NCBI GenBank assembly: GCA_913063165.1
Contig: CAJXZL010000004.1
Span: 1-64,000 of the forward strand
Origin: an uncultured Saccharospirillaceae bacterium
Lineage (GTDB): Bacteria > Pseudomonadota > Gammaproteobacteria > Pseudomonadales > Natronospirillaceae
DNA: 64,000 bases
Direction of reading: 5' to 3'
Part shown: one piece after another, positions 1 to 64,000 of the stretch
Layout of the letters: each line of letters starts with the position of its first letter
How positions within the stretch are numbered: the first letter of the stretch is position 1
The notes under the pieces: model-generated
The model's input: only the letters and a program-made list of their open reading frames with translations
The model's database searches: none
Told to the model about the DNA's origin: nothing
Translations under genes and position numbers: made by a program

Positions 1-109
1 TTTAATCAACGATTTCTGTGGTTCTTGTGGCGTATTAATGGCGCTACTCCTAGCAGTGTTGTTATAGCAGTGTCGTTCAAGTGATGTCTCAAACAGGGGA
101 GCCTAACCC

Positions 110-625
110 CTACCTATCAAGTTTTAGCGCCTGCAGTGACACCTGCTTACTGCCACCACCTAACCACTGTGATCCTAACGCTTCAAAGCCCCACTTGCTG
201 TGGAAACGCGCCGATATAAGGTTAGGCGGCTGAATATTATATTCACAGGTCAGTGCCAATGCACCCGCTAATTGGGCCGCTTTTATGACATCTGCATACA
301 ACAGACTGCCTATCTTTAGGCCGGCGAAAGCGCTGTCTACAACAATGCGGTCGATATACCAGTAGCGCGGGAACTGTTCTTGGAACCACAAGAAATTGTC
401 GTTTTGATAGTCAGCGTCTTGCTGCATCACCAATAAAAAGGCCACCACCTGTTCATCGACTACCGCTACTTTCAAATAGACAGACAACTGGGCCAAAACG
501 CCTAAACGCGCGATATCCATGTCACTGGTGTGGGCGACTTCAGCATGATTCAAAGCCACAATAGCGGAGTAATCATCGGGTGTGGCGTCTCTGAGCGTGA
601 CCGTTGGCATTGTTGACGTTGGCAT
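110..625 (-). CDS. GNAT-family N-acetyltransferase
   Basis: A roughly 171-residue acetyltransferase of the GNAT fold, which moves an acetyl group from acetyl-CoA to an amine; the substrate cannot be told. The middle has the hydrophobic strand YWYIDRIVVD, then GLKIGSLLY in the place of the acetyl-CoA pyrophosphate loop, and the C-terminal FHSKWGFEALG is the usual GNAT end motif. I start at the ATG at 625, which overlaps the stop of the upstream thioesterase gene (630-632) closely enough to imply one transcript; an ATG at 610 is also possible. The family is clear, the specific role is not. Confidence 0.85.
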   Translation of the reverse strand: MPTSTMPTVTLRDATPDDYSAIVALNHAEVAHTSDMDIARLGVLAQLSVYLKVAVVDEQVVAFLLVMQQDADYQNDNFLWFQEQFPRYWYIDRIVVDSAFAGLKIGSLLYADVIKAAQLAGALALTCEYNIQPPNLISARFHSKWGFEALGSQWLGGGSKQVSLQALKLDR

Positions 626-629
626 TGGA

Positions 630-1139
630 TTAGGTTCTCTTGGGTGTCCAGGCCCATAACATGGCACACTGCACAGGATTTTTATTGTCTTCGTCGGTAA
701 TGGTCACCGCTACCAATACTTCGCCTTTCTCTTGGGTCTGCATGCTTTCAATCTGCTCAGGCGTCAGGTGCGCCTTGGCAATGATGCTGCCTTTGGTGCG
801 TTTTTCAAAAGTCACCGACAGTTGTTTAATCACTGGAATCTTGCCGTTGGGCACATTCATACCTACCAGATAACCGGTGGCAGATTCGGCAGCCAAAGCC
901 ATGGCAGCAGCATGTAAGGTGCCGATGTGGTTTTGGTTTTTCTTACGATTAGAGAGCTTTATCTCACAGCGTTCATGGTCAAGATGTTGAATCCGCAACG
1001 ATGCCCGACCAGCAAAGGGAATCTTAGAACCAAAGGCCTTGCTCATGAGCCAAGAGCGCATAAAAAGCGGCGTTTTTTGCATTGAATAGACCATTTTGGC
1101 CAGACTATTTGGTTTTTCAGGACGGTAGGGGTGTGACAT
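630..1139 (-). CDS. DUF4442/PaaI-like hotdog-fold thioesterase
   Basis: A protein of about 169 residues resembling the DUF4442 branch of hotdog thioesterases, which hydrolyse acyl-CoA or related thioesters. The central HIGTLHAAAMALAAES segment corresponds to the hotdog helix that lines the active site, with flanking beta-rich regions (KLSNRKKNQNH, KIPVIKQLSVTFEKR). I prefer the ATG at 1139 (MSHPYRP) over the upstream TTG at 1175. It is followed immediately by the acetyltransferase gene in the same orientation, so the two are probably co-transcribed. The substrate is unknown. Confidence 0.8.
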   Translation of the reverse strand: MSHPYRPEKPNSLAKMVYSMQKTPLFMRSWLMSKAFGSKIPFAGRASLRIQHLDHERCEIKLSNRKKNQNHIGTLHAAAMALAAESATGYLVGMNVPNGKIPVIKQLSVTFEKRTKGSIIAKAHLTPEQIESMQTQEKGEVLVAVTITDEDNKNPVQCAMLWAWTPKRT

Positions 1140-1211
1140 GCAGCTGGCTCCAATGCTTTGTAATTTGTACAGCAATCATAAAGGATCAGTGGTCAAACTG
1201 ACACCTAGAAA

Positions 1212-1234
1212 CTAAAATGGACACCCATCCTAAG
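1212..1234. repeat. 23-bp dispersed repeat, copy 1
   Basis: This 23-base segment (core GGACACCCATC) matches 21 of 23 bases with 1624-1646 in direct orientation. The two copies flank the small gene at 1294-1596. The flanking repeat could be a remnant of a small mobile element, but no transposase is present. Confidence 0.7.
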
Positions 1235-1293
1235 GCTTCCCGAAAAAGGCGTCTGGGCGACGAATGTATCAATGTCATGCGTGGAAAGTAGAT

Positions 1294-1596
1294 ATGGATA
1301 AGGTTTATAGCATTAAGCATTTTGGGCTATTTTCAACCAAACTTTTGACCATCAAAGATGATGGCTTTTACTATAAAAATAAACGTTATGACCATGACGA
1401 TATAAAAATGGTCAACGTGGCCGTAGGCAGGGGCAGATCGCTTGTAATGGGCGTAAAGCTCAATGATGGTAACGTCATACTTGTAAATGCGGGTGCGCTA
1501 GAACTTAACGGAACACAGTCAAAAACCGGCTTCTTTTCTGGTAATAATGCGATATTTGATGAGCTTAAGGATTATTTTGTAACCCCTGCCACATAA
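1294..1596 (+). CDS. small hypothetical protein (100 aa)
   Basis: A 100-residue protein that I do not recognise. It starts at the ATG at 1294, preceded by a good GGAAAG ribosome site; the ATG at 1264 has none. It has no signal peptide or membrane segment. The alternating pattern (TKLLTIKDDGFYYKNKRYDHDDIKMVNVAV, here in parts: TKLLTIKDDGFYY and YDHDDIKMVNVAV) suggests a small beta-sandwich, perhaps PH-like. The gene stands alone between two copies of a 23-bp repeat. Function is unknown. Confidence 0.65.
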   Translation: MDKVYSIKHFGLFSTKLLTIKDDGFYYKNKRYDHDDIKMVNVAVGRGRSLVMGVKLNDGNVILVNAGALELNGTQSKTGFFSGNNAIFDELKDYFVTPAT

Positions 1597-1623
1597 ACAG
1601 TGCACCAATCTAAAAGGGACAAT

Positions 1624-1646
1624 CTAAAAGGGACACCCATCATAAG
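1624..1646. repeat. 23-bp dispersed repeat, copy 2
   Basis: Direct repeat of 1212-1234 with two mismatches. Just before it, a 14-base unit (AATCTAAAAGGGAC) occurs twice in tandem at 1607-1620 and 1621-1634, so this copy has been partly duplicated. Confidence 0.7.
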
Positions 1647-1809
1647 ATCTTATATTCATTAGAAATTGGATGGCTGCAGTAATTCCTATTTGCAGCCTGC
1701 CTGGAACAGGTAAAAGCACAGGCGCCATTTTTCACCACAGCAGTTGCTATTGCACTCAGGCCTCGTTACGCTCGGATTACTCCACCAGCCTAAGCGCGCA
1801 ATCAGCACC

Positions 1810-2508
1810 ATGAAAATACGCTACCTATTTCTCTTGCTCCTATTGTCCCCATTCACCCATGCCGAGTGCGTCATCCTCTTGCACGGGCTGGCGCGCACAG
1901 ACAATTCAATGGATAAACTGCAAGCCGCCTTGGTAAAAGAAGACTTTACTGTCATTAATGTCCGGTATGAATCCACAAAGAATACAATCGAAACACTGGC
2001 CCCAAGTGCCATCGATCCGGCGCTTGAAAAATGCGGTGTGGGCATTGGTGTGAATTTTGTCACCCATTCGATGGGTGGCATTTTGGTGCGGCAATATTTG
2101 AGTCAAAAACCGTTACCACAACTGAATAAAGTGGTGATGTTGGGCCCCCCCAATAAGGGGAGCGAAGTGGTCGACGTATTGGGGCAATTCCCAGGCTTTC
2201 ATTTTGTTAATGGCGATGCTGGCTTGCAGCTTGGTACAGGGCAATCTAGTGTCCCGAACACATTGGGTGCAGTAGATTTTGATCTAGGAATAATCGCTGG
2301 CTCTCGCTCCATAAATCTCATTTTATCGGCCATTATTCCAGGACCAGATGATGGCAAGGTCACAATAGAAAATACAAAAATTCAGGGCATGACAGATCAC
2401 ATTGAGATGCCCGTGACGCATCCGTTCATGATGAGAAATGAAGACGTTATCAATCAAGTTATTTACTACCTGCGTCACGGCAGTTTTAGTCGCGAAGCAA
2501 TCCAGTAG
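1810..2508 (+). CDS. secreted lipase/esterase-like alpha/beta hydrolase
   Basis: A 232-residue alpha/beta hydrolase likely exported by the Sec system. Residues 1-18 form a signal peptide (MKIRYLFLLLLLSPFTHA). ILLHGL at residues 22-27 supplies the oxyanion hole. THSMGG at 85-90 is the nucleophile elbow, with Ser87 as nucleophile and Thr in place of the usual first Gly. A late His (VTHPFMM) could complete the triad. The resemblance is to small triacylglycerol lipase/esterase-like proteins. The start at 1810 is set by the signal peptide; upstream in-frame codons have no ribosome site. Substrate is unknown. Confidence 0.8.
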   Translation: MKIRYLFLLLLLSPFTHAECVILLHGLARTDNSMDKLQAALVKEDFTVINVRYESTKNTIETLAPSAIDPALEKCGVGIGVNFVTHSMGGILVRQYLSQKPLPQLNKVVMLGPPNKGSEVVDVLGQFPGFHFVNGDAGLQLGTGQSSVPNTLGAVDFDLGIIAGSRSINLILSAIIPGPDDGKVTIENTKIQGMTDHIEMPVTHPFMMRNEDVINQVIYYLRHGSFSREAIQ

Positions 2509-2716
2509 GGGTTTAAGTTGCGATCACTGGGTCTTCTCGCCCGATGTAGATACAGGCGAACAAAAAGAGCTCCCGTCGGAAGGTTTGCACCCTTAATGGG
2601 TGGCCACCTATACAGCCTTCCACCCATGCCACAGGTCTTTGTTTAAAAAAGTGTTAGTATCGATGATCGCTCGAAAGCAGGTGGTTCGATAAATCACACA
2701 ATGCTTGGGGAGATTT

Positions 2717-2839
2717 ATGAATGCTGGTTATAAACAGTTCTGTCCTCTGGCAATGGCCTCAGAAATGATATGCACCCGTTGGACGATTGTTCTTTTAAGA
2801 GAATTCGTTGCTGGCTCTACGCATTTCAATGAAAAATAA
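2717..2839 (+). pseudogene. truncated HxlR-type (winged-helix) transcriptional regulator
   Basis: A short reading frame of 40 codons begins at ATG 2717 behind a strong GGGGAG ribosome site and ends at TAA 2837. Its product contains YKQFCPLAMASEM and RWTIVLLREFVAGSTHFNE, which match the conserved N-terminus of HxlR/DUF24 regulators (CPVA...ERWTLLILRELLAG...FN). Full-length family members are 100-150 residues, so about two thirds are missing. No later frame restores the domain. I read it as a decayed regulator; an expressed short peptide is less likely. Confidence 0.65.
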
Positions 2840-3059
2840 TAAAGTGCAGTCAGCGATCGTTGTCGTTGGTGGAATATTTTCTGGGCATGCTGTTTTTAAC
2901 TATCAAGAGCATATTCCAACAACGTGGTATCTATCATCAGACGCGCTATTGGCTGTTTGCTTTGCTGTGGCAATTCAGGGTGTATTGTCGTTTGTTGGTG
3001 TTTTAAATCTATGGGGCGGCAAGAAACTGCCCATCAAAAAAACTCATGATCTCACTTAA
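2829..3059 (+). CDS. small putative membrane protein
   Basis: A 76-residue reading frame starting at ATG 2829 inside the end of the truncated HxlR frame. It has two hydrophobic stretches (SAIVVVGGIFSGHAVF and ALLAVCFAVAIQGVLSFVGVL, the second about 20 residues) and a basic C-terminus. No ribosome site is evident before the ATG. It could be a true two-helix membrane protein or an accidental frame left by the deletion that broke the regulator. It precedes another membrane protein gene at 3095. Confidence 0.4.
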   Translation: MKNNKVQSAIVVVGGIFSGHAVFNYQEHIPTTWYLSSDALLAVCFAVAIQGVLSFVGVLNLWGGKKLPIKKTHDLT

Positions 3060-3094
3060 TTGCGCACCTTGTTTCAGCGGTAGGCGGAGATAAT

Positions 3095-3577
3095 ATGAAA
3101 AAACGACCACAGTTTGTTCAAACGATATTTCTTCAGGCGGTCATTGTCCTAATTGGCATGGTTGTATTAGCGCTCATGTTATGGGAACCGCACCTTGAAG
3201 GAAGAAACGCTGAGGCTTCACTCTTTGAAATTTACTTCAATGATCCATTTCTGGCCTATGCGTATGTAGCCTCGATACCCCTCTTTGTAGGGCTATACCA
3301 GGCAATAAAAGTGTTGGGATATATTGGTCACAATAAGGCATTCACACCGCTCACGGTGAAAGCCTTGCGGACGATAAAAGTCTGTGGGTTAGCCATTGTC
3401 GGGTTTGGTGTGCTGGGAGAGATTTTCCTATTTTTGAACGAGAGTGACGATAGAGCAGGTGGCGTCTTTATAGGCATCCTCATCACCTTAGTTGCTGCTG
3501 TTATCGCCACCACAGCAGCGATGTTTGAACGGATATTTGAGGATGTCGTGATGTCAGAAAATGAGAACAACTCATAA
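3095..3577 (+). CDS. DUF2975-like four-helix membrane protein
   Basis: A 160-residue integral membrane protein with about four helices: near 8-28, 50-70, 93-115 and 123-145. A strong GGCGGAG site precedes the ATG. The layout, with a loop after helix 2 (GHNKAFTPLTVKALRTIK) and a C-terminal acidic tail, resembles DUF2975 proteins, which often sit beside small helix-turn-helix regulators. That assignment is a recollection of family architecture, not a search result. The truncated HxlR fragment just upstream is compatible with a former regulator-membrane protein pair. Confidence 0.65.
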   Translation: MKKRPQFVQTIFLQAVIVLIGMVVLALMLWEPHLEGRNAEASLFEIYFNDPFLAYAYVASIPLFVGLYQAIKVLGYIGHNKAFTPLTVKALRTIKVCGLAIVGFGVLGEIFLFLNESDDRAGGVFIGILITLVAAVIATTAAMFERIFEDVVMSENENNS

Positions 3578-3618
3578 CAACAGTAGCGGGTCGTTTTCAT
3601 CCTTGACCGGTACAGCTT

Positions 3619-3640
3619 CATTTTACAGGGCTGTAAAATG
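3619..3640. promoter_or_regulatory. perfect 22-bp palindrome (candidate operator)
   Basis: Two perfect 10-base arms (CATTTTACAG at 3619-3628 and CTGTAAAATG at 3631-3640) are separated by GG. The palindrome lies 37 bases upstream of the chosen start of the GFA-like gene. It has no T-tract, so an operator is a better reading than a terminator. Confidence 0.5.
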
Positions 3641-3676
3641 GCCAGCGTTAGACAATTATTAAAGGTATTCAATAGA

Positions 3677-4153
3677 ATGCATGATCCAATGTATGGTGGT
3701 TGTCAGTGCGGAAACATTCGGTTTGTTGCACATAGCCTGCTTGATAACCCCCACGTTTGTCATTGCCGTATGTGCCAAAAAGCGGTTGGAAATTTTTTTG
3801 CTGCCTTGGTGGGTGTGCCATTGAAAGACTTTGCATGGACACGTGGAACACCTGCTACATTTAAAAGTTCAGCACTCGTAGAACGGGGTTTTTGTGCAGA
3901 CTGTGGTACCCCATTGTTTTTCAAGCATGCCGAGAACAAGCACATATCGATCACCATGGGTGCATTCGACCGTCCGGAGGTCATTCCTCTTGAGTTTCAA
4001 CTCGGAATGGAAGGTCGGCTGCCACAAATCGATCAATTGGCACATGTAAAGGATGATGGCACGACCGAGGAAGCTGATGCGGAGGGTACCCCAGGTATCA
4101 AGACGTCAAATAGGCAGCATCCCGATCATGAAACGACGGTTTGGCCTGAGTAG
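3677..4153 (+). CDS. GFA-family (Mss4-like) zinc protein
   Basis: A 158-residue protein of the glutathione-dependent formaldehyde-activating (GFA) family, a small beta-fold built around zinc. Near the N-terminus are the cysteine pairs GGCQCG and CHCRMC, followed at about residue 75 by FCADCGTPLFF, all typical of the family. The C-terminus past about residue 125 is polar and probably disordered. Most members have no proven activity, so the label should not be read as formaldehyde metabolism. Starts at ATG 3677 or 3689 are more likely than 3638, which lies inside the palindrome. Confidence 0.8.
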   Translation: MHDPMYGGCQCGNIRFVAHSLLDNPHVCHCRMCQKAVGNFFAALVGVPLKDFAWTRGTPATFKSSALVERGFCADCGTPLFFKHAENKHISITMGAFDRPEVIPLEFQLGMEGRLPQIDQLAHVKDDGTTEEADAEGTPGIKTSNRQHPDHETTVWPE

Positions 4154-4222
4154 TTGTGAATATTGATGTGTTTACCTAGGTTTAGGTGTCTATAAATGCG
4201 TTAGGCAACATCGGAGTGGGTT

Positions 4223-4846
4223 ATGGATCAGTCAGATAAATTTTGGGACAAAATCGCAGAACGTTATTCGAAGCAGCCCATCGCAGATGAAGCGGCGTAT
4301 CAGAAAAAACTGCAGGTAACGCGCCAATATTTCCGTCCTGACATGGCGGTTTTTGAGTTTGGCTGCGGAACAGGGTCAACCGCCATTATCCATGCGCCCT
4401 ATGTAAAACATATTCTAGCGATCGATATCTCATCAAAAATGATCGACATCGCACAAGGAAAGGCTGACGCAGAAAACATCCACAATATTACTTTTGAACG
4501 CGCGACCATCGATGAATTTAATGTGCCCGATGGCAGCTTAGATGTCGTGATGGGCTTCAGTATTTTGCACCTTCTGGACAACAAGGAGCAGGTGATCAGT
4601 CAGGTCCATAAAATGCTCAAGCCGGGCGGTATTTTCGTCACTAGCACGGTATGCCTTAATAATTGGATGAAACTCATCAAATTTGTCGTGCCCATTGGAA
4701 GGCTTTTGGGTGTGATGCCTTTGGTTAAGGTCTTTACCGCAGAAGAATTGGTTGCCAGTTTTACCTCAGCCGGATTTGAGATTGACTATCAATGGCAACC
4801 GGGGCAAAACAAAAGTGCTTTTATTGTGGCGAAGAAACCGGAATAG
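4223..4846 (+). CDS. class I SAM-dependent methyltransferase
   Basis: A 207-residue class I methyltransferase. VFEFGCGTGS at residues 43-52 is motif I, which binds S-adenosylmethionine. LAIDIS ends the next strand, and VVMGFSILHLL with MLKPGGIF gives the later Rossmann motifs. The short length and generic motifs resemble UbiE/Methyltransf_11 proteins acting on small molecules. It stands alone with its own ribosome site (GGAGTGGG). The substrate cannot be inferred. Confidence 0.85.
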   Translation: MDQSDKFWDKIAERYSKQPIADEAAYQKKLQVTRQYFRPDMAVFEFGCGTGSTAIIHAPYVKHILAIDISSKMIDIAQGKADAENIHNITFERATIDEFNVPDGSLDVVMGFSILHLLDNKEQVISQVHKMLKPGGIFVTSTVCLNNWMKLIKFVVPIGRLLGVMPLVKVFTAEELVASFTSAGFEIDYQWQPGQNKSAFIVAKKPE

Positions 4847-4930
4847 GGCGTTGTGCGCCACCTATAAACATCACTAATGCGTTTATTAGACTACCTCCAA
4901 CCATTGATTCAACTGGCTTATGCGCATTAC

Positions 4931-4970
4931 CGAGCAGTACCGAGCAGTATCTAGCAGTGCCGCGCAAGCC
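4931..4970. repeat. 10-bp tandem repeat
   Basis: A degenerate 10-base unit (CGAGCAGTAC) runs head to tail: two near-perfect copies at 4931-4950, a third (CTAGCAGTGC) at 4951-4960 and a weak fourth. It lies in the gap between the methyltransferase and VOC genes. Confidence 0.7.
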
Positions 4971-5008
4971 TGTGAAGTTGATTTTTAGCCTTCTTGCAGG
5001 AAGTGGAT

Positions 5009-5506
5009 ATGAAGAAACAAGCAAAAAACACGATATGTATTTGGTACAACGGTGGTGCAGAAGCAGCAGCGCGCTTTTACGCGACAACCTTTCCTGATTC
5101 ATCCGTTGATGCCGTACATCGTGCCCCTGGAGACTATCCGGCCGGAAAAGAAGGGGACGTTTTAACGGTCGAGTTTACAGTTTTGGGTATTCCGTGCCTC
5201 GGGCTAAATGGTGGCCCTGCATTTAAGCACACTGAAGCATTCTCATTTCAGGTTGCAACAGCTGATCAGGTGGAAACTGATCGTTATTGGAACGCAATCG
5301 TTGGCAATGGCGGTGTAGAAAGTGCGTGTGGTTGGTGTAAGGACCAATGGGGAATCTCATGGCAGATAACGCCAGTGGCCTTATCTGAGGCGATTGCTGA
5401 TTCCGACCCTGTCGCAGCCAAACGGGCTTTTAATGCGATGATGGAAATGCGAAAAATCGACATTGCGGCAATTGAGGCGGCACGCCGCGGTGATAGCAAC
5501 TCATGA
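5009..5506 (+). CDS. PhnB-like VOC (3-demethylubiquinone methyltransferase-type) protein
   Basis: A 165-residue member of the PhnB/3-dmu-9_3-mt branch of the vicinal oxygen chelate superfamily. Typical segments are the N-terminal WYNGGAEAAARFYATTFP, GLNGGPAFKHTEAFSFQV in the middle and CGWCKDQWGISWQITP near residue 115. These proteins form beta-alpha-beta-beta-beta modules and are widely over-annotated as methyltransferases; no methyltransferase motif is present. The ATG at 5009 is chosen because AGGAAG lies just upstream. Function is unknown. Confidence 0.85.
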   Translation: MKKQAKNTICIWYNGGAEAAARFYATTFPDSSVDAVHRAPGDYPAGKEGDVLTVEFTVLGIPCLGLNGGPAFKHTEAFSFQVATADQVETDRYWNAIVGNGGVESACGWCKDQWGISWQITPVALSEAIADSDPVAAKRAFNAMMEMRKIDIAAIEAARRGDSNS

Positions 5507-5692
5507 CGCCTGCCAATCAACTGAGGTGTGTTTTTAAGACCCGATGTTATGCCTTGAGATGAAGGCTATTTCATGACGTTTTATGGCGCTTATTTGAATG
5601 TCTATTCAGCGCCGCCATTCGCCCCAAGCAATTAGATTGTAGAGTGGTGACGGGTAAGCTAGGCTGTCAAAAAACGTCCTTTGGAGTTCGTC

Positions 5693-6331
5693 ATGGTTAC
5701 GCTCTACTATTATCCTGGAAATGCCAGTTTTGCACCGCACATGCTATTAGAAGAAATAGGCGTGCCTTTTCAGCTATCACTGGTTGATAAAAAGAACAAA
5801 GCCCAAAAATCGCCTGAATACTTGGCACTGAATCCTGCAGGTCGAATCCCTGTATTGGTCGATGATGGCCAACCACTATTTGAAGCAGCAGCCATCTGCT
5901 TACACCTGTGTGATAAAAACCCCAAAGCCGTTCTGTTTCCTGCGACAGGCACGCGCGAGCGAAGCTTGGCCTATCAATGGTTGATGTACTTAACCAATAC
6001 AGTACAAACCGAGCTGGTGATGTATTTCTACCCAGAACGTTATACCACCCATGTTGTTGAGGCGCCTCATATTGTGGCTGCGCAAGAAGTCCGCATTACC
6101 GAGATGTTTGCTTTGCTTGATCGTGCTTTAGAACACAAGACCTATTTGGTAGGCAGCACACCGACCGCCTGTGACTATTATTTGTTCATGCTGGCCAGTT
6201 GGGCTGACGAATTCCCAACACCACCTTTGTCATTTCCCAATATCAAAAGGGTATTAAAGGCGTTGACGAATCGCCCCGCCGTGCAGCGGGTCTGTTTAAA
6301 AGAAGGGTTTGATCTGACACCTTATCAGTAA
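5693..6331 (+). CDS. glutathione S-transferase family protein
   Basis: A 212-residue protein with the two-domain GST layout. The thioredoxin-like N-terminus begins VTLYYYPGNASFAPHMLLEE. It continues with NPAGRIPVLVDDG, carrying the conserved cis-proline, and LFEAAAICLHL for gamma-glutamyl binding. The helical C-terminal domain contains ACDYYLFML in the position of the N-capping motif. TTTGGAG sits upstream of ATG 5693, so that start is preferred. It probably conjugates or reduces small electrophiles in the cytoplasm; the class and substrate are uncertain. Confidence 0.88.
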   Translation: MVTLYYYPGNASFAPHMLLEEIGVPFQLSLVDKKNKAQKSPEYLALNPAGRIPVLVDDGQPLFEAAAICLHLCDKNPKAVLFPATGTRERSLAYQWLMYLTNTVQTELVMYFYPERYTTHVVEAPHIVAAQEVRITEMFALLDRALEHKTYLVGSTPTACDYYLFMLASWADEFPTPPLSFPNIKRVLKALTNRPAVQRVCLKEGFDLTPYQ

Positions 6332-6397
6332 TGGGTGTCACCGTTAGCCATCACCGCTAACCATAGCGCCCTGAGACTTGTTCAGGGTGCACCGCAT

Positions 6398-6715
6398 TTA
6401 TCTCGGCCAGTACGACACGACAAAACTAAGTGCTACGGGAATGCTACCAGCCAATACGGCTAAGCGTGCCGACAGCCACACATCCTGACTTCTTTCTGCA
6501 TCATCTTCAGTTGCTTCCAATGGTTTTTCTGGATTAATCCGTACTTTTCGCTGGTGAATCGACAGGCCAAACGCCACGATCCAAGGCATGAGTCCGAGTA
6601 AAAACAGGAAGTCGGCAAGCGGTAGCGACCGTTGGTTACTGCTCAGAGCCATATAAATACTGACTGGTACGGCGGACACCAGCAGGATGATAATAATTTT
6701 TTTCCAAACGGGCAT
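6398..6715 (-). CDS. small membrane protein, paralog of the 6902-7264 gene
   Basis: A 105-residue protein with three predicted helices (about 6-23, 34-52 and 82-100) and a charged cytoplasmic-type loop (RKVRINPEKPLEATEDDAERSQD). The order of helices, the LxDxLxxxGLxPWxxA motif before the second loop and the final helix match the product of the neighbouring upstream gene, so the two look like a tandem duplication. I do not recognise the family and cannot assign a function. Confidence 0.65.
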   Translation of the reverse strand: MPVWKKIIIILLVSAVPVSIYMALSSNQRSLPLADFLFLLGLMPWIVAFGLSIHQRKVRINPEKPLEATEDDAERSQDVWLSARLAVLAGSIPVALSFVVSYWPR

Positions 6716-6901
6716 GACAGGCCTCTAGGTGTTTTATTGAGTGACACAGGGTGGATGTGCTGTGTGATTGTAAGGGAGTTTGCCGAGGCCATTCAAGCGG
6801 ACGGTTAAAACGGGCGACAGGTGCCTGTAATGTCGCTATGCCAATAGTCCGTGTGGCTTGCTAGCGCCTCATATCACCAATCTATTGGTCACAAAGTAGC
6901 C

Positions 6902-7264
6902 TTAGGTGTTCATCAACACCACGGCAGCAACCATAGGCAACAAGCCGGCTACCACCAACAGCGTAATCCATCGATCCAATGTGTGGGATGGGCTGGCATC
7001 TGCATCGGCATCGGCATCGGCATCGGCATCGGCATCGGCATCGGCATCGGCATCGGCAGGCTTCTTGGAGAGATAGAGGTCAAACTTGGCACGTTCAGGT
7101 CGCTTGGCAATCATGACCGCTGCAGCAACCCAGGGTAATAAGCCCATATAAAGCAGACTGTCTGACAAAGGCATCGTGGAAAATTTATCGGTGCTGACGG
7201 TCAATAGCCACAGAATGAAAGCTGATATACCCAATATGAAGGTCATTTTTAAAACGGTTTGCAT
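6902..7264 (-). CDS. small membrane protein with Ala-Asp repeat linker
   Basis: A 120-residue protein with three helices (about 4-24, 36-54 and 100-118). Between helices 2 and 3 is a run of about ten Ala-Asp dipeptides encoded by a hexanucleotide microsatellite. In the paralog at 6398-6715 the same loop is a short acidic linker without repeats. The unit is six bases, so gains or losses keep the frame and only change linker length. Function is unknown. Confidence 0.65.
   Translation of the reverse strand: MQTVLKMTFILGISAFILWLLTVSTDKFSTMPLSDSLLYMGLLPWVAAAVMIAKRPERAKFDLYLSKKPADADADADADADADADADADASPSHTLDRWITLLVVAGLLPMVAAVVLMNT
6996..7055. repeat. hexanucleotide microsatellite (GCATCG)
   Basis: Nine perfect copies of GCATCG occupy 7002-7055, preceded by one variant copy (GCATCT, 6996-7001). 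They lie inside the membrane-protein gene and encode alternating Asp and Ala on the minus strand. Confidence 0.97.
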
Positions 7265-7304
7265 GCCATGTCCTCTACCGGCCGATCATTCGAATGTGAG
7301 TCGC

Positions 7305-7985
7305 TTAGGCGGGCAACAGCCACGCCTGTAATGCTTGTAGGCTAGACACCTCAGTGTGTGGCGTTATGTCCCTGGGCTTTTCAGCATTGATGGCATTGTA
7401 CCAACAGGTATGTATGCCCGCATTGATACCACCCAAAATATCAGAGTGGGGGTTGTCACCCACCATCAGTATGCGGTGTTTTTCTGGATGCTGCATACGT
7501 TCAAAGGCATGTTCAAATATCGCGCTGTCGGGCTTGGCAACACCCACTTCTTCAGAAATAACCAAGAGATCAAATCGGTTTATCAGTCCGGTGCGTTCCA
7601 ATCGAATGGTTTGCAGTGCGGTGAAGCCATTGGTAATGATGCCCAGTTTGACTTTACCCTGTAAGGCATCGAGTAAGTCTTGCGCGCCGGGTAGCAGCTT
7701 ACAGATGTCGGCCATCGATTGCAGGAAGGCATCGTTTAGTTGCTGTGCCGATACTGACAGGGTTTTAGCCCAGCCATTAAAGCGCGTTTCTTGTAACTCC
7801 CGCGCGGTAATTTTGCCATCTTGGTAAAGCACCCACAGGGGTTTATTGATGCTTTGATAGTGAGTGAAGTCATCAGGGCTAAAATCGACGTTGAAGGACG
7901 CAAACATGCGCCGCAATCCCTCATAAGCATCGAAATGAAACAGCGTTTCATCGGCATCAAACAGTATCCATTCATACTGCATCAT
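7305..7985 (-). CDS. yjjG: YjjG-type pyrimidine 5'-nucleotidase (HAD)
   Basis: A 226-residue HAD-superfamily phosphatase resembling E. coli YjjG, a nucleotidase that removes phosphate from dUMP, dTMP and damaged pyrimidine nucleotides. FDADETLFHFD near residue 9 is motif I with both catalytic Asp residues. GIITNGF is motif II with the YjjG-like Asn-Gly. The Lys of VAKPDSAIF and the acidic pair in MVGDNPHSDILGG complete motifs III and IV. It begins 33 bases after the metH stop in the same orientation, so it may be read from the metH transcript. Confidence 0.85.
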   Translation of the reverse strand: MMQYEWILFDADETLFHFDAYEGLRRMFASFNVDFSPDDFTHYQSINKPLWVLYQDGKITARELQETRFNGWAKTLSVSAQQLNDAFLQSMADICKLLPGAQDLLDALQGKVKLGIITNGFTALQTIRLERTGLINRFDLLVISEEVGVAKPDSAIFEHAFERMQHPEKHRILMVGDNPHSDILGGINAGIHTCWYNAINAEKPRDITPHTEVSSLQALQAWLLPA

Positions 7986-8018
7986 GCTGACCCCAAACGC
8001 GGTCAGTGACCCTAGCCG

Positions 8019-11000
8019 TCATGGCTCATAACCTAGGGCCGGTGACAACCAACGCTCAACTATGGGTAAGTCCACTTTTTTCCGCCGTGCCAACGATCGA
8101 ATCTGGTCGCGATCGACTTTACCGACACCAAAGTATTTAGATTCTGGGTGGCTAAAATACCAACCACTCACCGATGCAGCAGGCAACATGGCCATGGATT
8201 CAGTCAGGCTCACACCCGTGCCATTTTCGGCATCCAGTAAGGAGAATAGGGTGGTCTTTTCGGTGTGGTCTGGGCAAGCAGGGTAGCCCGGCGCAGGTCG
8301 AATGCCACGATAGGATTCTTTGATGAGTGCATCGTTGTCTAGTGATTCATCACCGGCATAGCCCCAAAATTCTTTTCTGACCCGTTCATGCAGGTGTTCG
8401 GCGAAGGCTTCAGCGAGACGGTCTGCCAAAGCCTTGACCATTATGGCATTGTAGTCGTCATGCGCTGCTTCATATTCTTTCGCAATCTCATCAGCACCCA
8501 GGCCAGCAGTGACCACAAAGCCACCGATATAGTCCTGTGATGCAGATGCCGGCGCAATGTAGTCTGCCAGTGACAGATTTGGCTTGCCATTTGGCAGCTC
8601 AGTTTGCTGGCGCAAATGGTGTAGCACGGCCAAAGGTTGGCCATCGCCGATCGTTTTGAATACCGCAATGTCATCGTCATTCTGGCGCTGTGCAGGCCAA
8701 AAGCCGTAAGTGGCATTGGCTTTAATACGGCGGTTATCCACCAAATCCTTGAGCATGGCTTGTGCATCAGCAAAGAGGTTTTTGGCTTCTTGTCCGATTA
8801 CTTTATCGTCAAAAATGCGCGGATATTTGCCAGCCAACTCCCAGGTCATAAAAAATGGGGTCCAGTCGATATAGGGCACTAACTGCTCTAATGGATAGTC
8901 TTCAAGCGTGAATACGCCCAATTGCTTGGGTACGGGTGGTTGATAGTCACTCCAGTCAAAAGACAAACCATTTTCAACCGACTGTTGATAAGGGCGTAGC
9001 GTCTTCGCCTTGCGATTTTGGTTACGTAGACGAACCTGCTCATATTCTGCACGACGCTCTGCCACGAACGCAGCCTTGGCGTCAGGGCTGGTCAATTGTG
9101 CCGATACGGACACGGCGCGTGATGCGTCGGCTACATACACCACGGCATCATTCTGGTATTGGGGTTCTATCTTAACCGCAGTGTGGGCTTTAGACGTGGT
9201 CGCGCCGCCAATCATCACAGGGATGTTGAAATTCTGGCGCTGCAGCTCTTTCCCCACATGCACCATCTCGTCCAGCGACGGCGTGATCAAGCCACTGAGG
9301 CCGATGATATCAACGTCATGGGCAATGGCTTCTTTCAGAATGGTTTCTGCGGATACCATGACGCCAAGGTCAATTACCTCAAAGTTATTGCACTGTAATA
9401 CGACACCGACAATATTTTTGCCTATGTCATGCACATCGCCTTTCACCGTGGCCATCAGGATGCGGCCCTTTGAACGGTTGTTAACGTCTTTTTCTTCTTC
9501 AATATAGGGAATGAGGTGGGCAACCGATTGCTTCATCACGCGGGCTGATTTCACCACCTGAGGCAAGAACATTTTGCCGTCGCCAAATAAGTCACCCACG
9601 CGGTTCATGCCAGTCATTAATGGACCTTCAATCACTTCGATTGGGCGGGCATAACCCAGACGGGCTTCTTCGGTGTCTTCAATAATGTGTGTGGTGATGC
9701 CTTTGACCAAAGCATGGCTGATGCGGTCTGCCACGGGCCAGGTCCGCCATTCTTCGGTTTCTTTGACAACTTCAACCCCGTCGCCACGGAATTTATCGGC
9801 GATTTCTAGCAGTCGATCAGTGGCATCAGGCCGGCGATTCAAAATCACGTCTTCTACACGGTCACGGAGTTCCAACGGAATGTCTTCATAACCCACCAAT
9901 TGGCTGGCATTCACAATGCCCATGTTCATACCGGCTTTTACGGCGTGGTACAAGAACACGGCATGTATGGCTTCGCGCACCGGGTTGTTGCCGCGGAATG
10001 AGAATGACACGTTGGATACGCCGCCACTGACTGATACGTGGGGTAGGTTGGCACGCAAATAGCGCGTCGCTTCAATAAAGTCGACGGCATAGTTGTTGTG
10101 TTCTTCAATCCCCGTGGCGACCGCAAAAATATTGGGGTCAAAAATAATGTCTTGTGGTGGGAAACCGATGCCTACTAGCAGGGTATACGAGCGTTCACAG
10201 ATCGCGATCTTTCTTTGAAGCGTGTCTGCCTGTCCAGTTTCATCAAATGCCATCACGACGACGGCGGCACCATACCGCAAGCATTGTTTGGCTGCGTGTA
10301 GGAACGGCGCTTCACCTTCTTTTAAAGAGATGGAGTTGACGATGGACTTGCCTTGAATACATTGCAGTCCGGCTTCAATGATGTCCCATTTTGACGAGTC
10401 GACCATGATGGGTATGCGCGCAATATCGGGCTCTGAGGCAATGAGACGACAAAAATGCGACATGGCATTCTGTGAATCCAACATACCCTCATCCATGTTG
10501 ATATCGATCACCTGTGCGCCATTTTCAACCTGCTCAAGGGCAACTTCCAATGCCGTATCAAATTCACCTTCTAAAATCAGGCGTTTGAAACGGGCAGAAC
10601 CCGTTACGTTGGTGCGTTCACCCACGTTGATAAATAAACTGTTTTTGTCTGCCCTAAAGCCTTCAAGGCCACTCAAAACAAGCGCTGGTTCTGGGGTAGG
10701 GATGGTGCGTGGCGCAGTGTCGCCAATCGCTTTTCGCATGGCGCGAATGTGCTGTGGGGTTGTGCCACAGCAGCCACCGACAATGTTAAAAAATCCTAGC
10801 TGGGCATATTCGGCCATGATTTCTGCCATGTCTTCGGCAGTTTCATCGTATTCGCCAAACTCATTGGGCAGGCCAGCATTTGGATAGACCGATACTGGGC
10901 AATCAGCAACCTGTGACAAGCGCTCAAGAAAGGGACGCAACTCGGTAGCGCCTAACGCACAGTTTAAACCCACAGAGAACGGGTTGGCATGTCGAATAGA

Positions 11001-11714
11001 CGCAAAAAATGCTTCGGTAGTTTGACCCGATAATGTGCGGCCAGAGGCATCAGTAATGGTGCCTGAAATCATAATGGGCAGTTCGACGCCCAAGGTTTCA
11101 AAGACAGTCTTAACGGCATAAATGGCCGCTTTCGCATTGAGGGTATCGAAAATGGTTTCGATCAATATGAGGTCAGACCCGCCATCGATCAGTCCTTTTA
11201 GCGCCAGTTGGTAGTCGGCAACCAAGGCCTCAAAGGTGACGTTGCGGTAGGCAGGATCGTTAACGTCTGGTGAAATCGACAGGGTGCGTGATGTGGGACC
11301 CAAGGTGCCAGCAACCCAGCGCGGGCGATCTGGCGTTTTGGCGGTCATAGCGTCGCAGGCTTCACGGGCAAGCGTGGCTCCGGCCAAGTTTAGCGCATAT
11401 ACCTGATCTTCCAAGCCATAGTCTGACTGCGACACGGCTGTGGCATTAAACGTGTTGGTTTCGACCAAGTCGGCACCAGATTCAAGATAGGTGGTGTGAA
11501 TGGCACGAATAAGATCCGGCTGAGTCAGCGAGAGTAAGTCATTATTGCCTTTTAGGTCACGGTTGTGCGCTTTAAAGGCGTCACCACGGTAATCTTCTTC
11601 TTGCAGATTGTGGGTCTGAATAAGCGAACCCATGGCACCGTCTAGAAACAAAATACGGTTGGCAATGGCCGAATGTAGCTGCTCAATACGTCGTTGGCTG
11701 GTGTTTTTACTCAT
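8019..11714 (-). CDS. metH: cobalamin-dependent methionine synthase
   Basis: A 1231-residue enzyme that transfers the methyl group of 5-methyltetrahydrofolate to homocysteine through bound cobalamin, close to the usual 1227 residues. All modules are present in order. The homocysteine domain has zinc cysteines in GLNCALGA (about residue 250) and GGCCGTTP (about 315). The folate domain contains [11 protein letters not shown]. The helical cap and the B12 domain follow, with the lower-ligand motif DVHDIGKN near 760. The C-terminal SAM-binding reactivation domain ends near [12 protein letters not shown] 11714 is preferred to the upstream TTG. MetR-like boxes lie upstream. Confidence 0.98.
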
Positions 11715-11807
11715 GTGGTTCTCAAATTCCTGATGTGACAATGGATCAATTAAAAAAGTATATCAAAAAAAATCGATATAGATTTGAATATTTGTGCATT
11801 GGCTGCA

Positions 11808-11841
11808 TGAAAATTGCTCAGGTTGGCCTGAAATTCATTCA
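11808..11841 (-). promoter_or_regulatory. two MetR-like boxes upstream of metH
   Basis: The MetR consensus TGAANNTNNTTCA is matched exactly by TGAAATTCATTCA at 11829-11841 and with one mismatch by TGAAAATTGCTCA at 11808-11820. Their centres are 21 bases apart, two helical turns. Their position about 95-125 bases upstream of the metH start fits activation by the homocysteine-responsive LysR-type regulator MetR, as known for metH in enterics. Confidence 0.6.
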
Positions 11842-11850
11842 GAGAACCAT

Positions 11851-11878
11851 AAAAAAGGCCGCTTAACTGGTTGCGGCC
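11851..11878 (-). terminator. rho-independent terminator of the MarC-family gene
   Basis: Read on the minus strand, GGCCGC and GCGGCC form a six-base stem with a ten-base loop followed by six T. It lies just past the stop of the MarC-family gene and before the metH control region. Confidence 0.85.
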
Positions 11879-11905
11879 TGGCAGGGAGGAAGTGAGCGTG
11901 GCTCG

Positions 11906-12553
11906 CTATGATGTGGGTACGTCGGCCAGAATGCCAATCAAGATGGGTTTCAACCCAGCAAAGAAAAACTCGACCGCAATAACCATAACAATGAGTCCCA
12001 TTAGGCGCATGAGTACGCTATTTCCCGTTTCTCCCAGAAAATGAATTATACGGTCTGAGGCCAGCAATATAATGAGCGTCAGTGCCATGACGACAGCCAT
12101 TGTTCCAAATAGCACCATCCGGTAATCCAGTGTATTGGCGTCTTCCATTAATACAATGGCGTTGGTAATAGCGCCAGGACCGCAGATCATGGGAATCGCT
12201 AGTGGTGTGATGCTGATGTCATTCACATAGGAGCTGACTTCAGAATCAGGCACTTTTACGCGAGCTAACCGCGCCTGAAGCATGTCCATGCCCATGATAA
12301 AGAAGATCACGCCACCGACAATACGAAAACTATTCACCGAGATATGGAAAAAGTTGAACAGTAGCTGGCCCGATAAGGCAAACAGTACCAACGTAAAAAA
12401 CGCAACGATCACGGCCTTACGGGCAGTGCGTCTGCGCTGTGCACTGGTCAAAGAGCCCGTGAGCGACATGAATATCGGCATGACCCCTAATGGATTGATT
12501 AGGGTAAAAAATGAGGTAAAGCACAGCAGTGCAAATGTAAGCAATTCATTCAT
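11906..12553 (-). CDS. MarC family (UPF0056) inner-membrane protein
   Basis: A 215-residue protein with about six membrane helices, resembling the MarC/YchE/YhgN family of unknown transport role. Typical segments are FFTLINPLGVMPIFMSLT near the start, GGVIFFIMGMDML, and PLAIPMICGPGAI in the second half, the conserved P-x-AIP-x-x-GPG signature. AAGGA lies upstream of ATG 12553, so the in-frame extension to 12694 is rejected. Despite the name, MarC has not been shown to give antibiotic resistance. It is a single gene with its own terminator. Confidence 0.88.
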   Translation of the reverse strand: MNELLTFALLCFTSFFTLINPLGVMPIFMSLTGSLTSAQRRRTARKAVIVAFFTLVLFALSGQLLFNFFHISVNSFRIVGGVIFFIMGMDMLQARLARVKVPDSEVSSYVNDISITPLAIPMICGPGAITNAIVLMEDANTLDYRMVLFGTMAVVMALTLIILLASDRIIHFLGETGNSVLMRLMGLIVMVIAVEFFFAGLKPILIGILADVPTS

Positions 12554-12785
12554 TGGAGCAGATCCTTTACTGGCATGAAATCTGATTGCCATTGTATGTG
12601 AACTGAACCTAAGCAACAGGTTTTGCGCTTGTTTGTTCATCAAAGGCACCACGATAACTGTTTGCGAAACCTGACAGTGTGGATCATCTCTCATAATAAC
12701 CGATTGTTTTACTCGGCTATTTCACAAAGGCACTTTTTCAATTAGACTATCACCATATTCTTTCATGTTTGCTTAGAAGGGCACT

Positions 12786-13376
12786 ATGGATATCAATATT
12801 CAAGTTACAGATGCAGCGCAAAATTATTTGGCCAATTTGCTCCAGAAGCAAGATGTTGACGGCATTGGTGTGCGTATTTTTATTACCCAGCCTGGTACCC
12901 GTTATGCTGAAACCTGTTTGGCTTATTGCCGACCGGGTGAGGAAAAAGAAACTGACCAGCGTTTGCCTCTGGAAAAATTCATGGTTTACCTTGATGAGCC
13001 TAGCGTGAATTATTTGGATGAAGCTGTCGTGGATTTCCAAGAGGAAAAAATGGGCGGACAGTTAACCATCAAAGCCCCTAACGCTAAGATGCCGCGTGTG
13101 ACCTCTGATAGCCCGATTGAAGAACAGATAAAGTACATACTTTACACCGAAATCAATCCCGGCTTGGCCTCTCACGGCGGTGAAGTTTCATTAGAAGAGT
13201 TCACTGAAGACAGTGTCGCTATTTTGAAATTTGGCGGCGGCTGTCAGGGCTGTTCAGCAGTTGATTTGACGCTAAAAGAGGGTGTTGAAGCCACCTTGAT
13301 GGAACGTATTCCACAAATTCGTGGTGTGCGAGATGTGACTGATCATTCGGTTCGTGAAAACGCCTTTTACAAGTAA
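12786..13376 (+). CDS. nfuA: Fe-S biogenesis protein NfuA
   Basis: A 196-residue iron-sulfur carrier that passes a [4Fe-4S] cluster to client apoproteins. The N-terminal half is a degenerate A-type carrier domain. The C-terminal Nfu domain has GGCQGCSA, with Cys153 and Cys156 binding the cluster shared across a dimer. Length equals the usual 191-200 residues. AGAAGGG precedes ATG 12786. It is a single gene here, transcribed away from the MarC-family gene. Confidence 0.96.
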
Positions 13377-13478
13377 TGCCTCCCTGTATGTAAGTTGACG
13401 TATCGTATAGCCAAGCCGCTTCGGTCTTGGTTGTACGTGTTCAGCCTCCTTCCTTGCTACCGTTTCTAAACGGTCTGC

Positions 13479-14081
13479 TTACTGACGATGCCCATAGCGC
13501 TTCTTTAGCACATCATAGGCGGCTTGAATTTTCTGGTAAGCCTCTGTGTCGCCACCACGGTCTGGATGGTGGGTCATGCATTGCATACGATATTGCTGTT
13601 TCATCTCCGGCCAGCTGGCGCTAGGGCTGAGTTCGAGACTGGCTAAAGCTGATTGAATGTCTGTCGGTGCTGCCATTGTCTGCCAAAACCCACCGATCAT
13701 TGCCATAACGTCGCCCACATCGACCTGTGACAGGTTGCGCCAATCCAAATAATAGGCAGCGAGTGGGTCGTGCGTGTCGATTGCATGGCTACCGGATGAC
13801 TGCCAAGGTTCCCGTTTAATGCTCAGAGGTGCAATTGTCAGCTGGGCTACTTGGTCTGCTATCAAATTGGCGCGCAATTGGTACAGTGCGTGGAACAGCA
13901 TAAAATGTACGCGAAATCGGCTCATCGGGTGGGTTAAATCTGCACGTGACAGGGTGCCAGGGGCGCGCTCTGCTAGGGCGTCAATGAGGTCGATCTCTCG
14001 CATGCCATCAGGGTGGGTTATCAATATCGCATCAATCATTCGTAACCATTCCGGTGGCAAGGTAACAGCCCGTTCTGGCAT
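13479..14081 (-). CDS. DnaJ-related protein with C-terminal J-domain
   Basis: A 200-residue protein whose last 60 residues form a short J-domain with the signature HHPDRGGDTEAYQKIQAAYDVL, which would stimulate the ATPase of a DnaK-type chaperone. The first 130 residues match the DNAJ_related N-terminal region (PPEWLRMIDAILITHPDGMREIDLIDAL is recognisable in parts, for example HPDGMREIDLI). There is no Gly/Phe region or zinc domain, so it is a specialised co-chaperone. It is divergent from nadK. The client is unknown. Confidence 0.82.
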   Translation of the reverse strand: MPERAVTLPPEWLRMIDAILITHPDGMREIDLIDALAERAPGTLSRADLTHPMSRFRVHFMLFHALYQLRANLIADQVAQLTIAPLSIKREPWQSSGSHAIDTHDPLAAYYLDWRNLSQVDVGDVMAMIGGFWQTMAAPTDIQSALASLELSPSASWPEMKQQYRMQCMTHHPDRGGDTEAYQKIQAAYDVLKKRYGHRQ

Positions 14082-14228
14082 TCAGTTTCAACCTCTGATT
14101 CATATCTTGCGTACTATACCGATTTTTGCGACATTTTTGCTTGAATTACCCGCATTTTTCATTCGGTAGTCTGACTTTAATTGTCGCCTTAGGGTATGAT
14201 CTGCGATGTTTTTCTTGGCGTAGACACT

Positions 14229-15131
14229 ATGGTTCAATTTCAAAGAGTCGGCATCTTGGGTCGACTAGAAAACGACAGCACGCGAGACACCTTTATGAGG
14301 TTGGCGCGATTCTTACAGCAAAAGGGGATTCACTTTGCTGTGGAGTCGGCTTTGTCTGCCGGATTATCGAATGAATTCACCTTCCTCGATCGACAGCCGC
14401 TGGCCGCGCAATCGGATTTGATCATTGTTGTGGGTGGTGATGGCACTTTATTGGCTGCTGCACGCGACGTTGCCAATGCCAATGTGCCGGTGCTAGGGGT
14501 CAACCGTGGCCGTCTAGGCTTTTTAACCGATATCATGCCAGAAGACCTCGAAGTACGATTGGATGAGGTTTTCGCTGGCAAGTATGTCGAAGAACGGCGT
14601 TTTCTGTTGGAAGTAGAGGTGAGGCGTCAAGGCAAGGTGGTGGATACTGCCATTGCGCTAAATGACGTGGTGCTGCACCCTGGTCAGTCAATCCGCATGC
14701 TCGAGTTTGAATTATTGATCGACGAACAGTTTGTCTATAGCCAACGCTCAGATGGCCTTATTGTGTCAACGCCGACGGGTTCCACTGCCTATGCATTGAG
14801 CGCCGGCGGTCCCATTATGAATCCCAAATTGAATGCCATTGTGTTGGTGCCTATGTTCCCACACACCCTGACCAGCCGTCCTCTGGTGGTCGATGGCGAA
14901 CGTAAGATTTGTATTATCATTGGTAACAACAATGACTTAAGTCCCCAGGTCAGCTGCGATGCCCAGTCACACATCAACACGCAAGAAGGGGATGAGTTGC
15001 ATATCAGTAAGATGGCGCAGACACTGCATCTTTTGCACCCTGAACAATATAATTTTTACGAGACCTGTCGCACCAAATTAGGGTGGGGCAGTCGGCTCGG
15101 ACTCGACAAAAATGACAGCGAATCGGAATAG
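14229..15131 (+). CDS. nadK: NAD kinase
   Basis: A 300-residue NAD kinase that makes NADP from NAD and ATP. The key motifs are VVGGDGTLLAAAR (GGDGT, with the catalytic Asp) and STPTGSTAYALSAGG, which binds NAD. NDVVLHPG is the conserved NE/D segment. ATG 14229 begins MVQFQRVGILG, the normal N-terminus; the upstream in-frame codons are not conserved-looking. It starts a probable four-gene run with yeaC, the DUF2797 gene and pepN. Confidence 0.97.
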   Translation: MVQFQRVGILGRLENDSTRDTFMRLARFLQQKGIHFAVESALSAGLSNEFTFLDRQPLAAQSDLIIVVGGDGTLLAAARDVANANVPVLGVNRGRLGFLTDIMPEDLEVRLDEVFAGKYVEERRFLLEVEVRRQGKVVDTAIALNDVVLHPGQSIRMLEFELLIDEQFVYSQRSDGLIVSTPTGSTAYALSAGGPIMNPKLNAIVLVPMFPHTLTSRPLVVDGERKICIIIGNNNDLSPQVSCDAQSHINTQEGDELHISKMAQTLHLLHPEQYNFYETCRTKLGWGSRLGLDKNDSESE

Positions 15132-15143
15132 CGGTAATCCTCC

Positions 15144-15413
15144 ATGACCAATACCTATAAAGACGTGATCGCCAATCTACAGCCTGAAGTTTACTTGCAG
15201 CTTAAAGAAAGTCTCGAGTTGAGCAAATGGCCCAATGGCGCAGCACTGACGCCAGAACAGCGCGAACATTGCATGCAAGCGGTGATTGCTTATGAGCTGC
15301 AGAATCTGCCTGAAGATGCGCGTACGGGCTATGTGAAGCTGGGTAAAAAGATTACCGACAAGGGTGTCGAAGTACAGCCAATCAATTTGATTGATATCCT
15401 AGGTCCACAGTGA
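15144..15413 (+). CDS. yeaC: YeaC-like DUF1315 protein
   Basis: An 89-residue protein of the DUF1315 family. The section LQPEVYLQLKESLELSKWPN, then GAALTPEQREHCMQAVIAYE, parallels E. coli YeaC closely. No function is established. It begins 12 bases after nadK, and its TGA overlaps the start of the next gene (TGATG), so it is translated as part of the nadK operon. The family pairing of YeaC with a DUF2797 protein is common in gammaproteobacteria. Confidence 0.85.
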   Translation: MTNTYKDVIANLQPEVYLQLKESLELSKWPNGAALTPEQREHCMQAVIAYELQNLPEDARTGYVKLGKKITDKGVEVQPINLIDILGPQ

Positions 15414-16276
15414 TGATGGATGATTTGTTTGCTGAAACCACAGACCAACTACTAGGTGAAGGCGTGTTAGACAAAATGCGCGCACGAGTGAATGGCTCGG
15501 AACCTGTGACCTACGCATTGGATTTGACCGACAGCCATGTGGATCTCAATCCCTATATTGGCAAGTCACTCAAGCTGGTGTTTGGCGGCACAATTCGCTG
15601 TGGCCATTGTGGTGCGGTCACGCCAAAAAGCTATCAAGGGTTGTGCTACGAACATTTTATGACATTGGCTCAGGCCGACAACTGCATGATGAGCCCAGAA
15701 AAATGCCATTTGGATCAAGGCACTTGCCGCGAACCCGAATGGGCAGAGCGCGTCTGTCAGCAGCCCCACTATGTATATTTGGCCAATAGCTCTGGCATAA
15801 AAGTGGGTATTACCCGCATTGGACAAATACCAGTACGTTGGCTTGATCAGGGCGCTACGCAAGGATTGGTAATTGCGCGCGTGTCGAGCCGTCGCCTCTC
15901 AGGGCTAGTCGAGGTGATCTTTAAGCAGCAAGTAGCCGACAAGACCAATTGGCGTGCCATGCTCAAACAATCAGCAGATGTGGAAGACATGGCTGCCCGG
16001 CGTGACGCATTATTTGCGCAATGTGCGGAACCCTTGCAGGCACTCATAGCGGAATACGGTCGCCAACACGTGCAGTTAATACGACAAGGTGACGTGTTTG
16101 ATTTTGAATACCCAGTCCAAGAATACCCAGAAAAAGTCAGTTCGCTGTCTTTTGACAAACAGCCAGAAATTGGTGGGGTGTTATTGGGCATAAAAGGGCA
16201 ATATCTCATTTTTGACAAGGGCGTGGTTAACATACGCCGACACTCTGGATATCAGGTGCAGTTGTTCGCATCTTAA
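15413..16276 (+). CDS. DUF2797 zinc-finger-like protein
   Basis: A 287-residue member of the DUF2797 family. It carries CGHCGAVTPKSYQGLCYEH at about residues 62-80, a likely zinc site, and a second Cys-rich part (CMMSPEKCHLDQGTC). These are followed by HYVYLANSSGIKVGITR, which resembles a GIY-YIG-like strand pair (YVYL...KVGIT). That resemblance is an inference. The start overlaps the yeaC stop. The function is not known. Confidence 0.82.
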   Translation: MMDDLFAETTDQLLGEGVLDKMRARVNGSEPVTYALDLTDSHVDLNPYIGKSLKLVFGGTIRCGHCGAVTPKSYQGLCYEHFMTLAQADNCMMSPEKCHLDQGTCREPEWAERVCQQPHYVYLANSSGIKVGITRIGQIPVRWLDQGATQGLVIARVSSRRLSGLVEVIFKQQVADKTNWRAMLKQSADVEDMAARRDALFAQCAEPLQALIAEYGRQHVQLIRQGDVFDFEYPVQEYPEKVSSLSFDKQPEIGGVLLGIKGQYLIFDKGVVNIRRHSGYQVQLFAS

Positions 16277-16297
16277 TTACCTGTGATAGGATATTTC

Positions 16298-18949
16298 ATG
16301 ACAGTAGAAGTGCAGCCACAAACCATTTATTTGAAAGATTACCAAGCCCCTGAGTTCCTGATTGAAACCGTGCATTTGCAGGTCGATATCGGCGCAGAAG
16401 CAACGCGGGTTACCAGTACTCTGGCCGTTAAGCGCAATGCACTGTCACCGGCGCGTACCAACCAACTGACCTTGGTTGGCGCTGAATTGCAGACAGAAAA
16501 GGTTACCCTGGATTCTGTTGTATTGCAGGACTCTGCCTACCAGTTAACGCACACTGAATTAACCCTGTCGATTACACAGGACAGTGCTGTTATCGAAACA
16601 GTGGTGGTTATTCGGCCCCAGAAAAACACCAGTCTAGAAGGACTATATGCGTCTGGCACCATGTTGTGCACGCAGTGTGAAGCCGAAGGCTTCCGTAAAA
16701 TTACCTGGTACTTGGATCGTCCTGATGTGATGGCTGTATTCACTACCCGCATAGAAGCCGATAAAGCGACCTATCCTGTATTGTTGAGCAATGGCAATCC
16801 TACCGATTCAGGTGATTTGACAGATGGTCGTCATTTCGCAGAATGGTTCGATCCATTCAAAAAGCCAGCCTATTTATTTGCCCTTGTCGCAGGTGATTTG
16901 GTTCGCAGTGACAGCAGCTTTGAAACCCTTTCTGGGCGTCATGTGAGTTTGCAGCTGTTTGTGGAAGCCCACAACGCCGCTAAAACTGACTTTGCCCATG
17001 GGGCTTTGCAGCGGTCGATGGCTTGGGATGAAAAAGCCTATGGTCGTGAATACGATCTCGACCTGTATATGATTGTCGCCTCCGACTATTTCAACATGGG
17101 CGCTATGGAAAACAAGGGTCTGAATATTTTCAACTCGTCTCGGGTATTGGCCCATTCAGATACCACGACCGACACCCAGTTTCAGGATATCGAAGCCGTT
17201 ATTGGCCATGAATATTTCCACAATTGGTCTGGCAACCGGGTCACCTTACGAGACTGGTTTCAGCTCAGTCTGAAAGAAGGCTTTACGGTATTTCGAGACA
17301 GCCAATTCACTGCCGAGCTACATTCTGCAGCGGTCAAACGCATGGATGATGTGTCGGTATTGAAAACCATGCAGTTTGCCGAAGATGCCAGTCCTATGGC
17401 CCACTCAGTTCGGCCATCGTCCTATATCGAAATCAATAACTTCTATACCACCACCATCTATGACAAGGGTGCAGAAGTCGTGGGTATGGTGCATACCCTG
17501 TTGGGCGCTGACCTATTCCGTAAAGGCGCGGATCACTATTTTGAACACCATGACGGTGAAGCCGCTACGATTGAAGATTTCATCGGTAGCATGCAGTCGG
17601 TCAGTGGTTTCGACTTTAGCCAGTTTATGCTGTGGTATGAACAAGCGGGCACACCCCAAGTCGCCGTTTCAGATCGTTATAACAGCGAGCGCCAAGAGTA
17701 CCGTTTAACCATTCAGCAGTCGCTGGCAGCAACGCCTGGGCAACCTGATAAACAACCCATGCTGATTCCGATCAAACTGGGCTTGTTGGACGCTGCCGGC
17801 AAAGACATGGCTATTCGTGTATCACCTGCGAGTGCATGGAATGCAGATACCGGCGTTTTATTGGTCACAGAAGCAGAGCAAACCTTTGTGTTCGAGAATG
17901 TCACTAGCAAGCCAGTACCCTCGTTGCTGCGTGATTTTTCTGCGCCGGTTAACCTCAGTTTTGATTACAAAACCGATGAATTGGCATTTTTGATGGCGCA
18001 TGACAGCAACGCATTTAACCAGTGGGATGCCAGCCAAAGATTGGCTTTCAATGTATTGCTATCTAACATCACACGCGCCCATGCGGGTGAAACCTTAGAT
18101 TTGCCAGATGCCTTTCTATTTGCTTTGTCAGCGGTGTTGCGTGACAACAAGTTAGACAATGCGGTCGTGGCGCGAATGTTGACCCTGCCGCCTGAGTCGC
18201 AATTACTTGAACGCATGGCGGTGGCTGACATCGATGCGATTCATCAGGCCCGTAGTTTCGTAAAACGTCAAATTGCTGAATCCTTGCGTCCTGAACTGGA
18301 AGCGCGCTTTCACTTATTAAATGATGGCAGAGCCTATGAATTTGACGCCTCAGGAATGGCCGATAGGGCGTTGAAAAATCTCTGTTTAGATTATTTGATG
18401 ACACTGGAAGATAACCAGTATGTAGAGTTGGCTTGGAAGCAATATCACCACAGTAATAACTTTACCGATCAGGCTGCAGCCATTGGTGCATTGTCAGAGG
18501 TGGCAGACCCAACGGTGCGTGAGTCGCTGTATAAGTCATTTATTGATGTCTGGGCGTCTGATTCTCTGATGGTAGAGCATTGGCTTGGCGTGCAGGCAGC
18601 GAGCAGCAAATCAGATGTCACTGCAGTGCGTGCATTGATGGCATCACCGCGATTCGATATCAGCAATCCGAATCAAGTGCGCAGTGTGGTAGGGCGATTC
18701 AGTCGATCAAATTTGACCCAGTTCCATAAGCCTGATGGCTCTGGCTATAAGTTTTTAGCAGACCAGATCATTGTCCTAAATAGGGTAAATCCACAAACAG
18801 CCGGCCGTATGGTGGGTGGATTTCGAGTGCTACCAAGGCTAGATGCCAATCGACAAGAGCTGGTGCGTGCACAGCTACAGCGTATTCTGGAGCTTGAGCA
18901 ATTGAGTCCTGATGTATACGAAGTGGCTTCCCGTATCGCTAAAAGCTGA
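16298..18949 (+). CDS. pepN: aminopeptidase N (M1 family)
   Basis: An 883-residue zinc aminopeptidase that removes N-terminal residues from peptides in the last step of protein breakdown. GAMENKG binds the substrate N-terminus. HEYFHNWSGNRV followed by LKEGFTVFRD gives the HExxH...E zinc site with the catalytic Glu. The long helical C-terminal domain is typical of the E. coli type (870 residues). ATG 16298 follows a TAGGA site. It closes the nadK-yeaC-DUF2797 run and is followed by a strong terminator. Confidence 0.98.
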   Translation: MTVEVQPQTIYLKDYQAPEFLIETVHLQVDIGAEATRVTSTLAVKRNALSPARTNQLTLVGAELQTEKVTLDSVVLQDSAYQLTHTELTLSITQDSAVIETVVVIRPQKNTSLEGLYASGTMLCTQCEAEGFRKITWYLDRPDVMAVFTTRIEADKATYPVLLSNGNPTDSGDLTDGRHFAEWFDPFKKPAYLFALVAGDLVRSDSSFETLSGRHVSLQLFVEAHNAAKTDFAHGALQRSMAWDEKAYGREYDLDLYMIVASDYFNMGAMENKGLNIFNSSRVLAHSDTTTDTQFQDIEAVIGHEYFHNWSGNRVTLRDWFQLSLKEGFTVFRDSQFTAELHSAAVKRMDDVSVLKTMQFAEDASPMAHSVRPSSYIEINNFYTTTIYDKGAEVVGMVHTLLGADLFRKGADHYFEHHDGEAATIEDFIGSMQSVSGFDFSQFMLWYEQAGTPQVAVSDRYNSERQEYRLTIQQSLAATPGQPDKQPMLIPIKLGLLDAAGKDMAIRVSPASAWNADTGVLLVTEAEQTFVFENVTSKPVPSLLRDFSAPVNLSFDYKTDELAFLMAHDSNAFNQWDASQRLAFNVLLSNITRAHAGETLDLPDAFLFALSAVLRDNKLDNAVVARMLTLPPESQLLERMAVADIDAIHQARSFVKRQIAESLRPELEARFHLLNDGRAYEFDASGMADRALKNLCLDYLMTLEDNQYVELAWKQYHHSNNFTDQAAAIGALSEVADPTVRESLYKSFIDVWASDSLMVEHWLGVQAASSKSDVTAVRALMASPRFDISNPNQVRSVVGRFSRSNLTQFHKPDGSGYKFLADQIIVLNRVNPQTAGRMVGGFRVLPRLDANRQELVRAQLQRILELEQLSPDVYEVASRIAKS

Positions 18950-18968
18950 TTGGGGATGACCCAACCAT

Positions 18969-18998
18969 AAAAAAAAGCGCCGATAGGCGCTTTTTTTA
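18969..18998. terminator. bidirectional terminator between pepN and rmf
   Basis: AGCGCC and GGCGCT form a stem with a four-base loop, flanked by A on the left and seven T on the right. It can serve both convergent genes. Confidence 0.9.
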
Positions 18999-19017
18999 AC
19001 TCTCAAATTTGATGAAG

Positions 19018-19230
19018 CTAGTGCATGGTTATTTCAGCGATGCGATGGACTGCGCTAACGCCTGATTTCCCTTCCCAATTGTCTATCCGGCCTTCACGCC
19101 AGCCATTGACCCATTGTTGGTGTAGTGTGTTTTGTTCGGTGGGGCACGCGTCCTTTGATTTCCCGTTGAGTCCTGCTAGGTAGCCTTTCTGGAATGCTCT
19201 TTCTGACATATCACGCTTGTGTCTTTTCAT
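19018..19230 (-). CDS. rmf: ribosome modulation factor
   Basis: A 70-residue basic protein that resembles RMF, which dimerises 70S ribosomes into inactive 100S particles in stationary phase. MKRHKRDMSERAFQKGYLAG at the start and WVNGWREGRIDNWEG match the family closely. E. coli RMF is 55 residues; the 15-residue tail here is like the longer Pseudomonas forms. It lies beside rlmKL but divergent from it, as in pseudomonads. Confidence 0.93.
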   Translation of the reverse strand: MKRHKRDMSERAFQKGYLAGLNGKSKDACPTEQNTLHQQWVNGWREGRIDNWEGKSGVSAVHRIAEITMH

Positions 19231-19561
19231 AGATTCGACCTCTATTACAAAACAAATGAACGATCCAATGAACTGTCTGATGATTTAAATTATAATTATT
19301 AAGCACCATCTCATCGTCATTGGTAGGCAGTAAGCCTGTATTTAAAAATACGTAAATGAGACCTTCCAGTCGATGTTTTATTGTTTATAAAGAATTTTTT
19401 TTTAAAATTTGAGAGAATAACGGAGAACTGTTTAATGCCGAAATGGCTTAAATCAAGCACTTAGACGCCATTCTCAGCTGTTTTTATTATCATTTGTAGG
19501 GATGTTGATGTTTTTTATAACGCAATAATCTATCGCAACACACCAAGAGGCACCACCGCAC
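19231..19561. other. divergent rmf / rlmKL control region
   Basis: This AT-rich stretch of 331 bases separates the divergent rmf and rlmKL genes. On the minus strand a TATAAT sequence (19294-19289) lies about 59 bases before the rmf start, but no clear -35 accompanies it. A T-run at 19386-19397 is the only other striking feature. I see no gene here. Confidence 0.5.
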
Positions 19562-21739
19562 ATGAATCCTATTTTTGTTTCTTGTCCAAAGGGCATTGAA
19601 TCGTTACTGCGCGAAGAAGTGTTGTCGCTTGGTTTGCAGGATGTCACTGAAACCACGGGTGGTGTCATTGGCTCTGCAGATGCCGAAACCCTCTACCGTC
19701 TGTGTTTGTGGTCGCGATTGGCTTCCCGTATTTTGCTGACGTTGGTAGAAGCACCAGCAACTACCATGGAGCAGCTGGCTGATCATGTTCAATCAATCGA
19801 TTGGTCACAGCACATGCGCGCATCGGGCACCATGCGTGTGAATTTCGCTGGTACTTTGAAAGACGTCAATAACGAATTGTTTGGCGCCATGCGCGTTAAA
19901 GACGTCATTGTCGATCAGTTCCGAGACAACAATGGTGTGCGACCCAGTGTGGCGAAAAACGATCCAGACATTACCGTCGATGTTCGTATTCGTAAGGGCA
20001 GTGCACGGGTTGCCATTGATATCTCAGGCGAGCCCCTACACCGCCGTGGTTATCGGTTAGATGGTGCACAAGCGCCTTTAAAAGAAAACCTAGCGGCCGC
20101 CATTTTGATTCGCGCTGGTTGGCCCGCAGTGGCTGAGAAAATGGGCGCACTGATCGACCCGATGTGTGGATCAGGTACGTTATTAATCGAAGCCGCTTGG
20201 ATGGCAGGCGACCGCGCACCGGGCTTGTCTCGTCGTTATTGGGGCTTTACCGGCTGGACACAACACGATCCTGCCATGTGGATAACGCTTACCGCAGAAG
20301 CCCGCGCTCGCCGCGCAGCAGGCGAAGATAAAATTCCACCGATATTGGGATACGATGCTGATGCGGGTGCCGTGCAGGCGTCATTGCATAACATTGACCG
20401 TGCGGGTGTTAAAGGCAGTGTGTGGGCCTATCGTAAAGAATTATCCCAGTGGCAAAAACCAACACACGTGGCGTTGAATGACGGGCTATTGGTCTGTAAC
20501 CCGCCTTATGGTCAGCGTCTGGGTGAAGAACAAGCCCTTATTGGACTCTATCGTTATTTGGGTCAAGTCATGGGTCGAGAATTACAGGGATGGCAGGCCA
20601 GTGTCTTTACCGGTAACCCGGAACTAGCCAAAGCGATTGGCTACCGTGCCCACAAGTTTTATCGTCTGAATAATGGCCCTATTGATTGTAAGTTGTTTAA
20701 CTTTGAGATCACCGATACCTGGAAAATGCGCAGTCAGGACAACAGCATCAGTGAAGCCGACCACAATGAGGCCGCTTTTGAAAAATTGTCTGACGGTGCG
20801 CGCATGGTCGCAAACCGCATTCGCAAAAATCTGAAGTCACTTAAAAATGATATTAAGCGCGAGCAGTGGCAGGCGTTCCGTATCTATGACGCTGACATTC
20901 CTGAATACTCAGCAGCGGTTGACCGGTATAACGACTGGTTGCACGTGTCTGAATACACCGCGCCACGCGAGATACCAGAAGAAAAAACCAAGGCCCGTTT
21001 GGCTGACTTAATGGCTGCGCTGCCTGTCGCTACCGGCGTATCAGCAGAAAAAATCGTATTAAAGGAACGCAGCCGTCAAAAAGGCCAAAGCCAGTACAAT
21101 CGATTGTCTCAGGTCGGTCAGGAATTTCCGGTTGTTGAGGGCGGGGTTAATTTGTTGGTGAATATGACCGATTATCTGGATACTGGTTTGTTTTTAGACC
21201 ACCGTCCAGTGCGGATGCAATTGGCAGAAATGGCCAAAGGCAAAAGCTTCTTGAATCTCTATTGCTATACCGCTGCTGCCACCGTGCATGCGGCCGTTGG
21301 CGGTGCAAAATCCAGTGTCAGTGTCGATCTGTCCAACACCTATATTCAATGGGCAAAACGCAATTTTGACGCCAACGGCATGACTGAAGGCAAACACAAG
21401 CTCGTGGCTGCTGATTGTCGTGCTTGGATGAAAGACTATAAAAACCGTGATGTGCTGTTCGATGTGATTTTTATGGATCCACCGACCTTTTCAAATTCAA
21501 AGAAAACCCATGAAACGCTCGATATTCAGCGCGACCATGCTGAATTGATCGCTTTGGCAATGAAGCACCTAGAAGTCGGTGGTCAGCTGGTTTTCAGTAA
21601 CAACCGCCGTGGCTTTAAATTAGATGACGCCGTTTTAGAGCAGTATGTCGTAAAGGACATTTCGGCGCGGTCGATCCCAAAAGACTTTAAACGCAACCAA
21701 AAGATTCACCAATGTTGGATACTTTCTCCTCGAGACTGA
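19562..21739 (+). CDS. rlmL: fused 23S rRNA methyltransferase RlmKL
   Basis: A 725-residue bifunctional enzyme that methylates 23S rRNA at G2445 (N2) and G2069 (N7). The N-terminal THUMP domain spans about residues 40-155. The RlmL catalytic part has MCGSGTLLIEAAWMA and VCNPPYGQRL. The C-terminal RlmK part contains TGLFLDHRP, FLNLYCYTAAATVHA (the SAM site) and IFMDPPTFSNSKK. E. coli RlmKL is 702 residues, so both halves are complete. It is a single transcription unit apart from yaeQ close downstream. Confidence 0.97.
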   Translation: MNPIFVSCPKGIESLLREEVLSLGLQDVTETTGGVIGSADAETLYRLCLWSRLASRILLTLVEAPATTMEQLADHVQSIDWSQHMRASGTMRVNFAGTLKDVNNELFGAMRVKDVIVDQFRDNNGVRPSVAKNDPDITVDVRIRKGSARVAIDISGEPLHRRGYRLDGAQAPLKENLAAAILIRAGWPAVAEKMGALIDPMCGSGTLLIEAAWMAGDRAPGLSRRYWGFTGWTQHDPAMWITLTAEARARRAAGEDKIPPILGYDADAGAVQASLHNIDRAGVKGSVWAYRKELSQWQKPTHVALNDGLLVCNPPYGQRLGEEQALIGLYRYLGQVMGRELQGWQASVFTGNPELAKAIGYRAHKFYRLNNGPIDCKLFNFEITDTWKMRSQDNSISEADHNEAAFEKLSDGARMVANRIRKNLKSLKNDIKREQWQAFRIYDADIPEYSAAVDRYNDWLHVSEYTAPREIPEEKTKARLADLMAALPVATGVSAEKIVLKERSRQKGQSQYNRLSQVGQEFPVVEGGVNLLVNMTDYLDTGLFLDHRPVRMQLAEMAKGKSFLNLYCYTAAATVHAAVGGAKSSVSVDLSNTYIQWAKRNFDANGMTEGKHKLVAADCRAWMKDYKNRDVLFDVIFMDPPTFSNSKKTHETLDIQRDHAELIALAMKHLEVGGQLVFSNNRRGFKLDDAVLEQYVVKDISARSIPKDFKRNQKIHQCWILSPRD

Positions 21740-21790
21740 GCGAGCAACAGTGGCGAGATATGAACGAAACCGAAAAAGGTGCAGTGGGTT

Positions 21791-22336
21791 ATGGCGCAGA
21801 ATGCCACAATTTTTAAAGCAGATATTCAGATCAGTGATCTGAACAGGCACCACTACGAATTGCACAGTCTAACGCTGGCGCGCCACCCATCAGAAACCGA
21901 TGAGCGGATGATGGTGCGGCTCATGGCATTTATGCTCTATGCAGACGAGCAATTGCTGTTTAGCAAAGGACTGTCCGCAGAAGGCGAGCCTGATGTCTGG
22001 CATAAAGACCTGACTGGCCATATTCTCCGCTGGATATACGTTGGCCTGCCCGATGAGAAATGGTTAAGAAAGGCGGCGGGGCGCAGCGACGCCGTGGTGG
22101 TGATAGCCTATGGTGGCAATACTGCTAAAATGTGGTGGAAGAAGAACGGCGACGCATTAGCCAATATCAAACAGCTCACAGTATTAGAGCTGACGAAACA
22201 AGACAGTGAAGCCCTGGCTGGTCTTGCAGACCGTAATATGCAATTACAAGTAACCATAGAGGGCAATACCCTGTGGTTGTCTACCGACACAGCCGCATTG
22301 GAAATCACCCCTGATGTGCTGTTGTCGCAAACATAG
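21791..22336 (+). CDS. yaeQ: YaeQ family protein
   Basis: A 181-residue protein of the YaeQ family, which has a PD-(D/E)xK nuclease-like fold but no proven activity. Characteristic parts are ATIFKADIQISDLNRHHYE at the start, LARHPSETDERMMVRLMAF, EGEPDVWHKDLTG and RSDAVVVIAYG. ATG 21791 gives the family N-terminus. It lies 51 bases after rlmKL and is probably read with it. E. coli yaeQ can suppress loss of RfaH when overexpressed, but the mechanism is unclear. Confidence 0.9.
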   Translation: MAQNATIFKADIQISDLNRHHYELHSLTLARHPSETDERMMVRLMAFMLYADEQLLFSKGLSAEGEPDVWHKDLTGHILRWIYVGLPDEKWLRKAAGRSDAVVVIAYGGNTAKMWWKKNGDALANIKQLTVLELTKQDSEALAGLADRNMQLQVTIEGNTLWLSTDTAALEITPDVLLSQT

Positions 22337-22394
22337 CCTTTAGGCCATAGGTGCTAAACTATCCAGTTGTGGCATTGAATTGAGAGGGTTGGAT

Positions 22395-23135
22395 GTGGAA
22401 ATTTTAGGAATTGATATTGGTGGCACAGGCATCAAGGGTGCCATCGTCGACTGCCGAACTGGCAAGATTACGTCCAAGCGACACCGCGTAGCAACACCGC
22501 AGCCAGCTACCCCGCAGTCAGTGGCGCGCGTGGTAGAAGAGTTGCGTGCCCACTTTGATTGGCACGGGCCAATTGGTGCTGGGTTTCCTGCTGCCATACA
22601 ACACGGTGTTGCCAAAACAGCATCAAATGTTGACGACGCCTTCATTGGCCTCAATCTTGAAAAGCTCTTTTCTGATGCAACCCAATGTCCAGTGTTTGTC
22701 GCTAACGACGCAGACGTTGCAGGCTTGGCTGAATGTCAATTCGGTGGCGCGTTTGAACAGTCTGGGTTAACGATCGTTGTTACCGTGGGTACCGGCTTAG
22801 GCACGGCATTGGTTAACAATGGTCATTTGCTGCCTAATACAGAGCTTGGCCATATTTGGCTAGCCAATGGTCAGGAAGCAGAGGCCTATGCGGCGGATTC
22901 AACGCGTAAAAAATTGAAGTTAGATTGGGAGACCTGGGCAGACCGCTTTAATACCTATCTCACCACACTAGAAGGGCTGTTCTTTCCGGATGCGTTTATC
23001 ATCGGTGGTGGTGCCAGTAAGCATCTCGAGAGCTTTAAGGACCATTTAACCCTGTCCACGCCGATTCGAGCGGCCACATTGTTGAACAAGGCGGGTATTG
23101 TCGGGGCGGCAACCTACGCACAATCGCGCATGTAA
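22395..23135 (+). CDS. ppgK: polyphosphate glucokinase (ROK family)
   Basis: A 246-residue ROK-family sugar kinase resembling polyphosphate glucokinase, which phosphorylates glucose with polyphosphate and sometimes [20 protein letters not shown] is the phosphate-binding start. [12 protein letters not shown] carries the catalytic Asp. [15 protein letters not shown] and [18 protein letters not shown] complete the domain. The usual ROK zinc cysteine motif is absent, as in PpgK. I chose GTG 22395 because GAGAGGG lies seven bases upstream. PpgK is best known from actinobacteria, so its presence here is of some interest. Confidence 0.82.
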
Positions 23136-23168
23136 ACCGCCGCCTAACTCATGCCCGAAACAGGAAGC

Positions 23169-24308
23169 CTAGGCTTCCTGTTCTGCTTTCTGGACCATCA
23201 AAATAACAAACTTGCTGTCACCTGTTACAGTGGTGCATCGTCCAAATAGCTTTTTGAGTACCACATGGTATTGCAGATGGCGGTTGGCAACGACCCATAA
23301 CTGGCCACCAGGACGCAGACTGGTTTCAGCGCTCTTAAACAAATCCTGTGCAAGTTCGGTGGTGACTGTGGTGCCTTGGTGAAACGGTGGATTGCACACA
23401 ATCAAATCAAACGGGCGATCAGCCGACAACGGCATCGCGTCTGCTTGGAAGGCATGTGACCGTTGGCTTTCACCGAATGCGCGTAACAAATTTTCTTCTG
23501 CACAGGCTACAGCCATCGCAGATTCATCTACCATGACGACTTCAGCGTCAGGGTGCTTTTTCAAATAAGCCAGTCCGAGTACGCCGTTACCGCAACCCAA
23601 ATCACCGACCAACGCCGCTTTAGGAAGCTGGTGTAGGCTGTCTAAGAATAGTCGAGTGCCCATATCTAGCTGGTTGCCACAAAAAATACCCGGTGTCTGA
23701 GCCAACATAATGTCGGTATTGGGCAGTACATACCCCGGCGTAAAGCGTGGCGGCATGGCTGATTGTTTGGCATTGGTTGCCTGCCATACACGTGCCTTTT
23801 TTCGTCCCTTTAGCGGGTTAACGGGGCCAAAATACTGTGCTACTGCGTCAAACTGGCTTTTACGGATGTGCTTGTCCATGCCAGCTAACCACAATTCTGC
23901 TCCCTCGGGTGCAATGGCGCTTAGGCTCTGTAACTGCCAGTGCAGTAAGGCCATCGATTTTGGGATTTTTAATACGATAACACCCCGTGGTTCTGCAATG
24001 TTGTGTGACATCGGCAGCCAGTGGGTCATTAGGTTGTCGGCGTCTAAACCGTTTAGCGTCGCGTTTCTGCGACAAGCAATGGCGGCTTGTTCTGAATCCG
24101 ACCATGACTGCTGTACGCGATCATTGAGGCTGACGGTGAGCGCACCGAAGGCATCATTGACCACGGTAATGTCACGGTAGTCATCGGTAAGCAACTCGAG
24201 CAAAAAACTGTCGGCAGAATCCCATGCTTGTAGCGGTAAATGGGGTGCATGTGGTTGGCGCTGTAGGGTAAATGCGCCCATCGGCGTGGTCATTGTTTGC
24301 TCGGTCAT
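23169..24308 (-). CDS. rlmG: 23S rRNA (guanine-1835-N2) methyltransferase RlmG
   Basis: A 379-residue methyltransferase of the RlmG/RsmC group. The C-terminal domain binds SAM at VGDLGCGNGVLGLAYLKK and has the catalytic CNPPFHQGT. The N-terminal half is the degenerate methyltransferase domain typical of the group. Length matches RlmG (378 residues in E. coli) better than RsmC (343), so RlmG, acting on G1835 of 23S rRNA, is preferred. The gene is preceded by a long tandem repeat array, 230 bases upstream of the start. Confidence 0.85.
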   Translation of the reverse strand: MTEQTMTTPMGAFTLQRQPHAPHLPLQAWDSADSFLLELLTDDYRDITVVNDAFGALTVSLNDRVQQSWSDSEQAAIACRRNATLNGLDADNLMTHWLPMSHNIAEPRGVIVLKIPKSMALLHWQLQSLSAIAPEGAELWLAGMDKHIRKSQFDAVAQYFGPVNPLKGRKKARVWQATNAKQSAMPPRFTPGYVLPNTDIMLAQTPGIFCGNQLDMGTRLFLDSLHQLPKAALVGDLGCGNGVLGLAYLKKHPDAEVVMVDESAMAVACAEENLLRAFGESQRSHAFQADAMPLSADRPFDLIVCNPPFHQGTTVTTELAQDLFKSAETSLRPGGQLWVVANRHLQYHVVLKKLFGRCTTVTGDSKFVILMVQKAEQEA

Positions 24309-24535
24309 GGCGATAAAATCACTGGGTTATATAAAGGACAGCTAGTGTAGTCGCTTATGGACTGCCGCTCAAACGCTTCGATGATTCTTGGGTAAAACGC
24401 TTGTGTCGAACAGTGTCCATTCTTATCCCGTGCGCTTGGGTGTTCTCATTCATTATTTATACCGTTATCTTTGTTATTTTGGTTGGCTCATCGAAGTCAG
24501 TGGCGCCTGGTAAATCGGCTATATAAGGCGTGATA

Positions 24536-24656
24536 GGCAGTTGAAAGGCAGTTGAAAGGCAGTTGAAGGGCAGTTGAAAGGCAGTTGAAGGGCAGTTGAA
24601 AGGCAGTTGAAGGGCAGTTGAAAGGCAGTTAAAGGGCAGCTGAAATGCAGTTGAAA
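24536..24656. repeat. 11 tandem copies of an 11-bp unit
   Basis: Eleven units of GGCAGTTGAAA/G fill exactly 121 bases. From copy 2 to copy 10 the last base alternates A and G, giving a 22-bp higher-order period. Copies 9 to 11 carry single substitutions. The array is intergenic, between the 5' end of rlmG and the 3' end of trmA. Confidence 0.97.
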
Positions 24657-24740
24657 GGCAGTTAATAGACAGGACAGGCAGTTAATAGACAGGACAGGCA
24701 GTTAATAGACAGGACAGGCAGTTAATAGACAGGACAGGCA
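24657..24740. repeat. four tandem copies of a 20-bp unit
   Basis: Four identical 20-base units (GGCAGTTAATAGACAGGACA) follow directly on the 11-bp array, ending with a partial GGCA. The unit begins with the same GGCAGTT as the 11-bp repeat, so the second array probably grew from its last copy. The remaining gap between rlmG and this block (24309-24535) holds no gene that I can see. Confidence 0.97.
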
Positions 24741-24765
24741 AAGACCCAATATAGGGGTTGATAAT

Positions 24766-24789
24766 CGAGCAACCCAGTTAGGTTGCTCG
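24766..24789 (-). terminator. possible terminator stem-loop of trmA
   Basis: CGAGCAACC and GGTTGCTCG form a perfect nine-base stem with a six-base loop just past the trmA stop. There is no T-tract on the minus strand, so termination is only likely. Confidence 0.45.
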
Positions 24790-24800
24790 CATGTTGCTGG

Positions 24801-25868
24801 CTACGATTTACGAATGAGAAGGGCACCGCACTCAAGGTGGTGGGTATAGGGAAACTGGTCAAAACACGCAAACTGCTGAATGTCGTAGGCGTCACTTAAC
24901 GCAGCGCAATTCGCACGTAAGGTTTCCGGATTGCATGAAATGTATATGATGTTTTTAAAGTGCCGCGCCAAATCTAGGGTCGCTGGATCGAGGCCTGCTC
25001 TAGGTGGATCAACAAACAAGGTATCTAATGCGGACTCTGTGCGGTCTGTCTTCAACCACTGTGCACTGAAATCTTCACTGCTGGCTTTTAAGAATTGGAT
25101 ATTGTCGCAACCGTTAAGCGCGGCATTTTCGGTTGCGGCTTTGGTGGAAAGCTTTGAAATCTCGGTGGCGGTTACGGCATCAAACTGTCTGCTCAGGGGC
25201 AGGGTAAAGTTACCAATCCCACAATAGAGTTCAAGCAAATCGCCTTCTAGTGAGGCGGCTTGGTCAACTGCCCACTGAAGCATGTGGGTCGCAACCCCTG
25301 CATTCGGTTGGGTAAAGGTGTTTTCATATTGGTGATAGGTATAGACGCCATCGTTCAATGTGAACGTTTCCTCTACCCAGTTCTGGCTCACCACGATTTT
25401 TTGTTTGCGTGACCGCCCAATGATGTGCACCCCAAGGTCTTTCTCTAGCTGTTGTGCTTTCTCTAACCAGTCGTCTTCAAGCGGTCGGTGGTAAATCATG
25501 CTGACCAGGGCTTGCGCTGTGGTCGTGGTGAGAAACTCGACTTGGTAGAGCTTTCTTCGGAGTATGGGGTCTGCCATAAATGCGTCACGCACCTGCGTCA
25601 TCAAGGTGTTGATAAGCGCAGAACCCACTGGGAATTCGTCCATGCGGATGCGTTCTTTGGTCTCTGGATTGAACATGATATAGAAGCTATCGTCGGCTTC
25701 ATGCCATACGCGAAATTCAGCGCGCATGCGGTAGTGGCTTACTTCAGACTCATAGACTGTTGGCGTGGGTAACACCAAACCATCCTCAGCAAATTGGCTG
25801 TTTACTAGGGCTATTTTGTCCTGTAACAGACTATGATATTGATCTGGAAAAACTTGGCCTACCGACAT
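24801..25868 (-). CDS. trmA: tRNA (uracil-5-)-methyltransferase TrmA
   Basis: A 355-residue enzyme that forms 5-methyluridine at position 54 of tRNAs (and at 341 of tmRNA). The SAM site is LLELYCGIGNFTLPL. FVDPPRAGLD precedes the nucleophilic Cys in YISCNPETL, and the C-terminal HHLECGALL carries the catalytic Glu. The lack of an N-terminal iron-sulfur or TRAM segment separates it from RlmC/RlmD. Length agrees with E. coli (366). It is divergent from miaE. Confidence 0.96.
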   Translation of the reverse strand: MSVGQVFPDQYHSLLQDKIALVNSQFAEDGLVLPTPTVYESEVSHYRMRAEFRVWHEADDSFYIMFNPETKERIRMDEFPVGSALINTLMTQVRDAFMADPILRRKLYQVEFLTTTTAQALVSMIYHRPLEDDWLEKAQQLEKDLGVHIIGRSRKQKIVVSQNWVEETFTLNDGVYTYHQYENTFTQPNAGVATHMLQWAVDQAASLEGDLLELYCGIGNFTLPLSRQFDAVTATEISKLSTKAATENAALNGCDNIQFLKASSEDFSAQWLKTDRTESALDTLFVDPPRAGLDPATLDLARHFKNIIYISCNPETLRANCAALSDAYDIQQFACFDQFPYTHHLECGALLIRKS

Positions 25869-26032
25869 GGTCTATTCTCTTTGCTTGAAAAGGGCGACAG
25901 TTTACAGAGGCTTGGATGAACTAAAAAGGCTTTGGGCTGCATCGCACAGAATTTTTGGTGCAATGACATAGAGCCTGCGTGCGTTTCATGTTACTTTCGC
26001 CCTTTATTGCCTCTTTGAGTAGGACCTTAATT

Positions 26033-26650
26033 GTGATTCCAGAATTAGATGAATTGTTGGCGTTTTTGCGGTGCCGTACACCCGATGCTTGGGTGGCATC
26101 AGCATTAGATCCTGACAACCTTTCGTTGCTATTGGTCGATCATGCCCAGTGTGAAAAGAAAGCGGCATCTTCTGCCATGAACATGATGTATCGCTATGTC
26201 GACCGTCACGATTTGCTCAAGAAAATGAGTAAGTTGGCCCGCGAAGAATTGGTGCATTTTGATCAAGTGATTAGTCTGATGCGCGCACGGGATATTGAGT
26301 ACACCCACTTAACAGCGTCACGCTATGCAGCAGGGCTAAACCAGCATGTGCGAAATCATGAGCCTGACAAATTGGTTGACCGTTTGATTGTAGGTGCCTT
26401 CGTTGAGGCGCGCAGCTGTGAGCGGTTTGCATGTATTGCGCCGCACCTGGATGCAGAGCTGTCTAAGTTCTACACCTCATTGTTAAAATCTGAGGCACGG
26501 CATTTTAAAGATTATTTGCATCTGGCTAGGGTTTACGCTGATAAACCGATTGAAGACCGCATTGCGCATTTCGCTGAGGTTGAGCAAGACCTTATCGAAT
26601 CTGAAGATACTGAGTTTCGCTTCCACTCTGGGCCCATTGCAGCAGCCTAA
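26033..26650 (+). CDS. miaE: tRNA 2-methylthio-N6-isopentenyladenosine-37 hydroxylase
   Basis: A 205-residue non-haem diiron monooxygenase that hydroxylates ms2i6A37 in tRNA. Iron ligands are visible in the ferritin-like four-helix fold: CEKKAASSA, REELVHFDQV (ExxH), EARSCERF and SEARHFKDY (ExxH). I chose GTG 26033 with TAGGA upstream. MiaE occurs in a subset of gammaproteobacteria. The neighbouring trmA is another tRNA modification gene, transcribed the other way. Confidence 0.93.
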   Translation: MIPELDELLAFLRCRTPDAWVASALDPDNLSLLLVDHAQCEKKAASSAMNMMYRYVDRHDLLKKMSKLAREELVHFDQVISLMRARDIEYTHLTASRYAAGLNQHVRNHEPDKLVDRLIVGAFVEARSCERFACIAPHLDAELSKFYTSLLKSEARHFKDYLHLARVYADKPIEDRIAHFAEVEQDLIESEDTEFRFHSGPIAAA

Positions 26651-26698
26651 GTGGGTGACTGCAAAGGGTGATCTGTGACAGGGAGGGGACCTAGCCTA

Positions 26699-27415
26699 TT
26701 ACAGTGTAAAGGCTATTGAGGTCATCGCGTCGGGGGTAGTCTTCAAGAACACGCCACCCTGATCGTTCCAGCTGCCCAGTACGATGCGGCGCTTTCCGTC
26801 TCTCATAGGGTGTTCAGCAGGTTGATGGGTGTGTCCGTGAATCAACACATCGGCCTGTGTACGATCCATCAATTGCGTAACCGCATCCATCGTCACATCC
26901 AAAGCGCTGTCTTGTTGGTTTGATTGGTGTGCTTTGCTCATTCGGCGGGCGCGCTCAGCCGTTCTAATGCGCATTAAGCGGGGCAGGCGCTTTAATATCC
27001 ATTGCACTAAGGGTCGTCGTAACCAGTAACGCGCGCGTTGATATTGTTGGTCCTGCGTGCAGAGCTGGTCGCCGTGGCACAACACAGCGGTTTCATCGCC
27101 GATCTTTACTGTATGAATTTCGGGAATTAGGCGAGCACCTGTTAATCCCAAAAACCGCTCTCCGATTAGGAAATCCCGGTTGCCGTGCTGCAAATAGACC
27201 GGTACGCCGCTGTCAGTAAGTGATCGAAGGCGTCGAATGATGGATAGGGTATGGGGAGACACATAGTCGTCCCCAATCCAGTATTCAAACAGATCACCCA
27301 GAAGATATAGCGCCTGCATATCCGACTGGTGCGCATCAAGAAAAGCGAAAAAGGCCGTTTGTAGCTCTGGCCTATGGTCATCCAAATGCACGTCAGATGC
27401 GAAATACAGGGCCAT
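26699..27415 (-). CDS. lpxH: UDP-2,3-diacylglucosamine diphosphatase LpxH
   Basis: A 238-residue calcineurin-like phosphoesterase that cleaves UDP-2,3-diacylglucosamine to lipid X in lipid A synthesis. The metal-binding motifs are ASDVHLDDHRP, LLGDLFEYWIGDD, HGNRDFLIG, CHGDQLC and the C-terminal HGHTHQPAEH. It is peripheral at the inner membrane. It is the last gene of folD-ppiB-lpxH, three bases after ppiB. Confidence 0.97.
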   Translation of the reverse strand: MALYFASDVHLDDHRPELQTAFFAFLDAHQSDMQALYLLGDLFEYWIGDDYVSPHTLSIIRRLRSLTDSGVPVYLQHGNRDFLIGERFLGLTGARLIPEIHTVKIGDETAVLCHGDQLCTQDQQYQRARYWLRRPLVQWILKRLPRLMRIRTAERARRMSKAHQSNQQDSALDVTMDAVTQLMDRTQADVLIHGHTHQPAEHPMRDGKRRIVLGSWNDQGGVFLKTTPDAMTSIAFTL

Positions 27416-27418
27416 TTT

Positions 27419-27913
27419 TTATTCCTGGATAGTCACTGATTCAATTACGATCGGCGTAACAGGCACGTCTTGGTGGCCACCAGAGTTACCAGTCTTAACA
27501 CCCTTCATCTGATTCACAATGTCCATGCCTTCAACAACTCGTGCGAATACCGCATAGCCCCAACCCATTGAATTTTCAGCAGTGAAGTTCAAAAACGCAT
27601 TGTCAGATACGTTAATGAAAAACTGTGTGGTAGCTGAATGAGGGTCGTTGGTGCGCGCCATAGCGAGCGTGCCAGTAAGATTCTTAAGGCCGTTGTTGGC
27701 TTCGTTCTTAATTGACGCGCGGGTAGGCTTCTGGTTCATCTTCTCGTCGAAACCACCGCCCTGTACCATAAAGCCGTTGATGACACGGTGAAAAATAGTG
27801 CCGTCATAATGACCCGCTTTCACATATTCGATGAAGTTGGCTGAAGTTTCAGGTGCTTTTTCAGTCTCTAGAGCAATCGTGATATCGCCCATGCTGGTTT
27901 TCATGATGATCAT
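27419..27913 (-). CDS. ppiB: cytoplasmic peptidyl-prolyl isomerase B (cyclophilin)
   Basis: A 164-residue cyclophilin that speeds cis-trans isomerisation of proline bonds. [15 protein letters not shown] carries the catalytic Arg, and [19 protein letters not shown] is the conserved core. There is no signal peptide, so it acts in the cytoplasm. The ATG overlaps the TAA of folD by one base (TAATG), which suggests coupled translation. The usual Trp of the cyclosporin site is not obvious, as in many bacterial forms. Confidence 0.96.
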
Positions 27914-28791
27914 TATTTTTCCTCGTCAATGTCTATTTTTAAATGTAATTGCTTGGCTGCAATCAAGGTGTTTTGCATCAAGGTCGCCACGGTCATGGGT
28001 CCAACGCCGCCTGGTACTGGCGTGATCCAGGCAGCCTTTTCACTGGCTGCGTCAGTTTCGACATCACCCACGACCTCACCTGAAGCGAGTCGATTAATGC
28101 CCACATCGATAACGATGGCATCTTTACGAATCCATTCACCTGGAATGAATTGTGGTTTGCCCACAGCAACGACCAGAATTTCGGCGCGACGCACATGGGC
28201 TTCTAAATCTAATGTGAATTTATGTGCAACGGTGATGGTGCAACCCGCAAGCAATAATTCAAGTGCCATGGGGCGTCCGACATGATTGCTGGCTCCGACG
28301 ACTAAGGCTTCTTTACCGTGAAACTCGGTTCCAGTAGAAGACAATAGCGTCATGATGCCTTTTGGAGTGCAGCTTTCTAGTAGTGGTAAGCGCTGTGCCA
28401 AACGACCCAAGTTAAATGGGTGGAACCCATCAACGTCTTTGTCCGGTAATATGTGTTCTAGAATGCGCGTGGCATCTAAATGGTCTGGCAATGGTAGCTG
28501 CACTAAGATGCCGTCAATTGAAGCGTCGGCATTAAGTTGTGCTATTAAGTCCATTAATTCAGATTGTGTGGTTTCTTGGGGCAAGTCATAGGAAATTGAC
28601 TTAAAACCCACTTCTTCACAGGCTTTGCGCTTACTGGCGACATAGAGTCGAGAAGCGGCATCTACGCCGACCAAGATAACAGCAAGCCCAGGCACGCGAA
28701 AACCACGTGCCCGCATGTCTTGAACATCGGTTGCAACGGCGCTGCGAACCTGTGTAGCAATGGCTTTGCCATCAATAAGTTTGGCTGTCAT
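27913..28791 (-). CDS. folD: bifunctional methylenetetrahydrofolate dehydrogenase/cyclohydrolase
   Basis: A 292-residue enzyme that interconverts 5,10-methylene-, methenyl- and 10-formyl-tetrahydrofolate, with [18 protein letters not shown] contains the catalytic Lys. [12 protein letters not shown] and [14 protein letters not shown] are the signature segments, and [12 protein letters not shown] binds [16 protein letters not shown] is at the end. Length is normal. It heads the operon folD-ppiB-lpxH, transcribed away from the tRNA cluster. Confidence 0.97.
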
Positions 28792-29244
28792 TAAAGGTGT
28801 CCCAAATCGAATATAAATACTGGTGGTGATTCTCGCACGAAAGGCCCAATGCCGCCAATGGCGTGCCAGTGGTTTCTTATTAAAAGAAGGCTTGTTCTTG
28901 TGCGATTTTGAGAACAGTTACAGATAATCGCCTGTCTATCCAAAAAGGCTAGGGCGGTTGGCGTGCTATCTGATGGAGCGCAGCGACTGTGTGGATGGAT
29001 TGACCGGTTGACACACAGGCTATCGTGGTTTGGGCATTGTCTGGCCATTTCTACAACGGCTGGGCAGACCCATCAAGGTGATAGGCTCAAGAATTGCCGC
29101 TGCTTTGCTTGAGCAAGCTGTTGATTTGTTTCGATTTTTGACGTGGTTGCTGCAAAAATGGAGGCAGAGCAGACCAATTTTTAACCAAAATGCCACAGCA
29201 ATTGCTAGTGTGTTGTTTTTTAAAGAAATAAACAAAAAAAGTCA
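28792..29244. other. intergenic region, folD to tRNA operon
   Basis: About 450 bases separate folD from the tRNA promoter. Short frames on both strands have no ribosome sites and no recognisable products. The region must hold the folD promoter near its left end. I see nothing else in it. Confidence 0.5.
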
Positions 29245-29273
29245 TTGACGGATGCCAATCCTGACCTTATTAT
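29245..29273 (+). promoter_or_regulatory. sigma70 promoter of the tRNA operon
   Basis: TTGACG (29245-29250) and TATTAT (29268-29273) are separated by exactly 17 bases. They are followed by the GC-rich discriminator GCGCTCC, a pattern typical of stringently controlled stable-RNA promoters. The first tRNA begins 43 bases downstream of the -10. Confidence 0.8.
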
Positions 29274-29315
29274 GCGCTCCACTTTCGAGGGGAGTTGAAC
29301 TTCTTAAGAAAGCGT

Positions 29316-29392
<77 letters not shown>

Positions 29393-29449
29393 TTCGTTCT
29401 TTAAATCCTAGTGTTTGTATTGGTCTGCCGCTGGTAGCGACTGTTATTT

Positions 29450-29526
29450 GCGCCCGTAGCTCAATTGGATAGAGCAACAGCCTTCTAAGCCGTAGGTTGC
29501 AGGTTCGAGCCCTGCCGGGCGTACCA
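29450..29526 (+). tRNA. tRNA-Arg (anticodon TCT)
   Basis: A 77-base tRNA with CCA, resembling E. coli tRNA-Arg(TCT). Acceptor GCGCCCG pairs with CGGGCGT with one G-T at the end. The loop CTTCTAA gives anticodon TCT at 29484-29486. The anticodon stem ACAGC/GCCGT has an A-C mismatch in its third pair (29479 and 29491). Confidence 0.95.
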
Positions 29527-29548
29527 ATTGTTACAATACATAGGTTAT

Positions 29549-29625
29549 GGTGGGCGTAGCTCAGTTGGTAGAGTCCCGGATTGTGATTCCGGTTGTCGTG
29601 GGTTCGAGCCCCATCGTCCACCCCA
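29549..29625 (+). tRNA. tRNA-His (anticodon GTG)
   Basis: Includes the extra 5' G at 29549 facing the discriminator C, the identity mark of tRNA-His. The acceptor GTGGGCG pairs with CGTCCAC. The loop TTGTGAT holds anticodon GTG at 29583-29585, and CCA is encoded. Confidence 0.97.
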
Positions 29626-29687
29626 TTTTTTATTGCCGTCCTGGCATGAAAATGGAAAGAATGTTTGAATAGTTGTAAGTGTAAAAT

Positions 29688-29772
29688 GCGGATGTGGTGA
29701 AATTGGTATACACGCTGGTTTTAGGTACCAGTTGCGAAGGCAGTGAGAGTTCGAGTCTCTCCATCCGCACCA
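29688..29772 (+). tRNA. tRNA-Leu (anticodon TAG)
   Basis: An 85-base class II tRNA with the expected long variable arm. Acceptor GCGGATG pairs with CATCCGC. The loop TTTAGGT gives TAG at 29722-29724. CCA is encoded. A perfect six-base hairpin with a TTCG loop follows at 29777-29792 and may mark the mature 3' region. Confidence 0.97.
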
Positions 29773-30159
29773 TTTCTTGTCTTTCGAGACAAATCAAAAA
29801 CTCAAAATTTCTTGCTAAAACTGTCATTATTGACGGTCTTTTTGCGTCTGTACTCCCTACAATTCTTATCCCACAGTTTCAGCTTTTTTTTAGCTTGCGG
29901 TTGCTGTAAACTCTGCGTCCTTGAAAAATCGCGCAGATCAAGATCTGCCTTGCATAAAGACAATTTCGTGGGTGGCTGCACTCAAACCCAAATAGATGAT
30001 GGATGAAATTGAGAAGGGGTCTATAGACAGTGCTTGTCTATCGGCAATCTCGGCCACATCACACACGAGTTTTGAAAGAAACTTGATTGACAACTGCTAC
30101 GCAATTAGCGCTCTGCGACTAATGCGCAATGCATAACAGAATTATTGGTGAGGAAATAC
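29773..30159. other. intergenic region between tRNA-Leu and tig
   Basis: After the TTCG hairpin at 29777-29792 the stretch is AT-rich with no convincing gene. It should hold the tig promoter, but I see no well-spaced -35/-10 pair that I would defend. Confidence 0.45.
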
Positions 30160-31461
30160 ATGCAAATCTCTGTTGAAGCGACAACTGCACTAGAACGTCG
30201 CATGACGATCGGCCTACCAGCTGAAAAGATCGACGCTGAAGTTGAAAAGCGTTTGTTGGATTCTGCACGTCGCGTGCGTATCGATGGCTTCCGTCCTGGT
30301 AAAGTACCAGCGTCTGTAGTGCGTCAGCGTTATGGTGCTGGCATCCGTCATGAAGTCGTAAGCGATGTTATGCGTAGCAGCTTTGTAGAAGCGGTAACCA
30401 AAGAAAAATTGAAATTGGCTGGCGTTCCTGAAGTTGTGCCAACTAAAGACACAGCTGGCGAGCCTTTTGAGTTCACAGCGACTTTCGAAGTGTACCCAGA
30501 ATTGAAATTGGCTACCTTTGATAAGTATAAGTTTGTACGTCAGTCTACTGAAGTGACTGATGCAGACGTTGATAAGATGCTAGAAACCTTGCAGGAACAG
30601 CGTGCTACTTACAGCCCTGTTAAGCGCAAGTCTAAGAAAGCTGATCAGGTTACTTGCAACTTCGTTGGTAAGATCGATGGCGAAGAATTTGAAGGTGGCA
30701 AGGCTGAAGATGCCAAAATCATTCTTGGTTCTGGCCAAATGATTCCTGGCTTCGAGACAGGCATCAAGGGCATGAAGACGGGTGACGAGCAAACGATCAC
30801 CGTGACCTTCCCTAAAGATTACCAGGCTGAAGAATTGGCAGGTAAGGAAGCGCAGTTTGACGTCACTGTTACTGAAGTCGGTGCGCCGCAATTCCCAGCG
30901 CTAGACGAAGAGTTTTTCAAGTCTTTCCACAGCGGTGCAACCGATGTTGAAGGCTTCAAAGTTGACGTAAAGGCTAACATGACGCGTGAATCACGTCAGG
31001 CATTGGCTGGTGTCTTGAAGACTGCAGTTGTTGATAGCTTGATCGCATCAAACGAATTTGACGTTCCTAAGGCATTGGTTGACGACGAGATCGATCGTCT
31101 ACGCCAGCAAGCGGTCCAGCAATACGGTGGTGGCAAGATGGATCCTTCATCTTTACCTGCTGAGTTGTTCCAAGAGCAGGCCGTACGTCGCGTTAAGGTT
31201 GGCTTGATCATGTCTGATATCATCAGTACACATGAACTCAAAGCCGATGACGCTGCTGTTACGGCGTACTTAGAAGACATGGCTGCTGTTTATCAAGAGC
31301 CTGCATCAGTGATTGAATACTACCGTAACAACCCAGAGCAGATGTCTCAGGTTCAAGCGGTCGTCATCGAAGAGGCTGTTATCCAGAAAGTATTGTCAGC
31401 GTCTAAGGTTACTGAGAAAGCAGTTAAGTATGACGACGCTATTAAATTAGCCCGTGGCTAA
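30160..31461 (+). CDS. tig: trigger factor
   Basis: A 433-residue ribosome-bound chaperone and prolyl isomerase that meets nascent chains at the exit tunnel. The N-terminal ribosome-binding domain has the signature GFRPGKVP. The FKBP-like isomerase domain covers about residues 155-245 (NFVGKIDGEEFEGG, GQMIPGFETGIKGMK). The C-terminal helical domain forms the cradle. AGGAAA precedes ATG 30160. It heads the tig-clpP-clpX-lon order usual in proteobacteria. Confidence 0.98.
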   Translation: MQISVEATTALERRMTIGLPAEKIDAEVEKRLLDSARRVRIDGFRPGKVPASVVRQRYGAGIRHEVVSDVMRSSFVEAVTKEKLKLAGVPEVVPTKDTAGEPFEFTATFEVYPELKLATFDKYKFVRQSTEVTDADVDKMLETLQEQRATYSPVKRKSKKADQVTCNFVGKIDGEEFEGGKAEDAKIILGSGQMIPGFETGIKGMKTGDEQTITVTFPKDYQAEELAGKEAQFDVTVTEVGAPQFPALDEEFFKSFHSGATDVEGFKVDVKANMTRESRQALAGVLKTAVVDSLIASNEFDVPKALVDDEIDRLRQQAVQQYGGGKMDPSSLPAELFQEQAVRRVKVGLIMSDIISTHELKADDAAVTAYLEDMAAVYQEPASVIEYYRNNPEQMSQVQAVVIEEAVIQKVLSASKVTEKAVKYDDAIKLARG

Positions 31462-31528
31462 GATCGGTAATCTGCTGTAAAAAAGCAGTCAACGTGGTTT
31501 TCATTGAAGACGCATGTTGGTTTAATAG

Positions 31529-31563
31529 GACAGTCAGTGTCATTCAGGTGCTGGCTGTCTTTG
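31529..31563 (+). terminator. stem-loop between tig and clpP
   Basis: GACAGTCAG and CTGGCTGTC form a nine-base stem (one G-T pair) with a 13-base loop, followed by a weak T-rich run. It could end or attenuate tig transcripts before clpP. Confidence 0.5.
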
Positions 31564-31590
31564 CGTTTATAGGGTCTGAAGGAGAGCAGT

Positions 31591-32223
31591 ATGAACCGTG
31601 GTAATCAAGGTCCTGTCGACGGCATGGGCCGCTTGATGGAAGCAACCATTATTCCCCAGGTAGTTGAAACAACGGCACGTGGCGAGTCACGTTGGGATAT
31701 TTACTCCCGACTATTAAAAGAGCGTGTGGTATTTTTGGTTGGACCAGTTGAAGAATATATGGCCAACGTATTGGTTGCGCAGTTATTGTTCTTGGAATCT
31801 GAGAATCCTGATAAAGACATTCACCTGTATATTAACTCTCCAGGTGGCTCGGTCACCGCAGGTATGTCTATCTATGACACCATGCAGTTTATCAAGCCCG
31901 ATGTGAGCACCATGTGTATTGGCCAAGCGGCTAGCATGGGTGCATTGCTGTTAACCGGTGGTGCAAAGGGTAAGCGTTTTTGTTTGCCAAACTCTCGGAT
32001 GATGATCCATCAGCCACTTGGCGGCTATCAGGGACAGGCAACTGACATTGAGATTCATGCACGTGAAATTCTGTCGATGAAGCACAAGTTGAACGAGATT
32101 ATGGCGTACCATACCGGTCAAACGATTGAGAAAATCGAAAAAGACACGGATCGCGATAATTTTATGGATGCGGAAACGGCGATGAACTATGGTTTGATTG
32201 ATCAGGTTATTTCGCGTCGATAA
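31591..32223 (+). CDS. clpP: ClpP protease proteolytic subunit
   Basis: A 210-residue serine peptidase that forms the double-heptamer chamber used by ClpX and ClpA. The triad is Ser115 (QAASMGA), His140 (MIHQP) and Asp189 (TDRDNF). A short N-terminal propeptide is likely, as in E. coli. AAGGAGAG precedes the ATG. It lies upstream of clpX with 130 bases between; both unfoldase partners, clpX and clpA, are in this window. Confidence 0.98.
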
Positions 32224-32353
32224 GCCCAACGGCTGCAAGCGACACACAATTCAGATTGATGAGATAGGCCAAAAGTACATTGAATATCCCGTATTGAGCG
32301 CTACGCTTGATGGGATAGGTCTATCAGAAAGACACATAGGTTGGAGCGGTTGA

Positions 32354-33643
32354 ATGGGTGATAACACCAAGGACACAAAGGATTCAGGCAAGCTATTGTA
32401 CTGTTCGTTTTGTGGCAAGAGTCAGCATGAAGTCAGAAAACTGATCGCTGGCCCTTCAGTATTTATTTGCGATGAATGCGTTGAATTATGCAACGACATC
32501 ATTCGCGAAGAGCTAGATGACGACACCGTTGCAGTACCTAGTGATCGATTACCGACGCCTGCAGAGATTACAGCGACGCTGAATGATTACGTGATTGGAC
32601 AGGAACGCGCCAAAAAAGTATTGGGCGTGGCCGTGTATAACCACTATAAGCGCTTACGTTATGCTAACGATAAAGACAAAGATGTTGAGTTAAGTAAGAG
32701 TAACATTTTGTTGATTGGTCCTACGGGTAGCGGTAAAACACTTTTGGCCGAAACCTTAGCACGCTTATTGGATGTGCCTTTTACCATGGCTGATGCCACC
32801 ACGCTCACCGAAGCAGGTTATGTCGGTGAAGACGTAGAGAACATCATTCAGAAATTGCTGCAAAAGTGTGATTACGATGTCGATCGTGCGCAACGTGGCA
32901 TTGTTTATATTGATGAAATTGACAAGATTTCACGTAAGTCTGATAACCCATCCATCACGCGTGATGTATCGGGTGAAGGCGTTCAGCAAGCCCTGCTAAA
33001 ACTGATTGAAGGTACAGTAGCCAGCGTTCCGCCTCAGGGTGGCCGCAAGCATCCACAGCAAGAGTTTTTGCAAGTAGATACGTCCAACATTCTATTTATC
33101 TGTGGTGGCGCTTTTGCGGGTCTAGACAAGATTATTAGTGATCGGTCAGACACCAGCGGTATTGGCTTCTCGGCCACCGTGAATAGCAAGGAAAGTCGTA
33201 AGTCGATTGGCCAAGCACTGAAAGATGTTGAGCCTGAAGACTTGATCAAATTTGGACTTATTCCCGAATTTATTGGTCGTCTACCAGTATTGGCGACCCT
33301 TGAAGAACTTGATGAAGCGGCGTTGATTCAGATTTTGACCGAGCCTAAGAACTCCCTTGTGAAGCAGTTTCAGAAGCTGTTCAGCATGGAAGACGTGGAA
33401 TTGGAATTTAGGGATTCAGCCTTATCTGCAGTGGCTAAAAAGGCCATGGATCGAAAAACCGGTGCCCGTGGGCTGCGGTCAATCGTTGAAGCGGTATTGC
33501 TAGATACCATGTACCAAATCCCTTCAGAAACCGATATTACCAAAGTAGTGGTAGATGAATCGGTGATTCGCGGGGAATCAAAACCATTGATATTGTATGA
33601 AAACGTTGAAAAAGCCCGGGCTAACGGTGGAAGCAGCGATTAA
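32354..33643 (+). CDS. clpX: ClpX ATP-dependent unfoldase
   Basis: A 429-residue AAA+ unfoldase that delivers tagged proteins (for example SsrA-tagged) to ClpP. The N-terminal zinc finger uses Cys17, Cys20, Cys39 and Cys42. Walker A is GPTGSGKT at 122-129, Walker B is IVYIDEIDK, and the ClpP-binding IGF-like loop lies in the part GIGFSATV. A terminator follows directly. Confidence 0.98.
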
Positions 33644-33667
33644 AAAAGGGCCTTAGGGCCCTTTTTT
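33642..33667 (+). terminator. rho-independent terminator after clpX
   Basis: GGGCC pairs with GGCCC around a four-base loop, flanked by six A and six T. It separates clpX from lon, which therefore has its own promoter. Confidence 0.9.
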
Positions 33668-33691
33668 GTGTGGTAAATTTGTTAAGGTTGT

Positions 33692-33719
33692 CTTGTATTG
33701 TCGATATTTGACTCCATAA
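33692..33719 (+). promoter_or_regulatory. possible sigma32 heat-shock promoter of lon
   Basis: CTTGTAT (33692-33698) resembles the sigma32 -35 CTTGAAA, and CTCCATAA (33712-33719) resembles the -10 CCCCATNT, with a 13-base spacer. It lies 38 bases before the lon start. The heat-shock control of lon is established in E. coli. Confidence 0.5.
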
Positions 33720-33756
33720 AGACTCCTAGTAATCAATTGGTATCGAGGTACTCCGA

Positions 33757-36177
33757 ATGGAGATTGTACAGCTAGAAAACCCCACAAGAATGCCCTTATT
33801 GCCCTTGCGCGACGTGGTGGTTTACCCCCACATGGTCATTCCTTTATTTGTGGGTCGAGAAAAGTCGATTAATGCCCTGAATAAAGCCATGAAAGACAAC
33901 AAGAAAGTCTTTTTGGTGGCACAAAAGAATGCGTCTCAAGACGACCCTATTCAAGAAGATGTCTATGACATTGGTACCATTGCCACTATTTTGCAGTTAT
34001 TGAAACTGCCCGACGGTACCGTCAAGGTATTGGTCGAAGGTGAACAACGTGGCCGTGTCGCCAAATTGATTGAAAGTGATGATTTGATCGAGTGTGAAGT
34101 TGATGTGCTCGACACCCAAGTATTAGAGGACCGTGACGAAGAAGTCATGGTGCGGTCTGTTATCTCTCAGTTTGAAAAATATGTGCAATTTAGCAAGAAG
34201 GTGCCTAGTGAAGTGTTGACTTCCCTGAATGGCATCGCGGATCCGGGCCGCCTAGCCGATACCATTGCTGCACATATGTCGTTAAAAATCGCTGAGAAAC
34301 AAGAAGTATTAGAAACAGTAGACCTCAAGGACCGTTTGGAACACCTATTGCGCCTTATGGAAACTGAAATCGATCTGTTACAGGTTGAAAAGCGCATCCG
34401 TGGTCGTGTTAAAAAACAAATGGAAAAGAGCCAGCGTGAGTACTATTTGAATGAGCAAATGAAAGCCATTCAAAAGGAACTTGGCGATTTGGAAGAGGGC
34501 GGTGCGAACGAAACCGATGAGCTGTTGCGTCGTGTTGAGGCCTCTGGCATGTCAAAAGAAGCCCGCAACAAAGCTCAGGCTGAAATTTCTAAACTCCGCA
34601 TGATGTCGCCGATGTCGGCTGAAGCCTCAGTGGTGCGCAGTTATGTCGAATGGCTCGCTAACCTGCCGTGGAAAAAACGCAGTAAAGTGAAACATGACAT
34701 CAGTGAAGCTGAAAAGATTTTGAATGAAGACCATTATGGTCTTGAAGAAGTCAAAACCCGTATTTTGGAATACCTTGCAGTGCAGTCGCGGGTGAAAAAG
34801 CTTAAAGGCCCCATTCTTTGTTTGGTTGGTCCTCCGGGTGTGGGTAAGACTTCCTTAGGGCAGTCAATAGCACGTGCCACTAACCGCAAATTTGTGCGGA
34901 TGTCTCTGGGCGGTGTTCGGGACGAGTCTGAGATTCGTGGTCACAGACGCACCTATATCGGCTCAATGCCTGGCAAGATCTTGCAAAAGCTCACCAAAAC
35001 CAAGGTCAAGAACCCGTTGTTCCTGTTGGATGAGATAGACAAGATGGGCATGGATCACCGCGGTGATCCATCGTCTGCGCTACTTGAAGTGTTAGATCCA
35101 GAGCAAAACAGCACATTCAATGACCATTATTTAGAAGTAGATTACGACCTGTCAGATGTGATGTTTATCTGTACGTCTAACTCGATGAATATTCCTGGAC
35201 CCTTGTTAGACCGAATGGAAGTGATTCGCATTCCGGGCTATACCGAAGATGAAAAGCGCAATATTGCGGAACAGTATTTGATTCCAAAGCAAATGGAAGC
35301 CAATGGCCTAAATGCGGGCGAGTTGACCCTGACATCTGAAGTTGTGATGGACATTATCCGTTATTACACGCGTGAAGCTGGTGTGCGTAACCTCGATCGT
35401 GAAATTGCCAAGATATGTCGCAAGGTCGTGAAACTGCAGGTTTCGAGTCAGTCTGCTGAAGGTGTTGAGATTACTACCGATACACTCGAAGAATTTGCCG
35501 GTGTGCGGAAGTTTAGCTACGGCGTTGCCGAGAAAGACAACCAAATCGGTCAGGTAACGGGTCTCGCTTGGACGTCAGTGGGTGGTGAGCTACTTACCCT
35601 TGAGTGCAGCGTGGTTAAGGGTAAAGGGCGTATCACACGCACCGGTAAGCTGGGTGATGTGATGCAGGAGTCAATTCAAGCGGCCATGACTGTAGTCAAA
35701 AGTCGGGCGCAAGGCTTGGGTATTTGGCCCAACTTTATCGACAAGTATGACCTCCATGTTCATGTCCCAGAAGGTGCCACACCAAAGGATGGTCCAAGTG
35801 CCGGTATTGGCATGGTCACGGCATTGGTATCGGCATTAACCCGTATCCCGGTTCGTGCGGATGTGGCCATGACAGGCGAAATTACACTGCGTGGTCAGGT
35901 GCTTCCAATTGGTGGTTTAAAAGAGAAATTACTGGCCGCACATAGAGGCGGTATCAAAACGGTCATCATTCCAGATGAAAATGAAAGGGATCTCAGAGAG
36001 ATTCCCGAAAACATTAAGAAGGATTTGATTATAAAGCCCGTCAAATGGATTGATCAGGTGTTAGAACATGCGTTAGAATACAAACCGATTTCATTGACAG
36101 ATGAGCAAATTGAATCTGAATTGATCCGAGAAAAGAAAAACAATGAAGGCGGATCAGATAGGTTGCATACGCACTAA
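33757..36177 (+). CDS. lon: Lon ATP-dependent protease
   Basis: An 806-residue single-chain AAA+ protease that degrades misfolded and some regulatory proteins. The N-terminal substrate domain starts [15 protein letters not shown]. Walker A is GPPGVGKTS near residue 360, Walker [11 protein letters not shown]. The C-terminal protease has the catalytic Ser in [10 protein letters not shown] and Lys in [11 protein letters not shown]. coli Lon is 784 residues. A possible sigma32 promoter lies upstream, and hupB follows as usual. Confidence 0.98.
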
Positions 36178-36362
36178 AATATACGCTTGACAGGTGAATT
36201 GTAGGCTTGGTATAAAGTCTTCAAATATTTTTAATACAATGAAAAAAATACCGAAGCCGCTTTGGTCATTGGCAAAGGTTTGTTGAAGGCATATCATATT
36301 TGCCAGCGACGAAATGCATTGACAAGCCAGGTGCTTCGAAAATAGATAAAAAGGGGAAAACC

Positions 36363-36635
36363 GTGAATAAGACTGAACTTATTGAAGCTGTAGCAGCATC
36401 TGCTGACATTCCAAAGGCTGCTGCAGGTCGCGCTTTAGATGCGACTATCGAAGCAATTTCTGGTGCGCTTGCTAAAGGCGACCAAGTAGTACTAGTGGGT
36501 TTTGGTACTTTTTCAGTTAAAAGCCGTGCGGCACGCACTGGTCGTAACCCACAAACGGGTGCACCGATTCAGATTGCAGCAGCAAAAGTTCCTGGCTTTA
36601 AAGCTGGTAAGGGTTTGAAAGACGCTGTTAACTAA
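36363..36635 (+). CDS. hupB: DNA-binding protein HU-beta
   Basis: A 90-residue nucleoid protein that bends DNA as a dimer. [23 protein letters not shown] is the HU/IHF signature (seen as VGFGTFSV and [11 protein letters not shown]) with the intercalating proline. It starts with GTG 36363, preceded by AAGGGG. Its place after lon is conserved in proteobacteria. It has its own terminator. Confidence 0.97.
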
Positions 36636-36649
36636 GCGGTTTTTTCTTT

Positions 36650-36677
36650 AAAAAGGCGTGCTCAGCACGCCTTTTTT
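36650..36677 (+). terminator. rho-independent terminator after hupB
   Basis: GGCGTGC and GCACGCC pair around a three-base loop, flanked by A on the left and six T on the right. Confidence 0.92.
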
Positions 36678-36899
36678 GTGTCTATAAGATTCATTTTATT
36701 GGGTTGCAGTAGACTTTTTGCCACCTTGGGCTCGCGTAAAAACCGATTATTTCAACCCCAAAAAATTCAGGTCAGTTTTCTGCTTAAATCTCTTATTTGA
36801 GCGGTCTGCTGCGTAGTATTTGAAGGCGTTTCTGTGCATAATGACGCCCTGAAATCAATTGTGAATATTCACATCTAAACGAATTCGTCTGGAGGATTC

Positions 36900-38768
36900 A
36901 TGCTGCAGTTCTTTCGTAGCAATGCCAAGGGTATGCTCGGCAAGGTTATCGTAGGTACCATTGTTGTCATTTTCACCCTATGGGGTGCCAATTCTATCGT
37001 CGCAGTATCAGTAGGTGATAATCCCCCTGTTAGCGTGAATGGCGTCGACATTAGCGAATATCAAGTCAGTCAAATGATAGATATTCAAAAGCGTAACATC
37101 CAAGCACAGCTGGGTGATGCCTTTGATCCTGATCTTATCAATGACGCTATGATTCGAGATTCGGTCATTCAGTCATTAATTCAGCAGCAATTGGAGTGGC
37201 AAGCCTCCAATGAAATGGGTATGGCATTGTCTGACGAAGCCATTACTGAAATCATTGTGAATGCCCCTGTATTCCAGCTAGATGGCAAGTTTGATACCGA
37301 TACCTATACCCGTTTGATTGGACAATATGGATACTCTCCTAAGGATTACGTCGGTGTTGTTCGTCAAGATTTGATGAATTCACAGTTGAAAATCGGCCTG
37401 ATCAATACCGGATTTATCTTGAATTCTGAAGTCAAAGCCATTGCACATTTAGAAGACCAGACACGTGACGTAAGCGTTTTGGCTGTTATGCCTGCTGACT
37501 TCGCTGAATCGGTCGTTATCGAAGAAGACGACATAACCGCTTACTATGACGCCAACCGTGCTATGTATCGCACCGAAGAAGCACTGGTTGTTGATTATGT
37601 GATATTGAGCCGCAGTAAGTTGCTCGATAGCATGACGGCATCAACGGCCGAATTAGAAGAGGCTTATGACATCTATAAGCAACGACAAGCGGCTTTGGTT
37701 GAAAAAACAATTGCCCACATTTTGATTACACCGGACAACTATTCTGACAGTGAAGCAAAAAAATTGCTGAATGGTTTGAAAGACCGTATCGCAGCAGGCG
37801 AGTCGTTTGAAGCCTTGGCGAAAGAGTTTTCAGAAGACACGGGTAGCAGTGATTTCGGTGGTGATCTGGGTGCTTTTTCTGAAGGCATGTTTGTCGCTGA
37901 GTTTGATGATGCTGTTAACGGCATGTCTGCAGCAGGCGATGTGGTTGGTCCTGTTAAAACCGATTTCGGTTTCCATTTAATCAAGCTGACCAAATTGGGT
38001 AGCCCAATGGTTGCACCGTTTGCAGCAATGGAAGCTGAGTTACGCAATACTGTTGTTGGGCGTAAAGCGTCTGATGAAATGTTGTTGTTGCATGAAGACC
38101 TGACCAACGCTGCGTTTTCGGAATCCAATCTTGACAGTATTGCTGATCAGTTTGAGCTAACTATCGAAACGTCTGAGCGCTTTACCCGCTCTTCTGGTCC
38201 AGGATTTTTTGCTGACAGCAACGTCTCTGAAGCTGCCTTTGCACCTGTGGTCATTGATGATGATGAAAACTCAGAAGTGGTAGCCTTGGCTGACGGTAGT
38301 CTCATGGTGATGCATTTGAACACCTACCAGCAAGCGGATTTCAAGCCATTGGAAGACGTCCGTGACAGCATCGTAGCAACCTTGGCTGTTCGTGGTGCGC
38401 AAGACATGGCAAACAACTATGCGATCACCCTGATGGATGATATCAAGGCATCTGGAAACCTGGATGCAGACACACAATTCGAGTGGACTGCTTATCCATC
38501 GGTTGCGCGCAGTGGTAGTGATCTGAATGAAGTGCTTACTGGTCGTGCATTTGCAATGCCTAAGCCTGCTTCGGATGGTTTCTCAATCGACCGTGTGACC
38601 ACACAGGATGGTGTTGTGTCATTGGTTGTTGTTACTGCCGTTCACGAATCTGACGATACCGCTGATGTGACAGGATTCGATGACTACCTAGGGTCATTGG
38701 TGAGTGAAAGCGAATATACCCAGTGGTTTGATGGTATTGCGGCGACTGCCAAGATTTCTTATAAATAG
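36900..38768 (+). CDS. ppiD: periplasmic folding factor PpiD
   Basis: A 622-residue membrane-anchored chaperone that meets proteins leaving the SecYEG translocon. One helix near residues 13-35 (GKVIVGTIVVIFTLWGANSI) anchors a SurA-like N-terminal region. A parvulin domain spans about 265-365, marked by EKTIAHILIT, GGDLGAFSEG and FGFHLIKL. The rest is helical. Length agrees with E. coli (623). It is the last gene of the tig-to-ppiD block. Confidence 0.96.
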   Translation: MLQFFRSNAKGMLGKVIVGTIVVIFTLWGANSIVAVSVGDNPPVSVNGVDISEYQVSQMIDIQKRNIQAQLGDAFDPDLINDAMIRDSVIQSLIQQQLEWQASNEMGMALSDEAITEIIVNAPVFQLDGKFDTDTYTRLIGQYGYSPKDYVGVVRQDLMNSQLKIGLINTGFILNSEVKAIAHLEDQTRDVSVLAVMPADFAESVVIEEDDITAYYDANRAMYRTEEALVVDYVILSRSKLLDSMTASTAELEEAYDIYKQRQAALVEKTIAHILITPDNYSDSEAKKLLNGLKDRIAAGESFEALAKEFSEDTGSSDFGGDLGAFSEGMFVAEFDDAVNGMSAAGDVVGPVKTDFGFHLIKLTKLGSPMVAPFAAMEAELRNTVVGRKASDEMLLLHEDLTNAAFSESNLDSIADQFELTIETSERFTRSSGPGFFADSNVSEAAFAPVVIDDDENSEVVALADGSLMVMHLNTYQQADFKPLEDVRDSIVATLAVRGAQDMANNYAITLMDDIKASGNLDADTQFEWTAYPSVARSGSDLNEVLTGRAFAMPKPASDGFSIDRVTTQDGVVSLVVVTAVHESDDTADVTGFDDYLGSLVSESEYTQWFDGIAATAKISYK

Positions 38769-38785
38769 CATCTGATGTGTTAGCT

Positions 38786-38813
38786 AAAAAAGGTCGCATA
38801 AGCGGCCTTTTTT
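38786..38813 (+). terminator. rho-independent terminator after ppiD
   Basis: GGTCGC and GCGGCC pair (one G-T) around a four-base loop, with six A before and six T after. Confidence 0.88.
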
Positions 38814-38903
38814 GTGGGTGGAGACATTAGGTGTTGCTCAGTTGCTGTGCGCTGTCATAGCATGGGATGTAATTGACATAGACCGAATAGCAGGTGCGCT
38901 AGC

Positions 38904-39446
38904 ATGGAACATGATTTATCTAAAGTTGGTTTGGTAGTTTTTGATGTAGACGGTGTGTTGACTGATGGCCGTTTATATTACGGTAATAGTGGCGAAATGA
39001 TGAAAGCCTTTCACGTCAGAGATGGTGTGGGCATAAAGTTATTAGAAGACAACGGGATAACGGTTGCCATTATTTCCGCAAAGTCCTCTGTACCTTTAGC
39101 GAAGCGTGTTGCAGAGCTCGGCGTGTCCCATTTTTTACCTGGTAGTCGCAATAAAGTTGAAGCCTTAGAGGCAGTGGTAGGTAAAACGGGTGTCTCATTG
39201 GAATCAGTCGTTTTTGTTGGCGATGATATGATCGATTTACCACCAATGCAGCGAGTGGGTTTTTCAATGGCACCGTCAGATGCTTATGTCAGGGTACGAG
39301 AGGCCGCAGACATTGTGTTGCAGACTGCCGGAGGGCAGGGGGTTGCGCGGGAGGTGGCTGATTTAGTCTTGGGCAGTCAGTTTGACCTTGATGATCTTTA
39401 CGATCAGGCAACGTTACCGGGCTTTGAGCGGGTAAGAACCCCGTAA
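38904..39446 (+). CDS. kdsC: KDO-8-phosphate phosphatase KdsC
   Basis: A 180-residue HAD-superfamily C0 phosphatase that releases 3-deoxy-D-manno-octulosonate for lipopolysaccharide synthesis. VFDVDGVLTDGRLYY is motif I with the YY that marks KdsC. FHVRDGVGIKLL, AIISAKSS and VGDDMIDLPPM follow. Usually kdsC is near kdsD, lptC and lptA; here it is a single gene convergent with the cysS operon, so it has been separated from that cluster. Sister enzymes such as NeuB-linked phosphatases are less likely. Confidence 0.85.
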   Translation: MEHDLSKVGLVVFDVDGVLTDGRLYYGNSGEMMKAFHVRDGVGIKLLEDNGITVAIISAKSSVPLAKRVAELGVSHFLPGSRNKVEALEAVVGKTGVSLESVVFVGDDMIDLPPMQRVGFSMAPSDAYVRVREAADIVLQTAGGQGVAREVADLVLGSQFDLDDLYDQATLPGFERVRTP

Positions 39447-39524
39447 TACGGGAATGATTCGCTGGTGTTCGCGCCACAATCTCTTGGTAGGCTATGTTGG
39501 AATCAATACCTACTTATGCACTAT

Positions 39525-39543
39525 GAGGCGTCCTGGGCGCCTC
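39525..39543. terminator. stem-loop between convergent kdsC and cysS operons
   Basis: GAGGCG and CGCCTC form a six-base GC-rich stem with a seven-base loop. There is no T-tract, so its role as a shared terminator is uncertain. Confidence 0.35.
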
Positions 39544-39602
39544 ACTGATCCATCTAGCAACGTAACTCAACACTGCCAAACAAGCAGGATATGGAGCGTC
39601 GC

Positions 39603-39791
39603 TTAAAGGCTGCTGTATTCCGCATCGGTCAATGCCCGTGCCTCAGTTTCTAGCATGACAGGAATGTCATCTTTAATGGGGTAGGCGAGGCGGCTGGCCT
39701 TACACCAAAGTTCAGACACATCCTTCTTAAATACCAACGGTGCTTTTGTGATCGGGCACACCAGTATTTTCAATAATTGTTGGTCAATCAT
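39603..39791 (-). CDS. Trm112-family (YcaR-like) small protein
   Basis: A 62-residue protein of the Trm112p/YcaR family. [18 protein letters not shown] at the start and [18 protein letters not shown] are the signature. Bacterial members are small and mostly uncharacterised; eukaryotic Trm112 activates methyltransferases. In many gammaproteobacteria it sits between lpxK and kdsB, but here it ends the cysS-yidD operon. Its ATG (39791) overlaps the end of yidD by eight bases, with AGGA upstream. It keeps only one Cys of the zinc-type pairs. Confidence 0.85.
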
Positions 39792-40041
39792 GGGGGCTAT
39801 CCTTGTGATGATTACAGGTTTTTGATAACTGCTCTGGAACGGGATCCAAGCCGCCTTCATTAAACGGATGGCAACGGCCAATGCGTTTCACCGCTAGCCA
39901 ACCACCGCGTAAGGCACCAAAGCGATCAACCGCCTCAATGGCATAGTGTGAACAGGTCGGATAAAACCGGCACCGTGGGCCCAATAGAGGACTTATGGCC
40001 ACTTGGTAGCCACGGAATAGTTTAATCAACAGCCATTTCAT
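39784..40041 (-). CDS. yidD: membrane protein insertion efficiency factor YidD
   Basis: An 85-residue protein of the YidD family that helps YidC insert proteins into the inner membrane. [27 protein letters not shown] holds the invariant cysteines (seen as [14 protein letters not shown]). [14 protein letters not shown] is the C-terminal signature. The N-terminal amphipathic helix can bind the membrane. The ATG overlaps the TGA of cysS (ATGA), so it is translationally coupled. Its normal place is between rnpA and yidC near the origin, so the location is unusual. Confidence 0.95.
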
Positions 40042-41423
40042 GAACTGCGGTGCCATTCAGTGCCGGCTCGTGTGTCTTGGATTTCTACGCCGAGATCCAA
40101 CAATTCTTGGCGGATGCTATCCGACAGTGCAAAGTTTTTGTCTTTCTTGGCCTGGGTCCGTTCGGTCAATTTTTGTTCAATGTCGGCATCACTTAACGTC
40201 ATGTCGGCGCCAATGGCGAACCACGCATTGGGTTGATGATGGAAAAAGCCGAGTAACGCGCCACCGGCAAGAAATTCACCTTTTAGGCGTGCGCGTTCAA
40301 CGTTGTCGGTGGCCTTAAATAATTGTCCAGCCAGTCCGTGCATTGCAGCCAATGCCTCAGGGGTATTGAGGTCGTCTGCCAATGTCTGAGCAACAACACC
40401 TGTGCGAGGGTCGTCTAATGGCGTGGCTTCAACGTCTGCAGTGTCTTTAAGTGCTGTATAAAATCGGTTGAGACCAGATTTGCTCTGTACAATCAGTTCG
40501 TCACTGAAATTCAAAACAGAACGATAATGGCCGCTTAGCAACGCATAGCGCAGTTGTTCGCCGGGAAACTGGTCTAACAATTCTTTAACGGTAATAAAAT
40601 TGTTTAACGACTTGGACATTTTTTCGCCGTTAATGTTGATCATGCCGTTGTGTAGCCAATAGTGCACATAGTCGGTGGGGCCATCATGCGAGCACATGCC
40701 TTGAGCACGTTCATTCTCATGGTGGGGGAAAACCAAATCGTTGCCACCCGCGTGAATATCGATGGTGGGACCAAAATGCTTGTTGATCATCGCGGTACAT
40801 TCGATATGCCATCCTGGACGGCCAAAGCCCCAAGGAGATTCCCAGCCAGGTAGACCACCGGTAGAGGGCTTCCACAGAACGAAATCCATTGGGTCTTTTT
40901 TGTAGTCAGCAATTTCTACCCGCGCTCCAGCCAGCATGTCATCAATATTGCGGTTGGACAGGGTGCCATAACCTTCCATTGAGGGTACGTTAAACAAAAC
41001 GTGTCCCTCGCTTTCATAGGCGTGACCGTTATCAATCAGTGCGGTGATAATGCGAATGATGTCGTCAACATGCTCCGTCGCCTTGGGCTGAATGCTTGGC
41101 TCAAGTACGTGAAGCGCGTCCATATCTTCTTGATAGGCCTGTGTGAATTTTTCACTAATCACACTGATAGGCACCCCTTGGTCGGCAGCAGCCTTGTTGA
41201 TTTTGTCATCAATATCCGTGATGTTTCTGGCGTAAATCACCTCGTTATAATGCAGCTTTAACAGCCGAAATAGGGTGTCGAACACCACGGCTGGACGGGC
41301 GTTGCCAATGTGTACGCGGTTATACACCGTAGGGCCACACACATACATCGTCACCTGATCAGGATTCATCGGTGTAAACAATTCTTTTTGTCGGGTGAGC
41401 GTGTTGTGAAAACGTATGGGCAT
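40038..41423 (-). CDS. cysS: cysteinyl-tRNA synthetase
   Basis: A 461-residue class I synthetase. MYVCGPTVY holds a zinc ligand Cys, HIGNARPAV is the HIGH motif, and KMSKSLNN is the KMSKS motif. IECTAM and [13 protein letters not shown] complete the active site. Length is the same as E. coli. It leads an overlapping operon with yidD and a Trm112-like gene. The family is certain. Confidence 0.98.
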
Positions 41424-41570
41424 GTTGATAATTCACTTTTTGGTCATGAATGAAAAATGGAGTGTGCGTGTTATCGGGCATTGTAACAGACAACGATTGG
41501 ACCGGTTAAGTGCCGCCATTCAGTTATTTGATGGAAGACGGCCCGTATCTCTCAGATACGTTGACGGTGC

Positions 41571-42410
41571 TTAGTCGTGAGCAATAGCGCCTTTCTTAAA
41601 TCCTTCAAATGCCATGACCTGGGTATGGCTTGCAGGGTAGTGTTTTTTGACCCACGTAAGCAGGTGTTCCGCAATCAATTCCACCGTGGTATCTGTTTGC
41701 ATCACATAGCACATTTTTCGCGGCAGCGTCAGTTCAAAGTAACCCTGTTCGGCGTCATAGCCCAACTGGATGTCATGGTCAGATTGTCGAATGATGTCTT
41801 CTTCAGTGATCAAATAGATGTCTTGCCACAAGGTTGCGATTGCAGATTCAATGGCGGGTGCCCGATGACCGTCTTGTGTTACCACAATAGGGGAGCGGTG
41901 GCCGTGGCAAATACGTTGGCAATCACCCTGGTGTTTTTTCAATCCATGGCTGTAATGGAAAAAGGCACCCTGAATATCCTGTGGGTACAGATTCAGCTGA
42001 ACGGCCTTAACGTTTTTGGGCAAAAGACTCATCAGATGGACTTGCATAAAGCCCACGACAACATCGATATTCAAGCTATCACTGTCTAGTAAAAAGGCGG
42101 CTTCTCGCGGTGATCGATAGCTGAGGTGAAAACCGTCTTGGTGGCTAAAATCAAATATGAGGTCTTCATCATCTTGCAATAAAGTCAGGCCGGGCATGTG
42201 CATCGGAACGACAAATTTATGGTCAATGCTGGTATCAATCGCCTGCTTGATTTGCTTTTTTACCAAGCCGAAATCGAACACCATACCTTCGTCATTAAGG
42301 TCGCCCTCTAAAATGACGTCAACAATCCAGCTTTCACCCACGATACCGCGTGTTGGGTGCAAATAACTAAAATCGATAACAGTCAATTCATTGACAAAAA
42401 GGCTGGCCAT
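41571..42410 (-). CDS. two-domain 6-pyruvoyl-tetrahydropterin synthase/QueD-like protein
   Basis: A 279-residue protein that looks like two PTPS/QueD modules in tandem. The first half has LFVNELTVIDFSYLH and MVFDFGLVKKQIKQAIDTSIDHKF, matching QueD strands and helix, but it lacks the HGH zinc motif. The second half has FHYSHGLKKHQGDC and ICHGHRSPI, with the zinc histidines and a Cys, and a late Glu in AFEGFKKGA. Similar double-length proteins are known in gammaproteobacteria. Whether it makes a queuosine or pterin intermediate is not clear. ATG 42410 follows GGATAAG. Confidence 0.75.
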   Translation of the reverse strand: MASLFVNELTVIDFSYLHPTRGIVGESWIVDVILEGDLNDEGMVFDFGLVKKQIKQAIDTSIDHKFVVPMHMPGLTLLQDDEDLIFDFSHQDGFHLSYRSPREAAFLLDSDSLNIDVVVGFMQVHLMSLLPKNVKAVQLNLYPQDIQGAFFHYSHGLKKHQGDCQRICHGHRSPIVVTQDGHRAPAIESAIATLWQDIYLITEEDIIRQSDHDIQLGYDAEQGYFELTLPRKMCYVMQTDTTVELIAEHLLTWVKKHYPASHTQVMAFEGFKKGAIAHD

Positions 42411-42592
42411 AATCTTATCCAAATAAACGGGAAAGGGATTCTATCAGGTATCCCCCATGGAGTTAAAATAGTTGTTGGGTTTTACTTCAGGATTATGGGA
42501 TACCAGTGTCAAAATGCTACACTGTGGTTAATCCAAGCCGCAAAAAGCAGCTTTTGTGGCACCCATTATTTTAAGCAACGTTAGGATTTCCT

Positions 42593-43930
42593 ATGACTGA
42601 CACCCTTATATTGAACGCAAAAATTATTAACCAAGGTGCTATATACGAAAGTGATGTAGCGATTACCGACGGTAAAATTTCCAAAATTGGAAAGGATTTG
42701 TCTTCACTGTCAGCTAAGAAAGTCATTGATGCTGCTGGGCTGCATCTGATGCCAGGCATGATCGACGACCAGGTGCATTTTAGGGAGCCAGGTCTCACCC
42801 ATAAAGGTGAAATCGCCACTGAAAGTCGCGCGGCAGTGGCTGGTGGTATCACCAGCTATATGGAAATGCCCAATGTGAATCCTTTGACAATCTCCTATGA
42901 GGCACTGGAAGACAAGTACCAGCGTGCCGCACAGAAATCATTGGCTAACTTCTCATTCTATTTGGGTGCATCCAACGACAACATCGAAGTGATTAAGCGC
43001 CTAGATCCGAATTTGGCCTGTGGTGTGAAGGTGTTTATGGGTGCTTCTACTGGCAACATGCTGGTCAATGACCCGTTGATTCTTGAACAAATATTCGCCT
43101 CATCACCGGTGTTAATTGCGACACATTGTGAAGACACTCCCATGATTACTGACAATGAAGCCCGCTATCGCGCTCAGTATGGTGAAGACGTACCGATGCG
43201 GTTGCACCCTGAAATTCGTTCCGCAGCTGCCTGTATCAAGTCGAGTACCTATGCAGTGGGTTTGGCCAAGCAGTTTGGTAGCCGATTGCACGTATTGCAT
43301 TTAACGACAGCTGATGAGCTGGCCCTGTTTACCGCCGGTGATCGAAAGAAAAAGCGGATTACTGCTGAGGCTTGTGTTCACCATCTGTTCTTTAGCGACA
43401 AGGATTATGAAACCCATGGATCACTGATCAAGTGTAATCCTGCGGTGAAATATGAATCGGACCGTCTTGCTTTGTTACAAGCGTTACGCGAAGACCGAAT
43501 CGATATTGTTGCTACTGACCATGCACCCCATACCTGGGAAGAAAAGCAACGATCTTATTTTGGAGCGCCATCGGGCTTACCCTTGGTACAGGACGCGTTA
43601 TTGAGTCTGTTTGAACTGTATCACCAAGGCCATTTAACCCTTGAACGAATCGTCGATAAAACCAGCCACGCGGTAGCTGATATCTACAACATCGCTGACC
43701 GTGGTTATATTGAAGAAGGGTATTGGGCTGATCTGGTATTGGTTGACCTCGAAAAGGGCATTACCCGTACCAATGATCAAGTATTGGCTAAATGCGGTTG
43801 GTCACCCTTTGCTAATTACCATTTCAAGAGCAGCATCAACAGCACCTTTGTAAATGGTGTGCAGATGTATGGTGACGGCAAAATATTGTCTGACAATAAG
43901 GGCATGCGCCTGCAATTTGATCGCACCTAA
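42593..43930 (+). CDS. pyrC: dihydroorotase (class I)
   Basis: A 445-residue amidohydrolase resembling class I dihydroorotases, which close carbamoyl-aspartate to dihydroorotate in pyrimidine synthesis. PGMIDDQVHFREPG gives the HxR metal site. CGVKVFMGAST carries the Lys that is carboxylated. ATHCEDT, LHVLHL and VATDHAPHTWEEK supply the other metal ligands and the catalytic Asp. A full metal set speaks against the inactive PyrC-prime form. Allantoinase is a less likely alternative. Confidence 0.9.
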   Translation: MTDTLILNAKIINQGAIYESDVAITDGKISKIGKDLSSLSAKKVIDAAGLHLMPGMIDDQVHFREPGLTHKGEIATESRAAVAGGITSYMEMPNVNPLTISYEALEDKYQRAAQKSLANFSFYLGASNDNIEVIKRLDPNLACGVKVFMGASTGNMLVNDPLILEQIFASSPVLIATHCEDTPMITDNEARYRAQYGEDVPMRLHPEIRSAAACIKSSTYAVGLAKQFGSRLHVLHLTTADELALFTAGDRKKKRITAEACVHHLFFSDKDYETHGSLIKCNPAVKYESDRLALLQALREDRIDIVATDHAPHTWEEKQRSYFGAPSGLPLVQDALLSLFELYHQGHLTLERIVDKTSHAVADIYNIADRGYIEEGYWADLVLVDLEKGITRTNDQVLAKCGWSPFANYHFKSSINSTFVNGVQMYGDGKILSDNKGMRLQFDRT

Positions 43931-43988
43931 CAGCGTAGATAAAACGCTAGTTTGGCCATGTATTGGCGCAGAGTGAAGCAGGAGCCCT

Positions 43989-44621
43989 ATGTTTGAAATC
44001 GATTTGTCCCTGGTGATCAACATCATGGGGCTCAGTGCTTCAGCGGTATTTGCCGCATCCGGAGCGCTGGATGCAGCGCGTCAAAAAATGGATATCCTCG
44101 GCTTTATGCTAATTGGTTGTGCCACCGGACTTGGTGGCGGAACGCTGCGGGATCTGTTGCTCGGTAACGTACCGGTATTTTGGATTCGGGAACCCGAGTG
44201 GATCAGCATCTGTTTGATTGCTGCGGTAATCACCTATCTGATCGCGCCCCACCTAGCCTCCAGAACCAAGGCCCTGCTGTGGATGGATGCGATTGGTCTC
44301 GCGCTGTTTTGCGTCGTCGGGACCAAGATCGGGTTGGATTTCGGCGTGTCCCCCGTGATCGCAGCGTGTATGGGTGTGGTAACCGCTAGTTTTGGTGGCA
44401 TCGCACGTGACGTGCTCTGCGGCAGTTCCCTGGTACTCAGTGGTGCAGAGCTCTATGTCACCGCTGCACTGGCTGGCGCAGTGTCCTATTTGGTTTTAAG
44501 TAGCCTACCGATGCCCGACACATACGCGCTGATAGGCGCATTTTTGGTGGCATTTACGCTGCGTGCATTGGCAATAAGGTTTCATATCAAGCTGCCCAAC
44601 CGTTATAGAGATGCCGAGTAG
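43989..44621 (+). CDS. UPF0126/TRIC-type membrane protein
   Basis: A 210-residue integral membrane protein with seven predicted helices, made of two repeats of the UPF0126 domain (YadS/YicG). The repeats are marked by ATGLGGGTLRDLLLG and the parallel VTASFGGIARDVLCG, the glycine-rich signature of TRIC channels. Members are proposed to conduct monovalent cations or small molecules such as glycine. AGGAGC precedes the ATG. It converges on valS with a shared terminator. Confidence 0.9.
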   Translation: MFEIDLSLVINIMGLSASAVFAASGALDAARQKMDILGFMLIGCATGLGGGTLRDLLLGNVPVFWIREPEWISICLIAAVITYLIAPHLASRTKALLWMDAIGLALFCVVGTKIGLDFGVSPVIAACMGVVTASFGGIARDVLCGSSLVLSGAELYVTAALAGAVSYLVLSSLPMPDTYALIGAFLVAFTLRALAIRFHIKLPNRYRDAE

Positions 44622-44641
44622 TACGCACATAATGAGGTCAT

Positions 44642-44671
44642 AAAAAAAGAGCGCACAAGGCGCTCTTTTTT
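44642..44671. terminator. bidirectional terminator between UPF0126 gene and valS
   Basis: GAGCGC and GCGCTC form a stem with a five-base loop, flanked by seven A and six T, so it can work on both convergent genes. Confidence 0.92.
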
Positions 44672-44687
44672 ATGCCTATCTACAGGC

Positions 44688-47537
44688 TTAACCCAAGCGT
44701 GTTAACTCATCTACCTGTTGCTGCAGGGTTTCCACGGTCAATTTAGCGGCATCAGCTTTGGCTTGCTCTTGCTGTACAACAGCGGCCGGTGCCTTGCTCA
44801 CAAATTGCTCATTGGACAGCTTGCCTGTGATTCGGCTGTATTCCTGTTGTGCCTTATCAATTTCACGCTGCAAACGCTGTTGCTCTGCTGCGACATCGAT
44901 CAAGCCAGCCATCGGCACCAACACCTTCATGCTACCGACCAGTTGTGTAGCGGACAGGGGTGCTTCTGCATTATCTAGCCAAACCACTTCGTCCAATTTG
45001 GCGAGCTTTTTCAAAAACTCTGCGTTGTCGTTCATACGACGCAAGTCTTCGGCTTCACCATTTTGTAACATGACCGTCAGCGATTTCTTTGGTGGGATAT
45101 TCATCTCGCCACGAATGTTACGCACGCCGATGATCACGCCCTTTACCCATTCCAAGTCCGATTCTGCCGCTTCATCAATGCGTGATGCGTCAGCTTCAGG
45201 GAACTTCTGGGTCATGATGCTATCACCAGATTTGCCAGCCAAATCGCGAATCGACAGCCAAATTTCTTCTGTGATGTACGGCATGATCGGGTGGGCAAGC
45301 CGCATGAGCACTTCAAGTACCCGTATCAAGGTCTGACGGGTGCCACGCAATTGCGCTTCTGAGCTGTTTTCATTCCAGAAAACGGGCTTAGACAATTCAA
45401 TGTACCAATCGCAGTATTCATTCCAGATAAACTCATACAAGGCTTGGCTCATTAAGTCGAATCGGTACTGTGCAAAATGCTTGTGGACCTCTTGCTCCAG
45501 TTTCTGTAGACGAGAAATGATCCAACGATCCGCCAAACTCAGCGTCACGTCGCCGCCATTCTGACCGCAGTCATGGCCTTCGGTATTTTGAAGAACGTAA
45601 CGGGCAGCGTTCCAAATTTTGTTACAAAAATTCCGATAGCCATCTAGACGTTTGATATCAAACTTAATATCACGGCCCAAAGTCGCTAGCGAGGTCAGTG
45701 TAAAGCGCAGGGCATCGGTGCCACTCTCGGTGAACCCGTCTGGGAACGCGTTGCGGGTATTCTTTTCAATTTTGGCCGCTAGCTTTGGCTGCATCATGCC
45801 CGAGGTACGTTTTGCTACCAATTCATCCAATGTAATACCGTCGATCAAGTCGATAGGATCAAGGACGTTGCCTTTAGACTTCGACATTTTCTGACCCTGT
45901 TCATCACGGATCAAGCCGGTAACATAGACCTTTTTAAAGGGGACTTGCGGTGTGCCATCATCGTTTTTGATGAAATGCATGGTCATCATGATCATTCTGG
46001 CTACCCAGAAGAAAATAATATCAAAACCAGTCACACAGACAGCCGACGGATGGAACATTTTCACCAAGGTTTCATCGTCTGGCCAGCCCAACGTAGAAAA
46101 GGTCCACAATGCTGAACTAAACCAAGTATCTAATACGTCGTCGTCACGCTTTAGGGTGACATCGCCTAGGTTGTTGTTGGCGCGCACTTCTGCTTCGGTG
46201 CGACCGACATAGACTTTACCCGTTTCATCATACCAAGCTGGAATCTGGTGGCCCCACCAGAGCTGGCGTGAAATACACCAATCTTGAATATCACGCATCC
46301 AGGAAAAATAGGTATTTTCCCACTGCTTGGGTACAAATTCGATATCGCCATCTTCAACCGCTTTAATGGCTGGACCTGCCAAGGTTTTTGCTGACACATA
46401 CCATTGGTCGGTTAGCCAAGGCTCAATAACCACACCTGAGCGGTCACCCTTAGGCACGACCAGTTTGTGATCATCGATGCGTTCTAGTAACGAGAGGGAT
46501 TCAAATGCCGATACAATGGCTTTACGCGCATCAAAGCGATCACGGCCTTGGTATTCACTAGGAATTGGTGCGTCTGCATCTGGCAGCAAAGTGCCGTCAT
46601 AATGAAACACCTGTCCAGCCGGCAAAACCGCGGCATTGTGGTCCAAGATATTGATAAGTTGTAACTGGTGGCGCTTGCCCATTTCATAGTCGTTAAAATC
46701 GTGTGCTGGCGTAATTTTCACACAGCCAGTACCAAAGTCTTGGTCGACATAATCGTCCGCAATAATAGGGATACGGCGATTGACCAAAGGCAAGTCAACC
46801 CATTGACCGATCAATGACTGGTAGCGGGGGTCTTCAGGATGAACAGCAACCGCTGCGTCGCCCAACATGGTTTCTGGACGGGTAGTGGCAACGACCAAGT
46901 AATCCAAGCCATCAGCGGTCTTTGCGCCGTCTGCCAATGGGTATTTCAGGTGCCACAAAAATCCTTTGTCATCATGGTTTTCTACTTCTAAATCTGAGAT
47001 TGCGGTATGCAATTTCGGATCCCAGTTCACCAAGCGCTTGCCACGGTAGATCAGACCGTCGTTATAAAGACGCACAAACACTTCAGTCACGCTTTCGCTG
47101 TGACCTGGGTCCATAGTGAAGACTTCTCGTTCCCAATCAACTGAATCGCCCAGTCGACGCATCTGCTGTGTGATGGTGCCGCCAGACTGCTTTTTCCATT
47201 CCCACACCTTATCGATAAAGGCTTCTCTGCCCAAATCATGGCGACTCACGCCCTCGGTTGCCAATAACCGTTCTACCACCATTTGGGTGGCGATACCGGC
47301 ATGGTCGGTGCCCGGTTGCCATAAAGTGTTGTGGCCGGTCATACGGTGGTAGCGAATCAGTGCATCCATAATAGTCTGCTGGAACGCGTGTCCCATGTGC
47401 AGGCTACCCGTGACATTCGGTGGTGGAATCATGATGGAATAGCCTGGACCGACACCAGAGGGTGTGAACCGCTGGTTTTCTTCCCAAGACTGATAATGTC
47501 GAGATTCTATTGATTGTGGCGTATAGGTCTTATCCAT
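44688..47537 (-). CDS. valS: valyl-tRNA synthetase
   Basis: A 949-residue class I synthetase with editing domain. [17 protein letters not shown] is the HIGH motif. [10 protein letters not shown] lies in the CP1 editing domain, and [14 protein letters not shown] is the KMSKS motif. The last 65 residues form the tRNA-binding coiled coil. Length equals E. coli (951). The gene is often followed or preceded by holC; here holC is on the far side of a phosphatase gene inserted between them. Confidence 0.98.
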
Positions 47538-47836
47538 GATGATCCGTCATGTGAAATGGTTACAAATAGAGGGTTGCCGTGAGTATACATGGATAGTGCG
47601 ATGCAAAAAATCATTTGAAATTAATTGCTTATAATAAATCTAAAATTTGTTCATTTGTGATCAAAAAATGGCGATTGGTGGAGATTGGAATGGCGTTATG
47701 TTGCCAAGGCACAGGTTTTTGTCACCCATTTCATTGCCTTTCGCCTATAATGGCCATGCAATTCATTATCGGGGTGTGGCAACGATAAACACCCTGACTT
47801 TCGCAACAAACTAATTGGGTATGACATGAGGGCAAC

Positions 47837-48664
47837 ATGGATTTAGTGGTTTTTGATTTGGACGGCACATTGTTTAACAGCGAACAAAAGTTGTCGGCAT
47901 ATACCAAAGAAACCTTGGCACTGTTAGCCAAAAAGAAAATTGCCTTCACGGTTGCCACGGGCAGAACCTTGCATGCGGCAGTGCCCAGTTTTGAAGGGCT
48001 CCATTTTCCTTTGCCACAGGTCTATAAAAATGGCGTGCTCATCTGGGATCCGGTCAGTGCGAAGTATTCACATGGTAACTTTTTGACCCATCAAGAAGTT
48101 GAAGGGGTGTTGGAGGTGTTTGACACCACGGGCTTGTCGCCATTCATTATGACCGTCACCCCAGAAAATCATCAGCATATCTACCATGGTCCGATCCATA
48201 ATGCCCATGGCGAAAAGTTACTCAAAAAAATGCAAGAACGCCCCAATGCCAGTGTGCATGCGTGGACTGGTGAGCCCGTAGAAGGGGTGACCAATATCAC
48301 CACCATCGGAGCAAAAGAGCCCACTGAGGCAATTATCGAAAGGCTCAGAAGGGAAAAACAGCTATGCGCATTCTATGGTCCTGATATGTACAAAGCCGAC
48401 CATTATTGGATGGACATTCATCATATTGATGCGTCCAAAGGCGGTGCGATTGAGATGCTGAAGTCTGAATATGGCTTTAAGCGGGTCATCTGTTTTGGCG
48501 ATGGTGATAATGACATCAGCATGTTTCAGATGTCAGACGAATGCTATGCACCTGAAAATGCAGATCCAGAGATTAAGGCGATGGCCACTGCCGTTATTGG
48601 TCATCATGATCAAGATGGTATTGCCCATTTCTTACGAGAACGGTTTCAACTAGACGACCAATAA
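47837..48664 (+). CDS. Cof-type HAD phosphatase
   Basis: A 275-residue Cof/YidA-type phosphatase with a C2 cap. VVFDLDGTLFNSEQKLS is motif I and FTVATGRTL is motif II. The late ASKGGAIEML holds the motif III Lys, and ICFGDGDNDISMFQMS is motif IV. Family members hydrolyse sugar phosphates, pyridoxal phosphate or flavin phosphates; the substrate here is unknown. It stands alone on the plus strand between two minus-strand units, which splits the usual valS-holC neighbourhood. The 299 bases upstream hold no other gene. Confidence 0.88.
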   Translation: MDLVVFDLDGTLFNSEQKLSAYTKETLALLAKKKIAFTVATGRTLHAAVPSFEGLHFPLPQVYKNGVLIWDPVSAKYSHGNFLTHQEVEGVLEVFDTTGLSPFIMTVTPENHQHIYHGPIHNAHGEKLLKKMQERPNASVHAWTGEPVEGVTNITTIGAKEPTEAIIERLRREKQLCAFYGPDMYKADHYWMDIHHIDASKGGAIEMLKSEYGFKRVICFGDGDNDISMFQMSDECYAPENADPEIKAMATAVIGHHDQDGIAHFLRERFQLDDQ

Positions 48665-48689
48665 GACCCACCCCAGTCAGATAAGGATA

Positions 48690-49286
48690 TTAATCGTTTT
48701 CTGGAGTGTCTTGAGTTGTGGTCAGGGCTCGTGTCCGGTTAGCAATTTCTCGGCGAATGTCACGTTCGATGATGGGCACATAATGTGCCACCGCCGCTTC
48801 GATCATGGCGGGTAATTCAGCCAGCAGCTGCGTCATAATTGGGTCCTGTTCTGATGCAGGATCAGTCATAGCGGCTGTGGTTGTTGCTCGGCCTGCATGT
48901 ACGACAGGTGGTTGAATGGAACGTGATGCCTGTGCTTCAGCAGCACTGCGCTTAGCGAGCAGCGTTTCTAGCGCCTTTGAAGATAAAAACGGATTGGGCG
49001 CAGGAAATGATTCTTCCTTAGGTATCGACAGATCATCTACCACATCCTCTAGCACAGGGAAGCTATCCAAATCATCGAAGGCATTATCCTCAAAATCATC
49101 AGCAAACGCGGAAGGTTCTGAATCCTCGGTCACGGGCGTGACTTCTGTCGGTTCTTCGGTAATGTGGACGCGTTCGAGTATTAAGGGCGGAAAATGGGGG
49201 TCCATCTGGCGTTTGGTTAGCGCAGCCTGTAGGCGCTCCAGATCACTGAGTAGACCACCGTTTGTGTTATCGCCGTCGTTTTCCAT
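48690..49286 (-). CDS. acidic hypothetical protein in the mgsA-holC operon
   Basis: A 198-residue protein I do not recognise. Residues 1-110 are acidic and low in complexity (EDSEPSAFADDFEDNAFDDL), probably disordered. The last 65 residues look helical (IMTQLLAELPAMIEAAVAHY, then IERDIRREIANRTR). It begins eight bases after holC and is clearly in its operon. Proteins of this position and pattern are found downstream of holC in pseudomonads, but I cannot name a function. Confidence 0.7.
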   Translation of the reverse strand: MENDGDNTNGGLLSDLERLQAALTKRQMDPHFPPLILERVHITEEPTEVTPVTEDSEPSAFADDFEDNAFDDLDSFPVLEDVVDDLSIPKEESFPAPNPFLSSKALETLLAKRSAAEAQASRSIQPPVVHAGRATTTAAMTDPASEQDPIMTQLLAELPAMIEAAVAHYVPIIERDIRREIANRTRALTTTQDTPEND

Positions 49287-49293
49287 GGATTAC

Positions 49294-49728
49294 CTAGCTC
49301 ATGCTCGTTTTTAGGGGTATGTGTTTAATCTTGTAACCGCGATCTTGGTAGTAACGATAATGCATCCGCGAGGTATTTAACAACTCTGGATGTTGGCACG
49401 TCATTTCAATCACCTTATTAAAGCGGCTGAAAAATTCAGGAATGCTGTCGCTGAGCTGTAATAGCACGTCATGGTGATCACCGTGATCTGTACCCCAACC
49501 AATTTGAACGCGCTCAGGCGCTCCTTTGCCAATGAATCCATGGGCCAAGAAGCTTTCGGGCTTAAAACCCCACAGGGCTCGGCTGAGGGAGTCTGCGTCT
49601 TGGGCATCTTTTACCTGAATGAACGTTGTGTGGCCGAGGTGATTAGCCCGCTCGATCAGCTTGCCTGCCAACCGCCAACGTGATTCTGGGTCTTCGTCAA
49701 CCATGGTATAGAACTGCACAAGGGTCAC
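49294..49728 (-). CDS. holC: DNA polymerase III chi subunit
   Basis: A 144-residue protein resembling chi, the clamp-loader accessory subunit that links psi to single-strand binding protein. The N-terminal VQFYTMVDEDPESRWRLAGKLIERA and the middle LWGFKPESFLAHG match the family, seen respectively as VQFYTM and the later segment. It starts with GTG 49728, whose GTGA overlaps the stop of mgsA. Chi is normally next to pepA or valS; here it follows mgsA. Confidence 0.88.
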   Translation of the reverse strand: MTLVQFYTMVDEDPESRWRLAGKLIERANHLGHTTFIQVKDAQDADSLSRALWGFKPESFLAHGFIGKGAPERVQIGWGTDHGDHHDVLLQLSDSIPEFFSRFNKVIEMTCQHPELLNTSRMHYRYYQDRGYKIKHIPLKTSMS

Positions 49729-50177
49729 AGCGAGGCTCCAGGAATAGATCGTGTGGGTGATTGGGCATCATTCAATGCTGCCAGATGGATCTCATAGGGT
49801 GTGTGCATTAGAGGCGAAGCCACAAGGTAATCTGCGGTAGTCTCATTGCAGGCAACCGGAATATTGTAAAGTGCTGCTACCCGCAACAAAGCTTTAATGT
49901 CTGGTTCGTGTGGCATGGACTCTAAGGGATCCCAAAAGAACACCAACATATCAATGCGACTTTCTGCAATTGCAGCGCCAATTTGCAAGTCACCTCCTAA
50001 TGGCCCACTGAGAAATTGGTGCACTGGCAAGTCTATCGCTTTGGCAATTAAAGACCCTGTGGTACCTGTCGCTAGTAATTGGTGTTGCGCCAATATCGTT
50101 TTGTGCTTTTTTGCCCAAGCGATGAGGGCGGCTTTTTGGTGATCATGAGCGACCAATGCGATGGTTGAGACAGCCAT
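49725..50177 (-). CDS. mgsA: methylglyoxal synthase
   Basis: A 150-residue enzyme that converts dihydroxyacetone phosphate to methylglyoxal, a bypass of glycolysis under phosphate shortage or sugar stress. IALVAHDHQKA holds the conserved His and Lys, ATGTTG binds phosphate, and GPLGGDLQIGA has the catalytic Asp. DIKALLRVAALYNIPVACN completes the signature. Length is the same as in E. coli (152). It heads mgsA-holC-unknown, and the large AT-rich region lies upstream. Confidence 0.95.
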   Translation of the reverse strand: MAVSTIALVAHDHQKAALIAWAKKHKTILAQHQLLATGTTGSLIAKAIDLPVHQFLSGPLGGDLQIGAAIAESRIDMLVFFWDPLESMPHEPDIKALLRVAALYNIPVACNETTADYLVASPLMHTPYEIHLAALNDAQSPTRSIPGASL

Positions 50178-50270
50178 TGAGTCTATTCCTTGGGGTAGTT
50201 TCTGCTTTGGAGGCTCAGTTTAGCATTTTTGCGGCCAAAATCCGTCTAAAAATTCTTTTTAAAAGGGCAT

Positions 50271-50332
50271 AGAATTCACTTGCAAATTTGCGAGCCCTTA
50301 CGGATGTTGCTTTCCGCGAGCCAGTGAATTCT
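50271..50332. repeat. inverted repeat with 10-bp perfect arms
   Basis: AGAATTCACT at 50271-50280 is the exact reverse complement of 50323-50332; allowing one mismatch the arms reach 13 bases. The 42-base interior is not coding. It may be a hairpin in the mgsA leader or a small MITE-like remnant. Confidence 0.55.
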
Positions 50333-50392
50333 TGAAAACCGACACAGGATAATCGGTGATGTTTGAAAAATTTTGTCAACTGTTAGTTTGTT

Positions 50393-50401
50393 TTATTCAC
50401 A
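50393..50401 (+). promoter_or_regulatory. DnaA box (perfect consensus)
   Basis: TTATTCACA matches TTATNCACA exactly and sits at the left edge of the AT-rich core. Confidence 0.55.
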
Positions 50402-50579
50402 ATTTTCAATTCATGACCACCATCAATGAAATTATATTCATCATTGGTGAAACAGGTTTCATATTTATATAACTCATTGATTTATAAAGGTTTTATTAGG
50501 TGGTTATTTTTTGATCAATTTGATTATAACCCCCGTTTTGTGGGAATCCTTAGCAAGAGTTATAGGGTTACGAACAGAG

Positions 50580-50602
50580 TTATCCACAGGAACGGTGGAT
50601 AA
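50580..50602. promoter_or_regulatory. inverted pair of DnaA boxes
   Basis: TTATCCACA (50580-50588) is the strongest consensus DnaA box. Facing it, GGTGGATAA (50594-50602) is an 8/9 match on the minus strand, five bases away. Confidence 0.6.
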
Positions 50603-50873
50603 AGTCTGAGAGGCCAGTAGCAGTGGGGCTTATCAATAGGTCATGCGTGATTCTGAAAATCAGGTGTTCAAAATGGATTGAGAAATCTTTTAAAAATGGA
50701 TTGACGGCCCACTAAAAATTTGGTTGCCATTATGCGGAAAAACAAGCGTGAAAACAGGGTTAATTTGAGCAAATTTTCCGTTTTTTTTAACATGAAAACC
50801 TATGGGTTTTGTTCAATATTAGAAAATTCAGCTACTTAGCGCTGTATCTACCAATTGGCATTAACTTGTAGCG

Positions 50874-51530
50874 CTAACTTGTAGGCGGTTGTTTCTTAAA
50901 TCCAACCCGTTTGTTGATATCCCAGCCTTTGTGCTTGCGTAAATGTTGCCAGGTACCTAAGAGGCGCCAAATGGCATTGAGTTGTCGATAGCCAAAATTT
51001 TCGACGATGGCGACGATACCCAACGACATTATTTCCTTGGGCGTTGAGTTTTGGCTCAATTCCAGTTCTGCCAAAATGAGTGACGCCAAACTCAACGCAA
51101 TGCCTGTACCGACACTCAAGGCAAAAAAGGCCAGTAAGAAATCGGTGCTGAGCAATTCAAAGGCCCAGAATACAGGCACCAGAAAATAGCCAAGAATTTC
51201 CAACACTGGGCTGACGATGTCGATAATGATACTACTGCCCATGCCAATGATGCCTGGGCGGCCGTAGCGTGGCTGTACAGCCATCTTCCAATGTTTGCTG
51301 ATGGTTTCAATAGCACCCCGTTGCCATCGCTTTCTCTGGCGGGCCAGTGCCCCTAACGATTCAGGTACCTCGGTCCAACAAACAGGCTCTGGTAAAAACT
51401 TCACTTGATAATCTTGATCATTTTCAAGCAAATAGCGGTGTAGTTTTACCGTGAATTCGTAATCCTCTCCTACCGTATTGGTGCTGTAGCCTCCCACCTT
51501 GATGGCCAGATGGCTTCTAGTACCATGGTG
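50874..51530 (-). pseudogene. C-terminal remnant of a GT2 (cellulose synthase-like) glycosyltransferase
   Basis: The frame encodes about 210 residues corresponding to the back half of a processive GT2 enzyme. GEDYEF supplies the third conserved Asp, RQRKRWQRG is the Q-x-x-RW motif, and three to four membrane helices follow. The front half, with the UDP-sugar-binding Asp residues, is absent. Similarity continues upstream of the first possible start (GTG 51497) to around 51520, then stops near a 10-bp tandem repeat and an in-frame TAG at 51543. It cannot be a working transferase. Confidence 0.85.
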
Positions 51531-51570
51531 CGCTACTTCCTTCTACATCCCGCTACATCCCGCTATATCC
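51531..51570. repeat. four 10-bp tandem copies at a gene breakpoint
   Basis: Four units of CGCTACATCC (each with zero to two changes) fill exactly 51531-51570. They abut the point where the GT2 homology ends. Confidence 0.85.
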
Positions 51571-51607
51571 TGTTGTTGGCAACCGGCGGCTGTAGTCAAA
51601 GGATGGG

Positions 51608-52528
51608 TTAATGGACGCGTGGTTTTACCCATCGCAGAATCCAACTGTCGTGCGGAATTTCTGAAATAATCATGCCGCTCAAAATCAATAACGCGCCGAA
51701 TAATCCCATAAGCCCCATGGTTTCACCCAGCATAAGCCAGCCGAACACCGCGGCGGCTACCGGTTCAATGCTGTAGACCAGACCCACACGGGAAGGTGAT
51801 ATTTCTAGTTGGGCCCAGGTTTGCACAATTAACGCAAATCCCGTACCTAGGGCGCCGGCCACTAAAATGGCACCATATATTTCAGGTTGCGCGAGCACAT
51901 CCACATTCAAACCCAGCGTCCAGTCTTCAAAAAACAGCGCGGTGACGGCACTGGCGACCGCGACCACCAGCATTTGGATAATGGCCAAGTCGGTAATGTT
52001 ATGGTCACCGGATACCTTGCCAGTCAGGTTGATATGAAAGGCAAAGGCCACGGCACAAATGAATACCATGAAATCACCCTTGTTCAAAGACAGCGTAAAC
52101 ACGCCAGTCATCAACATTAGCCCTGCTGTGGCAACACCCACGCCAACCCATACAAGAGGATTAATACGGTCCTTAAAAAATAACGTGCCCAGAACGGGGA
52201 CCAGCACCACATTCATTCCGGTAATGAAGCCAGCATTGGTCACGGTGGTGTAATGCATGCCTTCGGTCTGCGAGAAAAACCCGATATAGAGTAAAATACC
52301 TAGTACCGACGCGCTTTTGAATAAGGCGCTATTAAAGGTCGATATCCAACGGCCGGTGCGCACTTTTTGAAATACCATCACCACTGCAGCGCCCACAAAA
52401 AAGCGCAGGGCATTAAAGGTATTGGCTTCGATGACTTCAATGGCGTTGTGGATCAATACGAACTCAAAGCCCCAAATGAGTGTGGTGATGATTAAACCTG
52501 TCAAGGCGAGGCTGGCACTAAAGCGCAT
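51608..52528 (-). CDS. EamA/DMT-family transporter
   Basis: A 306-residue drug/metabolite transporter with ten predicted membrane helices arranged as two EamA repeats. LIWGFEFVLIHNAI and FNALRFFVGAAVV are in the first; VYSIEPVAAAVFGWLMLGE near residue 255 is the conserved end of the second. Such proteins export amino acids, nucleobases or other small molecules; the substrate is not evident. It lies alone between the GT2 remnant and roxA. Confidence 0.88.
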   Translation of the reverse strand: MRFSASLALTGLIITTLIWGFEFVLIHNAIEVIEANTFNALRFFVGAAVVMVFQKVRTGRWISTFNSALFKSASVLGILLYIGFFSQTEGMHYTTVTNAGFITGMNVVLVPVLGTLFFKDRINPLVWVGVGVATAGLMLMTGVFTLSLNKGDFMVFICAVAFAFHINLTGKVSGDHNITDLAIIQMLVVAVASAVTALFFEDWTLGLNVDVLAQPEIYGAILVAGALGTGFALIVQTWAQLEISPSRVGLVYSIEPVAAAVFGWLMLGETMGLMGLFGALLILSGMIISEIPHDSWILRWVKPRVH

Positions 52529-52644
52529 GGGTTGTTCCCTGTTGATTATGAGTAGTCGTAACTGATTGTTTTTATTTGATAATCAGTGTCGCATACCGAC
52601 ACTGATCGGGCAAATAACTAGCAGAACAATGCGCCAGTTAAGTG

Positions 52645-53784
52645 TTATGAAATATACAGCGTACCCTGATTGAGGGACGTGAGTAACAGGTGATCTTGCC
52701 CTTCCGATTGCCCAAATAGTTGCAAAGCGATTTTGGCATCAATCGGCGCTTTTTCGAGCAACAAGTGTTCGAGTGCCGGTTGGGCATTGCTGCGCAGATA
52801 CACACGGGCATCGACAAATAAGTGGACTTCATCAACGGCAATGCGTGATGCAGGTTCAACGCATAGGCTGTCAGCATCGGCCAATGCTTCCTGCCAATCC
52901 TGCAAACTATGGCCCAAATCCTCTGGCATCAATTCTGGGTACTTTGGCTCTGTCATGACACTGCCAAACCACCGTTTTAGCTCAGTGGTATCATCAGCAT
53001 AGTGCCGTAAAATGGTTTGGAGTTGCGTAATATCCCAGTCGGTTATGCGGTGTGGGTCAGCCGTAGTGGGTCTGTCTGCATCACCAAAGCGATCACTGTC
53101 ACGGGTTTTTTCGGCCTGCCATGCAAAGAAATCGGTCAACAATTCTCCATGCGATGGCGCACGAAAGCCAACAGACAGCGTGATACAGTCGTTACTGGTC
53201 GCAACCCCATTGTGAGAAACGCCGGGCGGAATATACAGGATGTCACCTGCCGATACCTGATGGGTCTGCGTGACTTCCATCTGCTGTAGCTGTTTTAACC
53301 CTGATCCGACCTTCATGGGGGTGTTGTCATCACAGACGGTGCCCACTTCCCAGGTGCGGGTGCCCTGAGCTTGAATTAGAAATACATCGTATTGGTCATA
53401 ATGGGGACCAACACCGCCACCCGTATTCGAGAGGCTAACCATGATGTCGTCCATGCGCCACGTCGGCAACCATCGAAACTGTGCCAATAGCGCTTGAACC
53501 TCAGGTACCCAGTGATCTGCGGCCTGAACTAGTAGAGTCCAGTTCGCTTCATGGCTGTCGGGTAGGGCCTCTGGTTCAAAGGGACCATTGGCCACCAACC
53601 ATTCGCCGTCAGCGGTTTTTTTGACACAGCGTGCTTCAACCAATGTTTCCTCTGCCAACCAACGCAATTCCTGCACGGATACCGGTGACTCAAAATCCGG
53701 CCAAATCTGCGACATTAGCAGCGGCTTTTTTTGCCAGTAAGTGCTTAAGAATGCCTGTGGGTCTGTAAATGGATTGGTTGTCAT
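52645..53784 (-). CDS. roxA: ribosomal oxygenase RoxA (50S L16 arginine hydroxylase)
   Basis: A 379-residue JmjC/cupin dioxygenase resembling YcfD/RoxA, which hydroxylates an Arg of ribosomal protein L16 using 2-oxoglutarate and iron. The HxD pair is in VGPHYDQYDVFLIQ, and the distal His is in PPGVSHNGVA. The C-terminal dimerisation and winged-helix parts follow. ATG 53784 has AGGTG upstream; the GTG at 53793 is less likely. It lies downstream of purB in the same orientation but behind a terminator. Confidence 0.92.
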   Translation of the reverse strand: MTTNPFTDPQAFLSTYWQKKPLLMSQIWPDFESPVSVQELRWLAEETLVEARCVKKTADGEWLVANGPFEPEALPDSHEANWTLLVQAADHWVPEVQALLAQFRWLPTWRMDDIMVSLSNTGGGVGPHYDQYDVFLIQAQGTRTWEVGTVCDDNTPMKVGSGLKQLQQMEVTQTHQVSAGDILYIPPGVSHNGVATSNDCITLSVGFRAPSHGELLTDFFAWQAEKTRDSDRFGDADRPTTADPHRITDWDITQLQTILRHYADDTTELKRWFGSVMTEPKYPELMPEDLGHSLQDWQEALADADSLCVEPASRIAVDEVHLFVDARVYLRSNAQPALEHLLLEKAPIDAKIALQLFGQSEGQDHLLLTSLNQGTLYIS

Positions 53785-53830
53785 AGGGTTCACCTAGTGG
53801 GTTACAGCGGGTAGTGGTGTTGCAAGATTT

Positions 53831-53857
53831 AAAAAAGGCCCATCAAAGATGGGCCTA
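53831..53857 (-). terminator. rho-independent terminator of purB
   Basis: On the minus strand AGGCCCATC and GATGGGCCT pair around a four-base loop and are followed by six T. Confidence 0.92.
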
Positions 53858-53863
53858 GATCGC

Positions 53864-55273
<1,410 letters not shown>

Positions 55274-55292
55274 TTATACCCAAGCAAAGGGG

Positions 55293-55925
55293 TTAGTGCA
55301 GTCCTTGGGTTTGAATTTCTTTGGCCATTTGCTGTATGCGTCGACGATACAACAGAAAGTGCCACCGACGACCGCCTTTTTGACGCCATAAAACGGCAGA
55401 GCGGATGCCAAACAGTAAAAGGGTTCGGATGCGACTTGCAATCCGCTCATCCTGTAAAAGCGTGGGGTTTCCCATAACCTGAATACGAAAATCAAGCAGT
55501 GAAATACTTTCGGAATAGGCAGTGCCCATCGATCCGATAACGGCATCATGGGTATTGCTCTCAAAGTAAACTGCCTGGTCTTTGCTGCGGGCCAAAAGTT
55601 TGTCGAGTTTGTCCATTAGCTCGGGCTTTTTGCGTAACTTGGCTTCTAAGTGCAGCAAACTCATGGCATATCGTAATACGTCACGCGACACACCTGTGGA
55701 GTTTTGTTCTAACACTGAACGCAGACCCGACAGTCCAACGCGCAGATTAGGAACGCCACCAAAAACGTCAATGACCGAGTTGGGCGAATCATTCAGTATG
55801 CTGTTAACGGCTGTGGTCAGTTCTTGACCATCAATAAGACCTTTTCTGGCCAAATTGTCTACCAGGGTTGCTGCCTGAACCACGCCAGCCAGTGCAATTG
55901 TTTGATCAGAAAGAGATTTATTCAT
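55293..55925 (-). CDS. hflD: HflD (lysogenization/membrane-associated protein)
   Basis: A 210-residue, mostly helical protein resembling HflD. QTIALAGVVQAATLVDNLAR at the start and MGTAYSESISLLDFRIQVMG are family features. In E. coli it sequesters the phage lambda CII protein at the membrane; its normal role is unclear. The mnmA-hflD-purB order is conserved in gammaproteobacteria and supports the call. It starts 38 bases after mnmA. Confidence 0.93.
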   Translation of the reverse strand: MNKSLSDQTIALAGVVQAATLVDNLARKGLIDGQELTTAVNSILNDSPNSVIDVFGGVPNLRVGLSGLRSVLEQNSTGVSRDVLRYAMSLLHLEAKLRKKPELMDKLDKLLARSKDQAVYFESNTHDAVIGSMGTAYSESISLLDFRIQVMGNPTLLQDERIASRIRTLLLFGIRSAVLWRQKGGRRWHFLLYRRRIQQMAKEIQTQGLH

Positions 55926-55962
55926 GGGGTAAACACTGCCTCAATAACAGAATCATTGCACA

Positions 55963-57069
55963 TTAAACTGCAGATGAAGATTTCCACGTGTTGGCGATTA
56001 CGCCACCGCCCAAGCAGTAATTGCCTTGATAGAATACCGCAGACTGACCCGGTGTAATGGCCCGTTGTGGTTGGTCAAAATCAACCTGATAACCGGCGTC
56101 AGTTTTGATCAACGTACAGGATTGGTCATCCTGGCGGTATCGGTGTTTGCAGGTCAAGGTTATAGGCAGCTCTGGTCCTTGTCCGTCGATCCAATCCATG
56201 TCGATAATCGACAAGTGGTCGGTAAATAGCAACGGATGATCAATACCCTGGACCACAGTCAACACATTGTTTTCAAGGTCTTTTGCGGCCACAAACCACG
56301 GTGCTTCATCAAATTCTTTTAACCCGCCTATGCCCAAACCCTGTCGCTGTCCGATGGTGTAATACATCAAACCGGCGTGGCGGCCGATGACTTGGCCCGC
56401 TTCGGTATGAATATCACCGGGCTGCGCTGGCAAATATTGCTGTAAAAAGTCTTTAAATCGGCGTTCACCAATAAAGCAGATGCCGGTGCTGTCCTTTTTC
56501 CGCGCGGTAACAAACTGGTGCTTTTCAGCGATGGCGCGCACCGCTGGTTTTTCTAATCCGCCAACGGGGAACAGGGTTTTCGCAAGTGCTTTTCCGGTGA
56601 CCGCATGCAAGAAGTACGATTGGTCTTTATTGCGGTCTAAACCACGCAATAAACGACCGGTATCGCCGTGTTTTTCAACTTGGGTATAATGACCTGTCGC
56701 GATAAGGTCTGCGCCTAACACCGTGGCATAGTCCAGAAAGGCTTTGAACTTGATTTCTTTATTACACAGAATATCGGGATTGGGTGTACGACCGGCTTTG
56801 TATTCTTCTAAGAAATGTTCAAAGACATTGTCCCAGTATTCGGAAGCAAAATTGGCGGTATGGAGATGAATGCCGAGGCGATCACAGACCGCTTGCGCAT
56901 CCGCTAAATCTTCTTTGGCCGTGCAGTATTCGGTGCCATCGTCTTCATCCCAGTTTTTCATGAATAGGCCTTCCACAGAATAGCCTTGCTCCATAAGCAA
57001 TTGTGCGCTTACAGATGAATCGACACCACCGGACATTCCGACAATGACTTTGGTCTTTGACAATGACAT
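55963..57069 (-). CDS. mnmA: tRNA 2-thiouridylase MnmA
   Basis: A 368-residue enzyme that thiolates U34 of Lys, Glu and Gln tRNAs. [12 protein letters not shown] is the ATP-binding PP-loop. The catalytic cysteines are in ILCNKEIKF and [22 protein letters not shown] is near the C-terminus. ATG 57069 ([11 protein letters not shown]) gives the normal start. It heads mnmA-hflD-purB. Confidence 0.97.
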
Positions 57070-57167
57070 AAAGGTTACCAATCTCTTGGGTTTTGGGCAC
57101 GGCGCGGATGCTAGGTCAATGCAGGCATAAATGCAAATCGCGCGATGCCACCCCCTGTAAATGCACC

Positions 57168-57184
57168 GTCACAGCTGCTGTGAC
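57168..57184. promoter_or_regulatory. perfect palindrome upstream of fabV
   Basis: GTCACAGC and GCTGTGAC flank a single T. The element lies midway between the divergent mnmA and fabV genes. It has no T-tract, so it may be an operator. A second small inverted repeat (GGGGT/ACCCC) follows at about 57201-57214. Confidence 0.4.
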
Positions 57185-57352
57185 TTGGCGCTTGTTAGTG
57201 GGGTCTTAACCCCTTAGACTACAGAATTATTCTGTGCGTTACGAAGCTAAATCGGGTTTATGCTGACCCCATTCGTAACCTGATTTCATGCGACAACATC
57301 AGCGGCCACATCGACCTGTTGTACGCGTTATCTATATATGGGAATGAATTTG

Positions 57353-58531
57353 ATGATTATCAAGCCAAAAGTCCGAGGTTTTATCTGCACCACAGCGCAT
57401 CCTCAAGGCTGTGCCGAAAGTGTCCAAGAACAAATCGACTATGTAAAGCAACACGCCGGTGATCAGCAAGGCCCTAAGAACGTATTGGTCATTGGCTGTT
57501 CGACAGGCTATGGCTTGGCGTCTCGTATTACCACTGCATTCAGTTTTGGTGCCAACACCCTAGGCGTGATGTTCGAAAAAGAGCCGACGGAACGTAAAAC
57601 AGCCACCGCCGGTTGGTACAACACCCGCGCTTTTGAAGACAAGGCAGCTGCAGCGGGCTTATATGCCGAATCGCTGAACATGGACGCATTCTCCCATGAA
57701 GCCAAGACCGCTGTTATTGAAAAAATCAAAGCGCACATGGGTAAGGTGGATTTGGTTGTGTATAGCTTGGCGTCTCCGCGCAGAAAGGACCCTGATAGCG
57801 GTGAAATTTATTCCAGCACCTTGAAGCCCGTGGGCAAAGAAGTGACACGCAAGACCTTGAACACCGACAGCGTTCAGGTACACGACATTACCTTGCCGCC
57901 TGCAACCGAAGAAGAAATTGCCGGCACCATCAAAGTGATGGGTGGAGCAGACTGGGAATTGTGGATGGATGCCTTGATGCAGGCAGATGTATTGTCTGAC
58001 CAAGCCAAAACCACTGCCTATACCTATATTGGTAAGTCATTGACCATGCCGATCTATGGTGAAGCCACTATTGGTAAGGCCAAAGAAGATTTGGATCGTG
58101 CAGCCAAGGCCATTACGGCTAAGTTGCAATCGGGTAATGGTGGCGATGCCTATGTCTCGGTATTAAAAGCCATTGTGACCCAATCCAGTTCTGCGATTCC
58201 TGTGATGCCATTGTATATTTCACTGCTGTATCGGGTGATGAAAGATTTGGGTACGCACGAAGGCTGTATTGAGCAGGTCAATAAGTTGATGACCGGTGAA
58301 CTCTTTGGACAGGGAGACTTGAACCTAGACGAAGTGGGGCGCATTCGTGTTGATTTGGCCGAATTGACCGATGAAGTGCAGCACAGAGTAGAGGCATTGT
58401 GGGATCAAGTGACCACTGAGAACCTATACGAATTGTCTGACTTTAGCGGTTACCAAAAGGAATTTTTTAAGTTGTTTGGTTTCGGCTTCGACGGGGTTGA
58501 TTATGACGCGGAGACTGACCCGATCGTTTAA
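57353..58531 (+). CDS. fabV: trans-2-enoyl-ACP/CoA reductase FabV
   Basis: A 392-residue NADH-dependent enoyl reductase that completes each round of fatty-acid elongation. IIKPKVRGFICTTAHP at the start, VIGCSTGYGLASR for NADH binding, and the active-site YGEATIGKAK (Tyr-x8-Lys arrangement in this region) match FabV. FabV occurs in Vibrio, Pseudomonas and relatives and is naturally insensitive to triclosan. ATG 57353 gives the family N-terminus. Its terminator lies inside the convergent rluE gene. Confidence 0.96.
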   Translation: MIIKPKVRGFICTTAHPQGCAESVQEQIDYVKQHAGDQQGPKNVLVIGCSTGYGLASRITTAFSFGANTLGVMFEKEPTERKTATAGWYNTRAFEDKAAAAGLYAESLNMDAFSHEAKTAVIEKIKAHMGKVDLVVYSLASPRRKDPDSGEIYSSTLKPVGKEVTRKTLNTDSVQVHDITLPPATEEEIAGTIKVMGGADWELWMDALMQADVLSDQAKTTAYTYIGKSLTMPIYGEATIGKAKEDLDRAAKAITAKLQSGNGGDAYVSVLKAIVTQSSSAIPVMPLYISLLYRVMKDLGTHEGCIEQVNKLMTGELFGQGDLNLDEVGRIRVDLAELTDEVQHRVEALWDQVTTENLYELSDFSGYQKEFFKLFGFGFDGVDYDAETDPIV

Positions 58532-59144
58532 TCTTGCCCTTGTCTGCCCAAGACCGGTTCTGTGAACCGGTTTTTTTATGCCTTGTGATTGGCTTTTCAG
58601 GTGTTTCGACCGTTATGACCCGATATTCACCCGGTTGTAAGTCATCGAGTGGGTAGTCGCCAACAGCGGCGCGAATCAATCTGAGCGTGGGGAAGCCGCA
58701 ATGTGCGGTCATTCGACGCACCTGGCGATTGCGGCCTTCTGAAATGCTCAGGGAAATCCAACTGGTAGGAATGGCCTTTCTTTCCCGAATAGGCGGGTTA
58801 CGCTCCCACACATCGGGCGATTCCATACGAGACACACGGGCAGGGCGGGTCGGGCCATCATTAAGGGTGATGCCTTGGGAGAGTTGTAACATCGCCGCAT
58901 CGGTAATGGTGCCTTCAACCTGCACCCAGTAGGTTTTGTCTTTAAAATGCTTGGGATGTGATAACTGGTGAGATAAGGCGCCATCGTCGGTAAGCAGCAG
59001 CAGGCCTTCCGAATCGTAATCCAGTCTGCCGGCAGCATATACCTCGGGAATGCTAATAAAATCAGCCAGGGTCGCACGGTCATCATTTTTGCGGAACTGA
59101 CACAATACCTGAAACGGTTTGTTAAACAGGATGAGCTGGCTCAT
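58467..59144 (-). CDS. rluE: 23S rRNA pseudouridine-2457 synthase RluE
   Basis: A 225-residue pseudouridine synthase of the RsuA group, close to E. coli RluE. AAGRLDYDSEGLLLLT contains the catalytic Asp. NPPIRERKAIPTSWI and EGRNRQVRRMTAHCGFPTLR are strongly conserved. The core ends near residue 182 (GEYRVITVE). The remaining 43 residues are very basic and have no counterpart in E. coli RluE. They are encoded through the fabV terminator and 65 bases antisense to the end of fabV. No N-terminal S4 domain is present, as expected. Confidence 0.93.
   Translation of the reverse strand: MSQLILFNKPFQVLCQFRKNDDRATLADFISIPEVYAAGRLDYDSEGLLLLTDDGALSHQLSHPKHFKDKTYWVQVEGTITDAAMLQLSQGITLNDGPTRPARVSRMESPDVWERNPPIRERKAIPTSWISLSISEGRNRQVRRMTAHCGFPTLRLIRAAVGDYPLDDLQPGEYRVITVETPEKPITRHKKTGSQNRSWADKGKIKRSGQSPRHNQPRRSRNQTT
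58553..58577 (+). terminator. rho-independent terminator of fabV
   Basis: ACCGGTTC and GAACCGGT form an eight-base stem with a three-base loop followed by seven T. The sequence is also coding for the C-terminal tail of RluE on the other strand. Confidence 0.92.
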
Positions 59145-59239
59145 GACATTCGGGTCCGCTGGGTGAGGTCTGGGATATTGTAGTGGGTAACGGTCACACG
59201 AGGGACGAGGAAAGATATCGCATTGTGCACCACGCAGAA

Positions 59240-59461
59240 TTAAGACATCGATTGCTCGCTGGTCACGGTGACATTAATGGCACGTTGGCCTTGATCGCCA
59301 TTTTGAATTTCATACACCACAGATTGGCCGGCTTTGAGGCGACGATAGCCATTCATATTGATATTTGAAAAATGCACAAAAACTTCTTGGTTATCACTGT
59401 CTGAATGTAAAAATCCAAAACCTAACTTGGTGTTAAACCATTTTACTTTGCCTGCCAGCAC
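59240..59461 (-). CDS. cspD: cold-shock-domain protein, CspD-like
   Basis: A 73-residue nucleic-acid-binding protein. GKVKWFNTKLGFGFLHSD holds RNP1, and EVFVHFSNI holds RNP2. GYRRLKAGQSVVYEI completes the OB fold. I chose GTG 59461 because GGAG is six bases upstream; the longer frame starts at a TTG without a site. CspD inhibits replication in E. coli, and its place next to clpS and clpA is conserved, which supports cspD over cspA-type proteins. Confidence 0.9.
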   Translation of the reverse strand: MLAGKVKWFNTKLGFGFLHSDSDNQEVFVHFSNINMNGYRRLKAGQSVVYEIQNGDQGQRAINVTVTSEQSMS

Positions 59462-59683
59462 GCCTATCTCCCATACATCATGTTGGCTTTTTTTTAGATG
59501 TTGTCGTTTCAAGGGCGATTAGTCAAGAATTGTTACCTCATCAAGGCACAATCAGTTGGCTTCCTGTAGGCCTCGCGTCCTGATATTTGTTGTCGCCGAT
59601 TTCTTCTGTTGCGCCAATGGCTATTGAATACTGTATAGTTAGCCCCATAAATACGTAAACCGCAGTATTATCTGAAGGACTTG

Positions 59684-59734
59684 ATGGCGATATGGATTGG
59701 CACAACAGCAATGACAGGAATGGCGGCGAAATAA
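59684..59734 (+). CDS. possible 16-residue leader peptide before clpS
   Basis: An ATG at 59684 four bases after AGGA opens a 16-codon frame ([16 protein letters not shown]) whose TAA overlaps the ATG of clpS (TAATG). The better ribosome site belongs to this short frame, so clpS may be translated by coupling. It could also be chance; no comparison is available. Confidence 0.35.
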
Positions 59735-60096
59735 TGAACAGCACCGATAACTTTTGGGTGAATATGTCTTCAGGCCCTGAAGAATACGGCGATGGCAATA
59801 CCGAACTATTAGAGGGAAAGCCGGCGCTCAAGCGACCGCCACTCTATCGCGTCGTGTTATTGAATGACGACTTCACACCCATGGAGTTTGTGGTGCATAT
59901 TTTAGAAGTTTTTTTTGCCATGGGCAGAGAAAAGGCAACACAAGTGATGTTGGCAGTCCATACTCAAGGTAAAGGCGTTTGTGGTATTTATACCCGTGAC
60001 GTTGCCGAAACCAAGACAATGGTAGTGAACCAATATTCAAAAGAATGCGAACATCCTTTGGTATGTGAATGTGAACCGGTTTTAGATGACGAGTAG
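59734..60096 (+). CDS. clpS: ClpS adaptor protein
   Basis: A 120-residue adaptor that recognises N-degron residues and hands substrates to Clp[22 protein letters not shown] is the core with the Asn-Asp-Asp pocket. [19 protein letters not shown] and [10 protein letters not shown] complete the domain. The first 30 residues are a flexible N-terminal extension needed to engage ClpA. In-frame ATGs at 59692 and 59764 are also possible starts. It is directly upstream of clpA. Confidence 0.95.
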
Positions 60097-60174
60097 AGCC
60101 CCTAGTATTTGGTAGGGTGGGTTGGCCCTTTATAGTAGCCTTGGGCAGGTAAGATCCTTTGAGGTAACAACATT

Positions 60175-62445
60175 ATGTTAAGTAAAGAATTGGAATTGAC
60201 ATTGAATCGGGCATTTAGAAATGCGTCGTCGCGTCGCCATGAGTTTATGACCGTGGAGCATCTGTTGTTGGCTTTGTTGGATAATGTTGAGGCTATCGAT
60301 GTGCTCAAAGCCTGTGCTGCAGACATAGATCGTCTTAGAGAGGACTTGGAAGTCTTTATCAAGGCCACAACACCCGTATTTCCTGAGTCCGATACTGAAC
60401 AAGAAACCCAACCGACGCTAGGTTTTCAGCGCGTGTTGCAGCGGGCCGTGTTTCATGTCCAGTCTTCTGGCAAAAAAGAAGTGACCGGCGCTAATGTTTT
60501 GGTCGCTATTTTTAGTGAACAAGAAAGCCAGGCGGTTTTTTGCCTAAAACAGCAGAATATCAGCCGACTGGATATTGTGAATTTCATAGCCCATGGCATT
60601 TCGAAGGTGCAGGGCGATGTGCCCCATACAGAAGACGGCGCATCACAAGAGGGCGTTGAACAAGAAGCCCCAGAGTCAGTTGACGAAAGCGCGTTGGGAA
60701 AATACACCAGTAACCTCAACGAGCAGGCGCGACTCGGCAGAATTGATCCCTTGATTGGCCGAGAAAACGAAGTGGAACGGGTGATTCAGATTCTGGCCCG
60801 TCGCCGTAAGAACAACCCCTTGTTGGTGGGTGAAACCGGCGTGGGCAAAACCGCCATAGCCGAAGGCTTGGCCAAGCGGATTGTGGATGAATCCGTCCCC
60901 GATATTATCAAGGATGCAGTGGTCTATTCACTGGATCTTGGTGGCTTGTTAGCAGGCACCAAATACCGAGGCGATTTTGAAAAGCGTCTAAAGGCACTGT
61001 TGTCAGAGCTGAAAAAAGAGCCCCATTCCATCCTCTTTATTGATGAAATCCACACCATTATTGGTGCTGGCGCAGCCTCCGGCGGTGTCATGGATGCATC
61101 CAACCTATTAAAGCCCATGTTGAGCTCAGGCGAGCTACGCTGTATCGGTTCTACGACCTTCCAAGAATTTCGCGGCATCTTTGAAAAGGACAGCGCGTTG
61201 ACCCGTCGTTTCCAGAAAATTGATGTGATGGAGCCGAGCGTCGAAGACACCTATTTGATTCTAAAAGGTCTCAAGCAGCGCTTTGAAGAGCATCACCGTC
61301 TGAAGTATCACGACAAAGCACTCAAGGCGGCTGCAGAGCTGTCTGAGCGTTATATCACTGACCGGCATCTGCCAGACAAGGCCATTGACGTGATTGACGA
61401 AGCGGGCGCAGCCCAAAGCTTATTGCCCGAATCGAAACGCAAAAAAGTTATTAACGTCGGCGAAATTGAGCGCATTATCGCCAATATTGCTCGTATACCA
61501 CCAAAAGTGGTTAACCGTTCTGACAAAGAAGTGCTGGGCAATCTAGAGCGCAATTTGAAAATGACCGTGTTTGGTCAAGACGAAGCCATTGATACCCTGT
61601 CAGCGGCCATTAAGTTGGCACGTGCGGGTCTTAAAGAGCCTGAAAAGCCTATTGGTTCATTCCTGTTTGCAGGACCGACCGGTGTGGGTAAAACCGAAGT
61701 GACGAAGCAGCTAGCAGAGTGCTTGGGTATCGAGTTGATCCGCTTTGATATGTCCGAATATATGGAGCGTCACACCGTATCCCGTTTGATCGGTGCACCT
61801 CCAGGCTATGTCGGCTTTGACCAAGGTGGTTTGTTGACTGACGCAGTCACTAAGAATCCCCATGCGGTATTGTTACTCGACGAAATTGAGAAGGCGCATC
61901 CGGATGTGTTCAACCTGCTATTGCAGGTCATGGATCATGGTCGATTAACCGACAATAATGGCCGTAAAGCCGATTTCCGCAACATCATTTTGGTGATGAC
62001 CAGTAACGCTGGCGCTGAAGAAATCGGTCGCCGCAGCATGGGCTTTACCCATCAAGACCACTCGGAAGATGGCAGTGAAATCATCCGTAAGAGTTTTTCA
62101 CCCGAATTCCGTAACCGCCTTGATGCCATCGTGCAGTTCAAGTCGCTGTCTCCTACCGTGATCGCAGGCGTGGTAGATAAGTTCTTAACTGAACTGCAGG
62201 CGCAGCTAGACGACAAGAAGGTACAGATCGAAGTCGATGCGGATGCAGTCGCTTGGTTGGGTGAGCATGGTTACGACGAAAAAATGGGTGCCCGTCCGAT
62301 GGCCCGTTTGATACAAGACAAAATCAAGCGACCGTTGGCAGATGAATTGCTGTTTGGTTCCCTAATGGGTGGCGGAACAGTGAGGGTATCGGTGAAGAAT
62401 GGTGAATTATTCTTAGACACCGGCAAGGTGTTGGTAGACGCCTGA
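60175..62445 (+). CDS. clpA: ClpA ATP-dependent unfoldase
   Basis: A 756-residue AAA+ unfoldase that feeds proteins to ClpP. The N-terminal domain ([16 protein letters not shown]) is the docking site for ClpS. The first AAA module has [15 protein letters not shown] and [10 protein letters not shown]. The second has [15 protein letters not shown] and [23 protein letters not shown] is near the end. Length matches E. coli (758), and the long middle domain of ClpB is absent. It is 79 bases after clpS. Confidence 0.98.
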
Positions 62446-62466
62446 TACCCCATTTGCGAACACATC

Positions 62467-62498
62467 GCCTGCAAAGCTTCGGTTTTGCGGGCTTTTTT
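62467..62498 (+). terminator. rho-independent terminator of clpA
   Basis: An eleven-base stem (with two G-T pairs) is closed by a TTCG tetraloop and followed by six T. Confidence 0.92.
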
Positions 62499-62597
62499 GT
62501 GCCTGCAAACAGTATGGGCACAGCAAAGCACTGACAAAAGTACCGACAATAGTCGATCACCAGAGGGTATTGGAGGTGGTGCAGAAAGGGTGCAGCA

Positions 62598-62634
62598 CCC
62601 ACACGGCTAGAACAGTCTAGTCATTTCGTGTGGG
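62598..62634 (-). terminator. stem-loop downstream of infA
   Basis: CCCACACG and CGTGTGGG enclose a second inner stem (CTAGA/TCTAG). It lies 20 bases past the infA stop on the minus strand without a T-tract, so it may end or stabilise the infA transcript. Confidence 0.45.
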
Positions 62635-62654
62635 AAGGCTGGAAACAGCAGATA

Positions 62655-62873
62655 TTAGCGAGCGCGGTACGTAATACGGCCCTTAGAAAGGTCATACGGC
62701 GTAAGCTCAACCTTAACCTTGTCGCCCGTCAGGATGCGGATATAGTTCTTGCGCATTTTTCCTGAGATGTGAGCTGTTACGATGTGATCGTTTTCAAGCT
62801 TCACACGGAACATCGTGTTCGGAAGGGTATCGATGATTTCGCCTTCCATTTCAATGACGTCTTCTTTAGCCAT
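62655..62873 (-). CDS. infA: translation initiation factor IF-1
   Basis: A 72-residue OB-fold protein that binds the ribosomal A site during initiation. [20 protein letters not shown] and the end [16 protein letters not shown] are almost identical to other gammaproteobacterial IF-1, seen in parts. ATG 62873 is the family start; the ATG at 62891 would add six residues. It lies downstream of aat-bpt and converges on clpA, as in pseudomonads. Confidence 0.98.
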
Positions 62874-62945
62874 GTTAAAAGTGGTTTCCATTGCATAAAT
62901 AATAGGCGCGAGATAATGCCCTAAATTTCGCGGAACTTCAAAGCA

Positions 62946-63650
62946 TTAGTCAATCTTTTGTGTCCAACGGTCGTTTTTAAAAGTTTGCAGCGGTTTAAAG
63001 CGTGATTTATAGGCCATTTTGTCGCTATCAGCAATCCAGTAGCCCAGATAAACAAACGGCAAGCCGAGTTTTTCAGACAGCCGAATCAGGTGCAAAATCG
63101 ATAGGGTGCCGATACCCCGTTTTTCATAGGCAATATCGAACCAAGTATAGAGGGCAGACAAGCCGGTCGATAATTGGTCCACCACCGTACAGCCAACCAG
63201 TTGGTCGCCTTGACGAAATTCGATGATGGCCGTGTTGGGGAAGCCTTCGAGCAAAAATTGCCGGTATTGGGATTCAGAAGGGGGGTACATATCGCCATCG
63301 GCATGCCGCATATTGATATACCGCTCGAACAGGTCGTAATGGTCTTGATGAAATACCAATGGGCGCAGGACCAAGTCAATATCGGCATTCTTTTTTAGCG
63401 TCCTTTTAAATGAGCGCGTCCATCGAAAATCTGGAATCGAGACGCGGGAGCTTTCGCAGCGGTTGCAGTCGGGACAATGCGGTCGGTAAATCTGTTTTCC
63501 AGAGCGTCGAAACCCTTGCAGATTCAGTAACTCTAACAGACTAGGGTCTACCGCCTGTTTGGGGTCAAGAAAGATGGTTTGCGATTCGCGATTCGCCAAA
63601 TAACTACAAGGGTGCACCCCTGTTTGATAGAACACCAGTTCTTGGCTCAT
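62946..63650 (-). CDS. bpt: leucyl/arginyl-type tRNA-protein transferase Bpt
   Basis: A 234-residue transferase of the Bpt/Ate1 group that adds Leu from tRNA to N-terminal Asp or Glu, making N-degrons read by ClpS. The N-terminal HPCSYL and the Cys-rich YRPHCPDCNRCESSRV are typical. LSALYTWFDIAYEKRGIGTLSI and YLGYWIADSDKMAYKSRF lie in the GNAT-like C-terminal domain. Its ATG overlaps the stop of aat (ATGA). E. coli lacks this gene. Confidence 0.95.
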   Translation of the reverse strand: MSQELVFYQTGVHPCSYLANRESQTIFLDPKQAVDPSLLELLNLQGFRRSGKQIYRPHCPDCNRCESSRVSIPDFRWTRSFKRTLKKNADIDLVLRPLVFHQDHYDLFERYINMRHADGDMYPPSESQYRQFLLEGFPNTAIIEFRQGDQLVGCTVVDQLSTGLSALYTWFDIAYEKRGIGTLSILHLIRLSEKLGLPFVYLGYWIADSDKMAYKSRFKPLQTFKNDRWTQKID

Positions 63651-64000
63651 GTGGCTAGTACCTGCTGAATCAGTTGGTCTTTGCTGATCGATTGCTGCCA
63701 GTTCCAGCTTTTAGCGTCTGCCAGCACCTCGGCCAATACCGCCGGGGTATGGTCTCGCAGCAGCGATTCAAAGGCCAATCGGGGTATCAGGTGGGCACCA
63801 AACGCCAATAGGTGGTCACTGGGTACTTGGCAATCGATCAGGGTGACGTGTGGGTGTCCAGCAAACAGAGCCAGCAATGCATAGCGTGAGGCACTTTGCT
63901 TGTCTGAAAACATCGATTCACCAAAAAACACATCGCCCATGGCAATTCCATACATACCACCGATTAAGGTATCGCCTTCCCACACCTCAACCGAATGCGC
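63647..64000 (-). CDS. aat: leucyl/phenylalanyl-tRNA-protein transferase (partial)
   Basis: The C-terminal 117 residues of Aat, which adds Leu or Phe to N-terminal Lys or Arg. The visible part begins AHSVEVWEGD and continues GGMYGIAMGDVFFGESMFS, then LIDCQVPSDHLLAFGAHLIPR, all typical of Aat. The N-terminal half lies beyond the window edge. It is the first gene of aat-bpt-infA as seen here. Confidence 0.96.
   Translation of the reverse strand, partial: AHSVEVWEGDTLIGGMYGIAMGDVFFGESMFSDKQSASRYALLALFAGHPHVTLIDCQVPSDHLLAFGAHLIPRLAFESLLRDHTPAVLAEVLADAKSWNWQQSISKDQLIQQVLAT

Follow-up and report, generated by a model that had tools for sequence, protein, structure and literature searches.

The tandem array between trmA and rlmG belongs, in our opinion, to a dispersed family of short tandem repeats that is specific to this lineage and occupies intergenic loci; we put the probability of this reading at about 0.7. 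The array lies in a 64,000-nucleotide stretch of DNA from an uncultured Saccharospirillaceae bacterium, hereafter the window. An earlier note on this DNA had described a local repeat. The arrays are real, but "local" was too narrow a term, since about 18 related loci are found in the same genome.

Arrays between trmA and rlmG

Two adjoining arrays lie in the 492 nt that separate trmA from rlmG, two genes encoded on the minus strand. The features of the locus are as follows (window coordinates).

23169-24308, minus strand: rlmG, MTS-domain methyltransferase (PF05175, E 3e-52), its start 227 bases from the array
24536-24656, plus strand: first array, eleven 11-bp units GGCAGTTGAAR, the last three degenerate (unit read-out, TRF)
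24657-24740, plus strand: second array, four identical 20-bp units GGCAGTTAATAGACAGGACA (24657-24736) and the GGCA of a fifth (unit read-out, TRF)
24536-24740, minus strand: putative Rho-loading (rut-like) stretch of the trmA-to-rlmG RNA, suggested by composition and folding
24766-24789, minus strand: 10-bp hairpin downstream of trmA with no U-tract after it (folding; z -4.1 for the 60-nt stretch 24741-24800)
24801-25868, minus strand: trmA, tRNA uracil-5 methyltransferase (PF05958, E 6.9e-127), its stop 60 bases from the array

It should be noted that the domain of RlmG was tested by PF05175, while the gene name comes from the earlier note. The nested arrangement described there, eleven 11-bp units followed by four identical 20-bp units, is confirmed by reading out the units and by TRF, which reports period 11 at 24531-24663 (score 210) and period 20 at 24656-24740 (match 100%, score 170). 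The sequence GGCAGTTGAA is present in eight copies in the window against 0.22 expected, and none of 100 shuffles contained eight or more. The final bases of 11-bp units 1 to 11 are A A G A G A G A G A A, and units 9, 10 and 11 additionally carry point changes. The alternation of A and G that had been described for this base holds for units 2-10 but fails between units 1 and 2 and between units 10 and 11. A 22-bp double unit thus accounts for units 2-10, which supports the proposed growth of the first array in 22-bp steps. The proposed origin of the 20-bp unit from the end of the first array is likewise supported by their common GGCAGTT start. It is plausible that the second array is the later one and young. 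The distance to rlmG, given earlier as 230 bases, is close to the 227 measured.

No listed open reading frame of at least 60 aa crosses the array, neither of its strands contains a G3N1-7 quadruplex motif, and an Rfam search of 24200-24950 matched no family at E≤1. One sigma-70 promoter and one intrinsic terminator candidate were found in 24250-24950 and rejected, being no more than shuffles yield. Elsewhere in the window, a hexamer array GGCATC (10.7 copies, 6995-7058) has a period that is a multiple of three and is possibly coding.

When the rlmG loci of 19 relatives were compared, trmA was found beside rlmG within 1.5 kb in 14. The spacing, measured to the start of the rlmG match, is 0-20 nt in six of these, in which trmA abuts rlmG; 429-489 nt in six others, where the interval resembles a small, putative opposite-strand gene; and 129 and 715 nt in the remaining two. 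The content of this gap thus differs between relatives, and here it includes the array. BLAST found the window array in none of the relatives searched.

Related arrays in the same genome

The own genome was read in 1.23 Mb of the 2.55 Mb draft: 58 small contigs and one 19-kb contig in full, 39 segments of 20 kb each, together with the window. A query of 521 bases around the array retrieved three more places, two of which reach a contig edge and one of which lies 156 bases from an edge. Scanning for RGCAG at about 10-bp spacing yielded 21 clusters, 20 of them at 18 loci; the remaining one, in C31, is a coding repeat and was removed from the locus counts. The family unit is a decamer, RGCAGNNAAR, whose core RGCAG and end AAR are common to the arrays at about 18 loci. 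The undecamer of the window is a private form of this decamer, longer by 1 bp, and an array of 11-bp units exists only here. Altogether, 143 units at 18 loci (a 19th locus, on C85, yielded none) fall into 31 variants, and the nine variants that recur at two or more loci account for 92 units. The cores are spaced by 10 bp in 133 cases, by 11 in ten (nine of them in the window), by 20 in nine, by 9 in five, and otherwise in at least seven. The variant AGCAGATAAG is present at nine loci and GGCAGAGAAA at seven. The window unit GGCAGTTGAAA equals GGCAGTGAAA of contigs C62, C92 and C109 plus one base, and BLAST connects the window array with these three loci at E values of 1e-10 to 5e-18, scores of a kind that repeats inflate.

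Of 76 matches of a decamer probe in the whole genome, 74 fall inside the 1.23 Mb sample, which therefore covers nearly all arrays of the decamer type in the draft. Five of the 20 clusters (C30:1-50, C30:6743-6842, two in C73, and C89) were placed within open frames by a mechanical ORF finder; we take these frames as spurious or edge frames.

Some decamer arrays are joined to heptamer arrays of the form GGGATNC. Six clusters of the GGATNCG heptamer were detected in the 1.23 Mb, and the passage from decamer to heptamer runs via CAGATGCG or a near variant in C55, C30 (twice), C73, C85, C87 and C95. A G4 motif is present in seven of the eight heptamer stretches tested elsewhere in the genome.

The genome is generally rich in short tandem arrays. 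At a TRF score of at least 80, a period of 6-30 and at least four copies, there are 8 arrays in 464 kb that include the window, 7 in 399 kb of larger contigs, and 26 in 369 kb of small contigs, a set biased towards arrays; not every array counted belongs to the family. Equal thresholds gave no array in 390 kb from 19 genomes of the same family. Loss of MutS was considered as a cause of the arrays; mutS is present, so that such a loss does not explain them. Long arrays of unrelated units were also seen: GTGACATG in 22 copies at L190 (C84) 5567-5740, CTTTCTAT in nine at L217 (C57) 9760-9834, and CCCAGA in 14 at L099 (C99) 1-83. A 27-bp tandem unit GTAAATCCCCGCCGGATAGGCGAACAG at L085 (C95) 30-133 and L206 (C68) 35-111 constitutes a second dispersed repeat near contig ends. 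The 14-bp unit TAGCAGTGTCGTTA at window positions 51-77 recurs at L097 4022-4048, at the end of contig C101, and perhaps represents a 77-base contig overlap.

Distribution in other genomes

With two mismatches allowed, the decamer probe matched 76 times in this genome but nowhere in 292 other genomes of the order, which were drawn evenly from a larger group; the reversed probe, used as a control, had no match. Moreover, a loose pattern of three GGCAGT units, sought in 57 relatives including the own genome, was found in the own genome only, and the scan applied to the own genome detected neither decamer nor heptamer clusters in 390 kb from relatives. The heptamer probe matched 47 times here and not at all in 21 other genomes of the family. 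A GGGATGC array was found in one of 142 other genomes of the class; that genome belongs to another family, its part that was read (L292) contains no decamers, and the array is taken as independent in origin.

The loose pattern, three GGCAGT units spaced 10-11 bp apart, was matched by 78 stretches from named genomes of many phyla, with at most four matches per stretch. Phage was considered as a carrier of the family and rejected: decamers, in arrays of about 3 to 6 units, occur in six viral contigs and the undecamer in none, and TRF found no heptamer array in the viral-contig stretches examined. We read the viral decamers as independent arrays, their gene context being judged by eye. In two viral contigs (L310 and L312), three-unit AAAGCAGATA arrays stand at an apparent stop codon, also judged by eye; the frame there would give the tail KQIKADKSR, as would the EamA frame of C104/C91, and inverted copies lie downstream. 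The unit variants shared between loci could be partly convergent, in view of the 78 GGCAGT stretches and the viral decamers. As far as searched, the decamer family appears to be lineage-specific.

Placement relative to genes

The 5′ neighbour is known at 16 loci, adjoining decamer and heptamer clusters having been merged by hand and loci with a contig end on the 5′ side excluded (C30:1-103, C68, C106, C95:3929-3977 and C85). At 11 of them, this neighbour is in the sense orientation, and the G/A-rich strand faces the 5′ gene there. The array starts within 15 nt after the neighbour's stop codon at six loci or more, within 25 nt at eight, and within 50 nt at nine, the corresponding null fractions being 5.0%, 7.9% and 14.0%. 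For nine of 16 within 50 nt of a sense stop, the binomial tail is 9e-5, in a test that was devised after the pattern had been noticed and that takes its null from mechanical ORFs of at least 85 aa. For C67, the distance was measured from rpsT. C91 was given a distance of 0, counted from the 25-nt bin on, because the EamA frame of the overlapping contig C104 enters the array; its stop there was read by eye on C91. At the 11 sense loci, the 5′ genes have no relation to one another: Cu-oxidase_4, YbjN, polysaccharide deacetylase, MurB, MerR, redoxin, HMGL-like, GNAT, EamA, S20, and a 265-aa ORF without a Pfam match.

The window array is antisense to both of its neighbours, lies 227 bases from the 5′ one, and is among the five loci whose 5′ neighbour points away. 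It counts against the family reading that the array departs from the commonest placement; seven of the 16 loci, this one included, start elsewhere than within 50 nt of a sense stop. A palindrome at L086 (C109) 2909-3065, with the array on one side and a 140-aa ORF lacking a Pfam match on the other, resembles by eye what we take to be a LexA box.

Predicted Rho loading

The most concrete functional proposal that can be tested at this locus is that of Rho loading. RNA transcribed from the minus strand of the array has 72 C and 25 G in 205 nt, an overall C/G ratio of 2.9; the mean for its 78-nt segments is 3.1, and of random 78-nt pieces drawn from the sampled genome 0.2% have a ratio at least as high. 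A YC dinucleotide recurs every 11 nt, and the regular YC pattern has a density of 18.3 per kb in the gap vs 0.39 per kb. The RNA is predicted to be nearly unstructured: for each of the two arrays, 200 of 200 shuffles fold at least as well. The genome encodes rho. According to the available excerpt of PMC6407284, published RUT criteria comprise a 78-nt stretch with C>G and a C every 11-13 nt, a downstream pause site being also part of the published procedure; the array matches the RUT part, with its 78-nt C>G stretch and C every 11-13 nt. Rho-ended messages are described as being trimmed back to stem-loops in the excerpt of PMC9927376. A C-rich, G-poor, nearly unstructured RNA with regular YC that follows a hairpin may therefore load Rho, and the likeliest effect, if any, would be to help the trmA transcript end before rlmG. 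As in Rho-dependent terminators (PMC6407284, in excerpt), a C>G stretch longer than 78 nt with regularly spaced C lies on the strand that would be transcribed. Unlike known terminators of this type, the candidate stretch here is tandemly repetitive. It counts against the proposal that at 11 of the 16 loci it is instead the G/A-rich strand that faces the 5′ gene.

Alternative explanations

It is a separate and rather doubtful claim that the array has been selected as a Rho-dependent terminator or attenuator which insulates rlmG from trmA and whose repeat number tunes read-through. The composition, YC spacing and lack of structure of the 205-nt RNA, its position after a hairpin without a U-tract, and the presence of rho would fit such a role, as would a gap of 492 nt here vs 0-20 nt in six of the 19 relatives. 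However, the C-rich strand of any GGCAG array would look rut-like, so that every member of the family would look alike and the feature need not have been selected; and the array was not found in the relatives searched. A very unlikely alternative views the repeats as helically phased protein sites or bent DNA, of the kind formed by iterons or bound by nucleoid proteins. The period of 11 here and of 10 in the family invites this view, and a wedge model predicts the 11-bp array to be more curved than genomic DNA, its curvature being reached by none of 300 genomic pieces and one of 200 shuffles. The curvature suggested in the earlier note is to that extent borne out, but it is not specific: when 11-bp units are shuffled and repeated in tandem, 19% equal or exceed the pure unit array in curvature, which makes curvature generic to the 11-bp period. 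Moreover, in the same model AGCAGATAAG decamer arrays are straight and the 20-bp array is no more curved than shuffles. An 11-bp helical spacing does not characterize the family, whose other members are built of 10-bp and 7-bp units; the 7-bp and 20-bp partner units and the unrelated genes that adjoin the loci also argue against phased sites.

An unrelated array that arose here by local slippage, with a GGCAG likeness due to chance, is improbable. A GGCAGTTGAAR array is found at the window locus only, and its placement is unlike that of most of the family; however, its unit is one inserted base from that of C62, C92 and C109, BLAST links it to these loci (with repeat-inflated scores), and co-occurrence by chance is unlikely given that 292 other genomes yielded no decamer match. 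Least probable of all, to the point of being scarcely credible, is an assembly artefact or collapse, which the earlier note had named as a way in which its reading could fail. Family arrays do break contigs in this draft of 112 contigs: of 133 contig ends examined, 12 have one no more than 100 nt away, compared with 13 of 11,625 interior 100-nt tiles, and the arrays coincide with a part of the contig breaks; C90 and C106 possibly represent opposite ends of a single array. An exact 77-base overlap joins ten pairs of contig ends, and perfect short-period runs were found at ten contig ends (N ends excluded), with lengths of 77-83 bases at seven and 35-49 at three. These overlaps and the runs of 77-83 bases suggest an assembly k of 77. 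Within the window array, no k-mer longer than 65 is repeated, which is below this value, so that the array is resolvable; a longer perfect tract of the 20-bp unit would presumably break the contig and not collapse. The contig also runs on through conserved genes at both sides of the array.

Comparison with known repeats

Dispersed intergenic short tandem repeats as such are already known; the present family has units of its own, a decamer or undecamer with a heptamer partner. Its closest published counterparts are the GGGNATC heptamers of Xanthomonas and Nostoc and the STRR of cyanobacteria. Among the matches listed in the literature, a small part of all matches, there was no decamer or composite family of such sequence. 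The GGGNATC heptamers of Xanthomonas and Nostoc are, in the available excerpt of Rehm et al. 2015 (PMC4692102), dispersed, intergenic, variable in copy number and near a 5′ ORF; those located downstream of genes are mostly within 50 nt of the stop codon on the sense strand, and no part in gene regulation could be assigned to them by the authors. The present genome likewise has a G3N4 heptamer family, with G4 motifs in seven of eight stretches, and nine of 16 family loci within 50 nt of a sense stop. The heptamer of this genome differs from those repeats in being GGGATNC and in its link to a 10-bp unit. As for the window array itself, its units are 11 and 20 bp, it has no heptamers and no G4 motif, and it is placed away from sense stops, opposite to the commonest orientation.

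The STRR of filamentous cyanobacteria usually have 7-bp, hairpin-forming units (PMC2670836, in excerpt). They resemble the present arrays in being intergenic, made of short units and confined to one lineage, with function unknown, and related short units recur at many intergenic loci of this lineage, which agrees with STRR in a broad sense. In contrast to STRR, the unit here measures 10-11 bp, and almost no structure is predicted for the C-rich strand of the window array. Marine Beggiatoaceae, also a gammaproteobacterial group, have lineage-restricted intergenic TAACTGA repeats, described in the excerpt of PMC4679880 as having two to six copies in the main genome and lying mostly just upstream of start codons; the arrays described here are longer and often follow stop codons.

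Interpretation

If the window array belongs to such a family, each array would grow by replication slippage, here in 22-bp and later in 20-bp steps, and a copying process would have spread units between loci. Arrays would be tolerated where genes stay unbroken, often just past stop codons, with the G/A-rich strand in the message. At the trmA locus, the opposite, C-rich strand would be transcribed towards rlmG, presenting rut-like composition and spacing after a hairpin. A more speculative extension, to which we attach little weight, holds that a composite non-coding element, (RGCAGNNAAR)n followed by (GGGATNC)n, spreads between gene ends with an oriented start at stop codons, that one direction would load Rho while the other is a neutral 3′ extension, and that growth and direction would adjust transcript ends.

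What had looked like a local repeat is thus probably a member of a genome-wide family that is private to one lineage among the genomes searched. A simple, testable idea of why the arrays might prefer one direction is that the G/A-rich strand would be harmless in a message whereas the C-rich strand could load Rho, and the family may offer an approach to the unexplained function of dispersed short tandem repeats in bacteria.
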